This document shows positions 1 to 64,000 of a DNA stretch of 64,000 nt, piece by piece. The DNA is from Streptomyces sp. ITFR-21 (GTDB lineage Bacteria > Actinomycetota > Actinomycetes > Streptomycetales > Streptomycetaceae). The stretch's first letter is position 1. Every line of letters starts with the position of its first letter. Where the stretch lies: positions 1,397,501 to 1,461,500 of the forward strand of contig NZ_CP134605.1 in assembly GCF_031844685.1 (NCBI RefSeq), in the 5' to 3' direction. A program made the translations under genes and the position numbers. Under the pieces are notes generated by a model. The model was not told the DNA's origin, searched no databases, and worked only from the letters and a program-made list of their open reading frames with translations.

Positions 1-32
1 CCGCGGAGGTGGACGCGCTGTACGCGCGCTAG
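1..32 (+). CDS. C-terminal end of an unidentified protein (partial)
   Basis: Only the last nine codons and a TAG stop (30-32) lie in the window; they read AEVDALYAR. The ending resembles tails of actinobacterial long-chain acyl-CoA ligases, which from memory precede this glycosyltransferase in Streptomyces, but nine residues cannot prove that. The frame is open back to position 3. Confidence 0.4.
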   Translation, partial: AEVDALYAR

Positions 33-266
33 CAGTGCCCTCCCTTCCCCCCCGCCCGGCCCCTTGCGGACCGCTGCCAAACCTCCGGCCGGCAGGAGCT
101 CCTCGCGCGGCTCCGCTCGGGCGCCCCGCCCAGGGCCTCCGCCCGCACAGCCCCCTCCGGCCGGCCACCGGACCCCGGCCGGAGGAGCTCCTCGCGCAGT
201 TCCCCGCACCCCTGACCGACCCGCGGACGGCCCCCACCGGTCAGCCGGCAAAGCCTCCCGCGGGGG
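33..266. repeat. Intergenic direct repeats with GGAGCTCC core
   Basis: This convergent intergenic stretch has no convincing gene. Two near-identical segments (about 84-109 and 174-199) share GGCCGG followed by AGGAGCTCCTCGCGC; GGAGCTCC is itself a palindrome. It may help end transcription from both sides, but I see no classical hairpin with a T-run. Confidence 0.4.
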
Positions 267-1397
267 TCAGAGGAGGGACTCGAGGTGGGTGGCGAGGAGG
301 TCGCGGCGCCAGGAGCGGGTGATCCACCGGCGGCCGGCGGTACCCATGCGGAGGCGGAGGGCGGGGTCGCGGAGGAGAGTGAGGACGCGGTCGGCGGTGC
401 GGTCGGGTGAGCCGCCGGGGACGACCCAGCCGGTCTCGCCGTCGAGGACCGCGTCGGGGGCGCCGCCGGAGTCGCCGGCGACGACGGGGAGGCCGGTCGC
501 GGACGCTTCCAGGTAGACGATGCCGAGCCCTTCGACGTCGAGGCCGCCGCGGCGGGTGCGGCAGGGCATGGCGAAGACGTCGCCGGCGCCGTAGTGGGCG
601 GGGAGTTCGGACCACGGGACGGCGCCGGTGAAGCGGACCGCGGCGGCCACCCCGGTGCGTTCGGCGAGCCGTTCCAGCTCGGCGCGGTACGGGCCGTCGC
701 CGACGATCAGCAGCACCGTGTCCGGGACCTCCCGCAGGATCCGGGGCAGTGCCAGGATCAGCGTGTCCTGCCCCTTGCGCGGCACCAGCCGCGACACGCA
801 CACCACCACCGGCCGGTCGGCGAGCCCGAGGCCGGCCCGCAGCGCAGCGCCGCCCGAGTCCGGGTGGAAGGTCTGCTCGTCGACGCCGGGCGCCAGCCGG
901 ACCATCCGGCCGGCCGCCGCCGGGGTCAGCGCGGCGGCGATCCGTGAGCGGGTGTACTCCCCCAGGTAGGTGAGCGCGTCGGTGCCCTCGCCGATCCTGC
1001 GCAGCAGCCGGCGGCTGCCGGGCAGCTGCGCCCACGCCGCCTCGTGGCCGTGGGTGGTGCCGACCAGCCGCCGCGCGCCGGCCTTCCGCAGCGCCGGCGC
1101 CATCAGGCCGAGCGGTGCGGCGGCGCCGAACCAGACCGAGGCGCAGCCGTGTTCGCGCAGCAGCGCGGCGGCCCTGCGGGTCACCCGCGGGGTGGGCAGC
1201 AGCATCGCGGTGCGGTCCCGGACCACCGGGAACGGCTGCTCCGCGTCGAAGCGGGCGACCTCCGTGCCGTCCTTCCAGGTGGAGGCGTACACCACGACCT
1301 TTGCGGGGTCGAGGCGCAGCGCCATGCTGTGCACGAACGACTGGATGCCGCCGGGGCGGGGCGGGAAGTCGTTGGTGACGATCAGGGTCTTGTCCAT
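267..1397 (-). CDS. GT4 glycosyltransferase, PimB'-like
   Basis: This is a 376-residue GT-B fold glycosyltransferase of family GT4, most like the PimB' GDP-mannose-dependent phosphatidylinositol mannoside mannosyltransferases of actinobacteria. The N-terminus reads LIVTNDFPPRPGGIQSFV, the hallmark of that subfamily. The C-terminal donor domain has VCVSRLVPRKGQDTLI and, later, an E-rich GLGIVYLEASATGLPVVAG segment matching the EX7E region. It should act at the inner face of the membrane on a PI-linked or similar lipid acceptor. I chose the ATG at 1397 rather than an upstream in-frame start because homologues begin at this motif. A TACTGT hexamer lies 8 bases before it, so the mRNA may be leaderless. 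Acceptor specificity is inferred. Confidence 0.85.
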   Translation of the reverse strand: MDKTLIVTNDFPPRPGGIQSFVHSMALRLDPAKVVVYASTWKDGTEVARFDAEQPFPVVRDRTAMLLPTPRVTRRAAALLREHGCASVWFGAAAPLGLMAPALRKAGARRLVGTTHGHEAAWAQLPGSRRLLRRIGEGTDALTYLGEYTRSRIAAALTPAAAGRMVRLAPGVDEQTFHPDSGGAALRAGLGLADRPVVVCVSRLVPRKGQDTLILALPRILREVPDTVLLIVGDGPYRAELERLAERTGVAAAVRFTGAVPWSELPAHYGAGDVFAMPCRTRRGGLDVEGLGIVYLEASATGLPVVAGDSGGAPDAVLDGETGWVVPGGSPDRTADRVLTLLRDPALRLRMGTAGRRWITRSWRRDLLATHLESLL

Positions 1398-1566
1398 CGC
1401 CGCCGACAGTACCCCGCGGCCGGCTCCGGCCGTCTTCCGCCGCTTCCCCCCGCCGCGCACCCGGCCTTCCCCCGCGCCCGCCGCGCCGCACCCGCCGTCA
1501 CCCGGCCGGCGGCACCGCCCGCCTCCGCCGAGCGGTCCGCCGTCGGCGGACAGCATGATGCATAGT

Positions 1567-2811
1567 GTGAAAAGCACACATAACGGTCACCTGGGCCGGG
1601 CGGTCGCCCTGTGGGCCCTCACCCGTGCCGCGCTGCTGCTGTTCGTCTTCCAGGTGGCGCGCTTCCCCGGCCAGGTGATCCTGCACGACGTCTCGGACGT
1701 GTACGAGGGCTGGTATCCGGTGCTGCGCGCCGGCGCCTTCCCGGCGCACGACGTGACCTGGCAGTACCCGCCGGGCGCGGCGGCGGTGATGGTGGCGCCG
1801 GGCGCGGTGCCGTTCCTCGGCTACCCGCAGGCGTTCTTCTGCCTGGCGCTGCTGGCGGACGCCGTGGTGACCGGCGCGCTGCTGGGGGACGCGCGGCGGT
1901 CCGGCCGCACGGCGGGAGTGTGGGCGTGGGTCGTCGGGGTGGCGCTGGGCGGCCCGATCGTCTACGCCCGCTACGACGTGATGGTGACCGCGGTGGGCGT
2001 CCTCGCGCTGCTGCTGCTCCGGCGGCGGCCGGCCGTCGCGGGGGTGCTGGCGGGGGTGGGCGCGCTGCTGAAGGTGTGGCCGGTGCTGCTGCTGATCGGG
2101 GTGCCGCGGGGGCGGCCCGCGCGGCGTGCGTGGCTGTCGGCGGGGGCCACGGTGGCGGCGGGCGCGGCGCTGTTCGCGGCGACCATGCCGGGCGCGTTCT
2201 CCTTCCTGGCCTCCCAGCGCGACCGCGGCACGGAGGTGGAGTCGCTGGGCGCGATGGTCTTCCACGTCGGGCGGCACTTCGGCTGGCGGGGCCGGTCCGA
2301 GATGCACTACGGCTCGGTGGAGTTCCTCGGCCCGTACGTCCGCCTGGTGAGCGCGGCGGCGCTGGGCCTGAGCGTGCTGGCGTTCTGCTGGCTGGTGTGG
2401 TGGCGGCTGCGGGCCCGGACGTACCGGCCCTCGACGCCGTACGACGCGGCGTTCGCCGCGCTGCTGCTGTTCACCACGACCTCCCGGGTGATCAGCCCGC
2501 AGTACATGGTGTGGCTGGTGGGCGCCGGGGCGCTGTGCGTGACGCTGGGCGGGACGGTGCAGCGGCTGCCGGTCCTGCTGACGCTGGCGGCGACGTTCTG
2601 CACCACGCTGGAGTTCCCGGTCTTCTTCAGCCAGGTGACCGCCGGCGACGTCTGGGGGGTGCTGCTGCTGGGACTGCGCAACGGGCTGCTGGTGGCGGCC
2701 TCGCTGATCGCCTGCCGGCGCCTGTGGACGGCGACCGTGCCGGCGCGCGGCGCGCGGACGCGGGACCGGACCCCGGCCGCGGACGCCGCGCCGGTCCTCA
2801 CGCCCCCTTGA
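1567..2811 (+). CDS. GT87-type (DUF2029) multispanning glycosyltransferase
   Basis: This is a polytopic membrane protein of about 414 residues with roughly ten hydrophobic segments. It resembles the GT87/DUF2029 polyprenyl-phosphate-mannose-dependent mannosyltransferases. The first loop carries DVSDVYEGWYPVLRAG and DVTWQYPPGAA, the acidic and QYPP signatures of that GT-C family. It would work on the outer side of the membrane in lipoglycan or cell-envelope glycan synthesis. The GTG at 1567 is preceded 7 bases upstream by CATGAT, consistent with a leaderless start; ATG codons at 1555 and 1558 are alternatives. It is divergent from the PimB'-like gene, and its stop overlaps the 3' end of the convergent M48 gene by 14 bases. 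The acceptor is unknown. Confidence 0.8.
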   Translation: MKSTHNGHLGRAVALWALTRAALLLFVFQVARFPGQVILHDVSDVYEGWYPVLRAGAFPAHDVTWQYPPGAAAVMVAPGAVPFLGYPQAFFCLALLADAVVTGALLGDARRSGRTAGVWAWVVGVALGGPIVYARYDVMVTAVGVLALLLLRRRPAVAGVLAGVGALLKVWPVLLLIGVPRGRPARRAWLSAGATVAAGAALFAATMPGAFSFLASQRDRGTEVESLGAMVFHVGRHFGWRGRSEMHYGSVEFLGPYVRLVSAAALGLSVLAFCWLVWWRLRARTYRPSTPYDAAFAALLLFTTTSRVISPQYMVWLVGAGALCVTLGGTVQRLPVLLTLAATFCTTLEFPVFFSQVTAGDVWGVLLLGLRNGLLVAASLIACRRLWTATVPARGARTRDRTPAADAAPVLTPP

Positions 2812-4252
2812 CCGCCGGGCGCCAGGCGCGGGCCGTCGCGATCCGGGCGGCGGCCGTCGGGTGGGTGCCGAGCAGCAGGTGCAGCGGGCGCGGCGGGTTC
2901 GGGTCGCCGACGTTGGTGACCGTCAGCCGCCGCTGCATGGCGACGAACTCGGCCGGGGAGCCGGTGAGGTCCAGGGCGTGCACATCGGCGCGGTGCTCGA
3001 CCCGGCGGGACAGCGCGCGGCCGAAGGGGGACAGCAGGGCGCTCCCGGTGGCGGCCGCCGCGGCCAGCAGCCACGCCGAGCGCGGGTCGGCGAAGTCCGC
3101 GACGCCCGCGAGGTCCAGCAGCGGGGACCAGGTCACGACCACGGCCAGCGCGCACACACCGAGCGCCGCGCCCAGCGCCCCGAGGGCGGTGCCGCGCGGC
3201 ACGTCGCGGTGGACGACGTGGCCGAGTTCGTGGGCGACGACCAGTTCCACCTCCCGGGGCTCCGCGGTGGTCAGCAGCGTGTCGTAGGCGACGATCCGGC
3301 GGGTGCGGCCGAAACCGGAGACGTACGCGTTGAGGGCGGTGGTCCGCCGGGAGGCGTCGGCGACCAGCACGTCCCGGACCCGGACCCCGTCCCGTTCGGC
3401 GAGCGCCAGCAGCGCGTCCCGCAGCGGACCGGCAGCCATGGGCGTGAAGGTGTTGAAGAGCGGCTCGAAGACGAGCGGGGCGATGTACGACAGGGCGACG
3501 GTGACCACGGCCGCGCCGAGCGCCGCCCACGCCCACCACCAGCGGGTCACGCCGGCCGCCGCGTACACCGCGAAGAGCGCGGCGAGCGTCAGCGGCAGCG
3601 ACACCAGCAGGCCGCGCGCCTGGTCCACCGCCCAGCCGCCCCAGCCCTGGGTGACCAGCCCGAACCGGGCCCGCGCGATACGCCCGCGGGCCGCGAACGG
3701 CAGCGTGAGCAGCTGCGGCAGCAGCACCAGTGTCACCCCGGCGCCCAGCACCCGTACCCCCCACGCGTCCCCGAAGGCCCCGACCAGCCGCGCGCCCCCG
3801 GACGTCAGCCCGAGCCCCAGCAGCAGCCCCGCCGACGCCAGCCATCCCCCCGCCGCTGCCGGCAGCACCGCCCGCCGCAGCGCCCGCCCGCGAGCGACCT
3901 CCTCCACCGTGAAGTCCCCCTCCCCGCCGGCACGGCCGGCGTCCGCCGGTCCTTCGCCGTCCGCCGAGCTCGCGGCCCGGCCCGGGGTGGTCTGCGACAG
4001 GGCCCGCGCGCGGGCGACCCCCTCAGCCGTCAACTCCCCCTCCCCACGGTCGGGACCCGTCGCCGCCGGGTCCTCGGCGTCCGCCGAGCCCGCGGACCGC
4101 CCCGGGGCACTACCCGCAGGGACCCGGCCGCCGGCGACCCCCGCGGCCGTGAAGTCCTCCTGTCCGGCCACAGGTTCCGCGTCCGCCGGGTCCCCGGCCG
4201 GAAGCGGCCGTGCGGGCCGGTCCGGGCGGGGCCCCGCGGGGGGCTCGCTCAT
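2798..4252 (-). CDS. M48 (Ste24/HtpX-type) membrane zinc metalloprotease
   Basis: The protein has 484 residues. An acidic, Ala/Gly/Pro-rich N-terminal part (residues 1-110) is followed by four to five membrane segments and an M48 catalytic domain with VVAHELGHVVHRD (HEXXH zinc site) and a downstream RVEHRADVHALDL segment supplying the third ligand. The M48 family cleaves or quality-controls membrane proteins or prenylated CAAX substrates. The N-terminus contains three copies of an FT..EVARGR-like unit at residues 32, 72 and 112, an exact 40-residue period. Only the last copy adjoins the membrane domain, as it does in typical homologues. The start at 4252 overlaps the stop of the upstream lipoprotein gene by 4 bases (ATGA), so the two are translationally coupled. 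Confidence 0.88.
   Translation of the reverse strand: MSEPPAGPRPDRPARPLPAGDPADAEPVAGQEDFTAAGVAGGRVPAGSAPGRSAGSADAEDPAATGPDRGEGELTAEGVARARALSQTTPGRAASSADGEGPADAGRAGGEGDFTVEEVARGRALRRAVLPAAAGGWLASAGLLLGLGLTSGGARLVGAFGDAWGVRVLGAGVTLVLLPQLLTLPFAARGRIARARFGLVTQGWGGWAVDQARGLLVSLPLTLAALFAVYAAAGVTRWWWAWAALGAAVVTVALSYIAPLVFEPLFNTFTPMAAGPLRDALLALAERDGVRVRDVLVADASRRTTALNAYVSGFGRTRRIVAYDTLLTTAEPREVELVVAHELGHVVHRDVPRGTALGALGAALGVCALAVVVTWSPLLDLAGVADFADPRSAWLLAAAAATGSALLSPFGRALSRRVEHRADVHALDLTGSPAEFVAMQRRLTVTNVGDPNPPRPLHLLLGTHPTAAARIATARAWRPAVKGA
3870..4160 (-). repeat. 120-bp in-frame triplication inside the M48 gene
   Basis: Three consecutive 40-codon units encode DFTAAGVAGGR, ELTAEGVARAR and DFTVEEVARGR, each followed by a Gly/Ala/Asp-rich spacer with DGEGP- or DAEDP-like runs. 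The units are diverged, so the duplication is not very recent. Confidence 0.75.
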
Positions 4253-5541
4253 GTCAGCTCCTGTCGTACGTAGGTGCGCCAGCGGGCGGTGAAGGCGGCG
4301 CGGTCCAGGCCCAGCGCGGCGTCCAGGCGGGTGTCGAGGGTGCCGCCCTCGGCCACCGCGCGGTAGAAGGCGGTGAGGGTGCCGGGCGACCACTGGTCGG
4401 CGATCAGCCGGCAGGCCAGCCAGCCGCCCTCGTACGCCTGCGGCAGGTCCGCCGCCGTGGAGCGGAAGTCCGCGCCCGAGGGCAGCGCGGCCGGCACCCG
4501 GCCGGCACGGACGTCGGCGGCCAGTTCCGGGGCGACCTCGGGGGCGGTCCGGCCGGAGTCGCGGTAGGCGACCCAGTCGGCGATGCCCTCCGACAGCCAC
4601 AGCGGGGTGTGCGCGGTGGTGGCCAGCCGGGTGGCGACATGGGTGGTCTCGTGGGTGAGCACAACCTGCCGGCCGAAGGCGGACAGCCCGGCGAACGCCT
4701 CGGGGTTGACGATCACCCGGTCCGCGGGAGCCTGCGCGTTGGCGCCCTGCTCGCCGGTGGTGACGGCCGCGATGTCCCGGTAGCCGTCGGCGCTCGCGCC
4801 GAGCAGCTCGGCCAGCTGGTCCAGCGTCGCGGGCGCCTCGACCACCACCTTCCCGGGCCAGCCGCTCCCCCACGCGTGCGTCACCCGCGGCACCGCTTTG
4901 TCCGCGTCGGCGGCGTAGCCGCGCAGCGCCGCCGGGTCCCCGAGCCCCAGCACCAGGCTGTGCGCGCCGCGCACCACCCGTACCGGCCCCTGGTCCCACA
5001 GCTGGACGGCCGTCCGGTGGCCGCTCGGCGCGCCGTCGTCGTCCCCGGCGACGTACCACCGCCCGGCGCGCTGGGAGAGCGTCAGATACGCCGTGGAGAC
5101 CACCGGCTCGGTGTCGTAGCCGCGGAGCCGGTAGCCGAGCCGGACCTCGACGGCGGTGCGCCGGGTGCCGTCGGCCGCGGGCGGCAGCCGGAAGGCGTCC
5201 TCCCGGACCAGGGTGTACGACCAGGCGGCGAGCGGTACGGCCGCCAGGTCGGCGAAGACCGCGGTCTGCCGGGCCCGGAACCGCTGGGCCCGCGGGTCGA
5301 TCCCGGCGAGGAAGGCGGCCTTGTCGTGGTGGAGTACGGCCGCGGCCCGCCGCTCCAGCAGCTGCCGGGCCGCCGCGTCGCCGACCGGCCGCGCGGACCC
5401 GGGGTGCCGGCCGGGGGCGCAGCCGGTCAGCAGCGCCGCCAGTACGGCCAGCGCCGTCAGCGCCGCCGGGGCCGTCAGGACAGGGGCCGCCGCCCGGCGC
5501 CGGGCGGCGGCCCGGGAGCTGGGTGCGGTCAGCGCGGGCAC
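4249..5541 (-). CDS. Lipoprotein with gluzincin-like peptidase domain
   Basis: This is a 430-residue protein with a basic N-terminus, a hydrophobic stretch and a lipobox LLTGC (residues about 37-41), so it should be a membrane-anchored extracytoplasmic lipoprotein. Residues about 270-340 contain VVLTHETTHVATR followed by PLWLSEGIADWVAYR. This is the HEXXH plus downstream Glu pattern of peptidase MA-like gluzincins. The preceding region may be an NTF2-like domain. Substrate is unknown. The GTG start at 5541 has TACGAT (5549-5554, minus strand) 7 bases upstream, consistent with leaderless initiation. It heads a two-gene operon with the M48 protease gene, with overlapping stop and start. Confidence 0.8.
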   Translation of the reverse strand: MPALTAPSSRAAARRRAAAPVLTAPAALTALAVLAALLTGCAPGRHPGSARPVGDAAARQLLERRAAAVLHHDKAAFLAGIDPRAQRFRARQTAVFADLAAVPLAAWSYTLVREDAFRLPPAADGTRRTAVEVRLGYRLRGYDTEPVVSTAYLTLSQRAGRWYVAGDDDGAPSGHRTAVQLWDQGPVRVVRGAHSLVLGLGDPAALRGYAADADKAVPRVTHAWGSGWPGKVVVEAPATLDQLAELLGASADGYRDIAAVTTGEQGANAQAPADRVIVNPEAFAGLSAFGRQVVLTHETTHVATRLATTAHTPLWLSEGIADWVAYRDSGRTAPEVAPELAADVRAGRVPAALPSGADFRSTAADLPQAYEGGWLACRLIADQWSPGTLTAFYRAVAEGGTLDTRLDAALGLDRAAFTARWRTYVRQELT

Positions 5542-5571
5542 GCGCCCGATCGTACGGCCGCCGCGCCCGGC

Positions 5572-6627
5572 TCAGCCCGTCGGGCGGGTGACGGCGGTGA
5601 CCGGCATCATGCCGACCGGGTCGTAGCGGACCCGGGCGCCGGGGTAGGGGGCGTGGATGACCTGCCCGCCGCCCACGTACATCCCGACGTGGCTGGCGTC
5701 GCCGCGGTAGATCACCAGGTCGCCGGGGCGGGCCTGGTCCAGCGGCACCCGCGGGCCGGAGTTCAGCTGTTCCTGGGAGGTGCGCGGCAGCGCCACGCCG
5801 GCCTGCCGGTAGAGGTAGACCATCAGGCCGGAGCAGTCGAAGGCGTTGGGCCCGGTGGCGCCCCAGACGTAGGGCGCGCCGAGCGTCCGCCGGGCGGCGG
5901 CGACGGCCATGGCGGCGCGGCCGGAGGAGGCGGGCAGGTCCTGGATCCGGGGCAGCCACCGGTCCCGGGAGGCGCGCCCGCCGGCGTCCGGGGCGAACGC
6001 GGCGCGCTGGACGGCGGGCAGCGCGTTGACGATCCGCTGGGCGGCGGCCAGCGACCGCTGGACGGCCTTCTTGCGGTCCCGCAGCGCGGCCCCGGCCTGC
6101 CGCAGCTCGGCGAGCTTGTCCGCGGCCTGGGCGCGTTGCCGGACCAGCACCCGTTCCGCGTTCTGGAGCTCCCGCAGCCGCCCGGCCTGCTGGGCGGCCA
6201 GCCGGTCCAGCGCGGTGGCGCGGTCGAGGTAGTCGCCGGGGCGGTCGGAGAGCAGCAGCGCCAGTGAGGGGTCGAGGGCGCCGTCCCGGTACTGGGCGGC
6301 GGCCAGCGCGCCGACTTCGTCCCGCAGTTCGTTGACCCGCTGCCGGCCCTTGGCGGCCCGGTCCTGGAGCGCGCCCAGCTCGTCGCGCAGGCGCTTGGCG
6401 TGCTCCTGCGCCGCGTCGTACTTCTGGGTGGCCTGTTCGGCCCGCTGGTAGAGGGTGTCGAGCCGGTCCGCCCGGGAGGCGTGGTCCGGGCCGGCGCCCG
6501 AGGGGTCGGCGGCGGCGAGCTGCGCGGCGCCGGACAGTGCCGCGGTGGCCGCCGCCGCGGAGAGCACGGTGACGCGGGTGGTGCGGACGGCCAGGCCCGG
6601 CTGCGGAAAGCGTCGATGGGAAGCCAC
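5572..6627 (-). CDS. Secreted NlpC/P60 peptidoglycan hydrolase
   Basis: The protein has 351 residues. It has a signal peptide (RVTVLSAAAATAALSGAAQ), a long coiled-coil region (about residues 45-215, rich in Glu, Arg, Ala and Gln) and a C-terminal NlpC/P60 domain. The catalytic Cys is in NAFDCSGLMVYLY, the His in DASHVGMYV and a further His in QVIHAPYPG. The family cleaves D-Glu-mDAP type bonds in stem peptides. I chose the GTG at 6627 (VASHRR) because the paralogue next door starts MASHRR; an ATG at 6690 is upstream. No good ribosome site precedes 6627. It is a diverged tandem duplicate of the next gene. Confidence 0.87.
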   Translation of the reverse strand: MASHRRFPQPGLAVRTTRVTVLSAAAATAALSGAAQLAAADPSGAGPDHASRADRLDTLYQRAEQATQKYDAAQEHAKRLRDELGALQDRAAKGRQRVNELRDEVGALAAAQYRDGALDPSLALLLSDRPGDYLDRATALDRLAAQQAGRLRELQNAERVLVRQRAQAADKLAELRQAGAALRDRKKAVQRSLAAAQRIVNALPAVQRAAFAPDAGGRASRDRWLPRIQDLPASSGRAAMAVAAARRTLGAPYVWGATGPNAFDCSGLMVYLYRQAGVALPRTSQEQLNSGPRVPLDQARPGDLVIYRGDASHVGMYVGGGQVIHAPYPGARVRYDPVGMMPVTAVTRPTG

Positions 6628-6835
6628 AGCGGCAGACAGTAGCCACCCGGTGGCGGGGAGTACAAAGGACCCGCCGACCGGGCATATCAACGCCCGGCGC
6701 CGCGCCGCAGGTCACCGGCCCCGGGCCGGAGGCCCGGCGGAACGTTCATCACCCGATCGCCGTACCGGGCGTACCGGGCCCGACGGCGTCGCGGGACACG
6801 GTCGGCAGTCCGTCCGGTGGCCGCGGCCGGCCGGG

Positions 6836-7867
6836 TCAGATGCGGACGCCGAACTGGAACGGCATGTTGCCGATCGACTCGTACCGCACCACCGCGCCCG
6901 GCTTCGGCGCGTGCAGCACCAGGCCGTTGCCCGCGTAGAGCCCGACGTGGTGGTAGTCGCCGTAGAAGATCACCAGGTCGCCGACGCCGAGCTGGGACTG
7001 GGAGTAGATCCGGGTGCCGGCGTTGGCCTGCCCCTCGGAGGTCCGGGGTATCGAGACGCCGGCCTGCGCGTAGGCATAGGAGGTGAGGCCGGAGCAGTCG
7101 AAGGAGCCGGGGCCGTTGGCGCCGTAGACGTACGGCTTGCCGAGCTCGTTCTGGGCGGCGGCGAAGGCGGCGGCGGCCCGCGCGCTGGCGGCCTTGGCGT
7201 CACCGAGGCTGACCCGGGAGCTGGCCCGGCTGGCGGCGACGGCGTCCTGCCGCTGCATCTCCGCGCGCTGCTGCGCGGTGAGCGAGTTGAGCACCTGCTG
7301 CGCCTGGCCGAGCTTCTCCTTGGCCTGGTTCTTGCGCTTGGCCAACTCGGTGCGGGTGCTCTGCAGTTCGGCCAGCTTGCTGGTGGCCTCGGCCCGGGAC
7401 TGGTCCAGTGACCGCTTGGCGTCCTGGAGCTGTTCGAGGGCGCCGGCCTGGAGCGAGCTGAGCTGGTCCAGCGTGCTGGCCTGCTGGAGGTAGGTGTCCG
7501 GGTTGCCGGACAGGAAGAGCTGGATCGTCGGGTCGATTCCGCCGTTCCGGTACTGGGAGGCGGCGATGGCGCCGAGACCGTCCCTGAGCTGGTTCAGGTG
7601 CTGCTGCTGCCGCGCCACCTGGTCCTGAAGGCTTGAGGCTTCCTTCTGGAGGGTATGCAGCTCTTCGTTGGCGGCGTCGTACTTCTCGGTGGCCTGCTCG
7701 GCCTGCGTGTAGAGCGCGTCCACCTTGGCCTTCGCCTCACTGACCGAGGACTTGGCGGGGGCGGCGTTCGCGGCCTGCGCGGAGAGGGCGACCGCGGCTG
7801 CGGCGGTCGCGGTGAGCACGGTCACGCGCGTGCGGGTTGCCGGCTTGGGACGACGGTGGGACGCCAC
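6836..7867 (-). CDS. Secreted NlpC/P60 peptidoglycan hydrolase
   Basis: This 343-residue protein has a signal peptide (RVTVLTATAAAAVALSAQAANA), a coiled coil over about residues 45-210 and a C-terminal NlpC/P60 domain. Catalytic residues are in GSFDCSGLTSYAY, DYHHVGLYA and LVLHAPKPG. It should act in the cell wall during growth or division. The GTG start at 7867 has AAGGAG about 10 bases upstream. A structured leader of about 100 nt and a good housekeeping promoter precede it. The downstream paralogue has its own start 208 bases away and may be cotranscribed. Confidence 0.9.
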   Translation of the reverse strand: MASHRRPKPATRTRVTVLTATAAAAVALSAQAANAAPAKSSVSEAKAKVDALYTQAEQATEKYDAANEELHTLQKEASSLQDQVARQQQHLNQLRDGLGAIAASQYRNGGIDPTIQLFLSGNPDTYLQQASTLDQLSSLQAGALEQLQDAKRSLDQSRAEATSKLAELQSTRTELAKRKNQAKEKLGQAQQVLNSLTAQQRAEMQRQDAVAASRASSRVSLGDAKAASARAAAAFAAAQNELGKPYVYGANGPGSFDCSGLTSYAYAQAGVSIPRTSEGQANAGTRIYSQSQLGVGDLVIFYGDYHHVGLYAGNGLVLHAPKPGAVVRYESIGNMPFQFGVRI

Positions 7868-7966
7868 GAAGGCGAGCTCCTTCTTCCTTCAGCCGCCTAC
7901 CGGTCCAGCTGGCGGGCGGTCCCCGAGCGCCATCCGGGTTGGATGATCGACTGCGCGGAGGTTCGA
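7868..7966 (-). promoter_or_regulatory. Structured 5' leader of NlpC/P60 gene, possible ydaO-like element
   Basis: The predicted leader contains CATCC-AACCC-GGATG and then CCGCC...GGCGG around CCAGCTGGACCGGTAGGCGG, ending just before the ribosome site. The last part resembles, from memory, the conserved 3' strand of ydaO/c-di-AMP riboswitches, which control wall hydrolases in Streptomyces. The usual 5' motifs of that riboswitch are not evident and the predicted start site lies inside the element, so I hold this weakly. Confidence 0.3.
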
Positions 7967-7972
7967 GCCCTG

Positions 7973-8002
7973 ACCCTAGTGACCTTCCTGTGATCGGTTC
8001 AA
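7973..8002 (-). promoter_or_regulatory. Predicted SigA/HrdB promoter of NlpC/P60 gene
   Basis: On the minus strand TTGAAC (8002-7997) and TAGGGT (7978-7973) are separated by 18 bases, close to the housekeeping consensus. Transcription would start near 7966, giving a leader of about 100 nt. Confidence 0.55.
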
Positions 8003-8171
8003 ATCTTTGTAGGCAAAATCTCGATCGCTTCGCACATTCTTTACGAGCGGCGTACGCGCGGTGAGGGCCGCACGACGCTGGGTTGGCCGGTCCGCTCGTC
8101 GGTGCCGCCCGCCGCCCGGACGAGCGGGACCCTTGCCGAACAGGGCCGTTGCCCGCACTCCGGCCGAACGG

Positions 8172-9545
8172 TCAGACGCGGGCGAGGCGTTTGAGGAGCA
8201 GGACGGAAGCGACCGGGCGGGCGCCCGCCTTGGCGACGCCGTCGGCGACCTCGCGGTCCGCGGAGACCACCACGACCGGGCGGCCCGGCGGCTCGGCCCG
8301 CACCAGCCGGCGGATCAACTCGTCCGCGGTCTCACCGGCCTTGCTGAACAGCACCCGCACCCCGCGCGGCGGCGCGAGCAGCACCGGCATGTCCAGGTCG
8401 GCGCCGTCGAAGACACAGGTGACCTCGGCGCCGCTCTGCGCGGCAAGCGCAGCGAGACCGCCGAGCAGCCGCAGCCGCTGCCTGTCCAACGGCATCGCCG
8501 GATAACCGGTCTTGGTGACGTTGTAGCCGTCCACCACCAGGTGCGCCTGCGGCAACGCCAGCAACTGGTCCAGGAGTTGGGGATCGGTCTCGGACAGCGC
8601 GCGGGTGGCGACGTCCCGGGCGCTGAACTGCCCCGGCACCACCGCGTCCACGGTGTCGGCCGGCCGCACCCCGATGGTGTCCCGCGGCGGCAGCGCGAGT
8701 TCCCGCCGCAGGCCCGCGGCGGCGTCCAGCACGGTGTCCAGCAGCAGCCGCAGCCGTACGTCCTCCACGCTGCGGCCCTCACGGACCGCCCGGCGCCCGG
8801 CCTCCGCCACCGCCTCGGCCTCGGTGAGCCGGGTCCGCAGCCGCCGGGCCTCGCTCTCCGCCGCGGCCCGCTCCCGGTCCGCGGCGGCCCGGAAGTCGTC
8901 CAGCTCGGCCTGGAGCCGGCGCTGCGCCGCCTCGGCCCGCTTGACGTCGCTGTGCGCGGCGCGCAGCTTGCGGTGCAGCGCGTCGCTCTCCTTGCGGACC
9001 GTGTCCAGCTCGGCGCGGGCTCTGGCGGCCTCGGTCCTGGCCAGCTCGCGCAGCGCCTCGGTCTCCGCCCGCAGCCGGGCCAGCTCGCGCAGCGCCTCCT
9101 CGTCGGCGCGCTCGGCGTCGGCCCGCTGCGCCTCCTCGCCCGCGGTCGCGACCAGCTTGGCCCAGCCCGCCGGGCGCAGCAGATACGCGGCGGCGGCCAC
9201 GTCCAGCGGATCGGCGGCCGGTGGCGGCGTACCGCCGTCCAGGGCCTCGGTCAGCTCCGGCTGTGCCTCGCGCAGCCTGCCGGCGACCTTGCGGCGGAAA
9301 CCGGCGTCCGACTCCAGCGCGGCGGCCAGCGCGGTGGCCGCGTACTTCACACGTCTGGAGGGGGTGAAGCGGGCGTAGGGGCGCAGTGACACCGGGAGGT
9401 CGGCGAAGACGAAGCCGCCGAAGGCGTCGGCCGCGATGGCGACAACGCGGTGCCGTACCCCTTCGGGCAGCGGTCGGTCCAGCGCGGGCTCGCCCGCGCC
9501 GTCGCCGCTCGCCTCGGCGTCGGGAACGCCACCGCTACCGTCCAC
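8172..9545 (-). CDS. NYN-domain (YacP-like) RNA-binding/nuclease protein
   Basis: This 457-residue cytoplasmic protein has a helical N-terminal region, a long Ala/Arg/Glu coiled coil (about residues 130-255) and a C-terminal NYN domain of the PIN-like nuclease fold. Domain marks are AHLVVDGYNVTKTGYP, TCVFDGADLD and VVVVSADREVADGV, which hold the acidic metal-binding residues. Relatives of YacP are proposed rRNA or tRNA processing nucleases. The GTG start at 9545 has GGGAG six bases upstream. It stands alone, divergent from the rhomboid gene. Confidence 0.8.
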   Translation of the reverse strand: MDGSGGVPDAEASGDGAGEPALDRPLPEGVRHRVVAIAADAFGGFVFADLPVSLRPYARFTPSRRVKYAATALAAALESDAGFRRKVAGRLREAQPELTEALDGGTPPPAADPLDVAAAAYLLRPAGWAKLVATAGEEAQRADAERADEEALRELARLRAETEALRELARTEAARARAELDTVRKESDALHRKLRAAHSDVKRAEAAQRRLQAELDDFRAAADRERAAAESEARRLRTRLTEAEAVAEAGRRAVREGRSVEDVRLRLLLDTVLDAAAGLRRELALPPRDTIGVRPADTVDAVVPGQFSARDVATRALSETDPQLLDQLLALPQAHLVVDGYNVTKTGYPAMPLDRQRLRLLGGLAALAAQSGAEVTCVFDGADLDMPVLLAPPRGVRVLFSKAGETADELIRRLVRAEPPGRPVVVVSADREVADGVAKAGARPVASVLLLKRLARV

Positions 9546-9798
9546 CAGTCACTCCCGTCCGGTTCCTCGGCGCCCTCCCGGCCCCCTTCGATCCCTCCGG
9601 CCGCCGCCTGCTCCCCACCATTGTCCCCGCCGCGGGGGTCAATCCGCTCGGTACCTCGTGAATGGCTCGGTGACGGCCGCCTGGGGTGTACCGGCGCGGG
9701 CTACGGCGCGTGTTCCGGTCACCCTACGGCCTCGGCGGTCCGCAGCGCTGCGGCGAGGCACCCTTTGTCCGGTACGACCGCTACGTCATCATCGGTCC

Positions 9799-10578
9799 AT
9801 GGTGATCCCGGTGTACGACCAGAACCCGGTCCGCCGCCCGCCGGTCGTGACGTACACGCTGATCGGAGTGTGCACCGCGGTCTTCCTGCTGGGCCCGCTG
9901 TCCGGGTTCACCCCCGCGTACGGCGGCGGGCAGCGGCTGCTGTGCGGCCAGTCGCTGTACTTCGCGCGCTGGGGAGTCGTTCCCGCCGAACTGTTCCACG
10001 GCACGCTGCCGCCGGTCCGGCTGGTACTGCCGGGCGGCTGCCCGGTCCCGCCCGCCTACGGGAAGGTGCCGTTCCTCTCCGTCCTCACCGCGCTGTTCCT
10101 GCACGGCGGCTGGGTGCACCTGGTCGGCAACATGCTCTTCCTGTGGGTCTTCGGCGACAACGTGGAGAACCGCATGGGCCGGGTCCGCTTCGCCCTCTTC
10201 TATCTCGCGGCCGGCTACCTGGCCACGTACGGCTTCGCCCTCGCCCACCCCGGCGACACCCAGAGCCTGGTCGGGGCGTCGGGCGCGATCTCGGGGGCGC
10301 TGGGGGCCTACCTCTACCTGTATCCCCGGGCCCGGGTGACGAGCCTGTTCCCCTTCCTCTTCTTCGTCCCGCTGCGGTTCCCCGCCTGGATGGTGCTGGG
10401 CTTCTGGTTCGTGCTCCAGTGGCTGGCCGCCCAGACCGCCCGGGGCGGCCCCGGAGTCGCCTATCTCGCCCACGTCGTGGGCTTCGCCTTCGGCTTCCTG
10501 TTCGCCTGGGTGTGCTATCGGCCCCGGCGTAAGGTGAGCCTCGTCATCAGGCCGACCCGAGGAGACATCCAGCCGTGA
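9799..10578 (+). CDS. Rhomboid family intramembrane serine protease
   Basis: This 259-residue polytopic membrane protein carries the rhomboid signatures: GGWVHLVGNMLFLWVFG with the HxxxN loop, LVGASGAISGALGAYL with the GxSG catalytic Ser, and YLAHVVGFAFGFLFAW with the catalytic His. It should cleave transmembrane helices of substrate proteins. An upstream in-frame extension exists, but the ATG at 9799 is where homologues begin; CATCAT (9787-9792) sits 6 bases upstream and TTGTCC (9765-9770) 16 bases further, a plausible leaderless promoter. Its TGA overlaps the GTG of the next gene by 4 bases. Confidence 0.9.
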   Translation: MVIPVYDQNPVRRPPVVTYTLIGVCTAVFLLGPLSGFTPAYGGGQRLLCGQSLYFARWGVVPAELFHGTLPPVRLVLPGGCPVPPAYGKVPFLSVLTALFLHGGWVHLVGNMLFLWVFGDNVENRMGRVRFALFYLAAGYLATYGFALAHPGDTQSLVGASGAISGALGAYLYLYPRARVTSLFPFLFFVPLRFPAWMVLGFWFVLQWLAAQTARGGPGVAYLAHVVGFAFGFLFAWVCYRPRRKVSLVIRPTRGDIQP

Positions 10579-10856
10579 TCACCGCGATCGTGCTCATCAA
10601 GACGTCCGTCGACCGGATCCCGGAGATCGCGGAGTCCATCGCGGCGCTGGACAACGTCAGCGAGGTCTACTCGGTGACCGGCACCTACGACCTGGTGGCC
10701 CTGGTCCGGGTCAGCCACCACGACGACCTCGCGGACATCATCCCCGGCCGCATCTCCAAGGTGCCGGGGGTGCTGGTGACCGACACGCATGTGGCGTTCC
10801 GCACGTATTCGCAGCACGACCTGGAGGCGGCGTTCGCGATCGGCCTCGACGCGTAG
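10575..10856 (+). CDS. Stand-alone Lrp/AsnC ligand-binding (RAM) domain protein
   Basis: This 93-residue protein is a single Lrp/AsnC C-terminal domain without a helix-turn-helix. It has the alpha-beta plait pattern with VTGTYDLVALVRV, where the GxYDxxx turn normally binds amino-acid effectors and oligomerises. Such stand-alone domains occur in archaea and actinobacteria and may modulate full-length Lrp proteins or sense amino acids, but they do not bind DNA themselves. The GTG start overlaps the rhomboid stop by 4 bases, so the pair is translationally coupled. Confidence 0.85.
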   Translation: MITAIVLIKTSVDRIPEIAESIAALDNVSEVYSVTGTYDLVALVRVSHHDDLADIIPGRISKVPGVLVTDTHVAFRTYSQHDLEAAFAIGLDA

Positions 10857-11119
10857 CTCCTCCGGCCCTTGGGGGTGGCGGTCGCCGCCGACGGTGGGGG
10901 GCGCGGGGTGGCTCGGGGGACCCGGGGCCTGTCCTCAGGCGCCGGACGGGCTCAGGGGGGTGGGCGGGGGCGTGGCGGTGCCGTCCGTGGTGGGGCGCGC
11001 TGGGCGCGGTTGGGCGCTCCGCCGACGGGGCACGGGAACCCTACGAAGCTCAGGGGGACGGGGGTCCCTTCAGGGGGGCGGGGAATCCGCGCGGCCGGCC
11101 CGCACCGGCCGGGAGGTCC
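10857..11119. repeat. Gene-free G-rich DNA with a dispersed Streptomyces-type repeat
   Basis: No gene is convincing here. The strand is unusually G-rich (several runs of five or six G). The segment 11069-11110, CAGGGGGGCGGGGAATCCGC followed by GCGGCCGGCCCGCACCGGCC, matches the core of the tandem repeat at 37618-37845. This suggests a family of intergenic repeats. Confidence 0.45.
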
Positions 11120-11790
11120 GGCAGCGGGCCGCGAGGGGTGGGGAGCCGGGGTGGCTGCCGCTGGCACTGGAGCAGGCGGGCGCGTATCTGCATCAGACCG
11201 GCACCGGCCTGGGCACCTACCGCAGGCTGCTCGGCCGGGTCCTGGACACAGCACCCGACGGCATCGACCCGCAGCGCACCATCGCCCGCATCTGGGACCA
11301 CACCATCACCGCCATCGGAGCCCGTGACCCGCTGGCCGTCACCCTCCTGCACATCATCGCCTGGCTGGCCCCGGACGCCATCCCCCGCACCCTCCTCGCC
11401 CCCTCGCAGACGGCCCGATCGCACTCGGCGACGCCCTCGGCGTCCTGCACGCCTACAACATGATCTCCTTCACCCCCGACGGCCAGCACCTCACCGTCCA
11501 CCGCCTCCTCCAGACCGTCCTGCGCACCCGCACCGAAGACCGGGCCGAGGGCCGGGGCGGGCCCGGTTCCGACGGGACCGGACCCGCGGGCCGCCAGGAA
11601 GCCGAACACCTCCTCCACACCACCCTCCCCGACGGCCAGGACACCCCGCCGGCCCCACCCCGGGAACAGCTCCTCCCCCACATCACCGCCCTGCTCGAAT
11701 CCACCCCGCCCGACGGCACTCCCTCGCCGCAGGCCGCCGCCTGCTGCTTCGGCCCGCCCCCCGGCCCCGAGCGCCAACCGCGGCGCCACG
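11120..11790 (+). pseudogene. Remnant of an NB-ARC/STAND-type ATPase protein
   Basis: The conceptual translation begins WLPLALEQAGAYLHQTGTG in frame 1 and continues to PRTLLAPSQ. It then resumes one frame over as LADGPIALGDALGVLHAYN and VHRLLQTVLRTR. This is the winged-helix region of NB-ARC proteins that usually also carry TPR repeats. The P-loop half is missing upstream and the TPR half downstream. The frame break falls in a run of five C (11399-11403); six would restore the frame. It is a decayed fragment, although a sequencing slip cannot be excluded for the shift itself. The C-terminal reading drifts into low complexity after about 11760. Confidence 0.7.
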
Positions 11791-11859
11791 GGCGGACCCC
11801 CGGCGACAGGTTGCCGCACGGGCCGCGGCGCGGCCGCCCCGCGCCGATAGGGTGACCGC

Positions 11860-12912
11860 ATGAGCACTGAGAACCCCGCCGGAGGCGCCCGCTCGTGGCC
11901 CGACGTGCTGACCGCACTGCTGGCCGGCCGCGACCTGAGCGAAGACGACACCGCCTGGGCGATGGACCGCATCATGCGCGGTGAGGCCACCGACGTGCAG
12001 ATCGCCGGGTTCGCCGTCGCGCTGCGCGCCAAAGGCGAGACCGTGGAGGAGATCTCCGGCCTGGTGCGCACGATGTACGAGCACGCCAGGACCATCGAGG
12101 TGCCCGGCCCGAGCGTGGACATCGTCGGTACCGGCGGAGACCGGGCCAGGACGGTCAACATCTCCACCATGTCCGCGATAGTGGTGGCCGGGACCGGCGC
12201 GAAGGTCGTCAAGCACGGCAGCCGGGCGGCCTCCTCGGCGAGCGGTGCCTCCGACGTCCTCGGCAAGCTCGGCGTCAATCTCGAACTGACCCCGGAGCGC
12301 GTGGTGGAGGTCGCCGCCGAGGCCGGCATCACTTTCTGCTTCGCGGTGCGCTTTCACCCGGCGCTGCGCCATGTGGCCACCGCCCGCGCCGAGTTGGGGG
12401 TGGCCACCACCTTCAACTTCCTCGGCCCGCTGACCAACCCGGCCCGGGTACGGGCCCAGGCCACCGGGGTCGCCGACGCGCGGATGGCGCCGATCCTCGC
12501 CGGGGTGCTCGCCGAGCGCGGCTCCTCCGCGCTGGTGTTCCGCGGCGACGACGGCCTGGACGAGCTGACCACCACCGCCACCTCCCAGGTCTGGGTGGTC
12601 CGCGACGGCAAGGTCGGGCAGACCTCCTTCGACCCGCGCGACGTGGGCATCGAACTGGTGCCGGTGGAGGCGCTGCGCGGCGCCGACGCGGCGTACAACG
12701 CCGAGGTGGCGCGGCGGCTGCTGGCCGGCGAGACCGGTCCGGTACGGGACGCGGTGCTGCTCAACTCGGCCGCCGCCCTGGTGGCGCTGCACCCGGGCGA
12801 CGGACCGCTGGAGCAGCAGATCGCGGCCGGTATCGAGCAGGCGGCGCGGTCCGTGGACTCCGGGGCCGCCGCCGCCGTGCTGGACCGCTGGGTCGCGGCC
12901 AGCAACGCGTAG
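11860..12912 (+). CDS. trpD: Anthranilate phosphoribosyltransferase
   Basis: This 350-residue enzyme transfers phosphoribose from PRPP to anthranilate in tryptophan synthesis. It shows the PRPP-binding [17 protein letters not shown] motif, then [19 protein letters not shown], and [20 protein letters not shown]. Length fits the family. The usual KHGNR signature reads KHGSR here; the Asn lies at the anthranilate site in known structures, so the change may matter. The gene stands alone rather than in a trp operon. TAGGGT (11848-11853) ends 6 bases before the ATG, so the transcript is probably leaderless. A strong hairpin at 12933-12959 follows. Confidence 0.92.
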
Positions 12913-12932
12913 CTTTTCGTCTCATCAAAGGG

Positions 12933-12959
12933 GACGCCGTCCGCGTCGTGGACGGCGTC
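12933..12959 (+). terminator. Terminator hairpin after trpD
   Basis: A perfect 10-base stem GACGCCGTCC / GGACGGCGTC encloses a 7-base loop. It separates trpD from the SAM-IV-controlled gene, and its end abuts the next predicted -35 element. Confidence 0.75.
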
Positions 12960-12987
12960 TTGCGCGTCCGCCGGCTTCTGGCACAAT
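12960..12987 (+). promoter_or_regulatory. Predicted promoter of the SAM-IV riboswitch transcript
   Basis: TTGCGC (12960-12965) and CACAAT (12982-12987) are 16 bases apart. Transcription would begin near 12994, immediately before the first conserved base of the riboswitch, which supports both calls. Confidence 0.55.
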
Positions 12988-12995
12988 GTCCTCCA

Positions 12996-13108
12996 GGTCA
13001 CGAGTGACAGCGTCAAGGCCCCGGCTCGCTGTCCGGCAACCCTCCGTCCGTGGTGGGGTGCCCCGGGTGAGGACCAGGCTGTGAGCAAGCAAGGCTCGCA
13101 GCAAGCCG
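12996..13108 (+). promoter_or_regulatory. SAM-IV riboswitch
   Basis: The leader matches the actinobacterial SAM-IV aptamer as I recall it. GGTCACGAGTG opens P1 and GAGGACC closes it; between lie CAGCGTCAAGGCCCCGG, CCGGCAACCCTCC, and TGGTGGGGTGCCCCGGGTGA. After P1 a GC-rich hairpin and GCAAGCC stretch can form the outer pseudoknot. SAM binding normally lowers expression of sulfur-metabolism genes. It lies 19 bases before the start codon of the class V PLP enzyme, whose ribosome site GGGGAG (13114-13119) is just outside, so control of translation initiation is likely. Confidence 0.88.
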
Positions 13109-13126
13109 GACTTGGGGAGCTCTGTC

Positions 13127-14500
13127 ATGACGGTATACAGCCCTGCGACCGCTACCGACTGTGAGACCACGTCACCGCTGCCGGTCCTCGGACGCGACGT
13201 CCGGGTGCCGCTGGTGACGGGCGGCGAGGTCACGTACGCGGCCCTGGACTACGCGGCCAGCGCGCCGGCCCTCCAGCGGGTGTGGGACGACGTGGCCGCG
13301 TACGCGCCCTACTACGGCAGCGTGCACCGCGGCGCCGGGTACCTCTCGCAGCTGTCCACCGACCTGTTCGAGCAGAGCCGCGCGACGGTCGCGCGGTTCC
13401 TCGGCTGTCGCCCGGACGACGAGGTGGTCTTCACCCGGTCCACCACCGACTCGCTCAACCTGCTCGCGGCCGTACTGCCGGCCGGAACCCAGGTCTACGT
13501 CTTCGACACCGAGCACCACGCCTCCCTGCTGCCCTGGCAGCGCGGCGAGGACGCGCACGTCACCTGGCTGTCCGCCCCCCGCACCCCCGAACAGGCCGTC
13601 GCCGCCCTCGACGTGGCACTGCACGGCGCCCCCAAGGGCCCCAAGCTGGTCTGCGTCACCGGCGCGTCCAACGTGACCGGGGAGCTGTGGCCGGTACGGA
13701 AGCTGGCCGCCGCCGCGCACCGGCACGGCGCCCGGATCGTCCTGGACGCGGCGCAGCTGGTCCCGCACCAGGCGGTGGACATCACCGCGCTCGACGTGGA
13801 CTGGGTGGCCTTCTCCGGGCACAAGCTGTACGCGCCCTTCGGCTCCGGCGTGCTCGCCGGCCGGCCCGACTGGCTGCGCGACGCCGAGCCGTACCTGGCC
13901 GGCGGCGGCGCCACCCGCAAGGTCGCCCGCCGGGTCGACGGACAGCTCGACGTCGAGTGGCACACCGCGGTGGCCGCCCGCCACGAAGCGGGATCGCCCA
14001 ACGTGATCGGCGCCTACGCCATCGCGTCGGCGTGCCGCGCCCTCACCGAGGCCGGCTACGACCGGCTGGTCACCCGCGAGCGGCAGCTGCTGGCCCGGCT
14101 GCGCGAGGGGCTGGCCACGGTGCCCGAGGTGCGGGTGCTGTCCCTCTTCGGTGAGGACTCCGCCCGGGTCGGCGTGCTCTCCTTCGTCGTCCAGGGCTGG
14201 AACAGCTCGCACTTCGCCGCGGCCCTGTCCGCGGAGCACGGCATCGGGGTCCGCGACGGCCTCTTCTGCGCCCACCCGCTGGTCCGTACGCTCCTGGACA
14301 GCGAGCCCGACGAGCCCGGCGAATGCGGCGCGCCCGACGCCGCCCCCGGCGAACGCTCCCTCAACGCCATCCGCGTCAGCTTCGGCGCCGGCACCCCCGA
14401 CGAACACATCGACCGCTTCCTCGACGCGGTCACCACCCTCGTCAAGGACGGCGCCCGCTGGTCCTACCGCACCGAGAACGGCCGTTGCGTCCCGGCGTAG
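13127..14500 (+). CDS. SufS-like class V PLP enzyme under SAM-IV control
   Basis: This 457-residue fold-type I PLP enzyme belongs to aminotransferase class V. Residues near the start read YAALDYAASAPALQ; the cofactor Lys is K233 in WVAFSGHKLYAPFGSG, and the PLP-binding Asp and Gln lie in IVLDAAQLVPHQ. Near the C-terminus GIGVRDGLFCAHPLV aligns with the SufS-type loop around the catalytic Cys (Cys381 here), so cysteine desulfurase or selenocysteine-lyase-like chemistry is possible. The SAM-IV riboswitch upstream argues for a role in sulfur-amino-acid economy. ATG at 13127 is preceded 7 bases upstream by GGGGAG. No suf genes adjoin it. The exact substrate is not known. Confidence 0.8.
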   Translation: MTVYSPATATDCETTSPLPVLGRDVRVPLVTGGEVTYAALDYAASAPALQRVWDDVAAYAPYYGSVHRGAGYLSQLSTDLFEQSRATVARFLGCRPDDEVVFTRSTTDSLNLLAAVLPAGTQVYVFDTEHHASLLPWQRGEDAHVTWLSAPRTPEQAVAALDVALHGAPKGPKLVCVTGASNVTGELWPVRKLAAAAHRHGARIVLDAAQLVPHQAVDITALDVDWVAFSGHKLYAPFGSGVLAGRPDWLRDAEPYLAGGGATRKVARRVDGQLDVEWHTAVAARHEAGSPNVIGAYAIASACRALTEAGYDRLVTRERQLLARLREGLATVPEVRVLSLFGEDSARVGVLSFVVQGWNSSHFAAALSAEHGIGVRDGLFCAHPLVRTLLDSEPDEPGECGAPDAAPGERSLNAIRVSFGAGTPDEHIDRFLDAVTTLVKDGARWSYRTENGRCVPA

Positions 14501-14666
14501 CCCTGCGCCCCGCGTCCCCGCCCGTCACCAAGACCGGCCCCGCCATACGCCGCCCCGGCCCCCGCTTCGGGAGCCGGGGCGTTCCGGCGGGGTGCGGCGA
14601 CGGGCGGCCACCCGCGCGGCCCGGCCGGCGGGCGACGGGTGACGGCCGTGGAAAACGGCAGCCGTA

Positions 14667-14728
14667 AACGGCCCCGGGCCGTCCCCCGCGCCCCCGGGAA
14701 GGGGTGCGGGGGACGGCCCGGGGCCGTT
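14667..14728. terminator. Large bidirectional terminator hairpin
   Basis: A stem of about 27 base pairs runs from AACGGCCCCGGGCCGTCCCC to its complement GGGGACGGCCCGGGGCCGTT, with one G-T irregularity and a 6-7 base loop. It sits between the convergent PLP-enzyme gene and qcrB and can serve both strands. Confidence 0.8.
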
Positions 14729-14749
14729 CGGCGACCGTACGGCGCGCGG

Positions 14750-16393
14750 CTAGTGGTGACCGTGTCCGCTGGTGATCTCCTCGTACTCCTCGGCCGTCGG
14801 CTTCGGGATCTGGCTGTGCTCGCCGTAGAAGTTGCGGGAGAGCCGGGCCTGGACCTTGGCGATCGGGCCGACCTTGCGTTCGACGCCGTTCTCGTCGACC
14901 TCGGGGCCGGGGTCGATCGGCCTGGGCTGGACGTGGGCGGTGAGGACGTGCAGCTGCTGCTGCGACAGCGGCTCGTGCACCTCGATGAACTCACCGTGCG
15001 GCAGCCGCTTGATGATGCCGGTCTCCCGGCCGTGCAGCACCTTGTCGCGGTCGCGGCGCTGGAGTCCGAGGCAGATCCGCTTGGTGACCCAGTACGCCAG
15101 CACCGGCAGGACGAAGAAGCCGATCCGGACGAACCAGGTGATCACGTTGATCGACAGGTGGAAGTGCGTGGCGAACAGGTCGTTGCCGCCGCCGATCAGC
15201 AGCGTGAAGTACAGCGTCAGCCAGGCCACGCCGAAGCCGGTGCGCACCGGGCGGTTGCGCGGCCGGTCCAGCAGGTGGTGCTCCCGCTTGTCGCCGGTCA
15301 CCCAGGACTCGATGAACGGATAGACGGCGATGGCCACCATGACCAGCGGGAAGATCATCAGCGGGATGAAGACGCCGAGCACCAGGGTGTGGCCCCAGCC
15401 CCTGATCTCCCAGCCGGGCATCACCCGGATCAGGCCCTCGGAGAAGCCCATATACCAGTCGGGCTGGGCGCCGGTGGACACCTGGTCCGGCCGGTAGGGG
15501 CCCATGGTCCAGATCGGGTTGATGGTGGCGACCGCGGCGACGGCCGCGATGACGCCGAAGACCAGGAAGAAGAAGCCGCCCGCCTTGGCCATGTAGATCG
15601 GCATCAGCGGGGCGCCGACGACGTTCTTCTCGGTCTTGCCCGCGCCCGGGAACTGGGTGTGCTTGTGGAAGAAGACCAGGATCAGGTGGGCGACCAGCAG
15701 GCCGGCCATGAGTCCCGGCAGCAGCAGGATGTGCACGGAGTAGAACCGCGACACGAAGTCGTGGCCGGGGAACTCGCCGCCGAACAGGAACATCGACAGA
15801 TACGTGCCGACGATCGGCGTGGACAGCACCGCGCCTTCCATGAACCGCACGCCGGTGCCGGACAGCAGGTCGTCGGGGAGCGAGTAGCCGGTGAAGCCGG
15901 TGAACATGCCCAGGAACAGCAGCGTCCAGCCGAACAGCCAGTTGACCTCGCGCGGCCGGCGGAACGCGCCGGTGAAGAACACCCGCATCATGTGCACGAT
16001 CATCGCGGCGATGAAGATCAGCGCGGCCCAGTGGTGGATCTGCCGGATCAGCAGACCGCCGCGGACCTCGAAGCTGATGTGCATGGTGGAGGCGTACGCC
16101 TCGGACATCCGCACGCCCTGGAGCGGCGCGTACGGGCCGTGGTAGACGACCTCGTTCATGCTGGGGTGGAAGAACAGCGTCAGATAGACACCCGTGAGGA
16201 TGAGGATCGTGAAGCTGTAGAGGCAGACCTCGCCCAGCATGAAGGACCAGTGGTCTGGGAAGACCTTGCGCAGGTTGGACTTGGCCAGCTTGTACAGGCC
16301 GAGCCGTCCGTCGGTCCACTCCGCGACGCGCTCGCCGGGGTTGGTCGGCCGGCGCCGGGCCGGGGATTCGGTCGTGGTGCCTGTGGTACTCAT
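14750..16393 (-). CDS. qcrB: Cytochrome bc1 complex cytochrome b subunit
   Basis: This 547-residue integral membrane subunit oxidises menaquinol in the bc1-aa3 supercomplex. The b-heme His pairs are visible in MHISFEVRGG, RQIHHWAALIFIAAMIVHMM and SRFYSVHILLLPG with HLILVFFHKH. The quinol-oxidation signature appears as QPDWYMGF in place of PEWY, as in other actinobacteria. The protein carries an extra C-terminal cytoplasmic tail of about 130 residues ending TSGHGHH. Its start codon shares one base with the qcrA stop. It is the last gene of ctaE-qcrC-qcrA-qcrB, ending at the large hairpin at 14667-14728. Confidence 0.97.
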   Translation of the reverse strand: MSTTGTTTESPARRRPTNPGERVAEWTDGRLGLYKLAKSNLRKVFPDHWSFMLGEVCLYSFTILILTGVYLTLFFHPSMNEVVYHGPYAPLQGVRMSEAYASTMHISFEVRGGLLIRQIHHWAALIFIAAMIVHMMRVFFTGAFRRPREVNWLFGWTLLFLGMFTGFTGYSLPDDLLSGTGVRFMEGAVLSTPIVGTYLSMFLFGGEFPGHDFVSRFYSVHILLLPGLMAGLLVAHLILVFFHKHTQFPGAGKTEKNVVGAPLMPIYMAKAGGFFFLVFGVIAAVAAVATINPIWTMGPYRPDQVSTGAQPDWYMGFSEGLIRVMPGWEIRGWGHTLVLGVFIPLMIFPLVMVAIAVYPFIESWVTGDKREHHLLDRPRNRPVRTGFGVAWLTLYFTLLIGGGNDLFATHFHLSINVITWFVRIGFFVLPVLAYWVTKRICLGLQRRDRDKVLHGRETGIIKRLPHGEFIEVHEPLSQQQLHVLTAHVQPRPIDPGPEVDENGVERKVGPIAKVQARLSRNFYGEHSQIPKPTAEEYEEITSGHGHH

Positions 16394-17451
16394 CAGCGCT
16401 CCCAGAAAGCCGGGCCGACGGGCGCCTCGAAGTCACCGAGCGCGATGAGGTTGCCCTCACCGTTGACGCTGATCCGAAGCTGCGGCAGCGGGTGTCCCGC
16501 GGGGCCGAAGAGCACCCGGGCACCGTCGGACAGGTCGAACGTCGACTGGTGGCACGGGCACAGCACGTGGTGCGTCTGCTGCTCGTACAGGCTGATCGGG
16601 CAGCCGACGTGGGTGCAGATCTTGGAGAAGGCCACGATGCCCTCGTGGCCCCAGTCGCGCTCGCGCCTGTCCTTGATGTCCTCCGGCTTGAGCCGGACGA
16701 TCATCAGGGCCGCCTTGGCGATCTGCTGCTGGAAGTCGTCCGCGGACTCCTCCAGGCCCTGGGGCTGCGCGAAGGTCAGCGAGCCGACCACCACGTCCTC
16801 GGGCCGCAGCGGCTGGTCGGTGTTGGAGTTGATCAGCACCTTGCCCTTGGCCCACAGCGTGTGCTGGAGCTTGTCCTCCGGCAGCGGGCCCAGGTCGCGG
16901 AGGATGACCACGGCGGTCAGCGGGAACAGCGTCAGCGCGCCGAACATCGTGGTGCGGATCAGCTTGCGGCGGCCGAAGCCGCTCTCCTTGGCGCCGGTGA
17001 TCCACTGCTGCCGGACGTTCTCCCGCAGCTCGTCGTCGGCGTCCACCCGGTGCCGCTCGTCGGCGACCTCCTCGTCCGACATCAGGGTGCGGGCCCAGTG
17101 GACGGCGCCTGCCCCGATGCTGAACAGGGCCACCGCGAGCGTCAGGCCGAGCGAGAAGTTCAGCGCGCTGACGTGCCCGAAGGGCCAGACGTAGACGATC
17201 TTGTCGACCGGGAAGACCACGAAGCAGGCGATGAACCCGGTGGTGCCGAGCATCGACAGGGTGAACAGGCCGGCCACCACCCGCTCGGAGTGCCGGGCCG
17301 CCTTGTCGTCGATGTCCTGGCGGCGGTGCTCGTGGGGCGGCAGCCCGGGGTTGGCGAACGGGTCGGGTTTGACCACTGCGCCGCCCGCGTGGGCGCCGTG
17401 TTCGCTCGGCAGGTTCTCTGACACGGTGTTGTGGCGTCCAGTCTCGCTCAT
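16393..17451 (-). CDS. qcrA: Cytochrome bc1 complex Rieske iron-sulfur subunit
   Basis: This 352-residue protein has three N-terminal membrane helices (about residues 65-200), as in the actinobacterial type, and a C-terminal Rieske domain. The [2Fe-2S] ligands are in SKICTHVGCPISLYE and VLCPCHQSTFDLSDG, with two Cys and two His, followed by GPAGHPLPQL. It transfers electrons from menaquinol to the diheme cytochrome c subunit. The ATG at 17451 overlaps the qcrC stop by 4 bases; an upstream in-frame extension overlaps qcrC and is not used. Confidence 0.97.
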   Translation of the reverse strand: MSETGRHNTVSENLPSEHGAHAGGAVVKPDPFANPGLPPHEHRRQDIDDKAARHSERVVAGLFTLSMLGTTGFIACFVVFPVDKIVYVWPFGHVSALNFSLGLTLAVALFSIGAGAVHWARTLMSDEEVADERHRVDADDELRENVRQQWITGAKESGFGRRKLIRTTMFGALTLFPLTAVVILRDLGPLPEDKLQHTLWAKGKVLINSNTDQPLRPEDVVVGSLTFAQPQGLEESADDFQQQIAKAALMIVRLKPEDIKDRRERDWGHEGIVAFSKICTHVGCPISLYEQQTHHVLCPCHQSTFDLSDGARVLFGPAGHPLPQLRISVNGEGNLIALGDFEAPVGPAFWER

Positions 17452-18257
17452 GACTTCTTGGCCTTGGTCGTCCGGGCGGCGACCCAGGTGGCGATGCCGA
17501 TCAGCGTGCCGAGGCCGAAGACCCACCCGAAGAGGCCCTCGGAGACCGGGCCGATGCTGCCCAGCGTGAACCCGCCGGGGTTGGGGCTGTCCGCGCTGTC
17601 GACCGCCTTGAGGTAGGCGATGATGTCGGCCTTGGTGTCCTGCGGCATCGTGCTGTCGGGGAACGACGGCATGTTCTGCGGGCCGGTCTGCATCGCCTCG
17701 TAGATGTGCTTGGGGTCGACTCCCTTGAGGCTCGGCGCGAACTTGCCGCTCGTCAGCGCTCCGCCCTTGCCCACGAAGTTGTGGCACTGGGAGCAGTTGG
17801 TGCGGAACAGTTCGCCGCCCTTGGCGCTGTCGGCGCCCGAGGGGCTGTACTGGTCCTTGGTGGGAACGGCCGGGCCGGGGCCGAACGAGGCGACGTACGC
17901 GGCCAGCTGGTCGATCTGCGCCTGGGTGTAGATGACCGGGTGCTTCTCGATCTGGGCGCCGGGCTGCTGGGCCGGCATGCGGCCGGTGCCGACCTGGAAG
18001 TCCACCGCCGCCGCGCCGACGCCGACCAGGCTCGGGCCGTCGGAACCGCCCTGCCCCGAGGTGCCGTGGCAGCTGGCGCAGCCGACGGAGTACAGCTTCT
18101 TGCCCTGCTCGATGGCCAGGGACTGAGCCGAGTCGTCGGCGTGCGCCTGGGGCGCCGGAGCGAGCGCGGCGTAGAGCCCCCCGGTGGCCGCGAGCGCGAA
18201 GGATAGGACGACAAGCGCTGCCAGCGGATGGCGCCGTCGTGCGGAGAGCTTTTTCAC
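17448..18257 (-). CDS. qcrC: Diheme cytochrome c subunit of bc1 complex
   Basis: This 269-residue protein has an N-terminal signal or anchor, two class I cytochrome c domains and a C-terminal membrane helix (GLFGWVFGLGTLIGIATWVA). Heme attachment sites are GCASCHG and NCSQCHN; axial Met ligands lie in GRMPAQQP and QNMPSFP. The fused diheme arrangement lets electrons pass directly to CtaC without a soluble cytochrome c, as known for actinobacteria. The GTG start at 18257 has a weak GGGG site upstream. It lies 92 bases after ctaE and overlaps qcrA by 4 bases. Confidence 0.97.
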   Translation of the reverse strand: MKKLSARRRHPLAALVVLSFALAATGGLYAALAPAPQAHADDSAQSLAIEQGKKLYSVGCASCHGTSGQGGSDGPSLVGVGAAAVDFQVGTGRMPAQQPGAQIEKHPVIYTQAQIDQLAAYVASFGPGPAVPTKDQYSPSGADSAKGGELFRTNCSQCHNFVGKGGALTSGKFAPSLKGVDPKHIYEAMQTGPQNMPSFPDSTMPQDTKADIIAYLKAVDSADSPNPGGFTLGSIGPVSEGLFGWVFGLGTLIGIATWVAARTTKAKKS

Positions 18258-18349
18258 GGATTACCCCGAGTGTCAGGATCTCTTGTCGATGCTTGGCTGC
18301 TTGGCTGTCTCTTCCTGGGCCACCCGGTCGGACCGGGACCCGGGACCGG

Positions 18350-18970
18350 CTACTTGATCAGGTAGATCGTGGCGAAGAGGCCGATCCAGACCACATCGAC
18401 GAAGTGCCAGTAGTAGGACACGACGATGGCAGCGGTGGCCTGCTGATGGGTGAACCGCTTGGCCGCGTACGTCCGGCCCAGTACCAGCAGGAACGCGATC
18501 AGACCGCCCGTCACGTGCAGCCCGTGGAAGCCCGTGGTCAGGTAGAACACCGAGCCGTAGGGGTCCGAGCTGAGCGAGATCCCGTCCTTCTTGACCAGGT
18601 TGGTGTACTCGAAGATCTGTCCGCCGATGAACACCGCGCCCATGACGAAGGTCACGATGAACCAGGAGCGGAGCTTCTTCACGTCGCCGCGCTCGGCGGC
18701 GAAGACGCCCATCTGGCAGGTGAAGGAGGAAAGCACCAGGATCGTGGTGTTCGTCGCGGAGAACGGCACGTTCAGCGCGTGCGCGTGTTCCTTCCAGAAC
18801 ACCTCGCCCGTGACCGACCGGAGCGTGAAGTACATCGCGAAGAGGGCCGCGAAGAACATCAGCTCGGAACTCAGCCAGATGATGGTCCCGACGCTGGTGA
18901 GGTTCGGCCGGTTGACCGACGGGTGCGCGTGCCCGGCTTCTACTGCTGTTGCTGTCGCCACGTCCGACAT
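18350..18970 (-). CDS. ctaE: Cytochrome c oxidase subunit III
   Basis: This 206-residue membrane protein has five hydrophobic helices. Family marks are [36 protein letters not shown] and [15 protein letters not shown]. It stabilises the catalytic core and proton uptake of the aa3 oxidase. The ATG at 18970 has AAGGGA about 8 bases upstream. It is the first gene of the ctaE-qcrCAB unit and is transcribed away from the receiver-domain gene; the 235 bases between them must hold two promoters, and TTGACA on the minus strand (19024-19019) is a candidate -35 without an obvious -10. Confidence 0.95.
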
Positions 18971-19205
18971 TATGTCGGTCCCTTGTCCGGCCCTGACCCC
19001 GGGGGGTCCCCTTCGGTGTGTCAAGGCTGCGGCCGGACTCGTACGGCCTAGTGGCGGGGTCCCTCGAACGAGGGATGACGGTCGGTCGGGACCGTTCTCC
19101 GGGATCTTCGCGGGGTACGGACCCTGCTCGCGGGGGCACCTTCGGGAGTAGCATCCGAGGCACGTGAGAACGCGCCCACCGGCTTGCCGACGAGGAGGAA
19201 CCAGG

Positions 19206-19622
19206 ATGCAGGCGACCGCCACCGTGCTGGTCTACAGCGACGACGCGAACACCCGGGAGCAGGTCCGGCTCGCCGTCGGCCGCCGGCCTGCCGCGGACCT
19301 GCCGCCGGTGGAGTACGTGGAGTGCGCGACACTCCCCGCGGTCCTGGAGCAGTTGGAGCTCGGCGGCATCGACCTGTGCGTGCTGGACGGCGAGGCGAAC
19401 CCGGCCGGCGGGATGGGTGTGTGCCGGCAGATCAAGGACGAGGTCTTCCGCTGCCCGCCGGTGCTGGTGCTGATCGGCCGCCCGCAGGACGCGTGGCTGG
19501 CCACCTGGAGCCGGGCGGACGCCGCGGTGACCCACCCGGTCGACCCGGTCGCCCTCAGCGACACCCTGGCGATCCTGCTGCGCCGCCGGGTCGCTCCGGT
19601 GACGACCGTCGCGACCCTGTAG
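19206..19622 (+). CDS. Degenerate stand-alone response-regulator receiver protein
   Basis: This 138-residue protein is a CheY-like receiver fold with no output domain. It keeps the acidic cluster (VYSDDAN, D12/D13) and a phosphoacceptor-like D61 in [13 protein letters not shown]. The conserved Ser/Thr appears replaced by Gly around residue 91 (VLVLIGRPQ), and the invariant Lys before the last loop is His110 in VTHPVDP. Phosphorylation signalling is therefore doubtful. The ATG at 19206 has GAGGAGG 6 bases upstream. It stands between the qcr/ctaE and ctaCDF blocks, which hints at a link to respiration, but this is inference. Confidence 0.7.
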
Positions 19623-19704
19623 TCCGGTAGGCCGCGGTCCGGTAGGCCGCGGTCGGTCCGGTGGTCCGGTCGACGCGGCGCGCCGGTCCGGCGCCGCGGG
19701 CGGA

Positions 19705-20997
19705 TCAGGCGGTCTCGGGCTGTAGCCGGGCCGGCGCGGAGGCGGGCGTCTTCACGGCGTCGGTCTTCGCCCCGGCGGGCGCCGCGCCCAGGGCGCTGCC
19801 CTTCTGCCACTGGTCCCAGCTGAGGTTCCAGTCGCCGAAGCCGTTGTCGAAGGGCGTCATGGTGGGGCCCTTGCTGTTGATCACGTCGACGACGTCGCCC
19901 TGCCGCACGTGGTCGAAGAACCAGTGCGCGTTGTCCGTGCTCATGCCGGTGCAGCCGTGGCTGACGTTGGCGAGCCCCTGGGAGCCCTCGGACCAGGGCG
20001 CGGCGTGCACGTACTCACCGCTCCAGGTCACCCGGGTGGCCCAGTAGACGGGCAGGTCGTAGGAGTCGGAGCTGCCGGCGGCTATGCCGATGCTCTGACT
20101 GGTCATCCGGACGAACGACTCCTTGCCCAGCACCACCTTGAAGCCGTTGCGGGTGTCGAAGCCGGGCTTGCCGGTGGTGACCGGGAGGGTCTTCACCACC
20201 TTGCCGTTCTCCTTGAACGTCATCTGGTCGGTGGCGGCGTTGGTGATCGCCTCGACCCGGTGGCCGGTGTGCAGGGTCAGCGGCTTGTCGGCGCCGCCGT
20301 ACAGGCCACTCTGGACCCGTACCCCGCTGAGGTTGCTGGTGGCCTGGATCGTGGCGTCGGCCGGCCAGTAGGTGCGCGGCCGGTAGTGCAGGGTGCGGTC
20401 GTCGACCCAGTACCAGGAGCCGGCCGTGGCCCGGGGGGTCGAGCCGACGTGCAGGTTGGCCTCGACCGCGGCGCGGGCCGCCCGGTCCTTGACCGGCCGG
20501 CTCAGCTCGGCGGTGACGGGCTGTCCGACCCCGTACGTACCGGCGTCCGGTCCGAAGGAGACGTGCAGTCCGGCGTCTGCGGGGGTGGTGTCGAAGCCGA
20601 CGACCTTGCGGCCGGGGTGGCCGTCGGAGTCCTCGGTGCTGACCCGCACGGTGTAGTGGGCGCCTGCCGCGAGCGATCCGGTGGACTGCCAGCGCAGTCC
20701 GTCGGCGCTGAGTTCGCCGCGTACGGCCCGGCCCGCGGCGTCGGTGGCGGTCACGTCGGTGATCCGGCTGCCGTCGTCCTTGACGGAGACCTTCAGCGGC
20801 TTGTTCGGGTCGGCCTTGCCGCTGCCGGCGGCGCCGAACACCACCCGGGCCGCGGCGTCGTAGGGGGGTGCGGCCAGCGGGTTCCCGTCGCCGTCGCAGG
20901 CGGTGAGCCCCACCGCCAGGGGCGCTATGAGGAGCGCGCAGCTCAGGGCTGTGCGGCGGCGCCATGGGTGGTGGCTCGTGTGAAGGTGGTGGCTCAT
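19705..20997 (-). CDS. L,D-transpeptidase lipoprotein (YkuD domain)
   Basis: This 430-residue protein has a signal sequence with lipobox VGLTAC (residues about 29-34), two Ig-like N-terminal domains (LPP20/Ldt type) and a C-terminal YkuD catalytic domain. The active site reads YVHAAPWSEGSQG then NVSHGCTGMS, the HxxN...SHGCxxM/R motif with catalytic Cys. It should form 3-3 mDAP cross-links in peptidoglycan, as Mycobacterium LdtMt2 does. It lies downstream of the ctaCDF transcript, separated by a terminator, and upstream it is convergent with the receiver gene. The ATG at 20997 fits homologues. Confidence 0.92.
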   Translation of the reverse strand: MSHHLHTSHHPWRRRTALSCALLIAPLAVGLTACDGDGNPLAAPPYDAAARVVFGAAGSGKADPNKPLKVSVKDDGSRITDVTATDAAGRAVRGELSADGLRWQSTGSLAAGAHYTVRVSTEDSDGHPGRKVVGFDTTPADAGLHVSFGPDAGTYGVGQPVTAELSRPVKDRAARAAVEANLHVGSTPRATAGSWYWVDDRTLHYRPRTYWPADATIQATSNLSGVRVQSGLYGGADKPLTLHTGHRVEAITNAATDQMTFKENGKVVKTLPVTTGKPGFDTRNGFKVVLGKESFVRMTSQSIGIAAGSSDSYDLPVYWATRVTWSGEYVHAAPWSEGSQGLANVSHGCTGMSTDNAHWFFDHVRQGDVVDVINSKGPTMTPFDNGFGDWNLSWDQWQKGSALGAAPAGAKTDAVKTPASAPARLQPETA

Positions 20998-21090
20998 GCG
21001 ATCACGCTATGAACGCCACCGGGATTCCGCGCGGCGAGCGCGTACAAAAGGGTGTGCCGCCACGGCGTGTCGGCGGCGGGCTGCGGAAAA

Positions 21091-21125
21091 GCGGGCGCGG
21101 GCACCTGTACGGTGCCCGCGCCCGC
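21091..21125 (-). terminator. Terminator of the ctaCDF operon
   Basis: A perfect 15-base stem (GCGGGCGCGGGCACC and its complement) with a 5-base loop follows ctaF; on the minus strand it is followed by TTTT, giving a classical intrinsic terminator. Confidence 0.8.
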
Positions 21126-21142
21126 CAGGCGGTGACCGCGTG

Positions 21143-21541
21143 TTACTGGGTGCGGTCCTCGCCCCGGTAGTACTCGAAGGCCCAGCCCCAGACGCCGATC
21201 AGGATGATGGGCAGCGAGAAGAACAGCAGCCACCAGCCGAAGACGATGCCGAGGAAGGCCAGCGCGCCGCCGGTCGCCAGTGAGAGCGGCTGCCAGCTGT
21301 GCGGGCTGAAGAAGCCCACCTCACCGGCTTCGTCGGAGACGTCGGCGTCCTCCCGGTCCTGTGCTCCGGCGTCCGCCCGGCGGGCGGTGAAGGACAGGTA
21401 GAAACCGATCATCAGGCTCAGCGCGAACGCCAGGAACAGCGCGGTGGTGCCGGCCGGCTCCTTGGACCAGAAGCCGTAGACGATGGCCGAGGCCAGAATG
21501 AAGACGGCCAGGCCGAGGAACATCTTGCCCTGGATCCTCAC
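21143..21541 (-). CDS. ctaF: Cytochrome c oxidase subunit IV
   Basis: This 132-residue actinobacterial subunit IV has four hydrophobic helices, with [19 protein letters not shown] near the N-terminus and the central [10 protein letters not shown]. It is a small accessory subunit of the aa3 oxidase. The GTG at 21541 overlaps the ctaD stop by 4 bases, so translation is coupled. The stop is TAA, rare in this genome, and a strong hairpin lies just beyond. Confidence 0.93.
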
Positions 21542-23298
21542 TTGCCCTCCTCCGTGCCCTGGGTGGTGCCGGGCGTGCTCCCGCTGCCGGCCAGCGAGCG
21601 GTCCGGGGTGTGCGCGAGCAGTTCGGCCGCCGCGATCTCCGGGTGGTGCAGGTCGAACGCCGGGGACTCGGAGCGGATCCGCGGCAGGGTGAGGAAGTTG
21701 TGCCGCGGCGGCGGGCAGGAGGTCGCCCACTCCAGCGAACGGCCGTAGCCCCACGGGTCGTCGACCTCGACCTTCTTGCCGTACTTGGCCGTCTTCCACA
21801 CGTTGTAGAGGAACGGCAGGATCGACAGGCCGAGCAGGAAGGAGCTGATGGTCGAGACGGTGTTCAAGGTGGTGAAGCCGTCGGCGGCCAGGTAGTCGGC
21901 GTACCGGCGGGGCATGCCCTCCGCGCCCAGCCAGTGCTGGACCAGGAAGGTGCCGTGGAAGCCGAAGAACAGCGTCCAGAAGGTGATCTTGCCGAGCCGT
22001 TCGTCCAGCATCTTGCCGGTCATCTTCGGCCACCAGAAGTGGAAGCCTGCGAACATCGCGAACACCACGGTGCCGAACACCACGTAGTGGAAGTGCGCGA
22101 CGACGAAGTACGAGTCGGAGACGTGGAAGTCCAGCGGTGGCGCGGCCAGGATGACACCGGTCAGACCGCCGAAGGTGAAGGTGATCAGGAAGCCGATCGC
22201 CCAGAGCATCGGTGTCTCGAAACTCAGTGACCCCTTCCACATGGTGCCGATCCAGTTGAAGAACTTCACCCCGGTCGGTACCGCGATCAGGAAGGTCATG
22301 AAGGAGAAGAACGGCAGCAGCACCCCGCCGGTGACGTACATGTGGTGCGCCCACACGGTCACGGACAGGCCGGCGATGGAGATGGTCGCCGCGACCAGGC
22401 CGATGTAGCCGAACATCGGCTTGCGGCTGAAGACCGGGATGACCTCCGAGATGATGCCGAAGAACGGCAGCGCGATGATGTACACCTCGGGATGGCCGAA
22501 GAACCAGAAGAGGTGCTGCCACAGCAGCGCGCCGCCGTTGGCGGAGTCGAACACGTGGGCGCCGAATTTTCGGTCCGCCTCCAGCGCCAGCAGCGCGGCG
22601 GCCAGCACCGGGAAGGCGAGCAGCACCAGGACGGCGGTCAGCAGCACGTTCCAGCAGAAGATCGGCATCCGGAACATCGTCATGCCGGGGGCGCGCATGC
22701 AGATGATCGTGGTGATGAAGTTGACCGCGCCGAGGATGGTGCCGAAGCCGGACAGCGCCAGGCCCATGATCCACATGTCGCCGCCGACGCCGGGCGAGTG
22801 CACCGCGTCGGACAGCGGGGAGTACGCGAACCAGCCGAAGTCGGCAGCGCCCTGCGGGGTGACGAAGCCGCCGACCGCGATCAGCGAGCCGAACAGGTAG
22901 AGCCAGTAGGCGAACATGTTCAGCCGGGGGAACGCCACGTCGGGCGCGCCGATCTGGAGCGGCATGATCCAGTTGGTGAAGCCGGCGAACAGCGGTGTCG
23001 CGAACATCAGCAGCATCACGGTGCCGTGCATCGTGAACGCCTGGTTGAACTGCTCGTTCGACAGGAACTGGTTCCCCGGCCTGGCCAGTTCGGCGCGCAT
23101 CATCAGCGCCAGCACGCCGCCGATGAGGAAGAAGACGAACGACGTGATCAGGTACAGGCTGCCGATGGTCTTGTGGTCGGTGGTGGTCAGCCACGTGACC
23201 ACCACGGAACCGGGCCGCCGCGGCTTGACCGGGAGTTGGTCGGCGTAGGAGTCGTCCTCGGCGGGGGCCGCCCCCACCGGTTCGTTGAGAATGCTCAT
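21538..23298 (-). CDS. ctaD: Cytochrome c oxidase subunit I
   Basis: This 586-residue, twelve-helix catalytic subunit binds heme a and the heme a3-CuB centre. Ligands are visible in [12 protein letters not shown] (heme a His), [13 protein letters not shown] (CuB His cross-linked to Tyr), [11 protein letters not shown] (CuB His pair) and [11 protein letters not shown] (heme a3 and heme a His). The K- and D-channel landmark residues, such as the Tyr in HPEVY, are kept. A long C-terminal tail is typical of actinobacteria. It overlaps both ctaC and ctaF by 4 bases in one operon. Confidence 0.98.
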
Positions 23299-24254
23299 GT
23301 GGTCTTGGGCTCCGAGTTCTTCGCGTTGCCCGTGGTGGCAATGCCCGCCGGGATGTAACCGGTCTGGCCGCTCGCCGCCAGGTCCTTGAGGTGCTGCTGG
23401 TACTGGGCCGGCGTCACGACCTTGACGTTGAAGAGCATCCGGGAGTGGTCCTCACCGCACAGCTCGGCGCACTTGCCCTCGAAGGTGCCGAGCTTGTTCG
23501 GCGTGACCTGGAAGACGTTGGTGTGACCGGGGATGACGTCCATCTTCATCAGGAACGGGATGATCCAGAACGAGTGGATGACGTCACGCGAGGTGAGCAC
23601 GAAGCGCACCGACTGGCCCTCGGGCAGCCAGAGCGTCGGGCCGGGGTTGCCGGTGTCCGCATTCTTGCTGGCCGGGGTGCCGACGTCGTAGACGCCCTCG
23701 GCGCCGGGCGGCAGGTCCAGCTTGTTCGCCGGGATCGTGGCCAGCTCCTTCGGCACCCCGGCGGGGGTCGCCGGGTCGCCGTCCACGTCCTCCACGTAGT
23801 TGAAGCCCCAGCTCCACTGGAAGCCCACCACGTTGACCACGTGCTGGGGCTTCTTGGAGGTGTCCAGCAGCTTGGACTCGTCACGGGCGGTGAAGTAGAA
23901 CAGCACCGCGATCACGATGATCGGGACGATGGTGTAGAGCGCCTCGAGAGGCATGTTGTAGCGGGTCTGCGGAGGGACCTCGATCTTGGTCCGGCTGCGC
24001 CGGTGGAAGATCACGCTCCACAGGATCAGTCCCCAGACGAGCACGCCCGTCACCAGTGCGGCGGCCCATGAGCCCTGCCAGAGGGCAAGGATCCGGGGAG
24101 CCTGTTCCGTGGCCGGGCTGGGCATGCCGAGCCGGGGGTAGTCCTTGTAGGAGCAACCGGAGGCGGTCGCAAGGACCAGGCCCGCGGCCAGCGCCTGCGG
24201 CAGCCATCGCCGCATCGGGCGCCGCGACGAGCGGTCGGAGCCGTTGGGACTCAC
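23295..24254 (-). CDS. ctaC: Cytochrome c oxidase subunit II
   Basis: This 319-residue subunit II begins with a lipoprotein signal ([10 protein letters not shown]), has two membrane helices and a periplasm-facing cupredoxin domain. The CuA ligands are in [12 protein letters not shown] (His) and [14 protein letters not shown] (two Cys, His, Met). The loop insertion at about residues 140-185 is the actinobacterial feature that docks with QcrC. I chose the GTG at 24254 ([10 protein letters not shown]), which matches homologues as I recall them and has AAGG about 8 bases upstream. It heads ctaCDF. Confidence 0.96.
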
Positions 24255-24504
24255 GTAGCGCCTTCCCGAGAGTCTCGGCCGCGCGTTACGAGTGTTCCGG
24301 CCGTCTGCTGGTCGGTCGGCCCGCGCGCGGGCAGATGAGGTGTGGATTCTTATGCGGACCAAACCCTACTGGACGCTATTTGGGGTCGCGCGGGGAGGGG
24401 GTCCAACGCGCCGGGGCTCACCCGGAAGGTGCGGAAGGCCGTGCTTTGCCGGTCAAGTGGCCCGGTGACGGGGTCGGGACGGCCCCGGGTTGTAGCGTTC
24501 CGGC

Positions 24505-25938
24505 ATGCCCTATTTCGACATGGCTTCGGCGGCTCCGCTGCATCCGGTGGCACGTCAGGCGCTGCTCGCGGCGCTGGAGGAGGGGTGGGCGGATCCGGCC
24601 CGGCTGTACCGGGAGGGACGGCGGGCCCGGCTGCTGCTGGACGCGGCACGGGAGGCCGTGGCGGCGGAGGTGGGCTGCCGCCCCGACGAGGTGGCATTCA
24701 CTCCTTCGGGGACACGCGCGCTGCACTCCGCGGTCGCGGGGGCCGCCGCGGGGCGCCGCCGGATCGGCCGCCGCGTGGTGGTGTCGGCGGTGGAGCACTC
24801 GGCGGTACTGCACGCGGCCGAGCCGTACGAGAGCGCGCACGTGGGGGTGGACCGCGCCGGGCGGGTGGATCCGGCGGCGTTCGCGGCGGCGCTGCGGGCG
24901 GACACCGCGCTGGCCTGTCTGCAGTCCGCGAACCACGAGGTGGGGACGGTCCAGCCGGTCGCCGAAGTGGCCGACGCCTGCCGGGCGGTGGGGGTGCCGC
25001 TGCTGGTGGACGCGGCGCAGTCGCTGGCCTGGGGGCCGGTGCCGGGCGGCTGGTCGCTGCTGGCGGGCAGCGCGCACAAGTGGGGCGGCCCGCCCGGGGT
25101 GGGACTGCTGGTGGTGCGCAAGGGCACCCGGTACGCGCCCCAGGAGCCCGCCGACGAGCGGGAGTCGGGCCGCGCGCCGGGCTTCGGCAACCTGCCGGCG
25201 GTCGTGGCGGCGGCGGCCTCGCTGCGCGCGGTGCGGGAGGAGGCGGCGCGAACGGCGGTACGGCTGTCCGCGCTGGTGGACCGGATCAGGAGCCGGGTGC
25301 CGCAGCTCGTGCCCGATGTCGAGGTGGTGGGGCACGACCGGCTGCGGCTGCCGCACCTGGTCACCTTCTCCTGCCTGTACGTGGACGGCGAGGCGCTGCT
25401 GACCGGGCTGGACCGGGCGGGCTTCTCGGTGTCGTCGGGTTCGTCGTGCACGTCGAGCACCCTGACGCCGAGTCATGTGCTCAAGGCGATGGGGGTGCTC
25501 TCGGAGGGCAATGTGCGGGTGTCGCTGCCGCCCGGTACCGAGGAGGCGGACGTCGAGCGGTTCCTCGCGGTGCTGCCGGGGGTGGTCGCGGAGGTCCGCG
25601 GCCGGCTCGGGGCACCGGTCGGCAGCGGGCCGGTGGAAGCAGGGCCGGTGGGAGCGGTGCCGGCTGAGGCACGGGCGGCCGGGCAGGGGGCGGCGGCCGG
25701 CGCCGGGCCGGCCGACGGGCTGGTGGTGGACTCGCTCGGCAGGCTCTGCCCGATCCCCGTCATCGACCTGGCCCGGGTGATCGGGCGGGTGCCGGTCGGC
25801 GGCCTGGTCACCGTACTGGCCGACGACGAGGCGGCCCGGCTGGACATCCCGGCGTGGTGCGCGATGCGCGAGCAGGAGTACGTGGGGGAGCACCCGGCCG
25901 TACGCGGCACCGCGTACGTGGTGCGGCGCCGCGTCTGA
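24505..25938 (+). CDS. Cysteine desulfurase-TusA fusion protein
   Basis: This 477-residue protein joins an IscS/NifS-like class V cysteine desulfurase (residues about 1-365) to a C-terminal TusA/SirA sulfur-carrier domain (about 405-477) through an Ala/Gly/Pro linker. The PLP Lys is K192 in GSAHKWGGPPG; the persulfide Cys is C315 in VSSGSSCTSS; the carrier Cys is C415 in the TusA CPxP motif RLCPIPVIDLA. The natural reading is that sulfur mobilised from cysteine passes directly to the carrier domain. The acceptor is unknown; tRNA thiolation and molybdenum or copper cofactor work are options. TAGCGT (24493-24498) lies 6 bases before the ATG, suggesting leaderless mRNA. It is divergent from ctaCDF across 250 bases. 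Confidence 0.9.
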   Translation: MPYFDMASAAPLHPVARQALLAALEEGWADPARLYREGRRARLLLDAAREAVAAEVGCRPDEVAFTPSGTRALHSAVAGAAAGRRRIGRRVVVSAVEHSAVLHAAEPYESAHVGVDRAGRVDPAAFAAALRADTALACLQSANHEVGTVQPVAEVADACRAVGVPLLVDAAQSLAWGPVPGGWSLLAGSAHKWGGPPGVGLLVVRKGTRYAPQEPADERESGRAPGFGNLPAVVAAAASLRAVREEAARTAVRLSALVDRIRSRVPQLVPDVEVVGHDRLRLPHLVTFSCLYVDGEALLTGLDRAGFSVSSGSSCTSSTLTPSHVLKAMGVLSEGNVRVSLPPGTEEADVERFLAVLPGVVAEVRGRLGAPVGSGPVEAGPVGAVPAEARAAGQGAAAGAGPADGLVVDSLGRLCPIPVIDLARVIGRVPVGGLVTVLADDEAARLDIPAWCAMREQEYVGEHPAVRGTAYVVRRRV

Positions 25939-25960
25939 CCGGGTGCGGCATCCGGCGGGG

Positions 25961-26938
25961 TCAGCCGCGCAGGTGCGTGCGGACCTCGTCGGCGGCCTCC
26001 TGGCCGTACGCCTTGGTGAAGCGCTCCATGAAGTGGCCGCGGCGCAGCTCGTACTCCTGGGTGCCCAGGGTCTCGATGACCAGGGTCGCCACCATGCAGC
26101 CGATCTGCGCGGCGCGCTCCAGACCGACGCCCCACGCCAGGCCGGACAGGAAGCCGGCCCGGAAGCCGTCGCCGACGCCGGTCGGGTCGACCTTGGCCTC
26201 CTCCTCGGCGCAGCCGACCTCGATGGCGGACTCCCCCTTGCGTTCGATGCGCACACCGCTCGCGCCCAGCGTGGTGACCCGGGTGCCCACCCGGGTCAGG
26301 ATCTCCTCGGCGCTCCAGCCGGTCTTGGCCTCGATCAGGCCCCTCTCGTACTCGTTGTTGAACAGGTACGCGGCCCCGTCGACCAGCAGCCGGATGTCCT
26401 CGCCGTCCATCCGGGCGATCTGCTGGGAGAAGTCGGCGGCGAAGGGGATGCCGCGGGAGCGGCACTCGTCGGTGTGCCGGACCATCGCCTCCGGGTCGTC
26501 GGCGCCGATGGACACCAGGTCCAGGCCGCCGACCCGGTCGGCGACCGCCTGGAGTTCGATCTGCCGGGCCTCGCTCATGGCGCCGGTGTAGAAGGAGCCG
26601 ATCTGGTTGTGGTCGCGGTCGGTGGTGCAGATGAAGCGGGCGGTGTGCAGCACATCGGAGATGCGCACCGAGCCGGTGTCCACGCCGTGCCGCTCCAGCC
26701 AGACCCGGTACTCGCCGAAGTCGCTGCCGGCCGCGCCGACCAGGATGGGCTTGGTGCCGAGCTGGCCCATCCCGAAGCAGATGTTGGCCGCGACCCCGCC
26801 GCGCCGCACGTCGAGCGCGTCGACGAGGAACGACAGCGACACCGTGTGCAGCTGGTCGGCGACGAACTGGTCGGCGAAGCGGCCGGGGAAGGTCATCAGA
26901 TGGTCGGTGGCGATGGATCCGGTGACGGCGATACGCAC
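25961..26938 (-). CDS. adoK: Adenosine kinase-like PfkB sugar kinase
   Basis: This 325-residue PfkB-family kinase closely resembles mycobacterial adenosine kinase as I remember it: VTGSIATDHLMTFPGRF, SLSFLVDALDVRRGGVAAN, GAMSEARQIEL and DPTGVGDGFRAGFLSG with the catalytic Asp. It should phosphorylate adenosine to AMP, scavenging the nucleoside and perhaps that released from S-adenosylhomocysteine. The GTG at 26938 has AGGAG 9 bases upstream. It is convergent with the desulfurase-TusA gene, 22 bases apart. The symbol is transferred by similarity only. Confidence 0.85.
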   Translation of the reverse strand: MRIAVTGSIATDHLMTFPGRFADQFVADQLHTVSLSFLVDALDVRRGGVAANICFGMGQLGTKPILVGAAGSDFGEYRVWLERHGVDTGSVRISDVLHTARFICTTDRDHNQIGSFYTGAMSEARQIELQAVADRVGGLDLVSIGADDPEAMVRHTDECRSRGIPFAADFSQQIARMDGEDIRLLVDGAAYLFNNEYERGLIEAKTGWSAEEILTRVGTRVTTLGASGVRIERKGESAIEVGCAEEEAKVDPTGVGDGFRAGFLSGLAWGVGLERAAQIGCMVATLVIETLGTQEYELRRGHFMERFTKAYGQEAADEVRTHLRG

Positions 26939-27100
26939 GGCGGGGGCTCCTGAAGGCGGGGGATTGCTGGCAGGGTGGGGGAATGCGGGGGGACGCAGGG
27001 GAAGAAGTTCGGCGGGATTTCCCGGCGACTTCCTAGGACACGGCGAAACTACCTGATAGTAGGGCTTTCTCCTTCGGTAACGCGTGCCTAGGGTCGAGTG

Positions 27101-27325
27101 ATGAGAACTGTGCCATCGGCCGTACTCCCCCCGACTTCCTCCTCCTGGCCCGGCGAACCGGACTCGCTGGAGCAGTTGATCGGCGACTGCCGGCGGCTGG
27201 CGGCCCGCTGGCAGACTGCCGCCGCGCCGGCGCGGGCGGTGGCCGCCCCGGCCGGTCCGCACGGCGTCACGGTGCCGGCCGCCACCGCGCACTTCGTCGC
27301 CGGCATGTCCGAGTACGGCGGCTGA
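27101..27325 (+). CDS. Small hypothetical protein
   Basis: This 74-residue open frame encodes a soluble protein with one predicted helix (SLEQLIGDCRRLAARWQTA) and an Ala/Pro-rich rest. I do not recognise a domain. Support comes from its start: TAGGGT (27089-27094) ends 6 bases before the ATG, the same leaderless arrangement as at several sure genes nearby; a GTG at 27098 is also possible. It lies between the divergent adenosine kinase gene and the membrane protein gene. Confidence 0.5.
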   Translation: MRTVPSAVLPPTSSSWPGEPDSLEQLIGDCRRLAARWQTAAAPARAVAAPAGPHGVTVPAATAHFVAGMSEYGG

Positions 27326-27443
27326 CCCGCCGGCCGCCACCCGGCACCGCGCCGGTCCGCGGGTAATCCTTTCAGGGGAACCGGATCGCGGCGTGCCGCG
27401 TCCCATCGGCGTCTGGCGGTACCAGGAGCCGAAGGAGCACGCG

Positions 27444-29216
27444 GTGAGCACCGAACGGGACGACAACAGCGTCGAACACCGTGACGAGGGCGTCGCCGGT
27501 ACGGCACACCGGCCCGACGCGGAGACCGGACACCCCCGCAGGCCGCGGCTGGTGGTGGGCGCGGTCGCGCTCGCCGTGCTGCTGGCCGGTGCCGGCGGCG
27601 CGTACTGGGCCGCGCGGTCCGGCGGCGGGGACAGGGGCGGGGCCGCGCACGGCAGGCCGGCGCCGCTGCGGCTGGACCCGGTGGGCCCTGTCCCGGTGAC
27701 GGGCTCCGACGGCCCGGGGTCGGGCGGGGCGGTGTTCCAGCTGACCGGCAGCCTGCCGAAGGGCCCGGGGTCGGCCCCGGTGTACCGGGCGGACGCCGAG
27801 GTGACCCGGGCGCAGGCACAGCGCCTGGCCGGACTGCTCGGCATGACCGGCCCGGCGGTGTTGCGCGGCGGGGCCTGGGAGGTGGGCGGCGCGCCGGGCG
27901 GTTCGGCGCTGACGGTGGGCCGGTCCGCGCCGGGCAACTGGACGTACTCCGGCTACGGGCCGGCCGCGGTGCCGGGCCAACTGCTGGACGGGTCGGGGCC
28001 GGCGGCGGGCAGTGTACCGGGGTCGGGACCGGCCGGCGGCGGCCCGGGGAGCGCGGCGAGCGGCACCCCCGGCCCGGGACCGGCCGCGGGGAACGCCTCC
28101 TCCACCGCCGTTCCGGGCGCGGGCGGCTCCCCCGACGCGGGGAACGCCGCGAGCGGCACATCCGGCCCGGGACCGGCCGCGGGCGGCACCGCCGCCTCGG
28201 GACCCGCGGACCCGGCGCCCGGAACGGGCGGCCCGTCGGCCCCGGTGTCGGCCCGGCGGGCCCAGGAGGCGGCGGCTCCGCTGCTGGCCGGGCTGGGACT
28301 GTCCGGCGCACGGATCGACGCCTCTCCCACCGTGGGTGACCGGCGGACGGTGACGGTGGACCCGGTGGTGGGCGGCCTGCCCACCCACGGCTGGAGTACC
28401 CGTGTGGAGGTGGGGCCGGACGGGCGGCTGGTCCAGGCGTCCGGACGGCTGTCGGCGCTCACCAAGGGCGACACCTACCCGGTGGTCTCCGCGAAGACCG
28501 CCTTCGAGCAGCTGGGCGGCGCCATGGACGCGCCCGACCACGGCGTCGCGAACTGCATGGTCCCGCTGGTGCCCAGGGTGCCGGCCACGCCGACCGTGCC
28601 GGGCGAGGACAAGAAGCTGCCGCGCAGCCTGCCGCACACGCTGCCGTGCGTCGCGGGCAACGGCCATCCCACGCAGGTGCGCGGGGCCGTCTTCGGGCTC
28701 TGGCAGCAGTTCGTGTCCGGCGCGGAGGCGCTGGTGCCGGCGTGGCTGTTCGACGTCGCGCCCGCCGGGGTGACCGGGACCGCGGTGGTGGCCGAACAGG
28801 CCGTGGATCCCGCGTACGTCCAGGGCGGCGGCAGCGCCACGGCGCCGGCCGCGCCCGGCGGGCCCGTCGACCCCGGCGGGCCGATGCTGCCGGGCGGCCC
28901 GACCGCGACCGCCGTACCCGCGCAGCCGGCCGACCCCCGGACGAGCGCCGAGATCGTGCGGCTGACCGGGTATCAGACCGACGGCGGCTCGCTGGCGGTG
29001 TCCTTCGTCGGCGGGGTGTGCAGCACGTACCACGCGAAGGCGGAGGAGGCCGGCGACCAGGTACGGGTGAGTGTGACGGCGGTGCCGATCGGCAAGCCGC
29101 ACACGGCGTGTCCGGCGATGGCCCGCACCTACGTCCAGAAGGTGCAGTTGAAGCAGCCGCTGGCGGGCAGGACCGTAGTGGACACCTCGAACGGGCAGCC
29201 GGTCAGGGGACAGTGA
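27444..29216 (+). CDS. Membrane-anchored secreted protein of unknown function
   Basis: The protein has 590 residues. It has a short cytoplasmic part, one transmembrane helix (LVVGAVALAVLLAGAGGAYW, about residues 36-55) and a large extracytoplasmic region. Residues about 180-270 are a Gly/Pro/Ala/Ser linker with imperfect repeats of SGTPGPGPAAGN type. The folded C-terminal part carries four Cys in two pairs (VANCMVPL, HTLPCVAG, GGVCSTYH, HTACPAMA) that may form disulfides. No catalytic motif is recognised. The GTG at 27444 is supported by AAGGAG 7 bases upstream. A bidirectional terminator follows. It may be an envelope scaffold; that is a guess. Confidence 0.75.
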   Translation: MSTERDDNSVEHRDEGVAGTAHRPDAETGHPRRPRLVVGAVALAVLLAGAGGAYWAARSGGGDRGGAAHGRPAPLRLDPVGPVPVTGSDGPGSGGAVFQLTGSLPKGPGSAPVYRADAEVTRAQAQRLAGLLGMTGPAVLRGGAWEVGGAPGGSALTVGRSAPGNWTYSGYGPAAVPGQLLDGSGPAAGSVPGSGPAGGGPGSAASGTPGPGPAAGNASSTAVPGAGGSPDAGNAASGTSGPGPAAGGTAASGPADPAPGTGGPSAPVSARRAQEAAAPLLAGLGLSGARIDASPTVGDRRTVTVDPVVGGLPTHGWSTRVEVGPDGRLVQASGRLSALTKGDTYPVVSAKTAFEQLGGAMDAPDHGVANCMVPLVPRVPATPTVPGEDKKLPRSLPHTLPCVAGNGHPTQVRGAVFGLWQQFVSGAEALVPAWLFDVAPAGVTGTAVVAEQAVDPAYVQGGGSATAPAAPGGPVDPGGPMLPGGPTATAVPAQPADPRTSAEIVRLTGYQTDGGSLAVSFVGGVCSTYHAKAEEAGDQVRVSVTAVPIGKPHTACPAMARTYVQKVQLKQPLAGRTVVDTSNGQPVRGQ

Positions 29217-29231
29217 CCGACTGCCGTACAA

Positions 29232-29266
29232 AAAGCGGCGGCACCCGGTGGGGGTGCCGCCGCTTT
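29232..29266. terminator. Bidirectional terminator
   Basis: A perfect 15-base stem AAAGCGGCGGCACCC / GGGTGCCGCCGCTTT with a 5-base loop, flanked by A and T tracts, lies between the convergent membrane-protein gene and erpA. Confidence 0.85.
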
Positions 29267-29361
29267 GTCGTGTCCCGCGGGCCCGCGGCCGACGCCGTCA
29301 GTGCCGGCGGCCCGCCGACGCCGTCAGTGCCGGGCGGTGCTCGGCCGCCCGGCGTCCGGCC

Positions 29362-29718
29362 TCAGTGGAACGAGTCGCCGCAGGCGCAGGAACCCGTGGC
29401 GTTCGGGTTGTCGATCGTGAAGCCCTGCTTCTCGATGGTGTCCACGAAGTCGATGGAGGCGCCGCCCAGGTAGGGGGCGCTCATCCGGTCCGTGACGACC
29501 TTGACGCCGCCGAAGTCCTTGACGACGTCGCCGTCGAGCGAGCGCTCGTCGAAGAAGAGCTGGTAGCGCAGGCCCGAGCAGCCGCCGGGCTGAACCGCGA
29601 CCCGGAGCGCCAGGTCGTCGCGGCCTTCCTGCTCAAGCAGGCCCTTCACCTTGGCGGCGGCGGCGCCGGACAGGAGGATGCCGTCGCTCGTGGTGGTGGT
29701 CTCGTCCTGAACCGTCAT
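29362..29718 (-). CDS. erpA: A-type iron-sulfur carrier ErpA/HesB-like
   Basis: This 118-residue A-type carrier has the three conserved Cys in QPGGCSGLRYQL and GSCACGDSFH. It should hold and pass on Fe-S clusters to apo-proteins in the cytoplasm. The ATG at 29718 has GGAG 8-9 bases upstream (GGGAGAGAAGCAC). It is divergent from nadA, whose product needs a [4Fe-4S] cluster, so the neighbourhood makes functional sense. IscA and ErpA cannot be told apart from sequence alone. Confidence 0.9.
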   Translation of the reverse strand: MTVQDETTTTSDGILLSGAAAAKVKGLLEQEGRDDLALRVAVQPGGCSGLRYQLFFDERSLDGDVVKDFGGVKVVTDRMSAPYLGGASIDFVDTIEKQGFTIDNPNATGSCACGDSFH

Positions 29719-30041
29719 GTGCTTCTCTCCCGGGTTGTACGGACTGCTGGCGTATCGGCTAACCGGTGCCCTCGCGGAATCATTCCCCGTGCCGCGCGTC
29801 CGATCCGACGCTTTACGCCTCCATGCTCGCACAACCCCGCCGGGCCCCGCCCGCCGCTCGGCCCGCATCGCGCCCGCATCGGGCCCCGCTGCACGGGGAA
29901 CCTCCACGGCGAAGACGGGGGATGCGTCACAGTGACGAAACTGCCATCGTCAATCTGACACAAACGGGCTATGATAGATAGCGTCAAGTAGACGAAAAGG
30001 TCTGCGTCGCGAAGAGTCGCACAGAAAGGGCGTACGGGCCC
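29719..30041. promoter_or_regulatory. erpA-nadA divergent control region
   Basis: This 323-base gap holds no gene. For nadA, CTGACA (29955-29960) and TAGCGT (29979-29984), 18 bases apart, form a plausible promoter; TATGAT (29970-29975) is another -10-like string. Two inverted repeats flank it: TGACGA-8-TCGTCA (29933-29952) just upstream and CGTC-AAGTA-GACG (29982-29994) over the start site. Both are well placed for a regulator, possibly of NAD synthesis, but I cannot name it. The region is locally AT-rich compared with its surroundings. Confidence 0.5.
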
Positions 30042-31214
30042 GTGACCACCACAGAAACGCTGGACGTCCAGCCCACGCCGCTCGCGCTGCTCCTGCTCGG
30101 CCGCGAGTCCGACCCCCGCAGCGAGCGCGGGGTGGACTGCCCCGGGGACCTGCCGGCGCCGTCGGACCCGGACCTGGTGGAGCGCGCCCGAGCCGCCAAG
30201 GCCCGCCTCGGCGGCAAGGTCTTCATCCTCGGCCACCACTACCAGCGCGACGAGGTCATCGAGTTCGCCGACGTCACCGGCGACTCCTTCAAGCTCGCGC
30301 GGGACGCGGCGGCCCGGCCGGAGGCGGAGTACATCGTCTTCTGCGGGGTGCACTTCATGGCCGAGTCCGCCGACATCCTCACCTCCGAGCGGCAGCGGGT
30401 GATCCTGCCGGACCTGGCGGCCGGCTGCTCGATGGCCGACATGGCCAGCGCGGAGCAGGTCGCCGAGTGCTGGGACGTACTCGCCGACGCCGGGGTCGCC
30501 GACGTGACGGTCCCGGTCGCGTACATGAACTCCTCGGCGGACATCAAGGCGTTCACCGGACGGCACGGCGGCACCATATGCACCTCCTCCAACGCCGAAC
30601 GCGCCCTGGAGTGGGCCTTCGGCCACGGCGAGAAGGTGCTCTTCCTGCCCGACCAGCACCTCGGGCGCAACACCGCGGTCCGCGACCTCGGCATGTCCCT
30701 GGACGACTGCGTCGTCTACAACCCGCACAAGCCGGGCGGCGGCCTGACCGCCGAGCAGCTGCGGGCGGCCAGGATGATCCTGTGGCGCGGCCACTGCTCG
30801 GTGCACGGCCGCTTCTCGGCGGAGTCGGTGGCCGACGTCCGGGCCCGTATCCCCGGGGTCAACGTGCTGGTGCACCCCGAGTGCCGGCACGAGGTCGTCA
30901 CGGCCGCCGACCACGTCGGCTCGACCGAGTACATCATCAGGAAGCTGGACGAGGCGCCCGCCGGCTCGGCGTGGGCGATCGGCACCGAGCTGAACCTGGT
31001 ACGGCGACTGGCGAAGGCGCACCCGGACCAGCGGATCGTCTTCCTGGACCGGACCGTCTGCTTCTGCTCCACCATGAACCGGATCGACCTGCCGCACCTG
31101 GTGTGGACGCTGGAGTCGCTGGCCGACGGCAAGCTGGTGAACCGGATCCAGGTGGACGCCGAGACCGAGCACTTCGCCAAGCTGGCGCTGGAGCAGATGC
31201 TGGCCCTGCCGTGA
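30042..31214 (+). CDS. nadA: Quinolinate synthase
   Basis: This 390-residue enzyme condenses iminoaspartate with dihydroxyacetone phosphate to quinolinate in NAD biosynthesis. It carries FILGHHYQRDEVIEFADV, VFCGVHFMAESADIL, PEAEYIVFCG, VLVHPECRHEV and RTVCFCSTMNRI; three Cys among these bind the [4Fe-4S] cluster. The GTG start at 30042 is taken from homology. Unlike many genomes, nadB and nadC do not follow in the window; the next gene, an acetyltransferase, begins 22 bases later. Confidence 0.96.
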   Translation: MTTTETLDVQPTPLALLLLGRESDPRSERGVDCPGDLPAPSDPDLVERARAAKARLGGKVFILGHHYQRDEVIEFADVTGDSFKLARDAAARPEAEYIVFCGVHFMAESADILTSERQRVILPDLAAGCSMADMASAEQVAECWDVLADAGVADVTVPVAYMNSSADIKAFTGRHGGTICTSSNAERALEWAFGHGEKVLFLPDQHLGRNTAVRDLGMSLDDCVVYNPHKPGGGLTAEQLRAARMILWRGHCSVHGRFSAESVADVRARIPGVNVLVHPECRHEVVTAADHVGSTEYIIRKLDEAPAGSAWAIGTELNLVRRLAKAHPDQRIVFLDRTVCFCSTMNRIDLPHLVWTLESLADGKLVNRIQVDAETEHFAKLALEQMLALP

Positions 31215-31236
31215 CGCGTGGCGCGATGATGGTCGG

Positions 31237-32166
31237 GTGATCCTTCGACCGGTCCGTGACGACGAGGAGGACGCCGAGGTCGTGCGCGAGATCTCGGCGG
31301 CGGCCTTCGGGGCACCGCGCGCGCTGTACGCCGCCGGCTCCGCGCCCCGGTTCCGGGCCGGCCCCGGGTCGGTGGCGGGCGCCCCGGGGGCGGGCGGCCG
31401 CTGGCCGGCCGGGCGGATCGCCCGCCACCACGGGCGGACCCGGCACCTGGCCCGTACCGACCCCGGCGGCTGCTGGCTGATCGAGGACCAGGAGGCCGGA
31501 CCGGTCGGGGCGGTGCTGTCCTACCGGCGGGAGGGCACGTGGGCGCTGTCGCTGCTCGCCGTGGTGCCGGGCGCGCAGGGCAAGGGCGTCGGCAAGGCGC
31601 TGCTGGCCCGGGCGCTGGTGCACGGCAGGGCGTGCCTGCGCGGAGTGGTCTGCCTGCCGGACAACCCGGTGGCCGCCCGCACCCTGCGCCGGGCCGGGTT
31701 CCATCTGCACCCGGCGCTGCGGCTGTCCGGCCCGCCCGACCCCGACCGGCTGACACCGCCGGACGGGCCGGTGCACATGGGGACCGAGCGGCACCGCGAC
31801 CTGCTGGACTCCGTGGACCGGCGTACCCGGGGCGGGGCGCACGGCGCCGACCACGAGGAACTCCTGCGGCACTACCGGCTGTTCGTGGTCGACGACCTGG
31901 CCGGCAGCGGCTACTGCTACACCCGCGACGGCCGGGTGGAACTCCTCGCCGCCACCTCCCGCCGACTGGCCACCCGGCTCCTGACCGCCGCCCTGCTGGC
32001 GACCCCGCCGGGCGAACCGACCCGCGTCGACCACGTCCTGGCGGAAGCGCAATGGGCGGTGGACGTCGGCGTCACCGCCGGCCTGGAGATCGCCAGTTCC
32101 GGCTTCGTCGCCCTGCGCGGCATGCGGCCCCCGGACCTGGCCCTCCTCTCCCGAGCCCTGCCCTAG
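31237..32166 (+). CDS. GNAT-family acetyltransferase
   Basis: This 309-residue protein has an N-terminal GNAT domain whose acetyl-CoA loop reads LAVVPGAQGKGVGKALLARAL (quoted in part: PGAQGKGVGKALL), followed by NPVAARTLRRAGF. The C-terminal half (about residues 180-309) may be a second, degenerate GNAT-like lobe. Substrate unknown. It begins 22 bases after nadA, and GATGAT (31225-31230) lies 6 bases before the GTG, so it could be expressed from its own leaderless transcript. Its stop abuts the broken histidine kinase on the other strand. Confidence 0.8.
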   Translation: MILRPVRDDEEDAEVVREISAAAFGAPRALYAAGSAPRFRAGPGSVAGAPGAGGRWPAGRIARHHGRTRHLARTDPGGCWLIEDQEAGPVGAVLSYRREGTWALSLLAVVPGAQGKGVGKALLARALVHGRACLRGVVCLPDNPVAARTLRRAGFHLHPALRLSGPPDPDRLTPPDGPVHMGTERHRDLLDSVDRRTRGGAHGADHEELLRHYRLFVVDDLAGSGYCYTRDGRVELLAATSRRLATRLLTAALLATPPGEPTRVDHVLAEAQWAVDVGVTAGLEIASSGFVALRGMRPPDLALLSRALP

Positions 32167-32950
32167 CGCTGCGCGCGCTGGCCCGTTCGTGCATGCCGAG
32201 CAGGCCGTGGCCGCCGACGGCGGCCGCCGGCAGCGGGGCACCCTGGCGCGAGCGGGCCGGCCGCGGCCCGGCCGCCGGAACGGGAACGGCGGCACCCGCG
32301 CCGGAACCCACCGCACCGTCGTCGTCCACCAGCACCTCCAGCGCCCGCGCCGCGGCTGGTCCGCACCACCGCGCCCGCCGCGGGCCCCACGTGCTTCTGC
32401 ACGTGGGTGAGCGACTCCTGGATCACCCGGTACGTGGTCAGGTCGACGCTGGCGGGCAGCGGGGCCCGCGGGTGCCCGGCGTCGCCGCCGCACTCCACGG
32501 TGACGCGCAGCCCGGCCCGCCGGAAGCCGTCGAGGAGCTGGTCGAGCACGCCGAGCCCGGGGGCGGGTTCCATGGGCGCCTCGGGTTCGCCGGACTGCCG
32601 CAGCAGCCCCACGGTGGCGCGCAGTTCGTCCAGCGCCGAGCGGCTGGCCTCCCGGACGTGGGCCAGCGCCTGCTTGGCCTGGTCGGGACGGCTGTCCATG
32701 ACGTGCGCCGCGACCCCGGCCTGGACGTTGACCAGCGCGATGTGGCGGGCCACCACGTCGTGCAGCTCGCGGGCGATCCGCATCCGCTCCTCGGCGACCC
32801 GGCGCCTGGCCTCCTCCTCGCGGGACCGCTCGGCGCGTGCCGCGCGCTCCTCGACGGCGGCGACGTACGCGCGGCGGCTGCGTACCGCGTCACCGGCCGC
32901 GGCGGCCATCCCGGTCCAGGCGAATACGGCACGGTAGGCAACGGTAACCG
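32167..32950 (-). pseudogene. Broken NarL-type sensor histidine kinase
   Basis: The frame at 32909 downward reads a HisKA_3 dimerisation domain with RIARELHDVVARHIALV and DELRATVGLLRQ, then the N-box start VIQESLTHVQKHVG. Near 32345-32360 the frame is lost; ALEVLVDDDGAVG and the G-box GGHGLLGMHERA continue one frame away. Upstream of the HisKA only the end of a membrane segment (AYRAVFAWTG) remains, so the sensor half is gone, as is the partner response regulator. The end of the ATPase domain is also missing where it meets the acetyltransferase gene. From memory, other Streptomyces have a two-component pair at this place, so this looks like local decay. Confidence 0.8.
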
Positions 32951-32996
32951 CTCGTCCCGTACCGCGCGGCGGGACCGCCGGTACGGGGTACGGCGG

Positions 32997-33275
32997 TCAG
33001 CCGGGGATCAGGCCGTCGTCGCTGAGCATCTCGCGGACCTCTTCCAGGCTCGCGTCCGGCGACGGGAGGATCAGGTCCGACGGCTCGAGCGCGTCGTCGG
33101 GCAGCGGCTCCCCGAGGCGGCGCACGCCGTCGAGGAGGGCGCCCAGGGTGCGGTGGAAGCCCTCCTCGTCGCCGGTGCGGACCTCGGCGAGCAACTGGTC
33201 GTCCAGCTTGTTGAGCTCGGTGACGTTGGCGTCGTCCAGCGTCACCTGGCCCTCCCCCATGATCCTGACGATCAT
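32997..33275 (-). CDS. pspAA: PspA-associated protein PspAA
   Basis: This 92-residue acidic protein begins MIVRIMGEGQVTL and ends with a Pro/Asp-rich tail (LPSPDASLEEVREMLSDDG), matching the small PspAA protein that accompanies PspA in actinobacteria. It probably partners PspA in the membrane-stress response. It starts 29 bases after the pspA stop on the same strand, so the two form an operon. Confidence 0.88.
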   Translation of the reverse strand: MIVRIMGEGQVTLDDANVTELNKLDDQLLAEVRTGDEEGFHRTLGALLDGVRRLGEPLPDDALEPSDLILPSPDASLEEVREMLSDDGLIPG

Positions 33276-33304
33276 GACGGCCTCCTCCTCGGCCCCGTGG
33301 CCGG

Positions 33305-34096
33305 TCAGTGCTTGTCGAACCGCGGGGTGTCCTGCGGCCGTCCCTGCGCCGCCTGACCGCCGGTGCCGCCCTCGATCGCCTGCTGAGGGGTGCCGCCGGC
33401 CAGCTCGGCCTTCATCCGCTGGAGCTCCAGCTCGACGTCGCTGCCGCCGGACAGGCGGTCCAGCTCGGCCTGGATGTCGTCCTTGGCGAGTCCGCTGGGG
33501 TCGTCCAGGGCGCCGGAGGCCAGCAGCTCGTCCAGGGCGCCGGCGCGGGCCCGCAGCTGCTCGGTCTTGTCCTCGGCACGCTGGATCGCCATGCCGACGT
33601 CGCCCATCTCCTCCGAGATGCCGGAGAACGCCTCGCCGATCTGGGTCTGTGCCTGGGCCGCGGTGTAGGTGGCCTTGATGGTCTCCTTCTTGGTGCGGAA
33701 GGCGTCCACCTTGGCCTGCAGGCGCTGGGAGGCGAGGGTGAGCTTCTCCTCCTCGCCCTGGAGCGTGGTGTGCTGCGTCTCCAGGTCGGCGACCTGCTGC
33801 TGGAGGGCGGCCCGGCGGGACAGCGCCTCGCGGGCCAGGTCCTCCCGGCCGAGCGCCAGCGCCTTGCGGCCCTGGTCCTCGTAGGTGGCCGACTTGCGCT
33901 GCAACTCGGTGAGCTGGAGTTCGAGCCGCTTGCGGGACGTGGCGACGTCCGCGACGCCGCGCCGCACCTTCTGGAGCAGCTCAAGCTGCTTCTGGTAGGA
34001 GTAGTCGAGCGTCTCGCGCGGGTCCTCGGCCCGGTCCAGCGCCTTGTTGGCCTTAGCGCGGAAGATCAGTCCCATCCGCTTCATGACACCGCTCAT
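33305..34096 (-). CDS. pspA: PspA/IM30 family membrane-stress protein
   Basis: This 263-residue protein is almost wholly helical coiled coil, as expected of PspA/Vipp1 (ESCRT-III-like) proteins. Near the N-terminus lies FRAKANKALDRAEDPRETLD, then QLELLQKVRRGVADVATSRK. Such proteins polymerise on damaged membranes. The C-terminal 30 residues are Gly/Gln-rich and probably disordered. I chose the ATG at 34096 (MSGVMKRMG) rather than an upstream in-frame ATG at 34171, because the family starts here. It forms an operon with pspAA. Confidence 0.92.
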   Translation of the reverse strand: MSGVMKRMGLIFRAKANKALDRAEDPRETLDYSYQKQLELLQKVRRGVADVATSRKRLELQLTELQRKSATYEDQGRKALALGREDLAREALSRRAALQQQVADLETQHTTLQGEEEKLTLASQRLQAKVDAFRTKKETIKATYTAAQAQTQIGEAFSGISEEMGDVGMAIQRAEDKTEQLRARAGALDELLASGALDDPSGLAKDDIQAELDRLSGGSDVELELQRMKAELAGGTPQQAIEGGTGGQAAQGRPQDTPRFDKH

Positions 34097-34291
34097 GGGC
34101 CTCGCGCGCCCCCTTCTCGGCAACTTCTCCGGACACCTGTACAGACCCAAGCCTACGGGCCTTGGTTCCATTACCGCACTGTTCCGGCCGGGAAGTGGTC
34201 ATCCGCAAGGACGATCACGGTTCGGCCACCTCCGGCCCGGGGAGTAGGCGGGGGCTGGGGTGCACCGCGCGGAGCACGTAACCTTGGCGTC

Positions 34292-34885
34292 GTGTTCCGA
34301 CGCCGTTCTCAAGATGAGCAGTCCTCCACCACCGGCACCGCCGTGCTTGAGGACAATGTCCGCGACCCGCAAGCTCCCAAGGGCCGCCCCACTCCCAAGC
34401 GCAGCGAGGCGCAGACCCAGCGGCGCAAGGCGGTGACGACCCCGACCGACCGCAAGGCCGCCACCCGGCAGGCCCGCGACGCCCGCCGGACCGACATGGC
34501 CAAGCAGCGCGAGGCGCTGGCGGGCGGTGACGAGCGGTACCTGCCCGCCCGCGACCGGGGCCCGGTGCGCAAGTTCACCCGGGACTTCGTGGACGCGCGG
34601 ATGCGGGTCGCCGAGTTCTTCCTGCCGATCGCGGTGCTGATCCTGGTGCTCAGCGTGGTGCGGATCGGTTCGCTGCAGAACCTGTCGCTGCTGCTGTGGC
34701 TGGTGGTGATCGTGGCGATCGTGGTGGACTCGGTGGTGACGGGCGTGCGGCTGCGCGGCCTGCTGCGCAAGCGGTTCCCCGACAAGAACGTCAAGGGCTC
34801 GGTCGCCTACGGTCTGATGCGGACGCTCCAGATGCGCCGGCTGCGGTTGCCGAAGCCGCAGGTCCAGCGCGGCACCAAGCTCTGA
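34292..34885 (+). CDS. DUF3043 membrane protein
   Basis: This 197-residue actinobacterial DUF3043 protein has a basic, charged N-terminal half (KRSEAQTQRRKAVTTPTDRK) and two adjacent transmembrane helices near residues 112-152 (FFLPIAVLILVLSVV and LLLWLVVIVAIVVDSV), then a basic tail. Function is unknown. It is divergent from pspA. TAACCT (34279-34284) lies 7 bases before the GTG, so translation is probably leaderless. Confidence 0.88.
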   Translation: MFRRRSQDEQSSTTGTAVLEDNVRDPQAPKGRPTPKRSEAQTQRRKAVTTPTDRKAATRQARDARRTDMAKQREALAGGDERYLPARDRGPVRKFTRDFVDARMRVAEFFLPIAVLILVLSVVRIGSLQNLSLLLWLVVIVAIVVDSVVTGVRLRGLLRKRFPDKNVKGSVAYGLMRTLQMRRLRLPKPQVQRGTKL

Positions 34886-35055
34886 ACGGCGGTTTCACCG
34901 GCGGGAGCCCGCCGGGTGCCGGTGGCGGCCCCGCCTGGCCGCCCGCCAGGGTGCCGGGCCTGGTTCCCGGGGCCCGCACACCGCCGGTCCCGGCGCTGCC
35001 GCCCGCGGGCGGCTTCCCCGACGGCGGCCCCGGTCCCCTCCCCGGACCGGGTGGG

Positions 35056-35838
35056 GTGAGCGGACCGGGCGGGCTCGACGGGCTCGACGGCCTGCGGAAC
35101 ACCGTCCGGCAGGAGCTGGTCGCCCGCCAGCTGGACGAGCAGCTGGCCGCGCACTTCCCGCAGCCCGCCGGCGCCCACGCCCGGCGGCGGCTGCGGGTGC
35201 TCGACATCGGTCCGGGTCCGGGGACGCAGGCGCTGCGGCTGGCCAGGGCGGGCCACCTGGTGACCGGTCTTGAGGCCGATCCGGCGATGCTGGCGGCGCT
35301 GCGGACGGCGGTGGCCGCCGAGTCCCCGGACGTACGCGACCGTTTCGCGGTCATCCAGGGCGACGGCCGGGAGACCGGGCGGCACTTCGGCCCGGCCTGC
35401 TTCGACGTGGTGCTGTGCCACGGGGTGCTGTCGCGGGTGGCCGACCCGGAGCCGATCCTCGCCGCGCTGGCCCGCGTACTGACGCCCGGCGGGCTGCTGT
35501 CGCTGCTGGTGGACAACGGGGACGCGCCCGCCCTGCGCGCCGGGCTGCTCGGGGACTGGGCCGCGGTGCTGGACGCCCTCGCCTCCGACGGGTACCCGGG
35601 CCACGGCCGGCGGGCCGACCGGCGGGGCCCGCTGACCGCGGCCCTGGCCGGGATCGGGGTGGCGCTGCGGGGCTGGTACGGCGTGCGGGTCTTCACCGAC
35701 GCGGCGTGCGACCTGGTACGGGTGCCGCGGGACGCCCGGGAGCTGGGCCTGCTGCTGGCGGCGGAGGAACGCGCCGGGCGGACGGATCCGTACCGGGCGG
35801 TGGCGGCGCTGTTGCATTTGTGCGGCGTGCGCGACTGA
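35056..35838 (+). CDS. SAM-dependent methyltransferase
   Basis: This class I methyltransferase of about 260 residues has motif I VLDIGPGPGTQALRLA, the acidic residue of motif II in VTGLEADPAML, a third motif VIQGDGRETG and FDVVLCHGVLSRV before the post-motif. The C-terminal part resembles SmtA/CmoA-type enzymes. Substrate unknown. The start is uncertain: the frame is open upstream through a Pro/Gly-rich stretch, and I took the GTG at 35056, just before the conserved VRQELVARQ helix. It follows the DUF3043 gene by 170 bases. Confidence 0.75.
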   Translation: MSGPGGLDGLDGLRNTVRQELVARQLDEQLAAHFPQPAGAHARRRLRVLDIGPGPGTQALRLARAGHLVTGLEADPAMLAALRTAVAAESPDVRDRFAVIQGDGRETGRHFGPACFDVVLCHGVLSRVADPEPILAALARVLTPGGLLSLLVDNGDAPALRAGLLGDWAAVLDALASDGYPGHGRRADRRGPLTAALAGIGVALRGWYGVRVFTDAACDLVRVPRDARELGLLLAAEERAGRTDPYRAVAALLHLCGVRD

Positions 35839-35987
35839 ACGCCCCGACGGGCATCTGACGGCCGGGGCCCGGGGATCGTCCCGGGCGGCCGGGGACCGCG
35901 ATCGGCGGGGCCGGGCCGCCACTTGCCGGGGACCCGGTTGGCGGTCCGGACCGGGCCCGGCCGGTCGGCAAAAGTGACAATGCGGAC

Positions 35988-37100
35988 ATGAGTCGATCGC
36001 ATCCGTCCCGTACCCGCTTCTCCCTGGCCGGCGCCGCGGCCCTGTGTGCCGTCGTGCTGGCGGCCACCGGTTGCAGCTCGGACCCCGACTCCGGCGCCGT
36101 CGGTTCGGCGACCGACACCCGCGCCCCGGGGGCGCCCGCCGCGGCCGCCTCCTCCGGCGGCGACGGCCTGCAGTCCGCGTACCAGAACGCGGTCAGCAAC
36201 GTCCTGCCGTCGGTCGTGCAGATCACCACGAGCTCCGACCTGGGCTCGGGCGTGGTCTTCGACGACAAGGGCGACATCGTCACCAACGCGCACGTGGTCG
36301 GCAAGGCCACGACGTTCCGGGTGTCGCTGGCGACCGGCGGCAAAACCCTGGACGCGACGCTGGTGTCGGCGTTCCCGGCGAACGACCTCGCGGTGATCCG
36401 GCTGGCGTCCCCGCCCGACGACCTCAAGCCGGCGGTGTTCGCCGACTCGGGCGAGGTGGCCGTCGGACAGATCGTGCTGGCCATGGGCAACCCCCTGGGA
36501 CTGTCCAGCAGCGTCACCCAGGGCATCGTCTCGGCAACCGGCCGCACGGTCAGCGAGAGCCAGGGCGATTCCGGCGACGGCACCGGCGCGACCATCCCCG
36601 ACATGGTGCAGACGTCGGCGGCGATCAACCCCGGCAACAGCGGCGGCGCGCTGGTGAACCTGGACAACCAGGTGATCGGCATCCCGACGCTGGCGGCCAC
36701 CGACCCGCAGCTGGGCAGCGGCGCGGCGCCCGGCATCGGCTTCGCGATCCCCTCGTCGACGGTCAAGCGGATCGCCGGCCAGATCATCGACAACGGCAAG
36801 GTCACCGACTCCGGGCGGGCCGCGCTCGGGGTGACCGTGCGGGGTGTGGTGGACCGGGACTTCCAGCCGGCCGGCGCGGCGATCGTGTCCGTCACCCGGA
36901 ACGGCGCCGCGGCGAAGGCGGGCCTGCGGCCCGGGGATGTCATCACCAAGCTGGGCAACGCCCGGATCACCACGGTCCAGTCCCTGACGGACGCGCTGGC
37001 GGCGCTGAAGCCGGGCCGGAAGGTCAGGGTCGAGTACGGGCGGGACGGCACGGGGAAGGCGACGGAGGTGACGCTGGGGTCGCTGCAGGGGGCGGCGTAG
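35988..37100 (+). CDS. HtrA/DegP-like serine protease lipoprotein with PDZ domain
   Basis: This 370-residue protein has a lipobox signal (VVLAATGCSS, Cys about 29), a trypsin-like domain with catalytic His in IVTNAHVVG, Asp in PANDLAVIRL and Ser in INPGNSGGALVN, and a single C-terminal PDZ domain (GLRPGDVITKLGN). It should degrade or process misfolded proteins outside the membrane. The ATG at 35988 is preceded 6 bases upstream by GACAAT, suggesting a leaderless transcript. It is single-standing after the methyltransferase gene. Confidence 0.93.
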   Translation: MSRSHPSRTRFSLAGAAALCAVVLAATGCSSDPDSGAVGSATDTRAPGAPAAAASSGGDGLQSAYQNAVSNVLPSVVQITTSSDLGSGVVFDDKGDIVTNAHVVGKATTFRVSLATGGKTLDATLVSAFPANDLAVIRLASPPDDLKPAVFADSGEVAVGQIVLAMGNPLGLSSSVTQGIVSATGRTVSESQGDSGDGTGATIPDMVQTSAAINPGNSGGALVNLDNQVIGIPTLAATDPQLGSGAAPGIGFAIPSSTVKRIAGQIIDNGKVTDSGRAALGVTVRGVVDRDFQPAGAAIVSVTRNGAAAKAGLRPGDVITKLGNARITTVQSLTDALAALKPGRKVRVEYGRDGTGKATEVTLGSLQGAA

Positions 37101-37233
37101 CGGGGCGGGGCGCGCGGCCGGGACGTGGGCGCGGGCGCGGGATTCCGCGGGGCGCGTCACCGCGGGAGCGGGGCGGGGTGCGGCGGGCCCGGTCCCGCGG
37201 GGGGGACCGGCGGGCCCGCCGCGCGCCCGGGTG

Positions 37234-37458
37234 TCAGGTCTCGTCGGTGGTGGCGGCCTCGGCGTGCAGGCTCATCGGGCCGTAGACACGGCTCTCGCCG
37301 TCGAAGAGGACGACCTGGTCGGCGCCGCCCTCCAGCAGCTCCTTCCAGATCTCGCCGATCCAGGACTCGGCATCGCCCTGGGTGGTGAACTCCTCCGGCT
37401 GCACCGCGGGCGGCACCTCGGTGCCGTCGGCCTTCTCGAACCGCCACGTCCACGCCAT
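37234..37458 (-). CDS. Conserved small acidic protein
   Basis: This 74-residue protein starts MAWTWRFEKADGTEV and contains GDAESWIGEIWKELLEGG, a pattern I associate with a conserved Streptomyces hypothetical protein of unknown function. The ATG at 37458 has GGGAG about 8 bases upstream (GGGAGAAGCAC), very similar to the erpA leader. It is cytoplasmic, without membrane segments, and convergent with the HtrA-like gene. Confidence 0.75.
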   Translation of the reverse strand: MAWTWRFEKADGTEVPPAVQPEEFTTQGDAESWIGEIWKELLEGGADQVVLFDGESRVYGPMSLHAEAATTDET

Positions 37459-37935
37459 GTGCTTCTCCCTCGGTCCGGGGGTCAGGGCTGCTGCCGTCTG
37501 CCGTGGCAGCGTATCGGGCGCGGCCCCGCCCGTAAGGACCGTCTCCACCACGGCGTGCCCGCGCACGGAAGCGCGACAGCAACCCACGCGGGGGCGGCCG
37601 AAGGAGGCCCCGGGGGCCGCGCCCCCTCAGGGGTGCGGGGAACCGGCGCGGCCAGCCCCCACCGGCCGCGGGCCCGGCCTTGAGCCGCAAGGGGTGACGC
37701 GGCGGCCCGCCAGGAAGACGCCGAGGGGCACGCGCCCCCTCAGGGGCGCGGGGAACGGCGCGACGTGCCCACCACCCGCCGGTGATCCCGCGCCCCCACC
37801 GCAAGGGGCCGTGCGGCGGCCCGGCCAAGAAGACGCCAAAGGACACCCGTGCACCGGGCCGCAGGCCCGACCGGCACGGGCCCGGCGCGCGGCCCCCCGC
37901 GCGCCGGGCCCGCGGGGACGCGAGACGATCGTGCG
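37459..37935. repeat. Intergenic 113-bp tandem duplication
   Basis: This 477-base region contains no credible gene. Two adjacent copies of a 113-base unit begin CGCGCCCCCTCAGGGG at 37618 and 37731, continue GCGGGGAAC.GGCGCG and end GGCGGCCCGCCAGGAAGACGCC or its variant. A further, weaker copy may precede them, and the core recurs at 11069-11110. The CCCCTCAGGGG centre is self-complementary. This looks like a mobile or amplified intergenic repeat family of Streptomyces. Confidence 0.65.
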
Positions 37936-39129
37936 GTGGAACTGACTCTGCTCGGCACCGGCGCCCCCGAGGGACTTCCGCTGCCCGGTTGCCCCTGCGC
38001 GGCCTGCGCGCTCGCCGTCGGCCCGGGGGCGCGGGCCGCGACCTCGGTGGTGGTGGACGGTGTCCTGCTGCTCGACCTGACCCCGGGGGTGGCGCTGGCC
38101 GCGGCCCGCGCCGGGCAGCCGCTCGGCGGCCTGCGGCAGGTACTGCTGTCGCACCCGCACGACGGGCCGCCGGTGGAGATCCCGCCGGGCCTGCCCGCAC
38201 CGGTCCGGGTGCCGGACGGGCGGCGGCTGCCGCTGCTGACCGGACACCGGGTGGAGGCGGTCGCGGTGGACGCGCCGGGTACGGGGTACGCGGTGGAGTC
38301 CGCGCAGGGCCTGCGGCTGCTGTATCTGCCGCCGGGGTGCGCACCGGCCGGGCTGACCGAACGGGACCCGGAACCGTACGACCTGGTGCTGCTCGACGTG
38401 GTCGGGCGGCCGGACGCGCTGGCGCGGCTGCGGGCGGCCGGCGCGGTCACCCGTACGACGGACGTGGTCGCGGTCCACCTCGGCCACGACGCGCCGCCCG
38501 GAGCCGAGCTGACCCGCCGGCTCGCCGCGGCCGGGGCCCGCGCGGTGCCCGACGGTACGACGCTGGTGGTCGGCGACTACCAGTCGGTGCCGGACGTGCC
38601 GCGGCGCACGCTGGTGCTGGGCGGGGCGCGCTCCGGCAAGTCCCTGGAGGCGGAGCGGCGGCTGTCGGCCTTCCCGGGGGTGGTGTACGTGGCCACCGGC
38701 GGGACGCGCGAGGACGACCGGGACTGGGCGCTGCGCGTGGCCGGACACCGTGAGCGGCGGCCTCCCGGCTGGCACACGCTGGAGACCTGCGAGCTGGTCC
38801 CGCTCCTCGCCGACGGCCAGGGCCCGCCGCTGCTCATCGACTGCTTCTCGCTCTGGCTGACCCACACCATGGACGCGGCCGGGGCCTGGGCCGACGGCGC
38901 CCCCCTCGACGCCGTGCACGCCCGCACCGCGCAACTCGTCCACGCCTGGCGCACCACCGGCCGCACCGTCGTCGCCGTCTCCGCCGAGGTCGGCTCCGGC
39001 GTAGTGCCCCCCACCCCCGCGGGCCGCCGCTTCCGCGACGAACTCGGCCGCCTCAACGCCGCGCTGGCCGCCGAGTCCGAACACGTCCTGCTCCTCACCG
39101 CCGGCCTCGCCACCCCCCTGCGCCCCTGA
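37936..39129 (+). CDS. cobU: CobU with N-terminal degenerate metallo-hydrolase-like domain
   Basis: The protein has 397 residues. Residues about 1-220 resemble a metallo-beta-lactamase-type domain: LTLLGTGAPEGLPLPGCPC at the start, then LLSHPHDGPP where the metal-binding HxHxDH is expected but is largely lost. Residues about 225-397 are CobU: P-loop VLGGARSGKSLEAE, YVATGGTREDDRD, LLIDCFSLWLTH and SAEVGSGVVPPTPAGR. CobU phosphorylates adenosylcobinamide and adds GMP for the lower-ligand step of B12 synthesis. The GTG at 37936 has GACGAT 6 bases upstream. CobT and CobS are encoded downstream. Confidence 0.88.
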   Translation: MELTLLGTGAPEGLPLPGCPCAACALAVGPGARAATSVVVDGVLLLDLTPGVALAAARAGQPLGGLRQVLLSHPHDGPPVEIPPGLPAPVRVPDGRRLPLLTGHRVEAVAVDAPGTGYAVESAQGLRLLYLPPGCAPAGLTERDPEPYDLVLLDVVGRPDALARLRAAGAVTRTTDVVAVHLGHDAPPGAELTRRLAAAGARAVPDGTTLVVGDYQSVPDVPRRTLVLGGARSGKSLEAERRLSAFPGVVYVATGGTREDDRDWALRVAGHRERRPPGWHTLETCELVPLLADGQGPPLLIDCFSLWLTHTMDAAGAWADGAPLDAVHARTAQLVHAWRTTGRTVVAVSAEVGSGVVPPTPAGRRFRDELGRLNAALAAESEHVLLLTAGLATPLRP

Positions 39130-39564
39130 CCCGACCGCGCCGACCCCCGGCCCGGGGAACGGACCGGAGGGCCTCCCCCAGCAGGCGGGGTCCGGGCCCC
39201 GCCTGCACCCGACACCGGACCCCGCCGCGCCCCGACCCCAGCCCGTCCCCTCATCGCGCCAGCCCGACGCGCCGGGCGCAACCCCGACGCGCCCCCGCCC
39301 GACGCCCCTCCTCCGGCCCACCCCGACACCTCGCGCCGAGGAGGGGACCGGGGAGCCTCCCCCACAGGGGTCCGGCGACTCACCCGCCCCCGCCTCGACC
39401 ACCCTCCCCAAATCGCGCCGGCACGACGTCCACAGGCGCGACCCGGCGCGCCGATCCCCCGCCCGACGCCCCTCCCCCGCCAGGCGGGGTCCGGGCCGGC
39501 CCCGGTGCAGGGGGCAGCGGGTACCGGGAAGGCCGCCCCGGCCAGGGGCCGGTACTGTTCGGGG
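39130..39564. repeat. Low-complexity C-rich intergenic DNA with direct repeats
   Basis: No gene is supported in these 435 bases; all frames give Pro/Arg/Ala-rich strings. The segment CCTCCCCCAGCAGGCGGGGT at 39172 recurs almost exactly at 39471, and a weaker version lies near 39354; CGACGCCCCTC also recurs. I looked for a cobalamin riboswitch box here and saw none. TACTGT at 39553-39558 is the likely -10 for cobT. Confidence 0.5.
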
Positions 39565-40722
39565 GTGAGCGGGATCAAGATGGATGACTTCGGGGATCTG
39601 GTGGAGCGGCCGGACGCCGGGGTGCGGCGCGAGTCGCGCGAGCGCTGGCGGCGGCTGGTGAAGCCGGCGGGCGGGCTCGGGAAGGCCGCCGAGCTGGCGG
39701 ACTGGCTGGCGGCGGTGCAGGGGCAGGTGCCCGCGCGGCCGATCGAGCGGGCCCGGGTCGTGGTGTTCGCCGCGGACCACGGGGTCGCCGCGCTGGAGGT
39801 CTCGGCCCGCCCCGCGGGGACCGCGAGCGCACTCGTCCGCGCCGCGCTCGACGGCGCCGCTCCGGTGAGCGTGCTGGCCCGGTTGTACGGCGCCGGGTTG
39901 CGGATCGTGGACATGGCACTGGACTGCGACCCGGCCGAGCTGCCCGCCGAGGTGACCGCGCACCGGGTGCGCCGTGGCTCCGGCCGGCTGGACGTCGAGG
40001 ACGCGCTGACCCCCGACGAGGCCGAGCGGGCCTTCCGCACCGGTATGGCGCTGGCCGACGAGGAGGCGGACTCGGGCACGGACCTGGTCCTGCTCGGTGA
40101 CCTCAGCGTCGGCGGCACCACCCCCGCCGCCGTCCTGATCGCCGCGCTCTGCGGCACCGACGCCTCCGTGGTCACCGGCCGCGGCTCCGGCATCGACGAC
40201 CTGACGTGGATGCGCAAGTGTGCCGCGATCCGGGACGGGCTGCGCCGGGCCCGTCCGGTTTTGGGCGACCAACTCGCCCTGCTGGCCGCGGTCGGCGGCG
40301 CCGACTTCGCCGCGATCACCGGCTTCCTGCTCCAGGCAGCCGTCCGCAAGCTGCCGGTCGTACTCGACGGCGTGGTGAGCGCCGCCTGCGCCCTGGTCGC
40401 CCAGCGCGTCGCCTTCCGGGCGCCGGACTGGTGGCTCGCGGGGCACGCCAGCGGCGAGGCGGGCCAGGAGAAGGCGCTGGACCGGATCTCGCTGGAGCCG
40501 CTGGTGAGCCAGGGCGTCTCCTCCGGCGGTGGTACGGGCGCGCTGCTCGCCCTCCCGCTGCTCCAGGCCGCGGCCGCCCTCTCGGCCGAACTGCCGGACG
40601 AGCCGGACGAGCCGGATGAACCGGATGAACCGGATGAACCGGAGAAGCCGCGGGACAGGGAGCCGGCCGAGCCCGAAGAGGCCGTCGCAACCGTGGACCC
40701 CGTCGAGTCGGCGCGGCCGTAA
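39565..40722 (+). CDS. cobT: Nicotinate-nucleotide:DMB phosphoribosyltransferase CobT
   Basis: This 385-residue enzyme activates the lower ligand base for B12 assembly. Family marks are LGKAAELADWLA, VVVFAADHGVAALEVSARP, LVLLGDLSVGGTTPAAVL and GRGSGIDDLTW. Near the C-terminus EPLVSQGVSSGGGTGALLAL is where most CobT proteins have GEGTG, whose Glu is the proposed general base; here it is Gly. A tail of DEP repeats (five 9-base units at about 40599-40640) follows. The GTG at 39565 is preceded 6 bases upstream by TACTGT; ATG 39580 is an alternative. The gene ends in TAA, but the frame stays open for 50 more codons. Confidence 0.87.
   Translation: MSGIKMDDFGDLVERPDAGVRRESRERWRRLVKPAGGLGKAAELADWLAAVQGQVPARPIERARVVVFAADHGVAALEVSARPAGTASALVRAALDGAAPVSVLARLYGAGLRIVDMALDCDPAELPAEVTAHRVRRGSGRLDVEDALTPDEAERAFRTGMALADEEADSGTDLVLLGDLSVGGTTPAAVLIAALCGTDASVVTGRGSGIDDLTWMRKCAAIRDGLRRARPVLGDQLALLAAVGGADFAAITGFLLQAAVRKLPVVLDGVVSAACALVAQRVAFRAPDWWLAGHASGEAGQEKALDRISLEPLVSQGVSSGGGTGALLALPLLQAAAALSAELPDEPDEPDEPDEPDEPEKPRDREPAEPEEAVATVDPVESARP
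40599..40643 (+). repeat. Nine-base microsatellite in cobT
   Basis: Units GACGAGCCG (twice) and GATGAACCG (three times) encode Asp-Glu-Pro repeats near the CobT C-terminus. The in-frame period makes slippage harmless to the frame. Confidence 0.8.
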
Positions 40723-40875
40723 GACCCCGCGGCGTCCGAGGATCCCGTGGCGTCCGCCGGCGCGACCGCCCCCGAGGTCCCGGCGGCCCCTGTCAGCCCC
40801 GCCGGCCCCGCGGACCCGGTCACCGCCGAAGCTGCCGCCGCCAGCCGCGGCCCCGGCAGCCGACCGGACCGCTGA
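40723..40875 (+). other. Open in-frame extension after the cobT TAA
   Basis: The cobT frame continues for 50 sense codons after TAA to a TGA at 40873-40875. The conceptual sequence (DPAASEDPVASAGATAPEV and more) has the same Ala/Pro/Glu style as the end of CobT. It looks like a formerly translated tail cut off by a recent TAA, or readthrough; no ribosome site or start makes it a gene by itself. Confidence 0.45.
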
Positions 40876-41319
40876 GACCGCGGCTGGCGGCGGCTGCGCT
40901 CCCGCGGCCCACGGACGCCCCGCCCACCGGCGACGCCGCCCATTGCCCGCCGCCCGCAGACCGGCCGCCCCGCAGAGGCCGCGACCACGCCCACCGAGGA
41001 CGGACCACCGCCGGACGCCACCGCCGGCCAGCACGCCCGGCAGCGCCGCCGCCCCGCCGACCGCCACCCGCAGACACCGCGACCGCGCCCACCGAGGACG
41101 GGCCACCACCGAACACCGCGCGCGGACCCGTACGAGCCCGGCCGGGCCCATCGCGGACCCCGGCCAGCCGCAGCGGCCTGCCACCCGCCCGCAGACACCG
41201 CGACCACGCCCACCGAGGACGGACCACCGCCGGACGCCACGCGCGGACCCGTACGAGCCCGGCCGGGCCCATCGCGGACCCCGGGCCACCGCGGCGGACT
41301 GCCGCGATAGCCTCGCGCG
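40876..41319. repeat. Intergenic tandem repeats between cobT and cobS
   Basis: This gene-free segment has three copies of a roughly 95-120 base unit beginning CGCAGACACCGCGACCACGC, at about 40971 (variant CGCAGAGGCC), 41069 and 41191. Copies two and three share a further CGCGGACCCGTACGAGCCCG and GGCCGGGCCCATCGCGGACC almost perfectly. Long open frames on both strands here are by-products of the repeat. TAGCCT (41308-41313) at the end is the probable -10 of cobS. Confidence 0.75.
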
Positions 41320-42126
41320 GTGACCGAACCCGCCGCGAACGGCCCCGGACCCGCCTCCGCGGGCGACGCCCTGCGGTTCGCGTTCGGGACGCTCAGCGTG
41401 CTGCCGGTGCGGCTGCGGCAGTGGGACCGGGCGGCGGCTCGCGGCGGGATGGCGGCGGCGCCGTTGGTGGGCGTGACGGTCGGCGCCGCGGCGGCGGTGG
41501 CGGGCGGAATGCTGGCCGCGCTGGGCGGGAGTGCGCCGCTGGCGGCCGTGGCGGCGGTGGCCGTACCCGCCGTCCTGACCCGGGGACTCCACCTGGACGG
41601 TCTCGCCGACACCGCCGACGGGCTGGGCAGCGCCAAGTCCGCGCCGGACGCGCTGCGGATCATGAAACAGTCGGACATCGGACCGTTCGGCGTCCTCACC
41701 CTCGTCCTCGTCCTGCTCGCCCAGACCGCGGCGCTGACGGCCTGTTACGGTCACGGCCGGCTGTACGGCGGCGCGGCGGCCGTGCTGGCGGGCGCGGCGG
41801 GGCGTACCGCCATGACGCTCGCCTGCCGGCGGGGGGTGCCGGCGGCGCGGTCGGAGGGGCTCGGCGCGGCGGTCGCGGGCGCGGTCCGGCCGCGTACCGC
41901 CTGGGCCGTCGCCGTGCTGTGCGGGGCGGCCGCGGCCGCGGCGGCCGTGCCGTTCGGCGGGCTCACCGGGCTGCGGGCCGCGGTCGCCTGGGCCGGCGGG
42001 CTGCTGGCCGCCGAGGCCCTGCTGCGGCGGTGTCGCCGGCGCCTGGGGGGCGTCACCGGCGACGTCTTCGGCGCGCTGTGCGAAACGGCCGTCACGGCCG
42101 CCCTGGCGGTGCTCGCGCTGCGCTGA
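41320..42126 (+). CDS. cobS: Adenosylcobinamide-GDP ribazoletransferase CobS
   Basis: This 268-residue polytopic membrane enzyme performs the last step of the nucleotide loop, joining adenosylcobinamide-GDP to alpha-ribazole phosphate. Motifs are LTRGLHLDGLADTADGLGS, RIMKQSDIGPFGVL and RRLGGVTGDVFGAL, with Asp residues for metal binding and about six hydrophobic helices. The GTG at 41320 lies 6 bases after TAGCCT, so translation is probably leaderless. It is separated from cobT by repeats rather than joined in an operon. Confidence 0.94.
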   Translation: MTEPAANGPGPASAGDALRFAFGTLSVLPVRLRQWDRAAARGGMAAAPLVGVTVGAAAAVAGGMLAALGGSAPLAAVAAVAVPAVLTRGLHLDGLADTADGLGSAKSAPDALRIMKQSDIGPFGVLTLVLVLLAQTAALTACYGHGRLYGGAAAVLAGAAGRTAMTLACRRGVPAARSEGLGAAVAGAVRPRTAWAVAVLCGAAAAAAAVPFGGLTGLRAAVAWAGGLLAAEALLRRCRRRLGGVTGDVFGALCETAVTAALAVLALR

Positions 42127-42326
42127 CGCCCGGTCGGGTGTCCGACTCCGACCCGCCTATCGGCCCTTCGGCCGCGGCGTAATGACCGGGCGTAGGCTCG
42201 GATGACGCCTGCCGCCCCACGTACTGTCCTCGGCCCCGCTGATGTGGCCCCATACGATGCGGGAGGCCGGGCCGGGCCACCCACCGGCCGTTGACAGGAC
42301 CTCGACCGAATAGGACTCCCTCCACC

Positions 42327-43835
42327 GTGACTGTACTGACACTCAGCACCTCCTCCGCCGCGTCGCTGCGCGCGGACGCCGTCGTCGTCGGCGTGGCCAA
42401 GGGTCCCAAGGGCCCGCGACTGGCGCCGGGGGCCGAAACGGTGGACTCCGCGTTCGACGGCAGACTCGCCGCCACGCTGGAGACCCTGGGTGCCGCGGGC
42501 GCCGAGGGCGAGGTGACCAAGCTGCCGGCCCCGGCCGGTGTGAAGGCCCCGGTCGTGGTGGCGGTCGGACTCGGCGAGGCCCCCGAGGACGGTGCCGGGT
42601 ACGACGCCGAGGCGCTGCGGCGGGCCGCGGGGGTCGCGGCCCGCACGCTGGCCGGGGCGAAGAAGGCGGCGTTCGCGCTGCCGGCGGCGGAGGCCGCCGA
42701 CGTCGAGGCGATCGGCACCGGGGCGCTGCTGGGCGCGTACGCCTTCACCGCCTACCAGGCGAAGGACGGCGGCAAGGGCCCGCTGGGCGAGGTGGCGATC
42801 ACCGGCGCCAAGCCGCGCGACAAGGGGCACAAGGCCGCGGCCGAGCGGGCCGCGGCCGTGGGCGTCGAGGTCAACCGGGCGCGGGACCTGATCAACACCC
42901 CCTCCAACGACCTGGACCCGACCGCGTTCGCCGCCGAGGTGGTCGCGGCCGGCAGGGAGTTCGGCCTCAAGGTCGAGGTGCTGGACGAGAAGGCGCTGGC
43001 CAAGGGCGGGTACGGCGGCATCATCGGCGTCGGCAAGGGCTCGGCGACCCCGCCCCGGCTGGTCCGGGTGGCGTACACCCACACCGCGGCCACCCGCACG
43101 CTCGCCTTCGTCGGTAAGGGCATCACGTACGACTCAGGCGGCATCTCGCTCAAGCCGGCCGGCCACAACGAGACCATGAAGTGCGACATGAGCGGCGCCG
43201 CCGCGGTGTTCGCCGCGATCGTGGCCACCGCCAGGCTCGGCCTGGCGGTCAACGTCACCGGCTGGCTGGCGCTGGCCGAGAACATGCCCAGCGGCCGGGC
43301 GACCCGCCCCGGCGACGTGCTGCGGATGTACAGCGGCAAGACCGTCGAGGTGCTGAACACCGACGCCGAGGGCCGGCTGGTGCTGGCCGACGCGCTGGCC
43401 CGCGCGTCGGAGGAGGCGCCGGACGCGATCGTGGACGTGGCGACGCTGACCGGCGCGATGGTGCTGGCACTGGGCGAGGGCCGGTTCGGCATCATGTCCA
43501 ACGACGACGGCTTCCGCAGCGCCGTGCACACCGCGGCGCTGGCCGAGGGCGAGGACTCCTGGCCGATGCCGCTGCCCGCGGCGCTGCGCAAGACCTTCGA
43601 CTCCCCCACCGCGGACATCGCCAACATGGGAGCGCGGATGGGCGGCGGCCTGATCGCCGGGCTGTTCCTGAAGGAGTTCGTCGGCGAGGGCATCACCTGG
43701 GCCCACCTGGACATCGCCGGCCCGGCGTTCCACGAGGGCGCGCCCTTCGGCTACACCCCCAAGGGCGGCACCGGCAGCGCGGTGCGCACCCTGGTCGGGC
43801 TGGCCCGGCGGACCGCCGAGGGCGAGCTGCTCTGA
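42327..43835 (+). CDS. pepA: Leucyl aminopeptidase (M17)
   Basis: This 502-residue cytosolic aminopeptidase has the M17 metal site and active site: FVGKGITYDSGGISLKPAG (Lys and Asp), MKCDMSGAAAV and VLNTDAEGRLVLADAL, with ATLTGAMVLALG downstream. It trims N-terminal residues from peptides using two metal ions and usually forms hexamers. I chose the GTG at 42327 (VTVLTLSTSS); an ATG at 42291 is upstream. A weak AGGA precedes it at about 11 bases. A terminator hairpin follows at 43865-43897. Confidence 0.95.
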   Translation: MTVLTLSTSSAASLRADAVVVGVAKGPKGPRLAPGAETVDSAFDGRLAATLETLGAAGAEGEVTKLPAPAGVKAPVVVAVGLGEAPEDGAGYDAEALRRAAGVAARTLAGAKKAAFALPAAEAADVEAIGTGALLGAYAFTAYQAKDGGKGPLGEVAITGAKPRDKGHKAAAERAAAVGVEVNRARDLINTPSNDLDPTAFAAEVVAAGREFGLKVEVLDEKALAKGGYGGIIGVGKGSATPPRLVRVAYTHTAATRTLAFVGKGITYDSGGISLKPAGHNETMKCDMSGAAAVFAAIVATARLGLAVNVTGWLALAENMPSGRATRPGDVLRMYSGKTVEVLNTDAEGRLVLADALARASEEAPDAIVDVATLTGAMVLALGEGRFGIMSNDDGFRSAVHTAALAEGEDSWPMPLPAALRKTFDSPTADIANMGARMGGGLIAGLFLKEFVGEGITWAHLDIAGPAFHEGAPFGYTPKGGTGSAVRTLVGLARRTAEGELL

Positions 43836-43864
43836 TCGGATGAGAGCCGGGTGAGATCGGTCAC

Positions 43865-43897
43865 GTACGGCCCCGGGTGACATGCCCGGGGCCGTAC
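43865..43897 (+). terminator. Terminator after pepA
   Basis: GTACGGCCCCGGG and its exact complement form a 13-base stem with a 7-base loop, 29 bases after the pepA stop. Confidence 0.75.
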
Positions 43898-43954
43898 GCC
43901 GTGTTCGGACAGCCGGGGCCGGTGGCCCGTCTGCCCCCGAGAAGTGCGAAGATG

Positions 43955-43989
43955 TTGTCTCGGCACGACAGGGCCCCCCTTTGAGACAA
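43955..43989 (+). promoter_or_regulatory. Inverted repeat upstream of lpd
   Basis: TTGTCTC (43955-43961) and GAGACAA (43983-43989) are perfect inverted arms 21 bases apart in the lpd leader region. They could be an operator pair or an mRNA hairpin; no regulator can be named. Confidence 0.4.
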
Positions 43990-44061
43990 AGCGGCCGAAC
44001 CCAAGCCGCCGCCCGGTCATGGTGGACCGGCTCCGGCGAACCCATGCATGGAGGACGTGAC

Positions 44062-45450
44062 GTGGCGAACGACGCCAGCACTGTTTACGACCTAGTGATC
44101 CTCGGCGGTGGCAGCGGGGGCTACGCAGCCGCTCTGCGTGCCGCGCAGCTGGGACTTGACGTCGCCCTGATCGAGAAGAACAAGCTCGGGGGCACCTGTC
44201 TGCACCAGGGATGCATTCCCACCAAGGCGCTGCTGCACGCCGGTGAGATCGCGGACCAGGCTCGCGAGAGCGAGCAGTTCGGTGTACGCACCACTTTCGA
44301 GGGCATCGACATCGCGGCCGTCCACAAGTACAAGGACGACGTGATCGCGGGCCTCTACAAGGGCCTGCAGGGCCTGGTCGCCTCGCGCAAGGTGACCTAC
44401 ATCGAGGGCGAGGGCCGGCTGTCGTCGCCGACCTCGGTCGATGTGAACGGCCAGCGGGTCGAGGGCCGCCACGTGCTGCTCGCGACCGGTTCCGTACCGC
44501 GCTCGCTGCCGGGCCTGGCGATCGACGGCGACCGGATCATCTCCTCCGACCACGCCCTGGTGCTCGACCGGGTGCCGAAGTCGGCGATCATCCTGGGCGG
44601 CGGCGTGATCGGCGTCGAGTTCGCCTCCGCGTGGAAGTCCTTCGGTACGGACGTGACCATCGTCGAGGGCCTGCCGCACCTGGTGCCGGTCGAGGACGAG
44701 AACAGCTCCAAGCTGCTGGAGCGGGCCTTCCGCAAGCGCGGCATCAAGTTCAACCTCGGCACCTTCTTCCAGGGCGCCGAGTACACCGCGGACGGCGTGA
44801 AGGTGACGCTCGCCGACGGCAAGACCTTCGAGGCGGAGGTGCTGCTGGTCGCGATCGGCCGCGGCCCGGTCTCGCAGAACCTGGGGTACGAGGAGCAGGG
44901 CGTCGCGCTCGACCGCGGCTATGTCCTGGTCGACGAGTACATGCGCACCAACGTGCCGACCGTCTCCGCGGTCGGCGACCTGGTGCCGACCCTGCAGCTG
45001 GCGCACGTCGGCTTCGCCGAGGGCATCCTGGTCGCCGAGCGGCTGGCCGGCCTCAAGGCCGTGCCGATCGACTACGACGGTGTGCCGCGGGTGACGTACT
45101 GCCACCCCGAGGTCGCCTCGATGGGCATCTCCGAGGCCAAGGCCAAGGAGCTGTACGGCGCCGACAAGGTCGTCACCCTCAAGTACAACCTGGCGGGCAA
45201 CGGCAAGAGCAAGATCCTCAAGACCTCCGGCGAGGTCAAGCTGGTCCAGGTGCGCGACGGTGCCGTCGTCGGTATCCACATGGTCGGCGACCGGATGGGC
45301 GAGCAGGTCGGCGAGGCCCAGCTCATCTACAACTGGGAGGCGCTGCCCGCCGAGGTCGCGCAGCTCATCCACGCGCACCCGACGCAGAGCGAGGCGCTCG
45401 GCGAGGCCCACCTGGCCCTCGCGGGCAAGCCGCTGCACTCGCACGACTGA
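44062..45450 (+). CDS. lpd: Dihydrolipoamide dehydrogenase (E3)
   Basis: This 462-residue FAD disulfide oxidoreductase reoxidises dihydrolipoyl groups of the 2-oxo acid dehydrogenase complexes. It has the FAD site VILGGGSGGYAAALRAA, the redox pair GGTCLHQGCIPTKALLH, the NAD site AIILGGGVIGVEFASAW and the active-site base in LIHAHPTQSEALGEAH. The GTG at 44062 has GGAGG 7 bases upstream. It forms an operon with the E2 gene 52 bases downstream. Confidence 0.97.
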   Translation: MANDASTVYDLVILGGGSGGYAAALRAAQLGLDVALIEKNKLGGTCLHQGCIPTKALLHAGEIADQARESEQFGVRTTFEGIDIAAVHKYKDDVIAGLYKGLQGLVASRKVTYIEGEGRLSSPTSVDVNGQRVEGRHVLLATGSVPRSLPGLAIDGDRIISSDHALVLDRVPKSAIILGGGVIGVEFASAWKSFGTDVTIVEGLPHLVPVEDENSSKLLERAFRKRGIKFNLGTFFQGAEYTADGVKVTLADGKTFEAEVLLVAIGRGPVSQNLGYEEQGVALDRGYVLVDEYMRTNVPTVSAVGDLVPTLQLAHVGFAEGILVAERLAGLKAVPIDYDGVPRVTYCHPEVASMGISEAKAKELYGADKVVTLKYNLAGNGKSKILKTSGEVKLVQVRDGAVVGIHMVGDRMGEQVGEAQLIYNWEALPAEVAQLIHAHPTQSEALGEAHLALAGKPLHSHD

Positions 45451-45502
45451 CCCTCATCCACGCCACCCCATTCGCACAGATCCGTGAGGAGCAACCGCAA
45501 CC

Positions 45503-47359
45503 ATGGCGGTTTCCGTAACCCTGCCGGCGCTCGGTGAGAGCGTGACCGAGGGCACCGTCACCCGCTGGCTGAAGGCCGAGGGTGAACACGTCGAGGCCGA
45601 CGAGCCGCTGCTCGAGGTCTCGACCGACAAGGTCGACACCGAGATCCCCTCCCCCGCGTCCGGTGTGCTCGCGTCGATCAAGGTCGCCGAGGACGAGACG
45701 GTCGAGGTCGGCTCCGAGCTGGCCGTCATCGACGACGGCAGCGGCGGCGCCCCCGCCGCCGCTCCGGCCCCGGCCGCCGAACCGCAGCCCCAGGCCCAGC
45801 CGCCGGCGCAGCCCCAGGCCGCCGCGCCCGCCCCGGCGCCCGAGACCACCCCGTCCACCGATGTCCAGGCCCCCGCCCCGGCGCCGACCGCGGAGGCCGC
45901 CAAGGGCGGCAGCGGCGCCTCGGGCACCGACGTGACGCTGCCGGCGCTCGGTGAGAGCGTCACCGAGGGCACCGTCACCCGCTGGCTGAAGCAGGTCGGC
46001 GAGAGCGTGGAGGCCGACGAGCCGCTGCTGGAGGTGTCCACCGACAAGGTGGACACCGAGATCCCGTCCCCGGTCGGCGGCACCCTGCTGGAGATCCTGG
46101 TCCAGGAGGACGAGTCGGCCGAGGTCGGCGCACGGCTGGCCGTGATCGGCGTGGCCGGTGCCGCCCCGGCGGCGCCCGCTCCCGCGGCTCCCGCGGCACC
46201 CGCACCCGCCGCACCCGCACCCGCCGCACCTGCTCCGGCACCCGCGCCCGCCGCCGCGGCGCCCGCCCCGCAGGCCCCGACCCCGCCCGCCCCGCCCGCC
46301 CCGCAGGCCCCGACCCCCCCGGCGCCGCAGCCGCAGGCCGCTCCGGCACCCGCCCCGGCCCCGTCGGCACCCGCCCCGGCGCCCGCGCAGGCCGCGGCCC
46401 CGGCCGCCGTCAACGGCTACGCCGAGGACGGCGCCTACGTCACGCCGCTGGTCCGCAAGCTCGCCGCCGAGAACGGCGTCTCGCTCGGCTCGGTGCGCGG
46501 CACCGGCGTCGGCGGCCGGATCCGCAAGCAGGACGTGCTCGCCGCGGCCGAGGCCGCGGCAGCCGCCGCCAAGGCCGCCGCCACCCCGGCCGCGGCCGCG
46601 CCCGCCGCCGCGCCCAAGGCCGCTCCCGCGGTGTCCCCGCTGCGCGGCCAGACCGTCAAGATGACCCGGATGCGCAAGGTCATCGGCGACAACATGATGA
46701 AGGCCCTGCACTCGCAGGCGCAGCTGACCAGCGTGCTCGAGGTGGACATCACCCGGATCATGCGGCTGCGCAACCAGGCGAAGGCGGACTTCGCGGCCCG
46801 TGAGGGCGTGAAGCTGTCGCCGATGCCGTTCTTCGTCAAGGCCGCCGCCCAGGCGCTCAAGGCGCACCCGGTGATCAACGCCCGGATCAACGAGGGCGAG
46901 GGCACCATCACCTACTTCGACTCCGAGAACATCGGGATCGCGGTGGACTCCGAGAAGGGCCTGATGACCCCGGTCATCAAGGGTGCCGGCGACCTGAACA
47001 TCGCCGGTATCGCCAAGAAGACCGCCGAGCTGGCGGCCAACGTCCGGGCGAGCAAGATCACCCCGGACGACCTGGCGGGCGCCACCTTCACCATCAGCAA
47101 CACCGGCTCGCGCGGCGCGCTGTTCGACACGGTCATCGTGCCGCCGAACCAGGCCGCCATCCTGGGCATCGGCGCGACCGTGAAGCGCCCGGTGGTCGTG
47201 GAGACCCTCGACGGCACGGTCATCGCCGTCCGGGACATGACGTACCTGTCGCTCTCCTACGACCACCGGCTGGTGGACGGCGCCGACGCGGCGCGCTACC
47301 TGTCCGCGGTGAAGGAGATCCTGGAAGCCGGTGAGTTCGAGGTCGAGCTCGGCCTGTAG
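45503..47359 (+). CDS. sucB: 2-oxo acid dehydrogenase E2 with two lipoyl domains
   Basis: This 618-residue dihydrolipoamide acyltransferase has two lipoyl domains (about residues 1-78 and 140-216), each with [14 protein letters not shown] carrying the lipoylated Lys. Ala/Pro linkers separate them from a peripheral-subunit-binding domain ([14 protein letters not shown] ... [11 protein letters not shown]) and a catalytic domain ending [17 protein letters not shown] with the His-Asp pair. Actinobacterial E2 of this type serves the pyruvate and 2-oxoglutarate complexes, so sucB may be a misnomer. GAGGAG lies about 10 bases before the ATG. The two lipoyl domains come from a 417-base direct repeat. 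Strong terminators follow. Confidence 0.94.
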
Positions 47360-47388
47360 CCGCCCGGCACGGCCGCTGTACGGCGTCC

Positions 47389-47424
47389 GGCGCCCCCTTC
47401 CCGCCAGCTCGGGAAGGGGGCGCC
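47389..47424 (+). terminator. First terminator after the lpd-E2 operon
   Basis: A 14-base perfect stem GGCGCCCCCTTCCC / GGGAAGGGGGCGCC with an 8-base loop lies 30 bases after the E2 stop. Confidence 0.8.
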
Positions 47425-47432
47425 GTCGTATC

Positions 47433-47462
47433 CCCCGGCGGCCCTCCTGAGGGCCGCCGGGG
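47433..47462 (+). terminator. Second tandem terminator hairpin
   Basis: A 12-base stem CCCCGGCGGCCC / GGGCCGCCGGGG with a 6-base loop follows 8 bases after the first hairpin, forming a double terminator. Confidence 0.7.
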
Positions 47463-47623
47463 CCTTCGGGCGGCGGCCCGGACCGGCCGGTCCGGGGCCC
47501 GGTCCCAGCGCCGGTCCGGGGCCCGGTCCAGCGCCGCGCACGGCCCGGACCCGCCCTGGGTCGAGGCACCCTTGCGGCCTCGTCGTATCGTCTATGTCAA
47601 GCGAACCGGAAGGAGTGCACCCC

Positions 47624-48277
47624 GTGGCCGCTGGTTCCGCTCGGCAGGACGAGGTCCCGCACGTGGTCGTGCACAGTCTGCGCGAACAGATCCGCGAGCA
47701 CATTCTCGAAGGCATCGTCAGTGGGCGGTGGAAGCCGGGCGAGCGGATCGTGGAGCGCCGGATCGCGGTGGAGCTGGCGGTCAGCCAGACGCCGGTGCGC
47801 GAGGCGCTGCGCGAGCTGGAGACGCTGCGGCTGATCGAGTCGGCACCGAACAAGGGGGTGCGGGTGCGCGCCCTGACGGCGGCCGACCTCAAGGAGAGCT
47901 ATCCGGTGCGGGCCGGCCTGGAGCAGGTGGCGGCGGAGCTGGCGGCCGGGCCGCTGGCCGCGGACCCGTCGGCGCTGGAGCGCGAGGTCGCCGCGCTGCG
48001 GGCGGCGGACGCCGCGCTGGACGACGAGGCGCAGTCCCGGCACACCGTGGCCTTCCACCACGAGCTGGTACGGGCGGCGGGCAACGCGGTGCTGCTGCAC
48101 GCGTGGGAGTCGCTGGGCATCGAGGTGTGGACGACCCTGTCCATCCGCTGGCTGAGCCCGGCGCCGCGCGCGTACGCCGCAGAGCACCAGGAGATCGTGG
48201 ACGCCTTCGTCCGCGGCGACCCGGACATCCGCGGCCTGATCAGGTCCCACGTCCTCAGCTGCGCCCCGCAGGTCTGA
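47624..48277 (+). CDS. GntR family (FadR subfamily) transcriptional regulator
   Basis: This 217-residue regulator has an N-terminal winged helix (IVERRIAVELAVSQTPVREA, then LRELETLRLIESAPNKGV) and a C-terminal all-helical FCD effector domain, where His residues such as FHHELVRAAGN and the AEHQEIVDAF segment would bind metal and a carboxylate ligand. Its place directly before aceE makes it a likely regulator of pyruvate dehydrogenase. I chose GTG 47624 with AAGGAG 8 bases upstream; an ATG at 47594 lies too close to the -10 TATCGT (47586-47591). The stop codon falls inside a 20-base tandem repeat. Confidence 0.88.
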   Translation: MAAGSARQDEVPHVVVHSLREQIREHILEGIVSGRWKPGERIVERRIAVELAVSQTPVREALRELETLRLIESAPNKGVRVRALTAADLKESYPVRAGLEQVAAELAAGPLAADPSALEREVAALRAADAALDDEAQSRHTVAFHHELVRAAGNAVLLHAWESLGIEVWTTLSIRWLSPAPRAYAAEHQEIVDAFVRGDPDIRGLIRSHVLSCAPQV

Positions 48278-48624
48278 GGCCGCGCCCGCAGGTCTGAGGC
48301 CGCGCCCGCGGGTCCGGGCCCGGACCGCCGCGCCCCCGGTCCCCGGGCCCTGAGCCCTGAGCCCGGCGGCTCTCGGCCGCCCGCACCGCCGCCGAGCACC
48401 CCGCCGCGCCACCCCCGCGCCCACGCCCCCGCCCACCCCCGCGCCTACCGCCACCCCGAGCCCGGCGGCCTCCGACAGGCCCGTGCCGAGCCCCCCCGGC
48501 AGCTCGCCAAGGCTCGGCAGACCCGCAGCGCCGGGCCCCGCTCTCCACCGTCCGGAGCGGCTGACACTGGGTGCCCCGGCGATTGACACCCCGTGCCGCC
48601 TGCGATGTTTCCTACTGGGAACCA
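48278..48624. repeat. Gene-free region with 20-bp tandem repeat
   Basis: No gene is supported between the GntR stop and the aceE promoter. CCGCAGGTCTGAGGCCGCGC occurs twice in direct tandem from about 48266, the first copy holding the GntR stop codon. The rest is C-rich low-complexity DNA without a clear hairpin. Confidence 0.5.
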
Positions 48625-48654
48625 TTGATCGATCATCGATCGGCGGCGTATCGT
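48625..48654 (+). promoter_or_regulatory. aceE promoter with overlapping palindromic operator
   Basis: TTGATC (48625-48630) and TATCGT (48649-48654) are 18 bases apart. A palindrome GATCGAT-C-ATCGATC (48627-48641) covers the -35 and half the spacer, the classical place for a repressor. The GntR protein encoded just upstream is the obvious candidate. The leader from the start site to the chosen start codon is about 75 nt. Confidence 0.6.
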
Positions 48655-48735
48655 GGCGTACGGAGGGCGAGCCCTGTCATGCCGACTCATCGACTCGCAC
48701 TCCACTCCCTCCCTTCGTTCGGAAGGCGGCACCCC

Positions 48736-51417
48736 GTGCCCGACGACGACGTACGCCGAACCCGGCTGAGTCAGCTCGACCAGATACCGGACCGCGACCC
48801 GGAAGAGACCGCCGAATGGCGCGCCTCGCTCGCGGCCGTCACCGAGGCCGCCGGCCCGCACCGGGCCGCCTACCTGATGCGCCGCACCCTGGAGTCCGCC
48901 GGCGAGGGTGTCGCGCTGCCGCCGCTCCTGGAGACGGAGTACGTCAACACCATCCCCACCGCCGCCGAGCCCGCCTATCCGGGCGACGAGGCACTGGAAG
49001 CCCGGATCACCGCCTGGAACCGCTGGAACGCCGCCGCCATGGTGACCCGCGGCAGCCGCCAGGGCCTGGGCGGCCACATCGCCACCTTCGCCTCGGCCGC
49101 ATGGCTGTACGAGACCGGCTTCCAGCACTTCTTCCGCGGCAAGGAGGGTGACGGCTCCGGCGACCAGCTCTACCTGCAGGGCCACGCCTCCCCCGGTATC
49201 TACGCCCGCGCCTTCCTCGACGGCCGCCTCTCCGAGGCGCAGCTCGACCGCTTCCGGCAGGAGGCGAACGGCGACGGCCTGCCCTCGTACCCGCACCCGC
49301 GGCGGCTGCCGTGGCTGTGGGAGTTCCCGACCGTCTCCATGGGCCTCGGCCCGCTGTCGGCGATCTACCAGGCCCGCTTCAACCGTTACCTGGAGCACCG
49401 CGGCATCAAGGACACCTCGCGCTCCCGGGTGTGGGCGTTCCTCGGCGACGGCGAGATGGACGAGCCGGAGTCGACCGCCGCCCTGGCACTGGCCGGCCGC
49501 GAGGGCCTGGACAACCTGACCTTCGTCATCAACTGCAACCTCCAGCGGCTCGACGGCCCGGTGCGCCCCAACTTCAAGATCGTGCAGGAGCTGGAGGCCC
49601 AGTTCCTGGCGGCCGGCTGGCACGTGGTGAAGGCGCTGTGGGGCGTGGCCTGGGACGAGGTCATCGCCCAGGACCTGGACGGCGCGCTGCTCAGGCGGCT
49701 GCGGAACACCCCGGACGCGCAGTTCCAGACGTACGCCACCCGTGACGCGGCCTATGTGCGCGAGCACTTCTTCGGCGCGGACCCCTCGCTGCGGGCGATC
49801 GGCGCCCGGCTGTCGGACGCCAAGCTGCTGGAGCTGTTCCGGACCTCCCGCGCCGGGCACGAGCCGCGCAAGGTGTACGCGGCCTACCGGGCGGCCGTGG
49901 AGCACAAGGGCGCCCCGACGGTGATCCTGGCGCAGACGGTGAAGGGCTACACGCTCGGCGCCGGCTTCGAGTCGCGCAACGCCAACCACCAGATGAAGAA
50001 GCTCACCGGCGCGCAGTTCCGCACCATGCGCGACCTGCTGGAGCTGCCCATCCCGGACAGCGCGCTGGACGCGGCCGTGGTGCCGTACTGGCACCCCGGT
50101 GAGAACTCCCCCGAGATGCGCTACCTGCGGGAGCGGCGCGCCGCGCTCGGCGGCCCGGCGCCGGCCCGCAAGGTGGTGGCCAAACCGCTGCCGCAGCCCG
50201 CCGCCAAGCCGTTCACCGCGCTGGAGAAGGGCTCGGGCGGCCAGGAGATCGCCACCACGATGGCGTTCGTCCGGCTCATCAAGGACCTGATGCGGGAGAA
50301 GGAGACCGGCCGCCGCTGGGTGCCGATCGTGCCCGACGAGGCCCGCACCTTCGGCATGGAGTCGCTGTTCCCGTCGGCGGGCCTGTACTCGCCCATGGGC
50401 CAGACATACGACCCGGTGGACCGCGACCAGCTGCTGTACTACAAGGAGGCGAAGGACGGCCAGATCCTCAACGAGGGGATCAGCGAGGCCGGTTCGCTCG
50501 CCGACTTCACCGCCGCGGCCACGTCGTACGCCACCCACGGCGAGCCGATGATCCCGTTCTACATCTTCTACTCGATGTTCGGCTGGCAGCGGACCGCCGA
50601 CCAGTTCTGGGCGCTCGCCGACCAGCTGGGCCGCGGCTTCGTGATCGGCGCGACCGCGGGCCGCACCACGATGACCGGCGAGGGCCTGCAGCACGCCGAC
50701 GGCCACTCGCACCTGATCGCCTCCACCAACCCGGCGGCGCTCTCCTACGACCCGGCGTTCGCGTACGAGGTCGCGGTGATCGTCCGCGAGGGCCTGCGGC
50801 GGATGTACGGTCCAAACTCCGAGGACGTCTTCTACTACCTGACGGTCTACAACGAGCCGAAGATCCAGCCGGCCATGCCCGAGGGCGTCGAGGAGGGCAT
50901 CCTCAAGGGCCTGTACCGCTACCGGACGGCCGAGGGCACGGTGGAGACCCCGGCCGACGCGCCGCGGGCGCAGCTGCTGGCGTCCGGCACCGCCATCCAC
51001 TGGGCGCTGGACGCGCAGCGGCTGCTCGCCGAGGACTGGGGGGTGGCGGCCGACGTGTGGTCCGCGCCGTCCTGGACCGAACTGCGGCGCGAGGCGCTGG
51101 AGTGCGACGCGGCCCGGCTGCGCGGCGAGGACCGGGTGCCGTACGTGACCCGGGCGCTGGAGGGCGCGCCGGGTCCGGTGGTGGCCTTCAGCGACTGGAT
51201 GCGGGCGGTGCCGGACCAGATCGCGCCGTGGGTGGAGCAGGACTGGACGTCGGTGGGCACCGACGGTTTCGGCCTGTCGGACACCCGGGACGCGGCCCGC
51301 CGCCACTTCGGGGTGGACCCGCAGTCGCTGGTGGTGCAGACGCTCGCGGCGCTGGCCCGCCGCGGCGACGTCAAGCCCGCCACGGTCAAGGAGGCCGCGG
51401 CGCGCTACGGGCTGTAG
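48736..51417 (+). CDS. aceE: Pyruvate dehydrogenase E1 component (homodimeric)
   Basis: This 893-residue thiamine-diphosphate enzyme decarboxylates pyruvate and acetylates the lipoyl-E2. Features are TRGSRQGLGGHIATFASAAW, LQGHASPGIYARAFLDGRL, the ThDP motif FLGDGEMDEPESTA ... FVINCNLQRLDGPV, and the C-terminal EGLQHADGHSHLIAS with catalytic His residues. Length fits the family. I chose the GTG at 48736 (VPDDDVRRTRLSQLDQ) by homology, with GGAAGG upstream; ATG 48679 would add 19 residues. It follows the GntR gene and is fed by the lpd and lipoyl-E2 products encoded 4 kb upstream. A terminator follows at 51427. Confidence 0.96.
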   Translation: MPDDDVRRTRLSQLDQIPDRDPEETAEWRASLAAVTEAAGPHRAAYLMRRTLESAGEGVALPPLLETEYVNTIPTAAEPAYPGDEALEARITAWNRWNAAAMVTRGSRQGLGGHIATFASAAWLYETGFQHFFRGKEGDGSGDQLYLQGHASPGIYARAFLDGRLSEAQLDRFRQEANGDGLPSYPHPRRLPWLWEFPTVSMGLGPLSAIYQARFNRYLEHRGIKDTSRSRVWAFLGDGEMDEPESTAALALAGREGLDNLTFVINCNLQRLDGPVRPNFKIVQELEAQFLAAGWHVVKALWGVAWDEVIAQDLDGALLRRLRNTPDAQFQTYATRDAAYVREHFFGADPSLRAIGARLSDAKLLELFRTSRAGHEPRKVYAAYRAAVEHKGAPTVILAQTVKGYTLGAGFESRNANHQMKKLTGAQFRTMRDLLELPIPDSALDAAVVPYWHPGENSPEMRYLRERRAALGGPAPARKVVAKPLPQPAAKPFTALEKGSGGQEIATTMAFVRLIKDLMREKETGRRWVPIVPDEARTFGMESLFPSAGLYSPMGQTYDPVDRDQLLYYKEAKDGQILNEGISEAGSLADFTAAATSYATHGEPMIPFYIFYSMFGWQRTADQFWALADQLGRGFVIGATAGRTTMTGEGLQHADGHSHLIASTNPAALSYDPAFAYEVAVIVREGLRRMYGPNSEDVFYYLTVYNEPKIQPAMPEGVEEGILKGLYRYRTAEGTVETPADAPRAQLLASGTAIHWALDAQRLLAEDWGVAADVWSAPSWTELRREALECDAARLRGEDRVPYVTRALEGAPGPVVAFSDWMRAVPDQIAPWVEQDWTSVGTDGFGLSDTRDAARRHFGVDPQSLVVQTLAALARRGDVKPATVKEAAARYGL

Positions 51418-51426
51418 CCCCCCGCC

Positions 51427-51453
51427 CGCCATCCGCCCCTGCGGTGGATGGCG
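51427..51453 (+). terminator. Terminator after aceE
   Basis: CGCCATCC / GGATGGCG forms an 8-base stem, extended inside by CCGC/GCGG pairing, ten bases after the aceE stop. Confidence 0.6.
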
Positions 51454-51463
51454 CAGCGCGGGC

Positions 51464-51514
51464 ACGCAGGGCGACGTACGGTGTCCCACCCGGTCGTCGT
51501 ACGCCGCCCTGCGT
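51464..51514. repeat. Long imperfect hairpin downstream of aceE
   Basis: ACGCAGGGCGACGTACG and CGTACGCCGCCCTGCGT are inverted arms of 17 bases with one mismatch and a 17-base loop. A second hairpin, CGCGGCACC with GGTGCCGCG, follows near 51527. The stacked structures exceed what termination needs. Confidence 0.6.
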
Positions 51515-51698
51515 ATCGCCGGGCCTGCGCGGCACCGGGTGCCGCGTCCGGACGCCCGGAGCGCGTACGGGACACCGGTACCGGGGTCCTGTGTGACACC
51601 TGAGGCAGCGGGGCAGGGCGTGATCCGGCCGGTCACGCGGAATCTGACGTACCGAAAGGGATTGCGGGCGTCTGGCGCCACCGGCTACCGTCCCCCCG

Positions 51699-52700
51699 AT
51701 GGCTGCCAACCCAAGCCCGCTGACGGCTCCCACCGCCGAGGACTTCCGCGCCTGGCACCGGGTGCACGCCGCCGCGCTCGCGCACGACCGCCCCGGTGAG
51801 CCCGTTCCTTCCGAGGACGCCCTGCGGGCCCACCTGACCACGGGGAGCAGCGCGTTCCGGCAGGTGCTGTGGCTGGTCCGCGGCGGCGGCTCCGGCGTGG
51901 AGCCGCTGGCGGTCGCGACCCAGCGGCTGTTCACCGCGCCCGGCCGCAGGCACCTGGCCGAGGTGGACCTGACGGTCCATCCGGCGCACCGGCGGATGGG
52001 CACCGGCTCACGGCTGCTGGCCACCGTCACCGAGGCGGCGGCCGGCGCCGGCTGCCGCACCGTGGTCATCGAGGCGGGGGCCGGCACCTCCGGCGAGAGC
52101 TTCCTGCGGACCCGCGGCTTCCTGGCGGCGGCCCGGCTGACCTGGCTGCGGCTGCTGCTCGACGACGTACCGGAGGCCGTCCGCAAGCTGCCGGAACTGC
52201 CGCATGCGGGCTACCGGTTGACGTCCTGGGAGGGCGTGGTGCCGGAGTCGCTGGCGGCGAGCCTGGCGCACGCCAAACAGGCCGTGGCCGACACACCGGT
52301 GGGCACGCTGGACTGCGGGCCCGCCGAGTGGGACGAGGACCGGGTGTGCGAGGCGGCCCAGGTCGTCGCCCGGCGGGGTGAACGGCTGCTGACCGTGGCC
52401 GCGCTCGCCGAGGCCGACGGTTCGGTGGCCGGCTACACCGAACTCGTCCTCCCCGCTGACGCGTCCGGTATCGCCCGGCAGTACGAGACCGCGGCGCTGC
52501 CGGCCCACCGCGGCCACGGCCTCGGCCTGTGGATGAAGGCCGAGATGCTGCGGCTGGCAAGGGCGGAGCACCCGGAGATCACCGAGATCAAGACCGACAA
52601 CGCGGACGACAACCGGCACATGCTGGCCCTGAACTCGGCGCTCGGCTTCCGGCCGCTGCGGCGCACGGTGCTGTACCAGCTCAGGCTCCGGGTACGCTGA
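51699..52700 (+). CDS. Tandem GNAT acetyltransferase
   Basis: This 333-residue protein has two GNAT domains. The first acetyl-CoA loop is VHPAHRRMGTGSRLLATV and the second is LPAHRGHGLGLWMKAEML, followed by TDNADDNRHMLALNSALGF. This two-domain layout resembles mycothiol synthase MshD and related GNATs; here both loops look intact. Substrate unknown. TACCGT (51686-51691) lies 7 bases before the ATG, with TTGCGG 18 bases further upstream, indicating a leaderless transcript. Confidence 0.85.
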   Translation: MAANPSPLTAPTAEDFRAWHRVHAAALAHDRPGEPVPSEDALRAHLTTGSSAFRQVLWLVRGGGSGVEPLAVATQRLFTAPGRRHLAEVDLTVHPAHRRMGTGSRLLATVTEAAAGAGCRTVVIEAGAGTSGESFLRTRGFLAAARLTWLRLLLDDVPEAVRKLPELPHAGYRLTSWEGVVPESLAASLAHAKQAVADTPVGTLDCGPAEWDEDRVCEAAQVVARRGERLLTVAALAEADGSVAGYTELVLPADASGIARQYETAALPAHRGHGLGLWMKAEMLRLARAEHPEITEIKTDNADDNRHMLALNSALGFRPLRRTVLYQLRLRVR

Positions 52701-52817
52701 CGGGTCCCGGCGGCTGCGCGGGGCGGCCCGGTGATCCGGGGCGGAACGTAACGACACGGGTGTAACCGGGGCGCCCCGCGTGCGTGCCGGCGGGGCAACC
52801 GGGAAGCTGGACGCGTG

Positions 52818-53330
52818 ATGGACGAGACGGAGTTCTGGGAGATCGTCGACAGTACCCGGGAGGCCGCCGACGGCGACCCGGAGGAGCACGCCGACCTGCT
52901 CGTCGAGCGGCTGGCGCAGCTCGACCCGGACGCCGTGCTGGACTTCGCCCGGCACTTCGAGATCCGCTTCGGCCGTGCCTTCCGCTGGGACCTGTGGGGC
53001 GCCGCCGACATCATGCTGGGCGGCGCGGACGACGAGTCCTTCGACTACTTCCGCTGCTGGCTGATCGCCCAGGGCCGCCATGTCTTCGAAGGCGCCCTGG
53101 CCGCGCCCGACGACCTCGCCGACCTGGCCGCGGACTTCGACCCGGAGGCGGACGGCGACGCGGAGGACGTGGGGTACGCGGCGGACGAGGCGTACGAGCA
53201 GCTGACCGCGATGCGGCTGCCCGACCTGGGGCTGCCGGAGCCGGACGTGCCCGAGGGCGAGCCGATCGACATGGACGACGAAAAGGTGATGGCGGAGCAC
53301 TACCCGCGGCTGTGGGCGCGCTTCAGCTGA
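52818..53330 (+). CDS. DUF4240 domain protein
   Basis: This 170-residue acidic protein begins MDETEFWEIVDSTREAA and contains RAFRWDLWGAADIMLGG and FDYFRCWLIAQGRHVFEGAL, the signature of DUF4240, a family of unknown role often found with toxin-immunity or SUKH-like regions but also as stand-alone proteins in actinobacteria. GTG 52815 or ATG 52818 may be the start; no ribosome site is evident. It lies 117 bases after the GNAT gene. Confidence 0.85.
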   Translation: MDETEFWEIVDSTREAADGDPEEHADLLVERLAQLDPDAVLDFARHFEIRFGRAFRWDLWGAADIMLGGADDESFDYFRCWLIAQGRHVFEGALAAPDDLADLAADFDPEADGDAEDVGYAADEAYEQLTAMRLPDLGLPEPDVPEGEPIDMDDEKVMAEHYPRLWARFS

Positions 53331-53599
53331 GGGGTGCGCCGGTCGAGGGCGCGGATCGGCCGGCGGCCGCGCGCCGGCCGGGGGGCGGATCGGCCGGCGG
53401 GCACGCTTCGAGGCGCGGATCCGGCCAGGATCGAGCGCCCGGGGCAGCGGGTCCGGTACCGCTCGGCGGGCGGCCGGGCGGCGGCACCGGGTGCCGGGAC
53501 GGGGTCCCAAGACCGGCCCGCCGGACGATGCGCCTGAACCGGCGCCCGCCCCGGGGCGCCTGACCCCCGGCGCGGGCGCGGCCCGGCACAATGGCCGCT

Positions 53600-54493
53600 A
53601 TGCGTATCGCAGTCACCGGCGCCTCAGGACTGATCGGCTCCGCCCTCGTCCGCTCCCTGGCCGCCGACGGGCACGAGGTGGTCCGGCTGGTCCGGCGGGT
53701 GCCCGCGGCCGACGGCGAGGTGCGGTGGAATCCCACCGCCGGCACGGTCGACACCGCGGGGCTGAGCGGGTGCGAGGCGATCGTGCACCTGGCGGGCGCG
53801 GGCGTCGGCGACCGGCGCTGGACCACGGCCCGCAAGAAGGTGCTGGTGGCCAGCCGGGTCCGGGGCACCGACGCGATCGCCCGCGCCGCGGCCTCGCTCG
53901 ACACCCCGCCCCGGGTACTGGTCTGCGGCAGCGCCATCGGCTACTACGGCGACACCGGCGACGCCTGGGTGGACGAGGACAGCCCGGCCGGCGAGGGCTT
54001 CCTCGCCCGCCTGGTGCAGGACTGGGAGGCCGCCGCGGAACCCGCCCACGCGGCCGGCGTCCGTACCGCGTACGCCCGTACCGGCCTGGTGGTGTCCGGC
54101 CGGGGCGGCGCCTGGGGCCGGCTCTTCCCGATCTTCAGGGCCGGACTCGGCGGGCGGCTCGGCAACGGACGGCAGTACTGGAGCTTCATCTCGCTGCGCG
54201 ACCAGGTCGCCGCCCTGCGGCACCTCGTCGACACCGACGGCCTGTCAGGACCGGTGAACCTGACCGCTCCCGAACCGCTGACCAACCGTGAGGTGACCGC
54301 GGCCATGGGCCGCGTCCTGCGCCGCCCGGCGATCGCCGCGGTCCCGGCGCCGGCGCTGCGGATCGCGCTCGGCGAGTTCGCCTCGGACGTGCTGGGCAGC
54401 CAGCGGGTCCGGCCCAAACGGCTGCTGGACTCCGGCTTCGTGTTCGCACTGCCGGACATCGACCAGGCGATCCGGGCGGCGCTGGAGGAGTAG
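53600..54493 (+). CDS. TIGR01777 family epimerase (SDR39U1-like)
   Basis: This 297-residue extended short-chain dehydrogenase has the NAD(P) site MRIAVTGASGLIGSALV and the family motif VHLAGAGVGDRRWTTARKK, then CGSAIGYYGDTGD with the Tyr region, and a C-terminal DUF1731 part (LGSQRVRPKRLLDSGFVF). Its reaction is unknown; relatives are annotated as nucleotide-sugar epimerases without proof. The ATG at 53600 is preferred over 53591, because CACAAT (53587-53592) would overlap the latter and sits 7 bases before the former. Confidence 0.92.
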   Translation: MRIAVTGASGLIGSALVRSLAADGHEVVRLVRRVPAADGEVRWNPTAGTVDTAGLSGCEAIVHLAGAGVGDRRWTTARKKVLVASRVRGTDAIARAAASLDTPPRVLVCGSAIGYYGDTGDAWVDEDSPAGEGFLARLVQDWEAAAEPAHAAGVRTAYARTGLVVSGRGGAWGRLFPIFRAGLGGRLGNGRQYWSFISLRDQVAALRHLVDTDGLSGPVNLTAPEPLTNREVTAAMGRVLRRPAIAAVPAPALRIALGEFASDVLGSQRVRPKRLLDSGFVFALPDIDQAIRAALEE

Positions 54494-54914
54494 CCGGCGG
54501 GTGTCACCGCAGGGGTGGCGGGCGGCGGCGACCCGCGGTGCTGGGACGCGGGCGGGCCCCCGCCGTGCGGGCGGCGGCGGAGGCCCGCCCTGGGTGCGGT
54601 GGAGGCGGGCGGCCCGCCCTCGGCCCGGTGGCGGTGGCAGCGGTGGCCGAACCGCCGTGCAGGCGGTTTCGCGGTGCGCGAGGCCGTCGGGGAGCGGCCC
54701 CCCATGCGCCTCGCGGTGCGCCCCGCACACGCCTCGCATGCGCCTTGCCGTGCGCCGGAAAGGGGCTAGTGGGGCTGGTGATTCCGCATCCTTTGCCGTC
54801 CCTTGGGGCATGACCCCTACCAGCGTTCGGCGGGGACCGGGCACGCCCACAAGGCGTCTTCGCCCGTGCCGTCGGCGTGAGCGGGGAACGGACCCATTCT
54901 CCCGGAGGGGCATC
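54494..54914. repeat. Gene-free region with short direct repeats
   Basis: These 421 bases hold no credible gene. A segment CATGCGCCTCGCGGTGCGCC at about 54703 recurs as CATGCGCCTTGCCGTGCGCC 35 bases later. The last 100 bases are less GC-rich and must carry the promoter of the FAD oxidoreductase, but I cannot point to clear -35/-10 boxes. Confidence 0.4.
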
Positions 54915-56210
54915 GTGCTCTCATCAGCACGTCGGCAACACGCGACCACCACCGCGGACGTGATCGTGATCGGCGCGGGACTCGCCGGTCTTTCCGCCGC
55001 TCACCATCTGACCCGGGCGGGCCTGGCGGTCACCGTCCTGGAGGCCGCGGAACGGGTCGGCGGCCGGATGGCCACCGACACGGTGGACGGCTTCCGGCTC
55101 GACCGCGGGGCGCGGCTGCTCAACACCGCCGCCTTCGAGCCGTCCCGGGCGGCCGGTCTGCGAACGCTGCCGCTGGCCCCCTTCGGGCCGGGCGCGCTGG
55201 TCCGGGCCGGCGGGCGCGGCTACCGGGTCGGCGATCCGCGCGGCGCCCGAGCCGCCCTCAGCTCCGCCCGCGCGCCGATCGGTTCGGCGCTCGACAAGGC
55301 GCGGCTCGGCACCCTCCTCAACCGGCTGGCCGCCACGCCCGACGCACGGCTGGCGGCCCGCCCGGAGACGACCGCCGCGCAGGCGCTGTCCGCTCACGGC
55401 TTCGCACCGCGTACGGTCGACGGCTTCCTGGGGCCGCTGCTGGCCGCGCTGCTGTGCGACCCGGAGCTGACGACGTCCAGCCGGGTCGCGGACGCGGTGC
55501 TGCGCGACGTCGCCCGCGGCCGTACCGCCCTGGTGGCGGGCGGCGCCGGGCGGCTGCCCGAGCGGCTGGCGGCCGGGCTGCCGCCGGGCACGGTCCGGTT
55601 CGGCACCCGGGCCGCCCGGGTCACGGTCAACGCGGTGCTCACCGAGGACGGCGCCGAACTCCCGTGCCGCGCGGTGGTGGTGGCCACCGACGCGCGCACC
55701 GCCGGGGAGCTGCTGCCGGGGCTGCGGGTACCGGCCTTCCGGCAGGTCACCGTCGTCCACCACGCGGCGCCCGCGGAACCCCTCCGCGAGCCGCTGCTGG
55801 TGCTGGACGGGGATCGCTTCGGCCCGGTCTCGCACACCTTCCCGGCCGGCGCGATCGACCCGCGCAGGGCCCCCGCCGGGCGGGCGCTGATCACCTCCGT
55901 CGTCCTCGGGCCGCCCCCGGACGGCGACGACGACAAGGCGCTGCGCGCCCACCTGGCCGAGCTCTACGACACCGGCACCGACCGCTGGGAGCTGCTGTCG
56001 CTGCGCACCGACCTTGAGGCCGTCCCCGCCCTGCCCGTCCCGCACGACCCGCGCCGCCCGGTACGCCTGGTGGCGGGCCTGTACGTCTGCGGCGGCCACC
56101 GGGAGGGCGGCACGGTCCAGGGCGCGCTGTCGTCCGGCCACCGTGCGGCGTCCAGCGTGCTGCGGGACATGGGCGTGCGGGCACGACCGAGCGGGGAGGC
56201 CGCCGCCTGA
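54915..56210 (+). CDS. FAD-dependent amine oxidase/phytoene-desaturase-like oxidoreductase
   Basis: This 431-residue flavoprotein has the dinucleotide site VIVIGAGLAGLSAAHHL and the continuation VLEAAERVGGRMATD, typical of amine oxidases and carotenoid desaturases. The C-terminal FAD contact is LYVCGGHREGGTVQGALSSG. Substrate is unknown; there are no carotenoid genes nearby. The GTG at 54915 is supported by GGAGG 6 bases upstream. It is single-standing after a gene-free gap. Confidence 0.88.
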   Translation: MLSSARRQHATTTADVIVIGAGLAGLSAAHHLTRAGLAVTVLEAAERVGGRMATDTVDGFRLDRGARLLNTAAFEPSRAAGLRTLPLAPFGPGALVRAGGRGYRVGDPRGARAALSSARAPIGSALDKARLGTLLNRLAATPDARLAARPETTAAQALSAHGFAPRTVDGFLGPLLAALLCDPELTTSSRVADAVLRDVARGRTALVAGGAGRLPERLAAGLPPGTVRFGTRAARVTVNAVLTEDGAELPCRAVVVATDARTAGELLPGLRVPAFRQVTVVHHAAPAEPLREPLLVLDGDRFGPVSHTFPAGAIDPRRAPAGRALITSVVLGPPPDGDDDKALRAHLAELYDTGTDRWELLSLRTDLEAVPALPVPHDPRRPVRLVAGLYVCGGHREGGTVQGALSSGHRAASSVLRDMGVRARPSGEAAA

Positions 56211-56713
56211 ACCGGACGCGGTACGAGGTAGGCGGGCTCCCCACGGCCGAGGAGGTTGTGACGGCCCCGTGGCGCGACCCGCCTGCCGGACGCCGCGGGA
56301 GCTCGCCCCCCGGACCGCCAGGCGGTGGGGGCGCCCCCAGCGGCGACTGAGGGGCCCTCCCGGCGAGCCTGCCAGGGCGCGTCCTTGACCACGCGGCCCG
56401 CGACCGGTCACCGCGCCGCCGACGCCGCCTCGGAGCAGGTCGCCGAGGGCGCGCGGCCCGTGGACCGGAGTGGTTCGCGGGACGCGGCCCGGACGTCCGA
56501 CGGACCACCCTCGTCAGCACCGCCGGACGGCCGGACAGCCGGACAGCCGCACCGGGCCACCGGGCACCGGACCGCCAGGCCATCGGACCGCCGGACCGCC
56601 GGCCGGCCACCGGGCCACCGGGCCACCAGGCCACCGAGCCACCAGGCCACCAGGCCACCGGAAGGCAAGTGGACTGCGACAGGCGCTGGTCCGGGTGCCT
56701 AAGGTGCCGTCTC
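56211..56713. repeat. Gene-free region with 9-bp minisatellite
   Basis: No gene is supported in these 503 bases. From about 56519 to 56665 the sequence is built of 9-base units such as CCACCGGGC, CCACCAGGC and CCGCCGGAC, at first irregular and then nearly perfect. TAAGGT (56700-56705) near the end is a likely -10 for the decarboxylase-like gene. The array is AT-poor and could vary in copy number between strains. Confidence 0.75.
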
Positions 56714-58117
56714 ATGGACTCTGTGCTCGCCGGTGATTTGGCCCGGCTGCCCGAACTGCTGGGGGTGACCCGGGAGTACGCGGCCCGGTTCCTTGCCGGT
56801 CTCGCCGAACGGCCCGTCGCCCTGACGAGGCGGCGGCCCGCGGATCCCTCGGCGGAGCTGCCCGCCGAAGGGCGCGGGCTCGACGGCGCGCTGGCAGAGT
56901 TCGGCGCCCGCTGGGAGGCGGGGCTGTCCGGCAGCGCCGGTCCGCGCTACCTCGGCTTCGTCACCGGCGGCGCTACCCCGGCCGGCCTGGCGGGCGACTG
57001 GCTGACGGCGGCGTACGACCAGAACGCCGCGTCCGGCGGCGACTCCTGCGCCGCCGAGCTGGAGCACGAGACGCTGCGCTGGCTGCGGGAGCTGTTCGGG
57101 CTGAGTGAGGCGCACAGCGGCGCGTTCGTCAGCGGCGCGACGGCCTCCAACACCGTCGGGCTCGCCATCGCCAGGGAGTGGGTCGGCGAACGGCTCGGGG
57201 TGCGGGTAGCGACGGCCGGCGCCGCCGCGCTCGGGCCGGTCGACGTGCTCTCCGGCACCCCGCACTCCAGCATCGGCAAGGCGCTGTCCGTGCTGGGCAT
57301 CGGCCGCGACCGGCTGCGCGCCGTGCCGACGCTGCCGGACCGGGAGGCGGTGGACGTGGCCGCGCTGGCCCGCGCGCTGGAGGCGCTCGACGGCCGGCCC
57401 GCGATCGTGGTGGCCAACGCCGGCACCGTCAACACCGTCGACTTCGACGACCTGCGGGCGGTCGCCGCGCTCCGGGACCGCTTCCCGTTCTGGCTGCACG
57501 TGGACGCGGCCTTCGGCGGTTTCGCGGCCCTGTCCTCCGCCCACGCGCACCTCACCGCGGGCCTGGACCTGGCCGACTCGGTCTGCGTCGACCTGCACAA
57601 GTGGCTCAACGTGCCGTACGACTCGGCGGTCCAGTTCACCCGCCGCCGCGACCTGCAGACCGCGGTCTTCCACAACGCGTCCCCGTACCTGGGCGCGCCC
57701 GACCCCGCCGACCCCGACTTCCTCCACCTCACCCCGGAGAACTCCCGCCGGCTGCGCGCCCTCCCCGCCTGGCTGACCCTGACGGCGTACGGCGCGGCCG
57801 GCCACCGCGAGATCGTCGTCCGCAACGCCGCCTGCGCCGCCTCCCTCGCCGCCTCCTTGGACGCCGACCCCGCTTTCGTCCTGCTCGCGCCCGCCCGGCT
57901 CAACGTGGTCTGCTTCGCCCTCGCCGGCGATCAGGACCCGGACCGCCTCGCGGCCTTCTCCGCCGCGGTCACCGCCTCCGGCGAGGCCTTCCTCAGCCCC
58001 ACGGTCCACGCGGGCCGCCCGGCCCTGCGGGCCGCCTTCTCCAACTGGCGCACCACGCGGGCCGACACCGCCCGGGTCCTCGCCGCGCTCGACGCGGCGG
58101 TCAAGGGGCTCGGCTGA
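56714..58117 (+). CDS. PLP-dependent group II decarboxylase-like protein
   Basis: This 467-residue fold-type I PLP enzyme resembles aromatic-amino-acid and glutamate decarboxylases. FVTGGATPAGLAGDWLTAAY and AFVSGATASNTVGLAIARE lie in the N-terminal half, HVDAAFGGF holds the PLP Asp, and VDLHKWLNVPYDSAV holds the Schiff-base Lys. Substrate is not predictable. The ATG at 56714 lies 8 bases after TAAGGT; an upstream in-frame start at 56669 lies at the end of the minisatellite and is unlikely. Confidence 0.88.
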   Translation: MDSVLAGDLARLPELLGVTREYAARFLAGLAERPVALTRRRPADPSAELPAEGRGLDGALAEFGARWEAGLSGSAGPRYLGFVTGGATPAGLAGDWLTAAYDQNAASGGDSCAAELEHETLRWLRELFGLSEAHSGAFVSGATASNTVGLAIAREWVGERLGVRVATAGAAALGPVDVLSGTPHSSIGKALSVLGIGRDRLRAVPTLPDREAVDVAALARALEALDGRPAIVVANAGTVNTVDFDDLRAVAALRDRFPFWLHVDAAFGGFAALSSAHAHLTAGLDLADSVCVDLHKWLNVPYDSAVQFTRRRDLQTAVFHNASPYLGAPDPADPDFLHLTPENSRRLRALPAWLTLTAYGAAGHREIVVRNAACAASLAASLDADPAFVLLAPARLNVVCFALAGDQDPDRLAAFSAAVTASGEAFLSPTVHAGRPALRAAFSNWRTTRADTARVLAALDAAVKGLG

Positions 58118-58195
58118 GGCGCCGAGCTCCCTTACCCGATCACGCCGGCCCCTGCGGGCCGTACCGCTCACGGTGCCGGCGGCGGGGCACACCGG

Positions 58196-59863
58196 TCACA
58201 GGGACAGTCCGGCGACCCTGTCGTGGAAGTTCCGCGCCGCGGCCGTCTCGCGGTACGGGTCGAGCCGGCGCCCGAAGTCGCGGACGTACTCGACCGCGCG
58301 CAGCGACCGCATGTCGGCGGCCTGCTTGGCCGCCTCCAGGCCGTGCGCGCAGGCCACGTCCAGTTCGCCCAGGCCGAGGCGGGCGCAGGCCAGCACCGTA
58401 CGGGCGAAGAGCCGGCTGCGGGCGTGGACGGGGGAGCGTAACTGGAGTGAGCGCTCGGCGTGCTGGGCCGCCGGCCGCCACTGCTGGAGGTCGCGGTGGC
58501 AGTGCGCGAACTCGTCGGCGAGCTGGGCCTCGTCGAAGAACCGGGCCCAGCCGGGGGTCTCGTCACCGCCCCGGGCCAGCGACAGGGCGCGTTCGGCGCG
58601 GGCTAGGGCGGCCACGCAGGCGCGGGCCTCGCCGACGACGCCGTGGCCGCGGGCCTCCGCCGCGTGCAGCAGGGCCTGGACCGCGGCCGGCGCGCCCGTA
58701 CCGACGCCCTGCTGGGCGACCCGGGCCAGCTGTACGGCCTCGCGCCCGTGGCCGAGGTAGACCGCCTGCCGGCTCATGGTGACCAGCACATAGCCGCCGT
58801 AGACCCGGTCCCCGGCGGCCTGGGCGAGCCGGAGCGCCTGGACGAAGTAGCGCTGGGCGAGCCCGTGCGCGCCGATGTCGTACGACGTCCAGCCGGCGAG
58901 CCGGGTGAGGTCGGCGACAGCGGCGAAGAGCCGGCGGCCGAGCGCCTCGCCGTAGCTGCCGCGCAGCATCGGCTCGGCCTCGTGCTCCAGGTAGCGGACG
59001 AGGGCCAGGCGGACGTGGCCGCCGCCGTAGGTCTGGTCCAGGCCGCGGAAGAGGTCGCCGACGGCACGGACCGCGGCGATGTCGCCGCCGACGATCCGCT
59101 GCCGCGCCGGATCGGGCCGCGGCGCCCGGCCGGCCGCCGGGTCCGGTTCCCGGTCCGGTCCGTGGCCCGGCCCCTCGGCACCGGGCAGCCCCCCGCGCTG
59201 GGGCGGCACCCGGGGGAAGCCGGTCCGGCCCGGGTTCCCGGCGGACTCCACCGAGGCGTCGGCCCGCCCGATCAGCCAGTCCCGGCTGGGGACGACCAGA
59301 CCGGCCGGGGTGAACGCGATCTTCCGCAGCTCCTTCTGGTTGCCGGTGTCCTTGCGCCACAGCCCGCTGACGATGTCCACCGCCTCGGCGGGCGAGGCCG
59401 CGTACTCCAGGCCGGCGTAGACCGGGGCGCACGCGTCGAGCCCGAGGTCCTGGGCGGACAGCCGTCGGCCGAGCCGCTGGGTGAACACCTCGGCGATCAG
59501 CGCCGGGGTGGTGCCCCGGGGCTGCTGGCCGCGCAGCCACCGGGTGACGGAGGTCTTGTCGTAGCGGAGGTCGAGGCCGTGTTCGGTGCCGAGCTGGTCG
59601 ACCCGGCGGGCGAGCCCGGCGTTGGAGAAGCCGGCCTCGGCGATGAGCGCGGCGAGGCGGCTGTTCGGCGCGTTGGCGCTGTTCGGCGCGTTCGGACTGT
59701 GCGGAGGGTCCGGAGTGGCCGGTCCCTCGGTACCGCCGGGGAGGGCGGCGGCGCGCGGGGCGGCCGCACCGGCCGGAGGGGCGGCGGGGAAGGCGGCGGG
59801 AGAGGCGGCGGGAGGGTTCGGTTGGTCGGGAGTTCGCTGCGTGGCACGGTCCGTCATCGGCAT
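58196..59863 (-). CDS. Large TPR-containing regulator (NsdA-like)
   Basis: This protein of about 555 residues has a disordered Pro/Ala/Asn-rich N-terminus, then an atypical helix-turn-helix-like region ([20 protein letters not shown] ... [15 protein letters not shown]) and a C-terminal half of TPR-like helical repeats ([20 protein letters not shown] and following). This architecture resembles the Streptomyces NsdA-type regulators of development and antibiotic production, though which member is unclear. Starts at 59863 and 59857 are both possible; GGAAGTGG lies upstream. It is divergent from lipB and about 80 bases from the convergent decarboxylase-like gene. Confidence 0.75.
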
Positions 59864-60224
59864 TGCGGTCCACTTCCCTGGGAGTCGCGGGATCGGCGCG
59901 AATGTAACGGTCAGTGCCGGGAAGTTCACCGTAAGAACGGCATATTCGCCCGAATGGGCGACAACAGACCATCATTCCGGTCCGGGCGTCGGGGATGCGC
60001 CGGACACGAGCCGGGGTCGTGGCGGGCACGGCCGGGGTCCCTGGCGGCTACGGCTCGGGCACGCCGCGCGTGCGGGCCGGACCCGATTCCCCGGCCGATT
60101 CCCCGGCCGGGACCCGGCCGCCCCCGACCGGCCCGCGGAGTCCCGCGCCCACCGCCGTACAGTGAGGAGAGCGCCTTGTGAGACCCGCAGCCGGCGCCGC
60201 CGAGGGGACAGCAGAGGAGTCGTC

Positions 60225-60998
60225 GTGAGTGAGCTGGACTTCGTTCACCTGGGGTTCGGCGCGGAGGCCGTCGAGTACCAGCAGGCGTGGCAGGAGCAAC
60301 GGCGGGTGCACGCGGCGCGGTTCGCGGACGAGGTCCCGGACACCTGCCTGCTGCTCGAACACCCGCCGGTCTACACCGCGGGCCGCCGCACCGCCGACAG
60401 CGAACGCCCGCTGGACGGCACCCCGGTGGTGGACGTGGACCGCGGCGGCAAGATCACCTGGCACGGCCCCGGCCAGCTCGTCGGCTATCCGATCGTGAAG
60501 CTGCCCCGGCCGGTGGACGTGGTCGCCCACGTACGCCGGCTGGAGGAGGCGCTGATCCGTACCGCCGCCGACTTCGGCCTGGAGACCTGCCGGGTGGAGG
60601 GCCGCAGCGGGGTGTGGGTGCTGGGCGACCCGGTGGAGTCCCGCCCCGGGCTGACGCTGGACCTCGACCCCCGGCTCGCCGACGAGGAGTTCGACCCGCG
60701 GCTGAGCGGCCCGCAGTACGCGCCCTCCAACGCCGGCCAGCGGCGCGAGGACCGCAAGCTCGCCGCGATCGGCATCCGGGTCGCCAAGGGCGTGACGATG
60801 CACGGCTTCGCGATCAACTGCGACCCGGACAACACCTGGTTCGACCGGATCGTGCCGTGCGGCATCCGGGACGCGGGCGTCACCTCGCTCTCGGCGGAGC
60901 TGGGCCGCCGGGTCCCGGTCGCCGACGTGGTGCCGGTGGTCGAGAAGCACCTGACGCACGTACTGACCACCGCGGTACCGCTTCCCCGGGCGGTGTGA
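60225..60998 (+). CDS. lipB: Octanoyltransferase LipB
   Basis: This 257-residue enzyme transfers octanoyl from acyl carrier protein to lipoyl domains. It has [34 protein letters not shown], the catalytic Lys in [19 protein letters not shown] and the Cys in [13 protein letters not shown]. An insertion of about 25 residues ([20 protein letters not shown]) precedes the Lys. The GTG at 60225 has GAGGAG 6 bases upstream. It feeds lipA, encoded 212 bases downstream, for lipoylation of the E2 encoded in this window. Confidence 0.95.
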
Positions 60999-61017
60999 GG
61001 GCGCGGGACCGTATCCA

Positions 61018-61075
61018 CCGGCGGGACCCCGCGGGGCTCCTGGCGGACGCCCGGTGGGTTGCGGGGTCCCGCCGG
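61018..61075 (+). terminator. Hairpin between lipB and lipA
   Basis: CCGGCGGGACCCCGC and GCGGGGTCCCGCCGG pair perfectly over 15 bases with a 28-base loop, starting 20 bases after the lipB stop. It may end or attenuate the lipB transcript before lipA. Confidence 0.65.
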
Positions 61076-61210
61076 AGGACGGGCGGGGAGCAGGCGGGGA
61101 GCAGGCGGGGAATGCACCCACGAGGCTGCTGGTTGCTCCCTGAGGGAGCCGTACGAATCACGGGCGTACGCTGGTGTTCGCCGAAGAATCGAAGTTGTAG
61201 GGAGCCGGTC

Positions 61211-62164
61211 GTGTCCGCAGTCGCACCCGACGGACGCAAAATGCTGCGCCTTGAGGTCCGCAACAGCCAGACCCCCATCGAGCGCAAGCCCGAATGGATC
61301 AAGACCCGGGCGAAGATGGGCCCCGAGTACACGCAGATGCAGAAACTCGTCAAGAGCGAGGGGCTGCACACGGTGTGCCAGGAGGCCGGCTGCCCCAACA
61401 TCTACGAGTGCTGGGAGGACCGCGAGGCGACCTTCCTGATCGGCGGCGACCAGTGCACCCGGCGCTGCGACTTCTGCCAGATCGACACCGGCCGGCCGGC
61501 CGCCCTCGACCGCGACGAGCCGCGCCGGGTCGGCGAGTCCGTACTCACCATGGACCTGAACTACGCCACCATCACCGGTGTCGCGCGCGACGACCTGGCG
61601 GACGGCGGCTCCTGGCTGTACGCCGAGACGGTCCGGCAGATCCACGCGATGACCGCGGACCGGCCCGGCGGCCGTACCAAGGTCGAGCTGCTGATCCCGG
61701 ACTTCAACGCGGAGCCCGCCCAGCTGGCCGAGGTCTTCGGATCGCGCCCGCAGGTGCTGGCGCACAACGTCGAGACGGTGCCGCGGATCTTCAAGCGGAT
61801 CCGTCCCGCCTTCCGCTACGAGCGCTCGCTGGAGGTGATCACCCGGGCCCGCGAGGCCGGTCTGGTCACCAAGTCCAACCTGATCCTGGGCATGGGCGAG
61901 GAGCGGGCGGAGATCAGCCAGGCGCTGCGGGACCTGCACGAGGCCGGATGCGAGCTGATCACCATCACCCAGTACCTGCGGCCGTCGGTGCGGCACCACC
62001 CGGTGGAGCGGTGGGTGAAGCCCGCGGAGTTCGTGGAGCTGAAGGAGGAGGCCGAGCAGATCGGCTTCGCCGGTGTGATGTCGGGGCCGCTGGTGCGCTC
62101 GTCGTACCGGGCCGGGCGGCTCTTCCAGCAGGCGGTGGACCGGCGGGCGCAGGCGGCGGCCTGA
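61211..62164 (+). CDS. lipA: Lipoyl synthase LipA
   Basis: This 317-residue radical-SAM enzyme inserts two sulfurs into octanoyl groups. The radical-SAM cluster motif is CTRRCDFC; the auxiliary cluster Cys are in [14 protein letters not shown]; the terminal RSSYRAG carries the Ser ligand. Compared with common LipA the segment [20 protein letters not shown] varies slightly but fits actinobacteria. The GTG at 61211 has GGGAG 6-7 bases upstream. The auxiliary cluster is consumed as sulfur source, so it depends on Fe-S repair such as ErpA. Confidence 0.97.
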
Positions 62165-62376
62165 CCTCCGGCGGGCAGCCGGCCGACGGTCGGTGCGCCG
62201 TCGGCCGACGGCGACCTGAGGTTGCTCGTCTGTTGTTGACCGGATTCCGTTCGGAGACCGAGGCTTTTCATACGCGTTTGACCGGGTGGTCACCGGCTGG
62301 TAACACGGTGTGGTGACGCTGGATCCGCAGAGAATCCGCAGATAGTCGCATCAGCTGACCTTCCGAAGGGGACGCC

Positions 62377-62616
62377 ATGTCGTCCAGGCCCTTGCGTATC
62401 GCCCCGCTCACCGTCCGTGTGACCGCCGGGCGCCCGCACGCGCCCGTGGCCGGGGCGCTGCGGGCCGTGGAGTCCTTCCTGCTCAGCGGCGGCCAGCAGA
62501 CCGCCCGGCGCAACGCCTGGGCGGCGGTCGTCGCCGACCGGCAGCGCGCCAGGGACCGCCGGGAGGCCGAGCACGAGATGGCCGCCCTCACGGGCGGGGT
62601 GCTCGAACCGCGCTGA
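62377..62616 (+). CDS. Small conserved hypothetical protein
   Basis: This 79-residue basic protein has no membrane segment. It carries SFLLSGGQQTARRNAWAAVV and a charged helix DRQRARDRREAEHEM. AAGGGG lies 6 bases before the ATG, a good ribosome site, which supports translation. I do not recognise the family; similar short proteins occur next to lipA in streptomycetes as I recall. Confidence 0.7.
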   Translation: MSSRPLRIAPLTVRVTAGRPHAPVAGALRAVESFLLSGGQQTARRNAWAAVVADRQRARDRREAEHEMAALTGGVLEPR

Positions 62617-62690
62617 CCGGCCAGCGGGCGACCGGCCGGGCCGGCCGCCCGCGGTGACGGCGTACCGACAGGCCACGTATCCTTTCCCGC

Positions 62691-63368
62691 ATGGCGAGGA
62701 AGGAACCATCCGAGAATCCTGGGCGACTGAAGCAGATCGCCCAGACGTACAAGATGACCAGGCAGGCCGACTCCAAGATCGGGCTTGTCCTTGCGGCTGT
62801 GGGAATCGTCACCTTCGGTGTCATCCTCGCCATCGGCTTCTTGATCGACCACCCTGTCTACGCCGGCGTCCTGGGCCTCCTGCTGGCCGTGCTCGCCATG
62901 GCGGTCGTCTTCGGCCGCCGCGCCGAGACGGCCGCGTTCGGACAGCTCGAAGGCAAGCCGGGTGCGGCGGCGGCCGTCCTGCAGAACGTCCGCGGCTGGA
63001 CCGTGACCCCGGCGGTCGCCATGAACAAGAACCAGGACGTGGTGCACCGGGCGATCGGCAAGGCGGGCGTCGTCCTGGTCGGCGAGGGCAACCCCAACCG
63101 GGTCAAGGGCCTGCTGGCCGCTGAGAAGAAGCGGGTGTCCCGGATCGTCTACGACGTGCCGGTGCACGACTACATCGTCGGCGACGGCACGGGCGAGCTG
63201 CCGCTGAAGAAGATCCGCACCACGCTGCTGCGGCTGCCGCGGTCGCTGAGCGGCCCGAAGACCACCGAGGTCAACGACCGGCTGCGGGCGCTCGGCGACA
63301 TGATGAGCAACATGCCGATCCCCAAGGGCCCGATGCCGCGCGGGATGCGGATGCCGAAGGGGCGCTGA
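62691..63368 (+). CDS. DUF4191 membrane protein
   Basis: This 225-residue actinobacterial DUF4191 protein has a basic N-terminus (RLKQIAQTYKMTRQAD), two close transmembrane helices (about residues 31-75) and a cytoplasmic C-terminal domain with VVLVGEGNPNRVKGLLAAEK. Its function is unknown; it is conserved beside lipA/lipB in actinobacteria. TATCCT (62678-62683) lies 7 bases before the ATG, suggesting a leaderless mRNA. Confidence 0.92.
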   Translation: MARKEPSENPGRLKQIAQTYKMTRQADSKIGLVLAAVGIVTFGVILAIGFLIDHPVYAGVLGLLLAVLAMAVVFGRRAETAAFGQLEGKPGAAAAVLQNVRGWTVTPAVAMNKNQDVVHRAIGKAGVVLVGEGNPNRVKGLLAAEKKRVSRIVYDVPVHDYIVGDGTGELPLKKIRTTLLRLPRSLSGPKTTEVNDRLRALGDMMSNMPIPKGPMPRGMRMPKGR

Positions 63369-63647
63369 GCGCGTCCCCGTACGGCGGCCGGGTGCATGGC
63401 GGAGCCTGCGCCGGGCCGGGAGCCGCGAAGGCCGTGGGGCGGCGTACGGGCCGTACGACACGCGAGGGGTCCGGGTGCCGGTCGGGCGCCCGGACCCGCT
63501 GCCGTCCGCTCCACCCCGCCACCCCGCTCTCCCCGCCCTCGCCTCCGCCGCATCGCGCTTCGCGCCGCGGGCCTCGGGGACGAGGACTCCGGCTCGGAGG
63601 GGCGGGGGCTTCCGGGTCCGGGAGCGGGGGCTCCGGTGAGCGAGCCG

Positions 63648-64000
63648 CTAGACGCGGATCTGGACGGCCCCGGCCGCCTTGTCGTGCAGGCCGCGGGTGT
63701 CGCGGTCCCAGACGGCGGCCGGGATCACCAGCAGCAGCAGCACCGTACGGATCAGCACCGCGAGCGGCAGCAGCCGGCCGCCGTCCAGCCGGACGACCCG
63801 CAGCCCGAACAGCCGCTTGCCCGGCGTACTGCCGATGAGGGACAGGCCCACCACGCTCAACGCGCCGAAGACCAGCAGCGCCCACGGATTGGACGCGTTG
63901 TAGTCACGGTGTGCGATCAGGCCGTATGCGATCAGCACGCACAGAATCCAGTCCACGAAGACCGCGGCCAGTCGGCGGCCCACCGGAGCGATCGAACCGG
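63648..64000 (-). CDS. RDD family membrane protein (5' end outside the window)
   Basis: The frame is open to the window end. The visible part reads GSIAPVGRRLAAVFVDWILC, with the RDD-type Arg-Asp pattern, then three hydrophobic helices with GSTPGKRLFGLRVV between them and DTRGLHDKAAGAVQIRV at the C-terminus. RDD proteins are small membrane proteins of uncertain transport role. A GTG at 63983 could start a shorter form, but the upstream residues match the family, so the gene is probably truncated by the window edge. Confidence 0.85.
   Translation of the reverse strand, partial: GSIAPVGRRLAAVFVDWILCVLIAYGLIAHRDYNASNPWALLVFGALSVVGLSLIGSTPGKRLFGLRVVRLDGGRLLPLAVLIRTVLLLLVIPAAVWDRDTRGLHDKAAGAVQIRV

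Follow-up and report, generated by a model that had tools for sequence, protein, structure and literature searches.

The window, by which we mean the whole 64-kb stretch of DNA analysed, contains a SAM-IV riboswitch directly before a gene for a SufS-like class V PLP enzyme. What is new is the depth of this pairing: SAM-IV lies directly upstream of the enzyme in 29 of 35 loci, mostly outside the family Streptomycetaceae, without a widely kept gene neighbour. We predict, at about an even chance of being right, that the enzyme is a SAM-repressed cysteine desulfurase, a relative of SufS, that supplies sulfur for homocysteine. In most Streptomycetaceae the riboswitch is followed by a six-codon upstream open reading frame (uORF), which we describe below.

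A SAM-IV riboswitch at the ribosome site of the enzyme gene

The enzyme gene (13127–14500, +) encodes 457 amino acids of the Aminotran_5, or class V PLP, type. The first-pass annotation had described a tightly ordered leader before it, and each element matches the sequence. A candidate promoter, TTGCGC-16-CACAAT, lies at 12960–12987 (+; TTGCGC at 12960–12965, CACAAT at 12982–12987), with transcription expected to start near 12994; the aptamer starts at 12996, nine bases past the promoter's end; and a putative Shine–Dalgarno sequence, GGGGAG (13114–13119, +), stands 7 nt before the ATG at 13127. A generic sigma-70 scan found no promoter and did not list TTGCGC-16-CACAAT. Among the leaders printed, CTTG[CT] and TGGCA are kept at the same position in all eight from Streptomycetaceae, and the pattern is not clear in five from other families. 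Between the promoter and the upstream neighbour, trpD, a 10-bp inverted repeat, GACGCCGTCC-n7-GGACGGCGTC (12933–12959, +), is followed by a short T tail. As we read it, this repeat is probably the trpD terminator; it is absent from the list of a strict terminator scan, and similar hairpins are present in printed leaders of relatives.

The downstream neighbour, convergent with the enzyme gene, is presumably a cytochrome-b-like gene. Neither a suf operon nor a SufE or SufU partner occurs among the neighbours in the window, just as had been remarked on first inspection. A suf-type operon with a true SufS, the one member checked against its family, lies about 215 kb from the enzyme (C1:1191–1197k).

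That the leader is a SAM-IV riboswitch had been claimed from the letters alone, and the Rfam covariance model agrees: positions 12996–13113 (+) match the full RF00634 model (1–116) with 104.1 bits (E 4.6e-18), against a gathering score of 38. This is the only Rfam match at gathering level in the window, and a whole-genome scan places it identically. Reading the sequence with the topology given in passages of the SAM-IV cryo-EM paper (PMC6890682), we assign to pseudoknot PK-1 the strand CCCGG in the P2 loop (13020–13024, +) and its partner CCGGG (13063–13067). In the same passages PK-2 joins a P3 strand with the 3′ end of the aptamer (PMC6890682). By sequence reading and leader comparison, PK-2 here would pair GUCCG in the P3 loop (13046–13050, +) with CGGAC (13107–13111), leaving two bases between this strand and the ribosome site. 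At least five PK-2 pairs are possible in 57 of 59 leaders. Counted over the 35 distinct loop/tail combinations, 33 can form them, whereas 500 shuffles gave 24.4 on average and never more than 29, a comparison uncorrected for kinship; the pair types include GUCCG/CGGAC, UCCGCG/CGCGGA, CUCGCG/CGCGAG and AACCGU/ACGGUU. A pseudoknot-free fold of the window leader, in which PK-1 and PK-2 are not representable, pairs the ribosome site with the aptamer; this fold was set aside. With SAM bound, we infer, a stable PK-2 would hinder access of the ribosome; that SAM would turn the enzyme off follows from the class of riboswitch.

The enzyme is related to SufS and distinct from it

The first-pass annotation had called the enzyme SufS-like, pointing to its PLP lysine and to a cysteine at the catalytic position. 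Both residues are kept, K233 (in SGHK) and C381 (in RDGLFCAHP) being invariant in all 67 orthologs; membership of SufS itself does not hold, given a separate clade and 258 bits against the SufS model TIGR01979 (cut-off 475.1). The genome's own SufS, which reads as part of the suf operon, reaches 616 bits. The enzyme likewise falls short of the curated cut-offs for the selenocysteine lyase SclA (NF040779, 133.6 against 525) and for EgtE (TIGR04343, 58.4 against 400). Residues H67, R68, H131, D207, Q210, S230, H232, R376 and R416, which from alignment and recall we take to be those of the SufS active site, are invariant in 15 diverse aligned rows. By every residue compared, the enzyme is predicted to work like a type II cysteine desulfurase. 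Its orthologs carry the motif R-x-G-x-F-C-A-H in place of the R-x-G-[HN]-H-C-A of SufS-type proteins, and GGG replaces the GGE of SufS.

The best solved relatives are SufS-type cysteine desulfurases, both by sequence, where FGM3 and UstD appear among the distant ones, and by fold (26–33% identity, TM-scores of 0.60–0.65 over the query); the structure model behind the latter has a mean pLDDT of 71, with residues 1–70 under 50, and served only to assign the fold class. In a quick maximum-likelihood tree (88 rows, long-branch warnings, careful search unfinished) a branch with SH-aLRT 100 separates the 67 orthologs from 11 SufS-motif proteins of actinobacteria and from SufS, CsdA and IscS of E. 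coli; the stem of the orthologs is long, at 1.83 changes per column. On this quick tree the enzyme would be a sister group of SufS and CsdA and not SufS. Among the rows used it does not group with a clade that lacks the cysteine, in keeping with the earlier placement.

The pairing follows the gene and not its surroundings

Orthologs occur in 147 of 150 Streptomycetaceae genomes (E 1e-60 or better) and, at 1e-65, in 148 of 394 genomes of the class, 109 of these outside the family. Forty stretches were fetched, and gene calling recovered the enzyme in 38; L093 and L096 had no called protein that matches it and so do not enter the neighbour table, the alignment or the tree, and L104, the same gene as L009, was excluded from the alignment and the tree. 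The Rfam scan covered 35 of the 40, leaving out L093, L096, L104, L108 and L109. In 29 of them a SAM-IV immediately precedes the enzyme on its own strand; the 33 scanned loci outside the family account for 28 of these matches. The loci without an upstream SAM-IV are L073, L094, L074, L081, L086 and L106. The enzymes of L073 and L094 have 41–42% identity and branch in the tree as sister to the rest of the orthologs, and L106 is a second copy in a family genome.

Within the family, SAM-IV precedes the enzyme in all 20 loci given to Rfam, and a blastn search with six aptamers places the aptamer before the enzyme in all 57 leaders. Across a 69-genome panel, SAM-IV is present in 32 of 34 genomes with the enzyme versus 11 of 35 without; the family members G008, G012 and G113 lack the enzyme and also lack SAM-IV.

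No widely kept gene neighbour was found in the 38 fetched loci, where neighbours were grouped by clustering and not given individual annotations; some are shared within small sets of close relatives. Conserved neighbours were accordingly set aside as a clue to function, the two commonest clusters outside the family (within eight genes) reaching 8 and 7 of the 39 rows, and at differing positions. Because SAM-IV is kept upstream while the neighbours change, the pairing appears to be old and to follow the gene, and a pairing so old and widely kept suggests that the enzyme supplies sulfur for methionine.

Two of the fetched stretches hold riboswitches in divergent pairs. In G193, two SAM-IVs diverge (L101 1956–2073, −, and 2175–2291, +), one of them on the enzyme, and in G179 a SAM-I and a SAM-IV stand back to back (L071 7593–7682, −, and 7847–7961, +).

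SAM riboswitches, methionine and sulfur genes in the same genome

The genome has five SAM-IV elements. The four besides the enzyme's precede an SsuA-like ABC set, an NtaA/DmoA-family monooxygenase with a flavin reductase, an amino-acid-type binding protein and a dipeptide/nickel-type transporter; in these target sets the monooxygenase alone exceeds its curated cut-off. A SAM-IV also stands no more than 300 bases ahead of a metX-like gene in at least eight panel genomes (G151, G173, G179, G191, G195, G269, G426 and G434). The link that had first been drawn between SAM control and methionine status is retained; with transport, monooxygenase and metX-like genes as the other targets of SAM-IV, the enzyme's side of that link, first given as 'cysteine breakdown', looks more like a mobilisation of sulfur, probably for homocysteine.

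Two of the genome's SAM-IVs are themselves arranged back to back, about 180 bases apart (L039 4523–4635, −, and 4817–4927, +), with the monooxygenase operon leading one way and the binding protein the other.

The genome's only SAM-I precedes a threonine-synthase-like protein (NCBIfam threonine synthase, 254.3, over the cut-off of 167.1) and then a 71-residue MoaD-like protein that ends in GG; the latter, MetO-like, is just below the NCBIfam cut-offs (59.2 of 60). We read this SAM-I-controlled pair (L174 4667–6240, −) as MetM–MetO. MetM is said, from the work of Hasebe and colleagues in 2024, to use a sulfur carrier. Passages of PMC12172450 describe Streptomyces MetM as a homocysteine synthase, citing Hasebe et al. 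2024, and report a SAM riboswitch upstream of metM in S. albulus, with metO in the sulfur carrier family. A MetY–MetX-like pair also occurs (L175 2595–5104, +), so that together with the MetM–MetO-like pair one genome holds two possible homocysteine routes. Two further candidates for a partner route were discarded, HcyBio (PF01837) being present in none of the 69 panel genomes and MetA/HTS in two.

Other desulfurases are present besides SufS. The genome has an IscS-like protein, and about 10 kb downstream of the enzyme lies a cysteine desulfurase–TusA fusion (window 24505–25935, +), a NifS/IscS-type protein with 248.6 bits, below the cut-off, and TusA-like residues at 407–476.

Occurrence with MetM and MetX was compared across the 394 genomes. 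MetM-like proteins were called by score, at E < 1e-100 to this genome's copy (a clear score gap; seven weaker matches counted as absent), with adjacency of MetO checked in this genome only; MetX-like proteins were called at E 1e-60, and none of the 394 genomes reaches the curated cut-off. The 148 enzyme genomes divide into 71 with MetM-like only, 51 with both, 26 with MetX-like only and none with neither. Among genomes without the enzyme the corresponding numbers are 69, 58, 108 and 11. The enzyme is thus commoner with MetM, occurring in 122 of 249 MetM-like genomes versus 26 of 145 without (odds ratio 4.4, p 4.7e-10; 3.0 outside the family, kinship uncorrected). An exclusive tie is ruled out by the 26 of 148 enzyme genomes that lack MetM. 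The enzyme is plainly optional for either homocysteine route, being absent from 127 of 249 MetM-like and 166 of 243 MetX-like genomes. That all 148 enzyme genomes have a MetM- or MetX-like protein says little, because 383 of the 394 genomes have one. MetX-like proteins are missing from 31 of 39 enzyme genomes in the family and from 40 of 109 outside it.

In S. coelicolor we take SCO2146 and SCO4293, from annotation and recall, to be the orthologs of the enzyme and of MetM. Passages of an array study list SCO2146 (cysteine desulfurase) and SCO4293 (threonine synthase) in one five-gene class and report that ArgR binds before SCO4293 (PMC3293853), a binding that could itself explain the class.

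A six-codon uORF between riboswitch and enzyme

In 51 of 57 Streptomycetaceae leaders (loci from L010 to L069; for example L018, downstream of its SAM-IV at 1138–1254) the ribosome site of the riboswitch leads into a six-codon uORF, M-x-[KQNE]-R-M-R-TAG, instead of the enzyme; a first, stricter pattern found it in 49 of the 57. The family set used for counting holds 52 uORFs, namely the 51 loci and L105, found through the enzyme. The uORF lies 6–7 nt from the ribosome site in 44 of 52 and starts with ATG in 18, GTG in 30 and TTG in 4; codons 2 and 3 are variable, CGA-ATG-CG is unchanged in all 52, and the stop is always TAG. The last base of codon 6, which is fourfold degenerate, is A in 38, T in 8 and C in 6. 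This conservation is partly by construction, since the pattern demanded a start codon, CGN-ATG-CGN and a stop, and one search also ribosome-site-like and CAAG-type strings upstream; neither the CGA of codon 4 nor the TAG was imposed. In the printed leaders the enzyme has a ribosome site of its own after the uORF. Enzyme and uORF stand about 50 nt or more from each other, and the frame of the one relative to the other varies across the leaders (20, 16 and 15).

A scan of GTDB genomes for AGCGAATGCGNTAGG returned at least 80 loci; conservation at the bases of the motif is here by construction. Among the matches listed, 41 are from Streptomyces (one titled Actinobacteria bacterium OV320), and of these 35 have the enzyme downstream, another is truncated where the locus ends, and five are a different, conserved promoter-like element. 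The other 39 listed look like chance matches. The promoter-like element, TTTTGACCG-n-AGCGAATGCG-n-TAGGTACGCT (L210, L226, L233, L283 and L287), is apparently unrelated to the riboswitch.

Six leaders, those of the window, L009, L022, L024, L027 and L035, have no uORF, and there the enzyme starts directly on the ribosome site of the riboswitch; they sit in two places in the tree. We lean towards the view that in Streptomycetaceae SAM-IV gates translation of the uORF M-x-[KQNE]-R-M-R-UAG and does not act on the enzyme directly. In this view the uORF would pass the SAM signal on to the homocysteine-pathway desulfurase encoded downstream, by way of a hairpin at its stop codon, of premature termination or of ribosomes stalled at R-M-R. 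The uORF would then have been lost in the lineage of the window and in one further clade, with the enzyme joined to the same ribosome site. A short hairpin does often begin at the G of the uORF stop codon. An intrinsic terminator behind the uORF was rejected: the folding energy of the region at the UAG has a median of −9.9 kcal/mol versus −7.0 in control windows, 29% of controls are as low and a clear U run is missing, so that termination there is only a guess. In passages of a study of S. clavuligerus, CRV15_21540 has a premature transcript with SAM-IV and is among the genes with the most extreme falls in reads into the gene (PMC8269248); this fall would fit attenuation. The eight leader peptides listed in passages of an S. 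lividans paper include none at SLIV_26975 (PMC8079986), and MSKRMR had no match in the literature searched.

A predicted sulfur donor for homocysteine

We hypothesize that with SAM high, the aptamer and PK-2 would block ribosome access at GGGGAG, and the enzyme would not be made. With SAM low, the enzyme would take the sulfur of cysteine as a persulfide on C381, from which it would reach homocysteine either by charging of MetO for MetM or as sulfide for MetY. SAM would thereby close a feedback loop on the sulfur supply of homocysteine, and iron–sulfur assembly would be left to the separate SufS. This reading, at the even chance given above, is favoured by the riboswitch itself and its conserved pairing with the enzyme, by the invariant residues and the SufS-type solved relatives, by the metX-like targets of SAM-IV elsewhere, by the MetM–MetO-like pair under SAM-I, by the association with MetM and by the array class. 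Against it, both homocysteine routes occur without the enzyme, no neighbour or fused partner indicates a sulfur acceptor, MetO may be charged without the enzyme, NCBIfam assigns the MetM-like copy to threonine synthase, ArgR could account for the array class, the window holds the TusA-fused desulfurase too, and the structure model is of middling quality.

The other four SAM-IVs of the genome, which precede transport and monooxygenase genes, would suit a scavenging C–S lyase (for example a cysteine sulfinate desulfinase) that uses imported organosulfur at low SAM and is not a homocysteine donor as such; the relative CsdA is annotated as a cysteine sulfinate desulfinase. We think this unlikely, as in other genomes the enzyme retains a SAM-IV of its own without any fixed neighbours, and C381 is invariant although a cysteine of this type is not known to be needed for desulfinase chemistry. 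An S. lividans table, which gives cysteine desulfurase (thiamine metabolism) (PMC8079986), points instead to a general desulfurase for thiamine, tRNA thiolation or other cofactors, its SAM regulation incidental. This too has a low probability in our judgement: the genome also has SufS, the IscS-like protein and the TusA-fused one, conserved SAM control suits methionine metabolism better, and 246 of 394 genomes have no ortholog at 1e-65. Very improbable is another class V PLP enzyme (an aminotransferase, epimerase or C–C bond former) that retained the cysteine by descent, a reading that the long stem branch, RxGxFCAH in place of RxG[HN]HCA, GGG for GGE, and FGM3 and UstD, which have other chemistry, among the distant solved relatives would suit, but all residues equated with the desulfurase active site are kept.

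If the enzyme is indeed a homocysteine sulfur donor, this would put a name to a SAM-controlled step in a group often without MetX, the MetX-less members of which would depend on the recently described MetM/MetO route, and the uORF would add a relay from riboswitch to peptide.

Relation to known systems

SAM-IV is said to have been defined by Weinberg and colleagues in 2008, in work that may list the enzyme gene. The placement of SAM-IV before the enzyme is already in print for Streptomyces: passages of two papers put it upstream of SLIV_26975, a cysteine desulfurase of S. lividans (PMC8079986), and of CRV15_21540 of S. clavuligerus (PMC8269248). These loci have the same riboswitch class before a cysteine desulfurase or class V PLP enzyme as the window has; the passages concerned mention no uORF, whereas most Streptomycetaceae leaders have one and the window has none. 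A narrow literature search returned no description of how deep the pairing goes, of a clade separate from SufS, of a tie to MetM and MetX or of the uORF.

With SufS (TIGR01979) and CsdA the enzyme shares its fold class, the PLP lysine, the cysteine of the mobile loop and the active-site set; it differs in its score (258 bits, below 475.1), its own clade, the motif RxGxFCAH and the lack of a suf operon. The B12 riboswitches with uORFs of M. tuberculosis, as described in passages of PMC11260477, are alike in that riboswitch output passes through the translation of a short uORF. There, the ligand and the uORFs are others, and the uORF of ppe2 overlaps the gene start, whereas that of Streptomycetaceae is separate from the enzyme. 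The MetM/MetO route (as far as the passages of PMC12172450 go) resembles the enzyme as SAM-riboswitch-controlled sulfur chemistry of methionine synthesis in Streptomyces, and the enzyme is a candidate for charging the sulfur carrier of MetM.
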